This document shows positions 1-33,487 of a DNA stretch of 33,487 nt, one piece after another. The notes under the pieces were generated by a model. It saw only the letters and a program-made list of their open reading frames with translations. It did not search any database and was not told where the DNA came from. A program made the position numbers and the translations under genes. Each line of letters opens with the position of its first letter. The first letter of the stretch is position 1. This stretch comes from an uncultured Acidimicrobiales bacterium. GTDB taxonomy: Bacteria > Actinomycetota > Acidimicrobiia > Acidimicrobiales > SHLQ01. The stretch spans positions 1 to 33,487 of the forward strand of contig CAJQNJ010000193.1 of the NCBI GenBank assembly GCA_905479685.1. The letters are read 5' to 3'.

Positions 1-865
1 CGTAGCTGCTTGCCCCGCCGATCCGTCCTGCTTCATCGTCGCTGAGCTCTCGCGTCATCGACCCCCAGGTGATGAGGGGGATCAGGTGTTTGTGAAGAAA
101 TCCGAAGCCCTCGGTGAAACCGTTGGTGGCGAGCACCACGATCGGCGCGGAGACGGAGCCGCGCTCGGTGTGGACCGTGTGTGGGGGTCCGAACTCGATG
201 TTGGTGACCATCGAGTTCTCGAATACCCGTATGTTTTCGGGAAGTGTGTCTGCGAGGCCTCGAACCATCGCGGCAGGTTGTACGAGATAGCAGTGGGGTG
301 CGTGCAGGGCAGCGCTGTAGTAGCTGGTGCCGAAGAGTTCTTCACAATCGTTCGCGGAAATCGTCGAGTACTCCTCGTCGATGCCATCGAGGCTTTCGGC
401 GAACTGTCTGAGCATCCGGACGCCGCGCGATGTCGCTGCAGCATGGTATTTGCCCTCTTTGACCCACTGGCAATCGATCTTGTTGGCGGTGATCACCGTG
501 TCGAGGTAGTCGAGGCCCGCCCGGTTCATCGTGATCGCCGCCGTGGCCGCTGCCTTCGCATCGGCAAAACTCTTGGCTCGAAGATTGTGTGCGTGGTCGA
601 TCGCGAATCCCGAGGAACGTCCCGCAGCATTGTTCCCGATTCGGTCACCTTCGACCAGCACGATGTCAGAGCTGGGATCGAGCTCGGCCAGACGACGGGT
701 CGCAGCCAGCCCTGAATACCCGCCACCGATCACCAGATAGTCACACGAGATGTTTCCGGTGAGGATTGAAGGCTCGTCTGGCGGGGGCAGGATTTCGTGC
801 CAGCCGTTGTTGTTGTCGTAGGTCGGTATCAGCGAGATGGCACTCGATGTACGCGTCGTGCTCAC
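1..865 (-). CDS. FAD-dependent oxidoreductase, DAO/PuuB-like (partial, C-terminus beyond left edge)
   Basis: Read manually from the minus strand; not in the ORF track because it runs off the edge. GTG start at 865 overlaps the upstream ALDH stop (GTGA). Translation MSTTRTSSAISLIPTYDNNNGWHEILPPPDEPSILTGNISCDYLVIGGGYSGLAATRRLAELDPSSDIVLVEGDRIGNNAAGRSSGFAIDHAHN... contains the GGGYSGL dinucleotide-binding motif. Confidence 0.9.
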   Translation of the reverse strand, partial: MSTTRTSSAISLIPTYDNNNGWHEILPPPDEPSILTGNISCDYLVIGGGYSGLAATRRLAELDPSSDIVLVEGDRIGNNAAGRSSGFAIDHAHNLRAKSFADAKAAATAAITMNRAGLDYLDTVITANKIDCQWVKEGKYHAAATSRGVRMLRQFAESLDGIDEEYSTISANDCEELFGTSYYSAALHAPHCYLVQPAAMVRGLADTLPENIRVFENSMVTNIEFGPPHTVHTERGSVSAPIVVLATNGFTEGFGFLHKHLIPLITWGSMTRELSDDEAGRIGGASSY

Positions 866-2442
866 TGCAGGTCGATCCAGATTGTCTTGAGTTCGGTGTA
901 CTGCTCGTGCGCATGCAGGCTCTTGTCCCGGCCGCCGAACCCCGAGAGGCCAAAGCCACCGAATGGTGTGGCCGCGTCGCCCTCCCCATAGGTGTTCACG
1001 GTGATGGTTCCGGCTCGGATCGCTCGTGCAGCCAGGTGGGCGGTTCGCAGATCAGACGTGAACACCGAGGCGGCAAGACCGTACGCGGTGTCGTTGGCGA
1101 TCTGGATCGCCTCTTCGGGCTGATCGAAGGTGATCACACTCAGAACCGGTCCGAAGATTTCTTCAGTCGCAAGGCGCATTCCTGGGGTCACGTTGTCGAA
1201 GATCGTGGGTTCGACGAATGTGCCACCTGTGGTCTGCAGGACCTGGCGTCCTCCGAGTACACAGTCGGCCCCATCGACATGACCCGAGTTGATGTTGTCG
1301 AGAACTTTGTTCAAGTGGTCGGGCTCGATCATCGCCCCGATCTTCGTCTCGGGGTCAAGTGGATCGCCCACGACCCATTCTCGACTCTTCTCGAGCACGA
1401 GTTCGAGTAGTTCGTCCTTTCGACTCCGATGCACGATGAGGCGCGAATTCGACGAGCAGTTCTGTCCACCATTCCAATAGATCGCGTTGGCGGCGTGGTC
1501 CGCGATGCTGTCGAGGTCATCGGCATCGTGCATAACGACGAAGGGATTCTTGCCACCGCACTCGAGCAGGACCCGTTTCAGGTTCGAGTCGGCGGAATAG
1601 TGGAGAAAGCGACGCCCGGTCTCGGTTGAACCGGTGAATGCGAGAGCGTCGACGGCGTGATGTCGTCCCAAGGGTTCACCCACCTCGGGTCCGAAGCCGG
1701 GAACGACGTTGATGACGCCGTCGGGTATTCCCGCCTCGGTCGCGAGTTCAGCGAGGCGAAGGGTTGTGATCGAGGTTTGTTCGGCCGGCTTGAGCACACA
1801 CGTGTTTCCGGTCGCGAGGATCGGGCCGAGCTTCCACGCGGCCATGAGCAGTGGGAAGTTCCACGGCAGCACGACGCCGACGACCCCAATTGGTTCACGC
1901 ACGATCATCGAAACGATGCCGGGCCCCGATGGGCTGAGCATGTCATTGACCTTGTCGGTCGCCTCTGCGTGCCACCGAATCGTTTCGATGGTCTCGACGA
2001 GATCGATGTTCGCCGTGTCGGCAATTGGTTTGCCGCCCTCGAGGGTCTCGATCGTTGCGAGCTCGGTTGCGTGCGCCTCGATGAGCGTGGCGAACCGTTG
2101 GATCAGTCGTTTGCGCTCTCCGGGGGTCAGGCGACTCCACGGACCATGAAATGCAGTTCGTGCTGCGGCAACGGCCCGGTCGACATCGACCGAATCGCAG
2201 CGTGCGATCTGGGCAAGCTCCTCACCAGTTGCGGGGTTGATGGTCGCGAACGTCTGCCCTGAGGCTGCCGGCACAGGCCGGCCACCGATCATGGCCTGGG
2301 TGGGGAGGTGGAGGGAGCGGGCCAACTGATTCGCGGCGGAGCCGGAGTTGCGCGCCTTCGCTCTCTTGGCAGGCGCCCTCTTCGCCGGCGTTTTCTTGAC
2401 TGGCGTCTTCTTTGCCGGGGTTGTCTTCTTCTTTGGGGTCAT
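862..2442 (-). CDS. NAD(P)-dependent aldehyde dehydrogenase with Lys/Pro/Ala-rich N-terminal tail
   Basis: ALDH motifs PWNFPLLMAAWKLGPILATGNTCVLKPAEQT, LLECGGKNP, GGQNCSSNSR, EEIFGPVLSV. ATG at 2442 overlaps the upstream dapA-family stop as ATGA, so the longer ORF start (2499) is unlikely. Confidence 0.93.
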   Translation of the reverse strand: MTPKKKTTPAKKTPVKKTPAKRAPAKRAKARNSGSAANQLARSLHLPTQAMIGGRPVPAASGQTFATINPATGEELAQIARCDSVDVDRAVAAARTAFHGPWSRLTPGERKRLIQRFATLIEAHATELATIETLEGGKPIADTANIDLVETIETIRWHAEATDKVNDMLSPSGPGIVSMIVREPIGVVGVVLPWNFPLLMAAWKLGPILATGNTCVLKPAEQTSITTLRLAELATEAGIPDGVINVVPGFGPEVGEPLGRHHAVDALAFTGSTETGRRFLHYSADSNLKRVLLECGGKNPFVVMHDADDLDSIADHAANAIYWNGGQNCSSNSRLIVHRSRKDELLELVLEKSREWVVGDPLDPETKIGAMIEPDHLNKVLDNINSGHVDGADCVLGGRQVLQTTGGTFVEPTIFDNVTPGMRLATEEIFGPVLSVITFDQPEEAIQIANDTAYGLAASVFTSDLRTAHLAARAIRAGTITVNTYGEGDAATPFGGFGLSGFGGRDKSLHAHEQYTELKTIWIDLQ

Positions 2443-3470
2443 CGTGCCGCTCCGCTCTGCTCGGTCCGTTTGACCAGCCAGTCCTGCTCGTCGTCCCACT
2501 CACGCCATTTCAAGCGAGATCGCTGCACGTTGTTGATCGGCAGGGCCGAGAGTCCGGCCTCGATCGCAAGACGAGCGGCACCGGTCACCGGCATCTGGGG
2601 CCGCCGCACTGGTCCCATGGTCCGGCCGACCATCTCTGTTGCAGCTTTGACTCCAGGGAGAAATCCGACGTCTAGCTCGTTCTCCCACATGAACGCGTTG
2701 ATGGGCCACATCGCTTTCCACAATTCGAGTGCTTCGGCGAGCTTGCCAGCATCGATGAGTTCGACGAGTTGCACACATTCGTGCGGCATGATGTTGGCAC
2801 ATCCCCAGATCATCCCGGCTGCTCCAGCCATGAGTGCATATGGCGCAAGGGGATCTACCCCACAAAGCACCTTCGCATTGCTGCCTTCGCTGATGGCGAC
2901 GAGCTTCTGAATGCGGCTGAGGTCTCCTTGGCTGTCCTTCATGTATCGGATGTTGTCGATCGCGAGGAGTTGGCGATACATGGCCGGGGTGATCTCTACT
3001 CCGCTCGCGGCAGGGGTGTTGTAGAGCACGATGTCGGACGCCACCGCCTGAGCCACACGTTCGTAGTGGTAGAGGACGCCACGTTCGAAGGGACTCTCGA
3101 GCCATGGTGGGAGAACCATGATGGCGTCTGCGCCATGGTCGACGGCGTGTTTCGACGACTCGACCGTGTCGGTCACGCTCATCTCAGAAGTCTGGACCAT
3201 CACGGGTACCCGACCATCGATGTGTGGAAGACACAGCTCCACGACTCGACGCTTCTCGTCGGGCCGCAAGTAGGCGTACTCGCCTGTCCCGGAAAGAACG
3301 AGCAATCCATGCACGCCGGCATCGAGCAGCCAGTCGAGGTGGTCGAGAAGAGCAGGCTCGTCGATCCGCTCGCCAGCGTCGATCATCGGCATCGCCACGG
3401 CGACGATGACACCATGGAAATCCCTTGAGGCATGGTCTCCATCGTCGGCGGTCGGGACGTTGTTCTGCAT
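2439..3470 (-). CDS. Dihydrodipicolinate synthase/N-acetylneuraminate lyase family protein
   Basis: DHDPS-family motifs GVHGLLVLSGTGEYAYL, IVLYNTPAASG and Schiff-base Lys context YMKDSQGD. Start ATG 3470 preferred over ORF-track 3485 because of the promoter TTGACA-N18-GACAAT-N7-ATG. Confidence 0.88.
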   Translation of the reverse strand: MQNNVPTADDGDHASRDFHGVIVAVAMPMIDAGERIDEPALLDHLDWLLDAGVHGLLVLSGTGEYAYLRPDEKRRVVELCLPHIDGRVPVMVQTSEMSVTDTVESSKHAVDHGADAIMVLPPWLESPFERGVLYHYERVAQAVASDIVLYNTPAASGVEITPAMYRQLLAIDNIRYMKDSQGDLSRIQKLVAISEGSNAKVLCGVDPLAPYALMAGAAGMIWGCANIMPHECVQLVELIDAGKLAEALELWKAMWPINAFMWENELDVGFLPGVKAATEMVGRTMGPVRRPQMPVTGAARLAIEAGLSALPINNVQRSRLKWREWDDEQDWLVKRTEQSGAAR

Positions 3471-3526
3471 AGAAGCGATTGTCATGCATAGTTTGCGGTC
3501 GTGTCAACTTATGTCATACTCATCGA

Positions 3527-4384
3527 GTGAAGCTGGACGTGGAATCGCTCCGTGCCTTGAAGGCCGTTGTCGATACCGGCACGTTCACCGAGGCTGCGGC
3601 TCGTCTCGGGATGACACAAAGTGCGGTCAGCTGGAAGATCAAACGGCTCGAAGAACGGGTCGGACTCGAGCTGGTCAAACGAGGGAGCGAGATCGAGGCG
3701 ACACCAGACGGACGAGACTTGTTGATGTACGGCGAACGCATGCTCGAGGCTCACGACGATGCCGTTGAACATCTGAGCCGATCCGACCTCGCTGGCGTGG
3801 TCCGTCTCGGCACAAATGAAGACCTCCGTGGTGGCGAGCTCGCAGATGTGCTCGCACGTTTCGGACGTATGTACCCACAGATCCATCTCGATGTGCGGGT
3901 ACAGCTCAGTGGCGCCGTTGGTGAGTGGCTCGAAGATGGCGAAGTCGATCTGGCGGTGGTCCAGATCGAAGCCGACAATGTTCGTCCCGACGACGTGGTG
4001 CTCTGGACCGAACCACTGACCTGGGTACATGGCTTCGAAGTTCGCTTCGATCCGAGCGAGGTGACACCGGTCGTCTCCTTCGGTCCCGGCCTCGTATATC
4101 TCGACGCCGCAGAGGAGTCGCTCCGGCGAGGTGGACTCCGGTGGAGGACGATTCTCGAGTGCCCCATGCTTTCGGGTGTTCAGGCCGCTGTCGAGGCGGG
4201 ACTGGGGATCTGTGCACTCAACACTCGCAACATCACCTCGTCCATGGCGATATGGGATCGAGCGGCTGATCATCCACTTCCACACCTCAGCGAGGTCATT
4301 CGAACGCTTCCCGGAGGCGACGCAGAGGTGTTGGCCGCTCTACGCGAAACCCTGACAAACGCTCTGGTAGAGAAACGAACGTGA
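3527..4384 (+). CDS. LysR-family transcriptional regulator
   Basis: N-terminal HTH: LDVESLRALKAVVDTGTFTEAAARLGMTQSAVSWKIKRLEERVGLELVKR. Probable GTG start 3527 (ORF track starts 3479). Divergent from the dapA-family gene. Confidence 0.9.
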   Translation: MKLDVESLRALKAVVDTGTFTEAAARLGMTQSAVSWKIKRLEERVGLELVKRGSEIEATPDGRDLLMYGERMLEAHDDAVEHLSRSDLAGVVRLGTNEDLRGGELADVLARFGRMYPQIHLDVRVQLSGAVGEWLEDGEVDLAVVQIEADNVRPDDVVLWTEPLTWVHGFEVRFDPSEVTPVVSFGPGLVYLDAAEESLRRGGLRWRTILECPMLSGVQAAVEAGLGICALNTRNITSSMAIWDRAADHPLPHLSEVIRTLPGGDAEVLAALRETLTNALVEKRT

Positions 4385-4399
4385 GGAGGGTATGACGCG

Positions 4400-5944
4400 A
4401 TGACCGCAACCGAACCAGCAGCGACCGCTCCCAAACGCCGAGGACGTAGTGCTCGTCGCGCGACTCGAGAAGCGAACACCGTCCAGTGGTTGCCCGAGCT
4501 GACCCGTGGCATTCCGTACCTCGACATCGTTCCGCACGAGCAGCTTCTGCGAATCCACGATGCCTCGATGTCGATCCTCGAGGAGGTCGGAATCGAGTTC
4601 CGTGATGACGAGGCGATCTCGATGTGGAAGGCATCTGGAGCGCGGGTCGAGGGGTACCGGGTACGTATCGATCGGGAGCACTTGATGGCCCTGATCTCGA
4701 CCGCACCGTCCGAATACACGATGATTTCTCGAAATCCAGACCATTCCGTGTCCCTCGGAGGAAGAAAGACCATCTTCACCCCTGCGTACGGAGCACCGTT
4801 TGTCCTGGACATGGAGAACCGAAGGCGCCACGCGCGCCTCGAGGACTTCAACAACTTCGCCAAGATCGCACAGCTCGAGCCAGCGATGCACATGGCCGGT
4901 GGAGTCTTGTGCGAACCGATGGACGTACCCGTTCCGCATCGACACCTGGAGATGACCTACAGCCTCCTCAGATACAGCGACAAGCCTCTCATGGGGTCTG
5001 TGACCTCACGAGAACGGGCCGAGCAGTCGCTTCACATGATGGGAATCGTGTTCGGACACGACGTCGTAGCTGACACGACCGTGAGCACATCCCTCGCGAA
5101 CTGCAACTCGCCGCTCGTCTGGGACCAGACGATGCTCGATGCGGTCAAGGTGTATGCCGCGTCCAACCAGGCGATGCTGTTCAGCCCTTTCGTGCTGGGC
5201 GGAGCGAGCACGCCGGCAAGCACCGTTGGAGCCGTCGCACAACTGAGCGCCGAAGCCCTTGCTGGTGTGGCGTTCATGCAGATGATTCGCCCCGGCTCGC
5301 CCTCGGTCTACGGGCAGTGGACGGCGACCGTTGCGATGAACTCCGGAGCACCGCTTGCGGGAACCCCAGAGATCGACCACATCAACATGTTGGTCGGCCA
5401 GCTCGCACGGTTCTACGAGCTTCCGTGGCGGTGCAGCGGGGGTTGTTCGTCCTCGAAGCTGGTCGATGCCCAAGCGGGATACGAGTCCGCGCGAAACATG
5501 TACGGCGTCCTCATGGCCGGAGCGAACTTCGTGCTGTCGACCACCGGCTACCTCGAGAGTGCGCTCTGCCAGAGTTATGCGAAGGCCATGCTCGACGGCG
5601 AGCAGATGCGCATGATGTACAAGCTGGGCAGCGGTGTCAACATGGAGGAACTCGATCCGGCAATGGACGCAGTGAGAGAGATCGAACCCGGCGATCATTA
5701 CCTCGGCACGCAACACACGCTTGCGAATTTCGAGACCGCGTTCTTCATGCCCAAGCTCATGGACGGCGACAGCTACGAGCAATGGAACGCAATGGGGGCT
5801 GTCGACTCGAACACCCGGGGCCTCACGATGGCGCGGACCGCTCTGGCCGACTACGAAGAGCCAGCGATGGACAGTGCGGTGCTCGAAGAACTTGGTGCCT
5901 ATCGCGATCGGCTGTGTTCTGAACTGCCCGAGGGAATCTCGTGA
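4400..5944 (+). CDS. Trimethylamine methyltransferase (MttB) family protein, non-pyrrolysine type
   Basis: MttB-superfamily features (IPYLDIVPHEQLLRIHDASMSILEEVGIEF; GGCSSSKLVDAQAGYESARNMYG; EIEPGDHYLGTQHTLANF); uninterrupted ORF with no internal amber codon. Confidence 0.88.
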   Translation: MTATEPAATAPKRRGRSARRATREANTVQWLPELTRGIPYLDIVPHEQLLRIHDASMSILEEVGIEFRDDEAISMWKASGARVEGYRVRIDREHLMALISTAPSEYTMISRNPDHSVSLGGRKTIFTPAYGAPFVLDMENRRRHARLEDFNNFAKIAQLEPAMHMAGGVLCEPMDVPVPHRHLEMTYSLLRYSDKPLMGSVTSRERAEQSLHMMGIVFGHDVVADTTVSTSLANCNSPLVWDQTMLDAVKVYAASNQAMLFSPFVLGGASTPASTVGAVAQLSAEALAGVAFMQMIRPGSPSVYGQWTATVAMNSGAPLAGTPEIDHINMLVGQLARFYELPWRCSGGCSSSKLVDAQAGYESARNMYGVLMAGANFVLSTTGYLESALCQSYAKAMLDGEQMRMMYKLGSGVNMEELDPAMDAVREIEPGDHYLGTQHTLANFETAFFMPKLMDGDSYEQWNAMGAVDSNTRGLTMARTALADYEEPAMDSAVLEELGAYRDRLCSELPEGIS

Positions 5945-6711
5945 TCGGCCTTACGGGGCGCGTCGCCGTCGTCACCGGAGCGACATCGGGAATCGGAGCC
6001 GCAACAGCTATGGCCTTCGCCGATGCGGGAGCGCAGGTGGTGTTGTCCGGGAGAAGTAGTGCAGGAGCCGAGGCCACGGCCACGGCGATCGCGGCTGTGG
6101 GCGGAGACACCCGAATCATGCTCGGTGACGTCACTGATCCAAGCTTTTGTGACGCGCTGGTCGCGTTCGCATCGACCGAATTCGGAAGCATCGATGTGCT
6201 GGCAAACGTCGCTGGAACGATCACTCGAGGCGATGTCACCGAGACGACCGACTCCGAATGGCACCAGAACATGAGGGTGAACGTCGACAGTGTCTTCTTC
6301 ATGTCGCGGGCCGCAGTCCGGGCGATGCGAACACAGGGCAGTGGTGGGACGATCGTGAACCTGGCGTCGAACGTCGGCATCGTCGGGAGCGGAGGTCTCC
6401 CCGCCTATTGCGCATCCAAGGGTGCGGTTGTCCTTCTCACCAAGGCAATGGCGCTCGATCACGCGGCGGAAGGTATTCGAATCAACGCATTGTGTCCGGG
6501 GGCAGTCGATACGCCGTTGCTGGTTTCGGGACACGAGAAGACCGGTCGAACCCCAGATGAGGTCTTCGCCTCGAACATCGCCGGGATCCCCGAAGGTCGA
6601 ATACCGTCACCCGAGGAAATCGCGAAGTCGATGCTCTATCTGGCGAGCGATGCTTCGAGTCATGTGACCGGCGTCGCGCTCCCGATCGACGGTGGATATG
6701 TCGCCGGATAG
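5941..6711 (+). CDS. SDR-family oxidoreductase
   Basis: TGATSGIGAATA cofactor motif, YCASK catalytic motif; GTG start overlaps the mttB stop (GTGA). Confidence 0.93.
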   Translation: MIGLTGRVAVVTGATSGIGAATAMAFADAGAQVVLSGRSSAGAEATATAIAAVGGDTRIMLGDVTDPSFCDALVAFASTEFGSIDVLANVAGTITRGDVTETTDSEWHQNMRVNVDSVFFMSRAAVRAMRTQGSGGTIVNLASNVGIVGSGGLPAYCASKGAVVLLTKAMALDHAAEGIRINALCPGAVDTPLLVSGHEKTGRTPDEVFASNIAGIPEGRIPSPEEIAKSMLYLASDASSHVTGVALPIDGGYVAG

Positions 6712-7444
6712 ACGAGTCGCTCTGGTCACCGGCGGAGCGCAGAGCATCGGTGCTGCAATCGCGGATGGGTTGGCTGCGTCGGGTGTCTCCGTTGTTGTTG
6801 GTGACCTGCAGGCCTCCGACAGCCACATGAGCTATTCCCTCGACGTGTCCGACGAGGAAAGTGTTTCGGCTGCCATCCAGAAGGTCATCGGCGAACATGG
6901 ACGCCTCGATGTTGTGGTCAACAATGCAGGGATCATGTTGGAGACCCGGATCGATGAGCAGGACCGCGCGAGCTGGGACAGGATGCTTGCCGTCAACCTG
7001 ACCGGTCCGATGCTCGTCACGAAACACGCTGCGCCACACTTGGCAGCCAGTGGTGACGGGGCGATTGTGAATGTGGGATCGATCGAGGGTGATCGCTGCA
7101 ATCCCAACCACGCCGCATATGCCGCCACGAAGTCGGGAGTGCATGGGTTGACACGAGCTACGGCGATCGATCTGGGCCCGATGGGCGTGCGATGTAATGC
7201 CATCGCACCGGGATGGATCGATACACCACTCAACTCGAGCTACGTCGATGCACATCCTGATCGGCAGGTCGTCATCGACGCGCTCGCGGACTTGCACCCG
7301 GTCGGTCGAGTTGGTGCACCGGCCGACGTCGCCGATGTCGTCGTGTGGTTGGCCAGCGCGGAGAGTCGATTCGTGACCGGCCAGGTCATCACGATTGATG
7401 GCGGGAGAACTGCTCGGCCGCCGCTTCCCGGGATCCTTCAGTAG
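6692..7444 (+). CDS. SDR-family oxidoreductase
   Basis: TGGAQSIGAAIA, NNAGIM, YAATK motifs; GTG 6692 or ATG 6698 start overlaps the previous SDR. Confidence 0.92.
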   Translation: MDMSPDRRVALVTGGAQSIGAAIADGLAASGVSVVVGDLQASDSHMSYSLDVSDEESVSAAIQKVIGEHGRLDVVVNNAGIMLETRIDEQDRASWDRMLAVNLTGPMLVTKHAAPHLAASGDGAIVNVGSIEGDRCNPNHAAYAATKSGVHGLTRATAIDLGPMGVRCNAIAPGWIDTPLNSSYVDAHPDRQVVIDALADLHPVGRVGAPADVADVVVWLASAESRFVTGQVITIDGGRTARPPLPGILQ

Positions 7445-7488
7445 CGAACATGGTCAGGCGCGAACCCGTGTCCGCGTGTGACTGACCG

Positions 7489-8256
7489 CTAGAGCGAGTC
7501 CCGCCAGTCGATGAACTGCTGGATGCCGGACAGGTCGTACTCCGGTCCGCCGACGCCCAACGTCACCTCGTCGATGTCCACAGCCGCGAGATCGGCGAAC
7601 AGTGCGTCGAAGTCTTCGACCTGATCTCGATCCACACCGACCGAACGGGTGATCTCGGATGGTTCGCGGCCGACCTTGGCGCACCAGTCGTCGAGGATTC
7701 CGGACTTTCGTTTCCACTCCTCGCCCCACCAGAAGTGCCAGATGTCCGCGTGTCGTGCGACATACTGCAGCGTCTTTTTCTCACCGCCACCGCCGATCAG
7801 AAGCGGGATCTTCCTGGTCGGCGCCGGATTGAGCTTTCCCAGGCGGTCCTCGATGACCGGAAGTGCTTCGCCGAGGCGGTTCAATCGGCCACCTGCGGTC
7901 CCGAACTCATAGCCATACTCGTGATAGTCGCGTTCGAACCATCCAGATCCGATGCCGAGAACGAGTCGACCATCGGAGATGTGATCGACCGTACGGGCCA
8001 TGTCAGCGAGCAAGTTCGGATTCCGATAGGTGTTGCACGTGACGAGGCAGCCGATCTCGACCCGGTTGGTGACCTCTGCCCACGACGCCAGCATCGTCCA
8101 GGCTTCGAAGTGCTCTCCGTCAGGCTCGCCGTAGAGAGGGTAGAAGTGATCCCAGTTGTAGATGACATCAGCTCCCATCTCTTCGGCCGCGATCGCAGCC
8201 TCGCGGATTTGGTTGTACGTCGCGTGCTGGGGGTGAAGCTGTACTGCGATCTTCAT
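7489..8256 (-). CDS. LLM-class (F420-dependent type) flavin oxidoreductase
   Basis: Luciferase-like fold sequence: AAEEMGADVIYNWDHFYPLYG, DMARTVDHISDGRLVLGIGSGWFERDYHEYG, IPLLIGGGGEKKTLQ. GGGAGA Shine-Dalgarno before ATG. Confidence 0.92.
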   Translation of the reverse strand: MKIAVQLHPQHATYNQIREAAIAAEEMGADVIYNWDHFYPLYGEPDGEHFEAWTMLASWAEVTNRVEIGCLVTCNTYRNPNLLADMARTVDHISDGRLVLGIGSGWFERDYHEYGYEFGTAGGRLNRLGEALPVIEDRLGKLNPAPTRKIPLLIGGGGEKKTLQYVARHADIWHFWWGEEWKRKSGILDDWCAKVGREPSEITRSVGVDRDQVEDFDALFADLAAVDIDEVTLGVGGPEYDLSGIQQFIDWRDSL

Positions 8257-8336
8257 CGGGTCTCCCGGTTGGGTAGCGAACCCGACCGAATCTAGTCTTC
8301 GGCGAGGTCCGAGAATCGGCTCGAAGGAGACCCGCT

Positions 8337-9197
8337 GTGGAGCATGCGCTACGACGACGGGGCATTGCGCTTGCTTTCTTCGGGATGCTCGCCGTGAGTA
8401 GTGACTCGTACTTCATCCGGCTCGCCGATGTCGACGGATTCGATGTGACCCTGTGGGTCGGAATCTTCACTTCGATCGTGACCATGTTGGTGCTCGTGTT
8501 CGGCCAACACGTCAACCCGATCGTCGAAATCCGGCGAACGCGTGGCCCGTTGTTCCTCGCTGCTGCTCTCCAAGCCGGGAGCACGTCGTGTTTCGTGCTT
8601 GCGGTGACACTCACGTCGGTCTCGAACGTGGTCGTGATCATTGCCGCGGCGCCGATGTTTGCCGCTGGTCTGAGCGCAATATTCTTGAAGGAACGGACGT
8701 CAGCTCGGGTTTGGACAGCGATCGCGATTGTCATCGTGGGCGTGTTGATCGTGGTTTCGGGTTCGTTCGGGGGTGGGAGCGTTCGTGGCGATCTTCTGGC
8801 GGTCGCGGCGATCTTCCAGTTCGGTTGCAGTCTCGTGCTCCTTAGGAGGTTCCCCGACGTGAACCGGACGCTCATGGTGTGCCTCGCCGGAATCGGCATG
8901 GCACTCATCGCAGTGGTTCCGGCGACACCCTGGGGACATGATTCGACGACCTGGCTCGCGCTTGGACTCATGGGATTGGTGTTCGGGCCGCTCGCTCGAG
9001 TCATGCTCGCTGTTGCGCCGCGTTATCTTCCCGCGGCCGAGGTCGGGTTGTTCACCCCGGTCGAGACGGTCGCCGCATCGTTGTGGGCGTGGCTCTTCTT
9101 CAGCGAGGCTCCCGAGGTTGCAACTTTTGTTGGCGGAGCGGTGGTGGTCGCTGCGGTGGTGTGGGGAACGTGGAGCCCACGAGCCGAGCTCGGCTGA
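8337..9197 (+). CDS. EamA/DMT-superfamily transporter
   Basis: About 10 hydrophobic helices in two repeats; AAPMFAAGLSAIFLKERTSARVWTAIAIVIVGVLIVV typical of EamA. AAGGAG before GTG start. Confidence 0.88.
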   Translation: MEHALRRRGIALAFFGMLAVSSDSYFIRLADVDGFDVTLWVGIFTSIVTMLVLVFGQHVNPIVEIRRTRGPLFLAAALQAGSTSCFVLAVTLTSVSNVVVIIAAAPMFAAGLSAIFLKERTSARVWTAIAIVIVGVLIVVSGSFGGGSVRGDLLAVAAIFQFGCSLVLLRRFPDVNRTLMVCLAGIGMALIAVVPATPWGHDSTTWLALGLMGLVFGPLARVMLAVAPRYLPAAEVGLFTPVETVAASLWAWLFFSEAPEVATFVGGAVVVAAVVWGTWSPRAELG

Positions 9198-16529: not shown

Positions 16530-19371
16530 GAAGACGGCTCCCCTCTGGATCGAAGTGTGCGTGGTGTTCCATGACAGTGGCGGTGGTGCGGTCGCCATTC
16601 GTGAGCACGATGGTGACTTCGGTACCCGCTGCCGAGAGCTCGGCGGGAACTTGGGCAAGTCCGATCGACTTCTCGATGGTGGGTGAGTATCGAGACGAAG
16701 TGATTCGTCCAAGGATTTCATTCGTGCCCGGCCGGACGATCTGGGATGCCTCTGGGGGAACGATGGTCGGGTCGGACATTTGCACCGAGACGAGAATCGG
16801 CAAGTCAGCCTCGAGCGACCATCCCAGTTCGGGTTTGCCCACAAAGTCATCCTTGTCCATCTTGATGAGGGCGTTGAGACCGGTCGTTGGGGCCTTGGTC
16901 AGTCCGTCGGTGTCCTGCCCGACGATGAAGTGGCCCTTCTCCAGTCGCATGATGCGCTGCGCCTCGAGGCCGAATGGGGCAATCCCCAGGTCGCTGCCTT
17001 CGGCCATCAACGTCTCCCAGACGTGAAGCCCATATCCGGCTGGTACGTGTATCTCGAAGCTGAGCTCGCCGGTGAACCCGATCCTCCACATGATGCAATC
17101 CTCGATGCCTGCGACCGCACCGGTCCGAACGTGCATGTAGTCGAACGCATCTGACGACAGGTCGACGTCGGTCAACCGGGCCAGGAGAGTTCGGGCATTG
17201 GGTCCCGCGATGTTGATCGAGGTGAACGCCGTGGTGACGGGAGTGACGTGAACGTCCCAATCGGGGTGTTCGGTCTGGAGCCAGTTCTCGGCCCATTCCC
17301 AGATCGTCCCAGCGCCAGAAGAGGTGGTCGTCATCAGCCATCGGTTCTCTGACAGACGGCCAGTGACGCCATCGTCGAGAACGACGCCGTCCTCAGCACA
17401 CATGATGCCATAGCGGACCGAACCAACCGAGAGCTTCGACCACTTGTTGGTGTAGAGGAGGTTGAGCAGTTTCGGAGTATCCGGACCCTGGAGGTCAAGT
17501 TTTCCGAGAGGCGTGACATCGATGATGCCCACGTTCTGACGTACATTACGCACCTCGGCCTGGGGGTCGCCGTAGTGCTCGGAGCGGATCCATTGCCCTG
17601 CGAGGATGGGTGTTGCGCCGTTGGCCTCGTGCCAAGGTTGAATCGATGACACCCGCTCAGGCTCGAAGATGCGTCCCGCAAGGGCTCCCAACGTCAGCGG
17701 AGCGTACGGGGGCCGCCAGATCGTCGTACCCACCTCGGCGATGGTTTCGCCGCGAGCTTCAGCCAGAACGGCCACCGTGTTGACGGTCTCGAGCTTGCCT
17801 TGTGCGGGACCCATGGTTGCTGTGGTGTAGCGCTTGAGGAGCTCGACAGAGTCGTAGCCTTCTTTCGCGGCCGAGACGAGATCCTTCGAGCTGACGTCCT
17901 CGGAGTAGTCGACGATGCCGTGGGTGGTCGAGCGATAGAGCTCAGGGTGTGGCCGCCGCTCGAGTGCACCCCGTGCGTCGATCGGCATCTCTGGTTCGGC
18001 TCCAGATACATCTGTTGCTCGGATCGTGGCTGCTTGGAGACGGTGCTTGATGGCAGCCGCTCGGCCCGCCGCAAGGAGGCCGGTCTCTCGACCGTGCTCG
18101 ACGAGTTCTTCAACAGATCCGTCACCGACCAGTCCACCGGTTGCAAGAACGTTGTCGGGAGTCTGAGCGGGGAAGAAGCGTGCTGCGGATGGGTCGTAGA
18201 CGGGCCGATCTCCCGACATGTTCAGCAGCGACGTGGGCGCCGTCCAGCCCACCGCAGTGACGCACAGATCTGCGTCGACGTAGCTGTCACCGAGGCCAAC
18301 CTTGACCTGTTCGATCTTCTTCTGGGAGCCCTTGGTCGAGTGGATCTGCTCGCCCTTCCGGCCATCGACCACTGCGGCGATCTCGACACCGGCCCGTTCG
18401 AGATCGGCGATGGCTGCATCGCCGGACTCATTTGCAGTGAACACCACCGCTCTTGTCCCGGGTTTGACGGCGTACATGTTGATCAGGCGACGAACCGCTC
18501 CGGAGAGCATGACCCCAGGCCGGTCGTTCCCGTAAAAGACATACGGCCGTTCGATCAGCCCCGCCGCAACGATGAGCGTCTTTGCGCGCGCTTTGATGAG
18601 ACGCTCGGATGCGATTGGATGTGAGCGTTGGACGATGCCCAGCCAGTTGTCCTCGTAGCGTCCCGTCACCGTGGAATCGGACAGAATTTCGACGTCTGCT
18701 GCGCGGGCGGCACGTTCGAGTTCGGCTGCTACTGCTCGGTCGGCGTCCGAGCCCCAGCGGAGGTGACCACCGAGATGGTGCTCGTGTTCGACCAGCAGGA
18801 CAGATGCGCCGGCTTCGGCAGCCGCTGTCGCCGAGGCGAGGCCTGCTGGCCCGCCTCCGGCGACGACGACGTCTGGGTGGGTGTACCGCTTGTCGAAGTA
18901 GTCCATGGACGAGTCGATGTCGACCGTGCCACCTGGTGCGAATTGTGTGAGGACTTTTGCGTAGGCAGGCCAGAGTTTTTGTGGGCGGGTGAACGTCTTG
19001 TAGTAGAAGCCGGGCGAGAGGAATCGACCGACGAGCTGGTTGGCCGACTTCACGTCGTACTCGAGTGAAGGCCACACATTCTGCGGCTCCACGGTGAGGC
19101 CCTGCTCGAGAAGTCGGTGTGCGGAGCGAACGTTGGGCTCGTCGCCAACCTGCACGAACCCGTTCGGGTCCCAGTAGTCGGCGGTGAGAAGTCCGCGCGG
19201 TCGGTGGTACTTCATCGAGCGCGACATGATGCGATTGCCATCGGCTGCGACCGCCGACGCAATCGTGTCTCCGGCGAAGCCTGTTGCAGGCCGGCCGTTC
19301 CATGTGAAGGTGAGCGGTTGGGTTCGGTCGATGACCTCACCGGACTGCTGCGGGAGCCTGCTCAGAGTCAT
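16522..19371 (-). CDS. soxA: Sarcosine oxidase subunit alpha
   Basis: 949 aa; N-terminal FTWNGRPATGFAGDTIASAVAADG, VVVAGGGPAGLASA Rossmann motif, C-terminal GcvT-like domain (FGLEAQRIMRLEKGHFIVGQDTDG). ATGA overlap with soxD. Confidence 0.96.
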   Translation of the reverse strand: MTLSRLPQQSGEVIDRTQPLTFTWNGRPATGFAGDTIASAVAADGNRIMSRSMKYHRPRGLLTADYWDPNGFVQVGDEPNVRSAHRLLEQGLTVEPQNVWPSLEYDVKSANQLVGRFLSPGFYYKTFTRPQKLWPAYAKVLTQFAPGGTVDIDSSMDYFDKRYTHPDVVVAGGGPAGLASATAAAEAGASVLLVEHEHHLGGHLRWGSDADRAVAAELERAARAADVEILSDSTVTGRYEDNWLGIVQRSHPIASERLIKARAKTLIVAAGLIERPYVFYGNDRPGVMLSGAVRRLINMYAVKPGTRAVVFTANESGDAAIADLERAGVEIAAVVDGRKGEQIHSTKGSQKKIEQVKVGLGDSYVDADLCVTAVGWTAPTSLLNMSGDRPVYDPSAARFFPAQTPDNVLATGGLVGDGSVEELVEHGRETGLLAAGRAAAIKHRLQAATIRATDVSGAEPEMPIDARGALERRPHPELYRSTTHGIVDYSEDVSSKDLVSAAKEGYDSVELLKRYTTATMGPAQGKLETVNTVAVLAEARGETIAEVGTTIWRPPYAPLTLGALAGRIFEPERVSSIQPWHEANGATPILAGQWIRSEHYGDPQAEVRNVRQNVGIIDVTPLGKLDLQGPDTPKLLNLLYTNKWSKLSVGSVRYGIMCAEDGVVLDDGVTGRLSENRWLMTTTSSGAGTIWEWAENWLQTEHPDWDVHVTPVTTAFTSINIAGPNARTLLARLTDVDLSSDAFDYMHVRTGAVAGIEDCIMWRIGFTGELSFEIHVPAGYGLHVWETLMAEGSDLGIAPFGLEAQRIMRLEKGHFIVGQDTDGLTKAPTTGLNALIKMDKDDFVGKPELGWSLEADLPILVSVQMSDPTIVPPEASQIVRPGTNEILGRITSSRYSPTIEKSIGLAQVPAELSAAGTEVTIVLTNGDRTTATVMEHHAHFDPEGSRLRA

Positions 19372-19712
19372 GATCGATCGTCCTCGCCGGGAGCGTTTGC
19401 CCCCGCTTGTGTGCCCGAGCTACCCACGGTGATCGTCGTGTATGTGCTCGTGCCGAGCTTGTTTCCAGGCAGCGGTGGGATTCGGAACTCGTTTGTGCCT
19501 TGGTGGCGTTCGATGCTGAAATATCGCCGGCAGCCGCTGCGGCAGTACCAGGATTCGGTGATCCAATCTGCGGGGTTCTCGCGAAGGTAGAGGTAGTCGC
19601 CCCATTCGGCCCGTGAGGTGGCGTTCGGGTCTGGCCGAGGGACGCTTGCTCCGAGGAGTCGGAGGTCGCTCTGATTTCGAGGTCCGCAGTGTGGGCAAGG
19701 TACGAGCAGCAT
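19368..19712 (-). CDS. soxD: Sarcosine oxidase subunit delta
   Basis: MLLVPCPHCGPRN...EWGDYLYLRENPADWITESWYCRSGCRRYFSIERH. ATG 19712 overlaps the soxB stop by 1 nt. Confidence 0.92.
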   Translation of the reverse strand: MLLVPCPHCGPRNQSDLRLLGASVPRPDPNATSRAEWGDYLYLRENPADWITESWYCRSGCRRYFSIERHQGTNEFRIPPLPGNKLGTSTYTTITVGSSGTQAGANAPGEDDRS

Positions 19713-21019
19713 CAGTGTCCCACCGCCGCTGCGCCCTTTTCGCCAACGAGTTCGCCGGTCTCGAACCGTTTGAGCGTGAAGGGCGCAATGAGCTTCGGTG
19801 TCTGTTGTGTCGCAATACATTCAGCCATCTGTTCTCCTGACACTGGGCCTGCTTTGAAGCCGTATGTTCCCCACCCGACGTCGGTGAGGTGTCCCTCCAC
19901 GGGCGTGAATCCCATGATCGGGGAGTAGTCGGGGGTCATGTCGCACAGACCTGCCCATTGGCGGAGCAACCGCATCTTCGAGATGCCCGGCATCAATTCG
20001 AGAATGTGCCCGGCGAGTTCCTCGGTGAAGCTGAGCGAACCTCGCATCGAGTATGTGGCAAGCGGATCGACGGATGCACCGAAGACGAGCTCGCCGCGGT
20101 CTGTCTGGCTCACATACACGTGGAGGGAGCCACTGACGACGACGGTCGGAAGGAAGACCTTCACGGGCTCGGTGACCGCTGCCTCGAGCGGGTGCGTGTT
20201 GATGGGAAGTTTGACGCCGGCCATGTTCGAAATGAGCGAACCCCAACCGGCTGTGCAGTTGACGACGATCGGCGCCGAGATGTCGCCTCGGTTCGTTCGA
20301 ACTCCGGTGACCTTTCCTCCGGCACCCTTTCCGTCGGGGCCTTCGCCGCCTTCACACAAGATGTCGAGCACCTCGGTCTTTTGGTGCAGGTGCACACCCC
20401 GATGATCGGCAGCTCGGGCATACCCCCAGACGACCGCGTCGTGTCGAATGATTCCACCGGGTGGATGGTGAAGCGCCCCGAGTATTGGATATCGAGGGTG
20501 CGAACTGACGTCGAGGCTCGGCGCAAGTCTCTTGACTTCGCTCGGTTCGATGACACTGCTGTCGATGCCCTGCAGTTTGTTCACCTCGGCTCGCCAGTGC
20601 ATGGTCCTGAGCGCGCTGTCGGTGTGAGCAAGTGTCATGTGTCCACGCTCGGAGAACATCACGTTGATGTTCAGATCGGCGGCCATCGAGTTGTACAGCG
20701 TGAGCGAGCGGTCGTAGAAGGCGACACCTTCAGGTGTGAGATAATTAGAGCGCACGATGGCGGTATTTCGCCCCGAACCGCCGCCGCCGAGGTACCCCTT
20801 GTCGACTACGGCGACGTTGGTGATGCCGTGATTCGTGGCCAGGTAGTAGGCGGTTGCCAGACCGTGTACACCACCGCCGATGATGACGACGTCGTAGGTG
20901 GACTCCAACTCGTGGTCACGCCAGACACGAGGCCAATCGTCGCCCGAGATTCCCTTGCGGGCGAGGGTCGTGGCGCTGTACCGGAGAGGACCTGGCGAGG
21001 AGCGTCGGAATGAGGTCAT
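19712..21019 (-). CDS. soxB: Sarcosine oxidase subunit beta
   Basis: 435 aa; DVVIIGGGVHGLATAYYLA FAD motif, GGIIRHDAVVWGYARAA, CDMTPDYSPIMG; first gene of soxBDAG. Confidence 0.95.
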   Translation of the reverse strand: MTSFRRSSPGPLRYSATTLARKGISGDDWPRVWRDHELESTYDVVIIGGGVHGLATAYYLATNHGITNVAVVDKGYLGGGGSGRNTAIVRSNYLTPEGVAFYDRSLTLYNSMAADLNINVMFSERGHMTLAHTDSALRTMHWRAEVNKLQGIDSSVIEPSEVKRLAPSLDVSSHPRYPILGALHHPPGGIIRHDAVVWGYARAADHRGVHLHQKTEVLDILCEGGEGPDGKGAGGKVTGVRTNRGDISAPIVVNCTAGWGSLISNMAGVKLPINTHPLEAAVTEPVKVFLPTVVVSGSLHVYVSQTDRGELVFGASVDPLATYSMRGSLSFTEELAGHILELMPGISKMRLLRQWAGLCDMTPDYSPIMGFTPVEGHLTDVGWGTYGFKAGPVSGEQMAECIATQQTPKLIAPFTLKRFETGELVGEKGAAAVGH

Positions 21020-21118
21020 CGCGCAATCATATGAATTGTGCCGGGCGAGGTCAGCAGACTTGTCGTATCAATGAGTCACTTATTGGTATGGTTTGGCTAT
21101 CAGTTCGCTGGAGATGTC
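21020..21118. promoter_or_regulatory. soxB/LysR divergent control region with two dyads
   Basis: GCGCAAT-CATATGA-ATTGTGC (21021-21041) overlapping a soxB -10 (TATGAT), and TATCAATGAG-TCA-CTTATTGGTA (21066-21088, 8/10 symmetric). Confidence 0.65.
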
Positions 21119-22042
21119 TTGAACCTGCAACGCCTTCGGTACTTCCTGGCAGTCGCCGATGAACTGCATTTCGGTCGTGCAGCCGACCGATTGCACATGG
21201 CGCAGCCACCGCTGAGCCAACAGATCCGTCTGCTCGAGCGTGAGATCGGCGTTCGACTGTTCGATCGAACGACCCGCCGGGTTTCGCTCACCGCTGCGGG
21301 AGAGGTGCTTCGGGTCGAGGCGGAGCGGGTCATCGTGGCCGCCGACTCGGCCGACCGGGTCATGGAGGAATTTCGCAGTGGCGAAGGAGGGCTCCTGCGC
21401 CTCGCGTTCGTCGACTCTGCGTCGTTCGAGGTCATGCCCACATATCTACGAGCGTTTCGACAACGCTGGCCGAAGGTGAAGCACGATCTCCAGATCATGT
21501 CGAGTCGAAATCAGGTCGACGCGTTGCGGGCCGGCGACATCGACCTCGGCATCAGTCGTACCGCCCAACTCGACGATGACCTGTTGTCCACGAAATTCCT
21601 CGAGGAGCCACTCTTCCTGGTCGTCGGACCGGACTCGGATCTTGTCGATGCGAAAGAGATCTCGGTTGCCGACATCGACGCAGGGTCGCTCATTGGCTTC
21701 GACAGGCGACTGTCTCCCACGCTTCACTCCGAGTTGCAGGAACTCTTTGCAGCGGTCGGAAGTGCCTACGACCCCGAGATCGAAGCCACGGAGTACACCA
21801 CGATTCTGGGACTGGTTTCCTCCGGCGAAGGCATCGCCGTGGTCCCCAACGGAGTGCGAACGTTTCGACCAGAGGGCGCCCTCTACCTTCCGATCTCGGA
21901 TCCACCAGCGTCGATGGCCATGTATGTGAACCATCGGGCCAACGAACCCCTCAAGGTCGTCGCACAGGCGAAAGCTGTGATCGCAGAGCTGTTTTCCGCC
22001 GCGTCTGCGGATGGTCCGCCGCGTGACGGGATCCGGGCGTAG
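21119..22042 (+). CDS. LysR-family transcriptional regulator, divergent from soxBDAG
   Basis: LNLQRLRYFLAVADELHFGRAADRLHMAQPPLSQQIRLLEREIGVRLFDRTTR. TTG 21119 preceded by GGAG is the probable start; ORF-track start 21038 would include the intergenic operator-like dyad. Confidence 0.9.
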   Translation: MNLQRLRYFLAVADELHFGRAADRLHMAQPPLSQQIRLLEREIGVRLFDRTTRRVSLTAAGEVLRVEAERVIVAADSADRVMEEFRSGEGGLLRLAFVDSASFEVMPTYLRAFRQRWPKVKHDLQIMSSRNQVDALRAGDIDLGISRTAQLDDDLLSTKFLEEPLFLVVGPDSDLVDAKEISVADIDAGSLIGFDRRLSPTLHSELQELFAAVGSAYDPEIEATEYTTILGLVSSGEGIAVVPNGVRTFRPEGALYLPISDPPASMAMYVNHRANEPLKVVAQAKAVIAELFSAASADGPPRDGIRA

Positions 22043-22065
22043 AGCGCCCTCGACCCGTCTGCGGA

Positions 22066-23352
22066 TCAGCGTTTTGGTTTGACCACCTTGGGGATGCGTC
22101 GACCGATCGCTGTCGCTACCACGGAGCTTCGAGCGGGGTAGGGCTGATACGTCGACTGTTCGTCGATCGGAATCGGGTCGCCGACGACGATCCGATAGAA
22201 GACATATCCAAAGATTGCGCCGTGCGCGATGATCAAACTCCAGAAATACGCGCTGGGCTCGAAGACCGTCATCAGCATCGATGCTGCGAGGGGGCCGATG
22301 ATCGCTCCCACGCCGTTGATCATGACCAGGAGTCCTGAGGCTCCGACCCGCTGTTCGCGCGAGATCCAGTCGTTCGTGTAGGCAATGGCGAGCGAGTACA
22401 GCGGGAAGGATGTGGCCCCGATGGCGAACATGACAACCATGGCTCCGAAGCCGGTACCGGTCGAGAGACCGATGACGGAAGCACCGGTCGCAACACTTGC
22501 GCAGATCGCCATGATCCCGCGCCGCGAGTACCGATCGGACAATGCGCCAATCGGGAGCTGGAAGATCATCGAGCCGATCAGCGCAGAAGACAAGAAAAGC
22601 GAGATCTGCGCGTTGCTCATGCCGATTTCAGCTGCATACACGGGGCCGAATGCAAAGAGGGCCCCGGCCGCGGCTCCGGAGAAGAACATCGTCAAGACGC
22701 CCGTGGGGACGATGGAGAACAGCACGCGAAACGGCAACTTGCCCACTTGCGGCAGCGGCGGCGCGCTGGCTTCGGAGAGTGCCATCGGAACCAGAGCCAT
22801 CGACACGAGTGCAGACGCGATGACGAAGAGTTCGAAGCTGTTCGGATCCGCGACGTTCAAGAGGAACTGACCACCAGCCACTCCGCCCATGGTCACGACC
22901 ATGTAGATCGACAATGTCCGACCACGAGTTTCTGGAGTCGCCTGGTCGTTCAGCCAGCTCTCGGTGACCACGTACAGGCCGGCCATGCAGAACCCGGTGA
23001 CGAGGCGCATCGTGAACCAGACTCCGGGGTTCACGAACACCGAGTGGACGAGCACAGCGGTCGAGGCCATGGACGCAAGGGCCGAAAAAACGCGCACGTG
23101 GCCGACCTTGCCCAAGGCCTTGATTGTGAATCTCGAGCCGATCAGGAAACCTGCGTAGTAGGCGGCTTGAATGAGGCCGATCACCGCCGTCTGGAACTGC
23201 TCGTTCGACGAACGAACGCCGAGCAGCGTGCCCGAGAGTCCGTTGCCGAGCATCATCAACGCAACGCCCAGGAAGAGCGCCCACATCGACAAGAGCGGCG
23301 AGGTGATCGCTGGTCGCGAGGTCGTCGGGGAGTCAACGTATTCGGGCAGCAC
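22066..23352 (-). CDS. MFS transporter
   Basis: 12-TM-like protein, RSSNEQFQTAVIGLIQAAYYAGFLIGSRF, PIGALSDRYSRRGIM; GTG start. Confidence 0.9.
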   Translation of the reverse strand: MLPEYVDSPTTSRPAITSPLLSMWALFLGVALMMLGNGLSGTLLGVRSSNEQFQTAVIGLIQAAYYAGFLIGSRFTIKALGKVGHVRVFSALASMASTAVLVHSVFVNPGVWFTMRLVTGFCMAGLYVVTESWLNDQATPETRGRTLSIYMVVTMGGVAGGQFLLNVADPNSFELFVIASALVSMALVPMALSEASAPPLPQVGKLPFRVLFSIVPTGVLTMFFSGAAAGALFAFGPVYAAEIGMSNAQISLFLSSALIGSMIFQLPIGALSDRYSRRGIMAICASVATGASVIGLSTGTGFGAMVVMFAIGATSFPLYSLAIAYTNDWISREQRVGASGLLVMINGVGAIIGPLAASMLMTVFEPSAYFWSLIIAHGAIFGYVFYRIVVGDPIPIDEQSTYQPYPARSSVVATAIGRRIPKVVKPKR

Positions 23353-23374
23353 CGGCGTAGGTTAGCCTCCTCGA

Positions 23375-24601
23375 ATGCAAGGATCGCGCGACATCGATGG
23401 TGCGCCCGAGACGGTTGGCGTCGTCGTCGAGTGGATTCCCGATCTTGTGCAGGAACCGGGAACCATCTCCCCGCCTGATCGCAGCATCCGCAGATCGATC
23501 GGCCTTCGAGCAGTGGTGCTCGCTCTCGGAATCGCCGCAGCCGGGCTCTTCGTGGCAGCGGTGGCGTCCGAGCCGACCCGGTCGGCTCGAGACGTGGCTG
23601 CTGCCCGAGCCGAAGCCTCCCAGAATCCTGAGCGAGCATCCGCTGCTGTGAGCCGGCAGACATCGCCAATAGCCGTGGTCGAGGACGCGTCGATCATCGG
23701 TCAACTCGCCTCGGCACCAACGGAATGGGTCACCGACATGGTCATCGCGTTCGTCGATGACGCCGGGCGCCTTCGGGTGCGCTCGCTCGATACCTCCGAA
23801 GACCTCGACGTCGGTGTCATGGCCACGACAAATCTTCCGCCGTTGGCCGACCACGTGCACCTTCTCGGCGCTCCGGGCGCAACCTGGCTTCTCGATCTCG
23901 AAGAGCCCGAGCGAAGCGGCAAGTTGTCCAACACCGTGAGGATGGTGCGCTTCGGAAGTGGCCTCGACAGCTATGGCTTCAGCTCGACAAGAGACGACGG
24001 CACGATCGAGTTCTTCCTGGGATCGCTCTGGGGGCCGGCGATGAACGGACTCGCGGAGGTCGAGGCGAGCAGTGCTGTTTTCTATGTCCCAGGCACGGGG
24101 ATCATTGCGGCAGGTAGGGATGGGACGAGCTCGGTGCTTCGCGGTTCGGGATTCGAGCCGATGCCTTCGCGCCTTGGCCGCGTCGTGGCCGCCACACGTT
24201 CACACGTCGCAGGCATTCATTGTGATGATCTCGGGCGATGTGTTGGGCGCTTTGCCAAGTGGGATGGAGCCGATGAGCGGCAGGTCGAAGCTGATCTTCT
24301 CGCGATGCCGTTCGTTCGAATCTCTCCGGACGGGCGTTCGGTACTCACCGCTGGCGTGTCGTCGTGGCACCTGATCGACGTGGAGTCCGGCACGAGCGTT
24401 CGATGGGATCTGCGACTCGTGCCCGACGATTCGCTCGTCTGGTCAGACGATTCCTCGACCGTGTTTCTTGTTGCTGACGGCTCGCTCGTGGCGATTCGGC
24501 CCGCTGACCAAGGGCCGCCGGTTGCGCTCGTCCGAAGTGCCTACCCGATCGACGATCGTCTTGCTGGTTCTGACATCGGCATCTTTCCGTACCAAGGGTG
24601 A
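23375..24601 (+). CDS. Single-TM-anchored extracytoplasmic protein, putative beta-propeller
   Basis: One N-terminal hydrophobic helix (AVVLALGIAAAGLFVAAVA) then beta-rich sequence with WLLDLEEP, SPDGRSVLTAGVSSWHLIDVESGT, VWSDDSSTVFLVADGSLVAI repeats. Confidence 0.7.
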   Translation: MQGSRDIDGAPETVGVVVEWIPDLVQEPGTISPPDRSIRRSIGLRAVVLALGIAAAGLFVAAVASEPTRSARDVAAARAEASQNPERASAAVSRQTSPIAVVEDASIIGQLASAPTEWVTDMVIAFVDDAGRLRVRSLDTSEDLDVGVMATTNLPPLADHVHLLGAPGATWLLDLEEPERSGKLSNTVRMVRFGSGLDSYGFSSTRDDGTIEFFLGSLWGPAMNGLAEVEASSAVFYVPGTGIIAAGRDGTSSVLRGSGFEPMPSRLGRVVAATRSHVAGIHCDDLGRCVGRFAKWDGADERQVEADLLAMPFVRISPDGRSVLTAGVSSWHLIDVESGTSVRWDLRLVPDDSLVWSDDSSTVFLVADGSLVAIRPADQGPPVALVRSAYPIDDRLAGSDIGIFPYQG

Positions 24602-24632
24602 CGTGAACACTGCAATTCCCAGTTGGCGAACT

Positions 24633-24656
24633 GTTCCACGATGTGGAACGGTTCCA
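24633..24656. promoter_or_regulatory. Candidate operator upstream of proVWX
   Basis: GTTCCAC-GAT-GTGGAAC perfect inverted repeat, overlapping TGGAAC-G-GTTCCA: three alternating half-sites. Confidence 0.6.
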
Positions 24657-24744
24657 AAAAGTTCACGGACCACGCACGCTCGATCTCACCTCGTCGGGAT
24701 GGCCTGCTACGGTCGGTGACGAGCGACATACAGGGGACATCACA

Positions 24745-25974
24745 GTGGCCGAGGCCGACAACGCTGAAGAAATCATCCGCTTGGACAGCGTATTCAAGAT
24801 CTTCGGACCGCAGCCCCGAGGTCGAGCGCTCACGCTTGCCAAAAGCGGGATGAAGAAAAACGACGTGCAAGCAGCGACGGACCATGTGGTCGGAATGAGC
24901 GACGTGTCATTCAGCGTGAAGCGCGGCGAGACCTTCGTGCTCATGGGGCTTTCTGGATCCGGGAAGTCAACGGCAATTCGAACTGTCAACAAACTGTTCG
25001 AGATCACCGATGGTCACGTGTATGTCGATGGCGTCGACGTCCAGGCCCTGAGCGGGCCACCGTTACAGCAGTTTCGTCGCGAGAAGATGGGAATGGTGTT
25101 CCAGCACTTTGCGCTCTTCCCACACCGTTCGGTGATCGACAACACGGGCTACGGGCTAAAAGTACAAAAGGTCGACAAGGAAGAACGAGATGCTGCGTCC
25201 CTCGAGGCGCTGCGGTTGGTGGGTCTCGAGTCTTTCGCCCACAACAGTCCACGGCAGCTCTCTGGTGGTATGCAACAGCGCGTCGGGTTGGCTCGTGCGC
25301 TGGCCTCGGACCCCGACATCTTGTTGATGGACGAGGCATTCTCGGCTCTTGATCCGTTGATCCGTCGTCAAATGCAGGACGAGATGATGGAGATCAACAA
25401 GCAGCTTCAGAAGACGATTCTGTTCATCACTCACGATTTGAATGAGGCGCTGCGAATCGGTGATCGCGTGTGCATCATGAAGGACGGCGCAGTCGTACAG
25501 ATCGGTACGCCGGAGGAAATCCTGACACAGCCAGCAACTGGATATGTAGCTGAGTTCGTGCAGGATGTCGATCAAGGTCGAGTCATCGATGTCGAGACGA
25601 TCATGGCACACCCGATCGAGCTGAGTACGACCATGACGCTCGCTCAAGCCGTCGAGAAGATGGGTGAGACAAGAGGCCAGTTCGTGGTCGATGGTCACGG
25701 TCGTCCGACGGGGCTCCTCACCCAGGAAGATGCGATGCGGGCGATGATGATGGGTACGACAGATGTTGCCTCGGCACTTCGAATCGATTTCGACTCGACG
25801 ACCGGGGAAAAGACCTTCAATGAGATCTACGCGTCGGCTGGCCGGGGTCTTGCATTGGCCGTGGTCGATGACGCAGGAGTGTTGATCGGCGTTCTGCATC
25901 CGCGCGAGATGATGGAAGAGATGGGCCGTGTCGAGCAGTTGATAGATGGCTTCGAGCGAGAGGTGTTCATGTAA
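24745..25974 (+). CDS. proV: Glycine betaine/proline ABC transporter ATP-binding protein with CBS-like C-terminus
   Basis: Walker A GLSGSGKST, signature QLSGGMQQR, Walker B ILLMDEAFSALDP; C-terminal CBS-like region. GTG 24745 after AGGGGA preferred over ORF-track 24643. Confidence 0.92.
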   Translation: MAEADNAEEIIRLDSVFKIFGPQPRGRALTLAKSGMKKNDVQAATDHVVGMSDVSFSVKRGETFVLMGLSGSGKSTAIRTVNKLFEITDGHVYVDGVDVQALSGPPLQQFRREKMGMVFQHFALFPHRSVIDNTGYGLKVQKVDKEERDAASLEALRLVGLESFAHNSPRQLSGGMQQRVGLARALASDPDILLMDEAFSALDPLIRRQMQDEMMEINKQLQKTILFITHDLNEALRIGDRVCIMKDGAVVQIGTPEEILTQPATGYVAEFVQDVDQGRVIDVETIMAHPIELSTTMTLAQAVEKMGETRGQFVVDGHGRPTGLLTQEDAMRAMMMGTTDVASALRIDFDSTTGEKTFNEIYASAGRGLALAVVDDAGVLIGVLHPREMMEEMGRVEQLIDGFEREVFM

Positions 25975-28376
25975 TGGGCCTGCTATTTGCACAAGACAGC
26001 CTGGAAGAGACGCCGGGGTTTTTCGAGAACACCTGGCCGGAGTCTTTTCGCTTTCCGTTTGGTGAGTGGCTCAAGGAGCTCGTGTTCTGGGCGGTGAACA
26101 ACCCGGTCACCTCGACGATCGGTGACATCATCGAGTGGCCGTTCAGCACGTTCTTCGATTTGATCATGAGTGAGCAGGCGGGACGCGATTCGATCATGAC
26201 CGTTCCGTGGGTGTGGCTGGTCATTGCGGTCTTTGTCGTCGCTTCGTTCACTCGGAACACGCGTATCGGGCTGGCGTGTGCGGCGATGCTCGCAATGTGC
26301 GGTTTCCTCGGCGCCGAGTATTGGACCGAGACCGCGAAGACGATCGGCATGATCCTCGTGTCGGTCACGTTGTGCGCAGTCGTGGGGATCCCGCTCGGGA
26401 TTCTGTCGGGCCGCTTCGATTCGATCTGGAGTGTGGTTCGACCCACGCTCGACGCCATGCAGGTTGTCCATTCGTTCGTGTTCATGTTGCCGTTCATTTT
26501 CTTCTTCGGCCTGGGCAACGTTTCTGCGACGATGGTGACGATGGTGTTCGCTCTACCGCCCCTGGTGCGACTCACCAATCTCGGAATTCGGCAGGTGCCA
26601 GAAGACGTTGTCGAAGCGTCACGCGCGTACGGGGCGACCGAGCTTCGTGTGCTCACCGATGTGCAGCTGCCGCTCGCTCGACCTGCAATCATGACAGGCC
26701 TCAACCAGACGCTTCTGCTGGCGATCTCGATGCTCGGTATCGCTGCTCTGATGGGTGCGGGCGGTCTCGGCCGTCTCCTGTTCCGGGCGATCAACAACTT
26801 GAATCTCGGTCTCGCAGCATCTGCTGGCCTCGCATTCTTCTTGGTAGCAGTGATCCTCGACCGCATTTCACAGACCGAAGCCCAGGACGGCGTGAGCCTC
26901 TTGACAAAAATTCGCCAAGCGTTCGTCTATCGAGCCGATCCGCAAGGACTGCTCGATGCCCAAGCCGAACAGGCCCTTGTGGTCGAAGACGACGCGGTCA
27001 CCGAGAGGCTTGCGGCGGTGAACGGTGGCGAACGAGCCGGTCTGTTGATCGCTCTGGCTGGTTTCGGACTGACTCTTGTGTCGCTGTTCATGACGTGGGC
27101 AAATGATGCAGGGTTGGTGTCGAGTTATGGACGGTTTGCCGACGAGAACCTCGAAGGACTCTCGTTCAACGGATTCGAAGCGTCGGGTGGCACGTTCTAC
27201 GGTGTGATCCTGGGCATCTTCGCTGTCCTCGGTCTTCTTGCGAGTATCCGCCCCATGTTGTCCTTCCCCGAGGGAATCGGCCGCACGTTGCTGAAGGGCC
27301 AGGGCTACCTCCTTGCCGGCATCGGAGCGGTCATCGTCGTGATCTGGCTCTTGAACGTCTTTGGAATATCGACCGGTCCTCTCGCCGCCATTGGGCTGTG
27401 GATGTTCGCAATCTGTGTTGCCCTGATCTTGATCGAGACCTTCATGGGCGGCACGCCACGACTTGGTGCTGACGGAGCGCTCATCTCCTCGATCGGTGTG
27501 CTGGGAGCAGCATTGGGCTATGCCGTGCTTCAGCCGACAGACTGGGTTCCGAACTACTCTCACGGACCTGGTGTCATCCTGGCCGTGATCGGCGGAGTGA
27601 TCGCAGTTGTCGGATCCGCGCTGGCAGTTCTTCGGGCGCCGTACGGACCCCGGCGTCCTTTGCCAATCGACATTTCCTGGGGTCGCGTGGTGGCGTCGGG
27701 CTTTGCGCTCCTCATTATCGTCGGCTCAGCATTCGGCGAGGGCGAGCGTGATGACGCAAACGGTGGCTGGGGTTGGTACTTCGACGAGCGAGTCGAGTCG
27801 ATTCAGCGAGCATCGTCGGAGGTGCCGCAAGACATCGCCGAAGAGATCGAACGACTGCGTGATGAAGCTGGCGACGACATCAACAAGCAGATTGCGAACG
27901 CGCAAACAATCACGAACTTGATGAACTCCGTACAGACGGGGAGCAAGGTGATCTACAGCGGCGTTGATCCCGAAGGTCCAGGCCTCGGTTGGATTTCGAT
28001 GGCGCTTGCTGCGCTCGCTGTGGTCTTCTCGATTCCAGCAAGTGGTCTCTTTGGCGGTGGTGAGCAGAGGCGTTGGAGAGCCTCCGCCCTGCTCGCTGGA
28101 ACGGGTCTGGCGATCATGATCGTCCCCATGGCATTCATCTTGGGGATCGTGCGTGTGGGCACAGGTTCGACGACGCTCGGTGGTATCGGTGCGTTCATGA
28201 CATTCATTGCGGGCTTCCTGGTGTTCTCGAGCGGTCGGAGCGTCGTGAACGAGTTCCGTCGTCGTAAGATCTTCTCCGATGTTGCGCACCTCGAGGCTGC
28301 GAGAATTGCTGCCGATGAGGCCGACCTGGTCGAGCTTCCTGAGCTACACCTTGAAGAGGTAATAGGAGAGGTCTAG
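25974..28376 (+). CDS. proW: Glycine betaine ABC transporter permease with large extra multi-TM C-terminal module
   Basis: N-terminal ~300 aa ProW-type permease including EASRAYGATELRVLTDVQLPLARPAIMTG; remaining ~490 aa contain about 10 further hydrophobic segments. TAATG overlap with proV. Confidence 0.9.
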   Translation: MGLLFAQDSLEETPGFFENTWPESFRFPFGEWLKELVFWAVNNPVTSTIGDIIEWPFSTFFDLIMSEQAGRDSIMTVPWVWLVIAVFVVASFTRNTRIGLACAAMLAMCGFLGAEYWTETAKTIGMILVSVTLCAVVGIPLGILSGRFDSIWSVVRPTLDAMQVVHSFVFMLPFIFFFGLGNVSATMVTMVFALPPLVRLTNLGIRQVPEDVVEASRAYGATELRVLTDVQLPLARPAIMTGLNQTLLLAISMLGIAALMGAGGLGRLLFRAINNLNLGLAASAGLAFFLVAVILDRISQTEAQDGVSLLTKIRQAFVYRADPQGLLDAQAEQALVVEDDAVTERLAAVNGGERAGLLIALAGFGLTLVSLFMTWANDAGLVSSYGRFADENLEGLSFNGFEASGGTFYGVILGIFAVLGLLASIRPMLSFPEGIGRTLLKGQGYLLAGIGAVIVVIWLLNVFGISTGPLAAIGLWMFAICVALILIETFMGGTPRLGADGALISSIGVLGAALGYAVLQPTDWVPNYSHGPGVILAVIGGVIAVVGSALAVLRAPYGPRRPLPIDISWGRVVASGFALLIIVGSAFGEGERDDANGGWGWYFDERVESIQRASSEVPQDIAEEIERLRDEAGDDINKQIANAQTITNLMNSVQTGSKVIYSGVDPEGPGLGWISMALAALAVVFSIPASGLFGGGEQRRWRASALLAGTGLAIMIVPMAFILGIVRVGTGSTTLGGIGAFMTFIAGFLVFSSGRSVVNEFRRRKIFSDVAHLEAARIAADEADLVELPELHLEEVIGEV

Positions 28377-28399
28377 CGGAGACGCTGACTGATCAGATA

Positions 28400-28461
28400 G
28401 ATCTGGGGCAATGCAACACCAGGTATCGCGCGACCAATATTGCCCCGGATCGTGCGATACC
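28400..28461 (+). promoter_or_regulatory. Two interleaved inverted repeats in the proW-proX gap
   Basis: GATCTGGGGCAAT (28400-28412) with ATTGCCCCGGATC (28439-28451); GGTATCGCGCG (28422-28432) with CGTGCGATACC (28451-28461). Confidence 0.75.
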
Positions 28462-28497
28462 GTTGATAGGACAACATCCCAAGGAGGGGATTACTTA

Positions 28498-29751
28498 ATG
28501 AAGACTACAAAGAAGAGCCTCTGGCTCGCTTTGCTTACGATCGTGGCACTGTTCGCAGTGTCATGTGGCAGCGATGCCAGCGATGTAGCATCCGACGTCG
28601 AAGACGAAGTGGCAGACGCTGTCGATGAGGTCGAAGACGTCGTGGAAGACGCTGTCGATGAGGTCGAAGACGTCGCCGAAGACGCTGTCGATGAGGTCGA
28701 AGACGTCGTGGAAGACGTCGAAGACGCCATGGCTGACCTGCCAGGCGACGGCAAAGCCGCAACCATGGGCCGTGCAAACTGGTCATCGGGATACGTGCAG
28801 GCCGAAATCCTTCACAACCTGCTCGAGGAGATCGGCTATGACATCTCGAGCCCAGCTGACAATGAGTTCGCTCCGGACCTGGGATACCAGGCAATGGCAA
28901 CTGGTGAGATCGATTTCTGGGCCAACAGCTGGTACCCAGGACACCTGAGCTGGTGGGCGGGTGAACTTCCTGACGGCTCGGAGATTGGCGACAACCTCGA
29001 ACGTCTCGAAGGCTCTCTGATGCCCGGTGGGGGACTTCAGGGATACCTCGTGACCAAGTCATGGGCTGAGGACAACGGAGTCACGACGATCGACCAGATC
29101 AACGCAGACGAGGCTCTTTGGAGCCAGCTCGACTCGGACGGCAACGGCCAAGGCGAAATCTATGGTTGCCCAGAGGACTGGACCTGCGACGACATCATCA
29201 CCGCAACGATCGAGTTCGCTGGTTGGACGCAAATTGAGCAGACCCAGGCAGGCTACGACGCCATGTTCGCCGAGTTCTTGACAAAGGCACAGGCTGGAGA
29301 GCCAGCAATCATCTACACGTGGACCCCGACCTCGTACCTCGCCCAGGCAATCCCCGGCGAGACCACGATGTGGATCTCCACCGATGATGCTTCGGTGCTC
29401 GACGACTCGAACCCAACTGGTGCTGAAGGTGGCGAGGCGTATGATCAAGGCGAAGGCTACAAGGGCCTCGGCGATGACACTTGCCTCCAGGGTCCTGACG
29501 GATGTCAGACCGGCTGGGAAGCTGCGGACATCGAGATCACGGCAAACAAGGCATGGTTGGCTGACAACCCCGCCGCTCGTGAGTTGTTCAACCAATTCAA
29601 GCCCGCGCTGATCGACCTCGCCATTGCTGGTGTTGCGCTCGATGCTTCCGACGGTTCGACTGCTGCAGTCGAGGGGATCGCAGCTGATTGGATCGAGGAC
29701 AATCGGGATCTGGCAGACAGCTGGGTCACCGCAGCGCTCGCCGCAGGCTGA
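28498..29751 (+). CDS. proX: Glycine betaine ABC transporter substrate-binding lipoprotein
   Basis: Lipobox LFAVSCGSD; ProX-like [32 protein letters not shown]. Strong AAGGAGG Shine-Dalgarno at 28481. Confidence 0.92.
28618..28716 (+). repeat. 3 x 33-bp in-frame tandem repeat encoding [11 protein letters not shown]
   Basis: Units 28618-28650, 28651-28683, 28684-28716: gctgtcgatgaggtcgaagacgtcgtggaagac; unit 2 differs at gtcgccgaa (V to A). Partial copies flank it. Confidence 0.97.
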
Positions 29752-29801
29752 TCACGACAGACTTCAGGTCCCATCACCAACACTGATGGTGCTACGAACG
29801 A

Positions 29802-29841
29802 GACTGGAGCAGGCCGAAAGGTCTGCTCCAGTCGACGTTTT
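29802..29841 (+). terminator. Predicted intrinsic terminator of proVWX
   Basis: GACTGGAGCAGGCC-GAAA-GGTCTGCTCCAGTC: 14-bp stem (one G-U) capped by a GAAA tetraloop, followed shortly by TTTT. Confidence 0.8.
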
Positions 29842-29871
29842 GGACCGTCGCACACCCCGTAGAATCGGCCG

Positions 29872-30861
29872 ATGCACATAGCCACGGAAGCCACGGAGAA
29901 CTTCATCGACCTCGATGTACCCCGATGGGCGTGGATACTGTTGGCGGTTTGTGTTGTTTCGTTGCTCGGTCTCGATCTTTGGCGTCATCGTGAGGCCCAC
30001 GCCCCGACATTTCGGGAAGCTGGCTTGGAGTCGATCTTCTGGGTGATCTGCTCGCTCGTGTTCGGCGTGTTCATGCTGGTGCAGTTCGGTGGGACCGCTG
30101 CGGGTGAATACCTCGGTGTGTACATCACCGAAAAGTCGCTCAGCGTGGACAACGTGTTCGTGTGGGCCCTGCTCTTCTCGACGATGAAGATCCCATTGAA
30201 GTACCAGCATCGCGTGCTCTTCTGGGGCATCTTTGGTGCGCTGATGCTTCGAGCGATCTTCATCTTGCTTGGCTCGGCCCTCGTCGAGCGCTTCGTTTGG
30301 GTCCTCGTTCTGTTCGGTCTGTTTCTTGTGTGGACTGGTATTCGGATCATCCGGCATCGCGAAGACGAAGGTGAGGACACGTCGACCGCGGGGTTGAGTC
30401 TCCTGAAGAGGTTCATGCCGGTCACCGAGGAGCTCGATGGGCAGAAGTTCTTCACAACGCTGAATGGCAAGCGCGCCGCTACGCCGCTGTTTGCCGCCCT
30501 TGTTGTGGTCGAGTTCACCGACGTGATCTTCGCCGTTGACTCGGTGCCGGCGTCGTTTGGAGTGGCGAACGAGCCCTACATCCTGATTGCCGCGAATGCC
30601 TTTGCGATCATGGGGCTACGAGCCATGTACTTCTTGCTCGCCGACGCACGTGAACGGTTCCACTACCTCTCACATGCCCTCGGTGCGATCCTGCTGTTTG
30701 TCGGCATCAAGCTGATCTTGACCCCATGGATACACCTTGATATCGCACTGTCTCTGGGAATCATCGCCGTGATCCTCGTGCTTGCGGTCGTCTTCAGTAT
30801 CTGGAAGGCCAACCAGATCGAGCGGGAAGCCGAAATGGAGCGCTCAAGTCATTCCGAGTAG
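29872..30861 (+). CDS. TerC-family integral membrane protein
   Basis: EKSLSVDNVFVWALLF, VVVEFTDVIFAVDSVPASF TerC signatures. Confidence 0.94.
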   Translation: MHIATEATENFIDLDVPRWAWILLAVCVVSLLGLDLWRHREAHAPTFREAGLESIFWVICSLVFGVFMLVQFGGTAAGEYLGVYITEKSLSVDNVFVWALLFSTMKIPLKYQHRVLFWGIFGALMLRAIFILLGSALVERFVWVLVLFGLFLVWTGIRIIRHREDEGEDTSTAGLSLLKRFMPVTEELDGQKFFTTLNGKRAATPLFAALVVVEFTDVIFAVDSVPASFGVANEPYILIAANAFAIMGLRAMYFLLADARERFHYLSHALGAILLFVGIKLILTPWIHLDIALSLGIIAVILVLAVVFSIWKANQIEREAEMERSSHSE

Positions 30862-31665
30862 TGCTCGCAGGGTCGGAGGTGGCGAAGGGTCACCCGCGTC
30901 GAGCATCGCTGCTCGTTCGATGTTGATCGGCGTGTAGTGCGGATCTGTCCAATGATCCCACGGCCCAGCGGGCATGGCCGATGGCGACCCTTTTGCGGAT
31001 CGGCATGCGTCGAGATAGGAGATGAGCTGCTCCAACTCCTCTATGCCGCCAATCGGACCGTGTGAAGGAACGAACAGCTCCGCCCACGATGACATGACTT
31101 CGAGTGTTGAAATCCAGACGTCGAAGTCGGCCTCGAAGCCCAGCGGAACGGTACCGAAGCTCGCCAGTGCACCAGCGAACACCACATTGGCACCAGGTAC
31201 CTGGACGGCAAGGTTCTCGAATTGGAGCCCGCCGCGTGGAATTGCGATGCTTGCCGGGCAGAGGTGGGCAGGTTCGGTGACGGTATGTGTCACCGGGCGG
31301 GTGACGACTTCGCGGAGTTCGTCTGCATGATCTGGGTGCAGGCGTGCCCATGTCTCAGGGTTCGGTGGCTGGTCCAGGTGCGCAGACGTCTGCGGTGACC
31401 CGTATACCGCGGCCAGAGGGAATGCAGCGCTCCCGCCGACGAGATCGATATGTGATCCGGTCAGAACGAGTCGACGTATGGGGAGCGGCGACAATTCGGC
31501 GAGTGCACTCGCCAATTGGCTCGCAACGCTGGGGACGAGCCCAGCATCGATCACGGTCAGGCCATCTTCGGCAACGACGATTCCCGAGTTGGTCGCAACG
31601 CGTCCTGGTTCGTCGTGTAACCAGGCAAACACTCCCGGGTCGAGAGGTACGAGCGACGCAGCCAC
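30844..31665 (-). CDS. Metallo-beta-lactamase-fold protein with incomplete metal motif
   Basis: GIVVAEDGLTVIDAGLVPS, LVLTGSHIDLVGGSAAFP, LFVPSHGPIGG. ORF-track start 31671; GTG 31665 fits the 6-nt leaderless spacing. Confidence 0.78.
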   Translation of the reverse strand: MAASLVPLDPGVFAWLHDEPGRVATNSGIVVAEDGLTVIDAGLVPSVASQLASALAELSPLPIRRLVLTGSHIDLVGGSAAFPLAAVYGSPQTSAHLDQPPNPETWARLHPDHADELREVVTRPVTHTVTEPAHLCPASIAIPRGGLQFENLAVQVPGANVVFAGALASFGTVPLGFEADFDVWISTLEVMSSWAELFVPSHGPIGGIEELEQLISYLDACRSAKGSPSAMPAGPWDHWTDPHYTPINIERAAMLDAGDPSPPPTLRALLGMT

Positions 31666-31736
31666 GACCACACGCTAGAGGCTCGTTGTTCAGATGGCTG
31701 GTTCAGCGCAGTGCGGTGATTGCCGACATACATCAT

Positions 31737-32570
31737 ATGGCTCGACAGATCCGGAGAACCTCGCAGCACCGCCGTGCGTGGATGATGGGGATGATTGTCG
31801 TAGTAGTCGCTGTCGGATGCTCGAAAGCGACCCCTGAAATGCCCGGCTCCCTCGCTCTGGCTGCCGATGCCGAGGTCGAGATGACGACGACGGTTCGCCC
31901 CACGACGACGGTTCGCCCCACGACGACCACATCGACGATCCCACCTGATCCTTTGCGGACGTGGGTCGCCACAGCGAACCCAAACGTCACGAATCTTGTT
32001 GCGTTCGACGAACCCAGGGGAACCCCGATCGCCCTCGAATTCATCGTGCCCAATCCGCACCAATTTGGTGGGCCACTGACCCTCATGGTCACCGAGGGCA
32101 ACGCTGGAGATGCATGGGTGAAGGTACAGCTTCCCGTGCGACCGAATGGACAGGAGGGATGGATTCGTACGACTGATTGGGAGATCACCGGTACGCGGGT
32201 TCGTGCAGAGGTCGACCTCACTGCTCGCAGGGTCACCGTCTACGACGGTGAAGACGTCATCGCAGCGACAGATGCGGTGATCGGGGCACCTGCGACTCCC
32301 ACGCCGCTCGGCACGTTTTCGATCACCGCCAAGCGGCGCAACCCCCCGTCGGAGTCATATCTCGGCCCGTGGGCCCTTGCTCTGTCGGCATACTCCGAGG
32401 TGTATGAGATCTTCAGCGGCGGACTACCCGTGATCGCCATCCACGGCACGACACACCCTGAACAGGTCGGCGAGGCACGTTCCAACGGATGTATTCGGGT
32501 GCCCAATGAAATCGTCTCATTCCTTGCCGAGAACGTGCCACTCGGCGCTCCGGTAACGGTCTTCTCCTAG
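31737..32570 (+). CDS. L,D-transpeptidase (YkuD) lipoprotein with Thr-rich linker
   Basis: Signal/lipobox MIVVVVAVGCSKA, TTVRPTTTVRPTTTTSTIPP linker, catalytic IAIHGTTHPEQVGEARSNGCIRV. Start within the longer ORF-track frame. Confidence 0.9.
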   Translation: MARQIRRTSQHRRAWMMGMIVVVVAVGCSKATPEMPGSLALAADAEVEMTTTVRPTTTVRPTTTTSTIPPDPLRTWVATANPNVTNLVAFDEPRGTPIALEFIVPNPHQFGGPLTLMVTEGNAGDAWVKVQLPVRPNGQEGWIRTTDWEITGTRVRAEVDLTARRVTVYDGEDVIAATDAVIGAPATPTPLGTFSITAKRRNPPSESYLGPWALALSAYSEVYEIFSGGLPVIAIHGTTHPEQVGEARSNGCIRVPNEIVSFLAENVPLGAPVTVFS

Positions 32571-32693
32571 CGCGAGCGCTATGAACACCCACAGTGGGGT
32601 TCGTCCATCAATCCCGAAAATATTGCGACATGAAACCGACATATTGTGACGACATATGTTACTTTTCATCATGTGCGCCGACGGGAGGCGTAT

Positions 32694-33275
32694 GTGAACC
32701 TGCACTCGGCGGAATCCGGATCGAACATGACATTGTTACAAATACATCCGGGTGGATATGTCTGGCATGTGCCACGCGCCGGGCGGGAAGCTCATCTGCT
32801 TCGGCTGGTGAGCCAGACGGGGCGACTGGTGCTCATCACGAACTCATCACGCGAGGCGATCGATTATTCGGAACGCTTGACCCTGTCGGGGGTGCCGGTG
32901 CTCGTTGCGACCGACACGAGCAATGTTGCTGTCGTCGATGCATTCAACGACGATCACGTGAGCACCTTGATCGCCACGCAAGAGTATGTGATTGCGAATG
33001 GGCCCATCGAGGCGCGCATGGTCGTACATCTCCGCACGAGCTCGTCCGTGCGTGATTATGAGCGTCGCATCGATGCAGCACTCGCTCCGGTCCATGTCAC
33101 CTTCATCGTGCCCGAGGACGAACGGAGAATGGTGTCCCTGTTGTCGCATCTGAAAGCAGATAGCGGTCATGGGGAGCCTGCCGACGTCGAATTCGAGGAC
33201 ATCGTTGATCTGACGAGCGCCGACGACTTCGCGATGGTTGGGCACGCCCGGCGTCGAATTCGTTTGCGCGGCTGA
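32694..33275 (+). CDS. Stand-alone degenerate helicase C-terminal (RecA2)-like protein
   Basis: GTG 32694 preceded by GGGAGG; RLVLITNSSREAIDYSERLTLSGVPVLVATDTSNVAVVDAFNDDHVSTLIATQEYVIANGPIEARMVVHLRTSSSVRDYERRIDAALAPVHVTFIVPEDERR aligns by eye with the DEAD-box RecA2 layout. Confidence 0.6.
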   Translation: MNLHSAESGSNMTLLQIHPGGYVWHVPRAGREAHLLRLVSQTGRLVLITNSSREAIDYSERLTLSGVPVLVATDTSNVAVVDAFNDDHVSTLIATQEYVIANGPIEARMVVHLRTSSSVRDYERRIDAALAPVHVTFIVPEDERRMVSLLSHLKADSGHGEPADVEFEDIVDLTSADDFAMVGHARRRIRLRG

Positions 33276-33350
33276 GCCTCGTCTCACCGCCTCACCAGCT
33301 CCGATTGGGTACACCAGCCGTTCAATGAATGCGGTCATGCTGGTACCGTC

Positions 33351-33487
33351 ATGCAGCCCGAGTCAGATGCCGAGGTTCGTCCCGCGAGAATTACGCTTCG
33401 CTGGCTGATCCACTACTTGTATCGGCATTGGCATGACGACCGAGTCAGTGGCCTTGCAGCTGAGATCGGATTCTTTGCGCTGCTGAG
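33351..33487 (+). CDS. YihY/BrkB-family membrane protein (N-terminal fragment, runs off right edge)
   Basis: Read manually: MQPESDAEVRPARITLRWLIHYLYRHWHDDRVSGLAAEIGFFALL; resembles the YihY N-terminus (D...AAxxxFxALL). Confidence 0.6.
   Translation, partial: MQPESDAEVRPARITLRWLIHYLYRHWHDDRVSGLAAEIGFFALL

Follow-up and report, generated by a model that had tools for sequence, protein, structure and literature searches.

A covariation-supported RNA pseudoknot between proW and proX that may raise binding-protein output in uncultured Acidimicrobiales

Here we describe a structured RNA element that lies between two genes of an operon for the uptake of glycine betaine. The window, by which we mean the whole stretch of DNA that was analysed (33,487 nucleotides), is a contig from the genome of an uncultured Acidimicrobiales bacterium (3.2 Mb, 85% complete), and the relatives with which it is compared are also MAGs of uncultured Acidimicrobiales. 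Three genes on the forward strand encode the proV-like ATPase, the proW-like permease and the substrate-binding lipoprotein ProX, and the gap between proW and proX measures 121 nt (28377-28497). The features of this region are collected in Table 1.

Table 1. Genes and RNA features of the proVWX region, in window coordinates
Feature	Position	Strand	Basis or remark
proV-like ATPase (ABC_tran + CBS)	24643..25974	+	ORF; Pfam PF00005 E 5.7e-32, PF00571 E 6.1e-11
proW-like permease (BPD_transp_1), 800 aa	25974..28376	+	ORF; Pfam PF00528 E 2.8e-22; stop codon 28374-28376
Pseudoknot RNA element	28399..28464	+	covariance model R1, 76.5 bits (window sequence in R1 training set); R2 E 4.6e-4
Stem A core, 5' arm CTGGGGC	28403..28409	+	pairs with 28442-28448; window extension of A to 28400-28413
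Loop 1, 12 nt	28410..28421	+	3' end carries an ACC stretch that is frequent in group 1
Stem B, 5' arm GGTATCGCGC	28422..28431	+	covariation
Loop 2, 10 nt	28432..28441	+	GACC at 28432-28435 invariant in 10/10 aligned group 1 sequences
Stem A core, 3' arm GCCCCGG	28442..28448	+	
Loop 3	28449..28451	+	3 nt between conserved cores; 0 nt with both stems fully extended
Stem B, 3' arm GTGCGATACC	28452..28461	+	covariation
Small hairpin GTTG-ATAGGA-CAAC	28462..28475	+	MFE fold
SD hairpin ATCCC-AAGGAG-GGGAT, SD in loop	28476..28491	+	sequence; MFE fold
proX, OpuAC-family glycine betaine substrate-binding lipoprotein	28498..29751	+	ORF, ATG 28498; Pfam PF04069 E 1.5e-28

An earlier note on this DNA had described two long inverted repeats, interleaved with one another, in the proW-proX gap, and both are present exactly as described: stem A is formed by GATCTGGGGCAAT (28400-28412) and ATTGCCCCGGATC (28439-28451), and stem B by GGTATCGCGCG (28422-28432) and CGTGCGATACC (28451-28461). 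When they are extended as far as the window sequence permits, the stems reach 14 and 12 pairs, overlap by 2 nt at the A'/B' border and leave no third loop (L3 = 0). The core conserved among the relatives is shorter than these arms, with 7 bp in A (28403-28409/28442-28448) and 10 bp in B (28422-28431/28452-28461), and in the window the two cores do not overlap and are joined by loops of 12, 10 and 3 nt. Dinucleotide shuffles of the 121-nt gap, in which the stems were allowed the same small overlap as in the window itself, produced interleaved helices with 13 or more and 11 or more pairs in 0 of 3000 cases, and two interleaved helices of at least 10 pairs each in 1 of 3000; a single helix of at least 13 pairs appeared in 4 of 3000. 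A consensus scan of 28377-28497 found no sigma-70-like promoter and no terminator-like site, and nowhere in the gap is a GC-rich hairpin followed by the U-tract of an intrinsic terminator.

Downstream of the element, the Shine-Dalgarno (SD) sequence of proX lies about 20 nt from the end of stem B and about 80 nt from the start of stem A. The earlier note had placed this SD in a small loop, and the hairpin does exist in the window (28476-28491), but such hairpins are only modestly enriched before proX (36/61, vs 30/88 for other genes at the same loci); judged by this distribution, the SD hairpin is not specific to the pseudoknot element. The small hairpin just upstream of it is not evident in the other group 1 sequences when these are compared by eye.

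For the comparison, proX homologues were gathered from genomes and contigs, and the sequence from the proW stop to the proX start was compared among them, all element sequences coming from MAG contigs. The order A-B-A'-B' recurs at the same place in the proW-proX gap at 15 loci, namely the window and 14 from related Acidimicrobiales, which represent 13 distinct pseudoknot sequences since the elements of L033 and L034 are identical and L039 equals L064 over the pseudoknot. Group 1 is made up of the window, L033, L034, L035, L036, L038, L039, L041, L042, L044 and L064, and the distant group 2 of L046, L049, L051 and L055. Across the 10 aligned sequences of group 1, stem A reads CTGGGGC/GCCCC(G/A)G, and the GACC that follows the 5' arm of stem B is found in every one (10/10). 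Group 2 has CTGGGC/GCCCAG in stem A, a matched loss of one base per arm, together with a shorter stem B and an outer helix, CATACC/GGTATG, that carries a small inserted hairpin; GACC is absent from its loop 2 as a conserved feature. An extension of proX through the element from an upstream in-frame ATG (28411) was also considered, and a conserved reading frame was excluded by inspection, because gaps (101-121 nt in the relatives) and loops differ in length by non-multiples of three.

Compensatory changes in the orthologous gaps strongly support what the earlier note had proposed, an RNA element in pseudoknot order before proX. The sequence of stem B turns over wholesale across the relatives while its pairing is kept. 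In a MAFFT alignment of group 1, 89.7% of cells are paired, as against 36-49% in slid registers; there are 17 double-change cells vs 5.0 in shuffles, the covariation score is 0.340 vs 0.140 (a value reached by 0/500 shuffles), and 7 of the 13 stem B pairs have changed on both sides. When the arms of stem B are swapped among 10 divergent sequences of a hand-made, structure-guided alignment of all 14, pairing falls from 81/100 with the own partner to a mean of 50.5, and 0/100000 swaps equal the original. Since kinship among sequences can itself mimic covariation, we applied a phylogeny-aware null that takes the proX protein tree branch by branch and places the substitutions of each branch at random columns. 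In the hand-made alignment, which is biased in favour of the structure (the group 1 MAFFT test and the model transfer are less so), 116 of 140 stem B cells are paired vs 64 +/- 9 under this null, and the observed values of the G statistic, of paired cells and of covariation were each attained in 0/1000 replays. The transfer used a covariance model, R2, trained solely on the four sequences of group 2, without group 1; it recovers, at the correct positions, L033/L034 (3.9e-6), the window (4.6e-4), L038 (0.0015) and L042 (0.0032). Stem A hardly varies and its support is for that reason thinner, consisting of the matched change from 7 bp to 6 bp on both arms and a U-G/U-A exchange, and covariation within the four sequences of group 2 alone is suggestive only. 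RNAalifold applied to group 1 returns stem A alone, because it cannot draw pseudoknots. The element thus has two helices in the order A-B-A'-B', each with comparative support and with cores that do not overlap, as in an H-type pseudoknot; from the covariation, the R2 recovery and the shuffle results together, its identity as a conserved RNA pseudoknot, and neither chance nor DNA operators, is strongly supported.

The element keeps to one genomic setting. Among the sequences searched, the arrangement is kept across several Acidimicrobiales lineages and only where proX follows proW. Scans with R1 (397 genomes of the order and 396 of the phylum) gave one strong match per genome in 8 of the 11 genomes of the genus, those with a close proX, and a further match in a genome from another family (G226). 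Apart from proW-proX sites, the genome scans with R1 and R2 (R2 over 397 order and 296 class genomes) returned only weak matches, the strongest of which stand in no proX context and look protein-coding by inspection; over the 296 class genomes R2 gave zero matches at a strict cut-off at which even the known window site is missed. The window's genome yielded no second copy, solo proX paralogues were not found to be preceded by the element, and no pseudoknot of A-B-A'-B' form was seen at L052, L053, L056-L061, L066 or more distant loci. On the proX tree, whose deep branches are poorly supported, the pseudoknot loci fall within one clade, alongside solo proX copies and the element-free L052 and L056-L058. 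The simplest reading of these sequences would be one origin followed by loss in the duplicated solo proX genes and in the sub-clade with promoter-like gaps, a pattern that implies that the element goes with proX downstream of proW.

Other arrangements were observed in gaps that have no such pseudoknot. Those of L052 and L056-L058 contain a promoter-like GCTATACT/GCTAAACT, joined in L056-L058 by the palindrome TGTGACGTxAGTCAC, which gives the impression that proX is served there by a regulated promoter of its own. A CRP-like TGTGA-N6-TCACA site occurs in the proW-proX gap of L059 and L060, and before proX in L043 and L048 a different pair of hairpins is found, one of them a near-perfect palindrome with a compensatory change (CCGCAGAATTCTGCGG / CCGCGGAATTCCGCGG).

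That the element fits no recognised riboswitch, as had been suggested, is borne out by Rfam 15, which gave no match to the whole window at the gathering threshold, none to 28300-28600 at E <= 10, and only chance-level matches in 13 relatives, none of them over the element. The element is a covariation-supported structured RNA family that Rfam does not match, from a clade in which little RNA regulation is known, and we found no description of a proW-proX pseudoknot element in the open-access literature. The small H-type pseudoknot riboswitches (SAM-II, preQ1, guanidine-III) also set two interleaved helices within a short leader, but in these L2 is short or absent and L3 is longer, whereas the Acidimicrobiales element has an L2 of 6-12 nt and an L3 of 1-3 nt in the core register and has no Rfam match even at E 10. 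A similar gene context is known for the proX motif (SRC-29-1), a riboswitch candidate of Spiribacter and saltwater metagenomes found almost exclusively before the glycine/proline betaine transporter gene proX (PMC8632094). Both stand directly before a betaine transporter gene called proX, which in the window encodes an OpuAC domain, and have the ribosome binding site near or in a helix; in the proX motif, however, that site is occluded by part of stem P2, and its text mentions no pseudoknot, whereas the element described here, distinguished from it by the published description only, is an A-B-A'-B' pseudoknot between proW and proX, apart from an SD that sits in the loop of a separate hairpin and with which A' can pair by 3-6 bp. 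Intercistronic stem-loops are also known to set the excess of binding protein in ABC importer operons, including by selective RNA processing and stabilisation (PMC9045158, PMC8219983, PMC10311766). These share with the present element a structured RNA between cistrons and, probably, the same need for more binding protein than translocator. They follow the favoured gene, however, and work by terminating transcription internally or by stabilising a 3' end, whereas the Acidimicrobiales element is a pseudoknot that precedes proX and lacks a U-tract.

The earlier note had considered the junctions too strained for both full stems and had preferred a two-state switch. The strain applies to the extension of stem A from 7 to 14 bp, which is specific to the window, but not to the conserved cores, whose spacing admits both helices. 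Each of the 14 sequences permits a drawing in which A (6-14 bp) and B (5-14 bp) stay clear of one another, with loops of 8-18, 6-13 and 0-3 nt, and stem A measures 6-10 bp in the relatives and 14 in the window alone. An L3 of so few nucleotides forces helix A, at its outer end, directly against the inner end of B; by a geometric estimate L2 would then span helix A and L1 both helices, which appears feasible for an A of 7-8 bp, and the window's 14-bp stem A (L1 8, L2 6, L3 0) is, in the same model, geometrically strained. Two mutually exclusive hairpins in place of a pseudoknot would suit the overlap that arises at the A'/B' border once the window's stems are extended in full, and also the nested folding of the window, which selects stem B alone, but a switch of this kind is dispensable, since the cores of A and B overlap in 0/14 sequences and are retained jointly in 15/15 loci, and we regard it as quite unlikely. 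Two overlapping protein operators on the DNA, serving a regulator of an internal promoter, are highly improbable: other sister loci do seem, by eye, to carry promoter- and CRP-like sites in the gap, yet stem B conserves its pairing over its sequence, the distance between the A arms is variable, and the window gap lacks a sigma-70-like promoter in the consensus scan. As for chance repeats, nothing beyond GC content speaks in their favour; they are refuted by the covariation, and the R2 recovery, the arm swaps, the phylogeny-aware null and the gap shuffles leave them scarcely credible.

We give about an even chance to the reading that this is a conserved pseudoknotted cis-acting RNA in the proVWX mRNA, most likely a structural barrier that raises proX output over ProVW or insulates it from theirs. 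The gene acted on is presumably proX, and the element probably sets the amount of substrate-binding protein that is made. The folded pseudoknot would act in cis on proX alone, as a barrier by which the 5' portion of the proX transcript is delimited or shielded while its SD region stays separately accessible, and the outcome would be a lipid-anchored binding protein in excess of the ProVW transporter. Two points favour this role: binding proteins are generally needed in excess over the translocator (PMC9045158), and solo proX genes were not found to be preceded by the element. For ABC importers in general it is an open question how a single operon yields binding protein in excess of translocator, and here a compact, testable element sits exactly at the junction concerned. 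Against the necessity of such a barrier, the sister lineages L052 and L056-L058 do without the element, and a mere barrier is disfavoured in that it needs no invariant stem A or loop-2 GACC, features that hint at a specific partner.

That partner might be a ligand. In a riboswitch, the pseudoknot would be a candidate aptamer whose signal, be it an osmoprotectant, an ion or something else, controls proX translation; A' (CCCC) could, for example, either stay in stem A or pair with the SD's GGGG. This is possible, though we hold it doubtful. Within group 1, stem A and the GACC of loop 2 do not vary although B changes freely, the pattern that a binding core should show; no argument speaks more strongly for a ligand or protein and against a purely passive role, but GACC is not retained in group 2. 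The downstream gene serves osmoprotectant or betaine uptake, and a different proX-leader candidate is known in Spiribacter (PMC8632094). Pairing of 3-6 bp between A' and the SD is predicted in 14/14 sequences (-5.4 to -10.6 kcal/mol), weak evidence since a C-run always pairs somewhat with the G-run of an SD. Set against a riboswitch are the single gene context in about 800 order- and phylum-level genomes (R1), the absence before solo proX paralogues, and the lack of a terminator platform in the gap by consensus scan. We think it improbable, on these sequences, that the element is a new class, a compact pseudoknot that senses an osmoprotectant or intracellular ion strength directly and, placed within the operon of a betaine ABC importer, adjusts its binding protein and nothing else; were the element to sense an osmolyte or ion, osmotic control would have a new class of riboswitch. 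The partner might otherwise be a protein that binds RNA, or a ribonuclease, RNase III for instance, with autoregulation or osmotic control of proX mRNA decay, which we consider unlikely; the invariant helix A and loop nucleotides would suit protein contact, and we know of no protein partner of the proW-proX pseudoknot. In Escherichia coli under osmotic stress, RNase III controls the proU, betT and bdm mRNAs (PMC4067347), a comparable case in which mRNA structure governs genes for osmoprotectant uptake after transcription, but one that involves long RNase III stems and no pseudoknot, and the helices of 5-14 bp found here are below the 22-bp cleavage minimum given in that work.

Some further features of the window were observed in passing. 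About 500 residues of ProW extend beyond the permease domain without a Pfam match and apparently form more membrane spans. In ProX, the linker that joins the lipobox to the OpuAC domain contains an acidic tandem repeat, VEDxVEDAVDE... (window 28590-28740), and the ProX linkers of the relatives are other Asp/Glu-rich low-complexity stretches. On the minus strand, at 16522-21019, genes resemble by eye parts of a sarcosine/dimethylglycine oxidase, which suggests that glycine betaine is also a food source.
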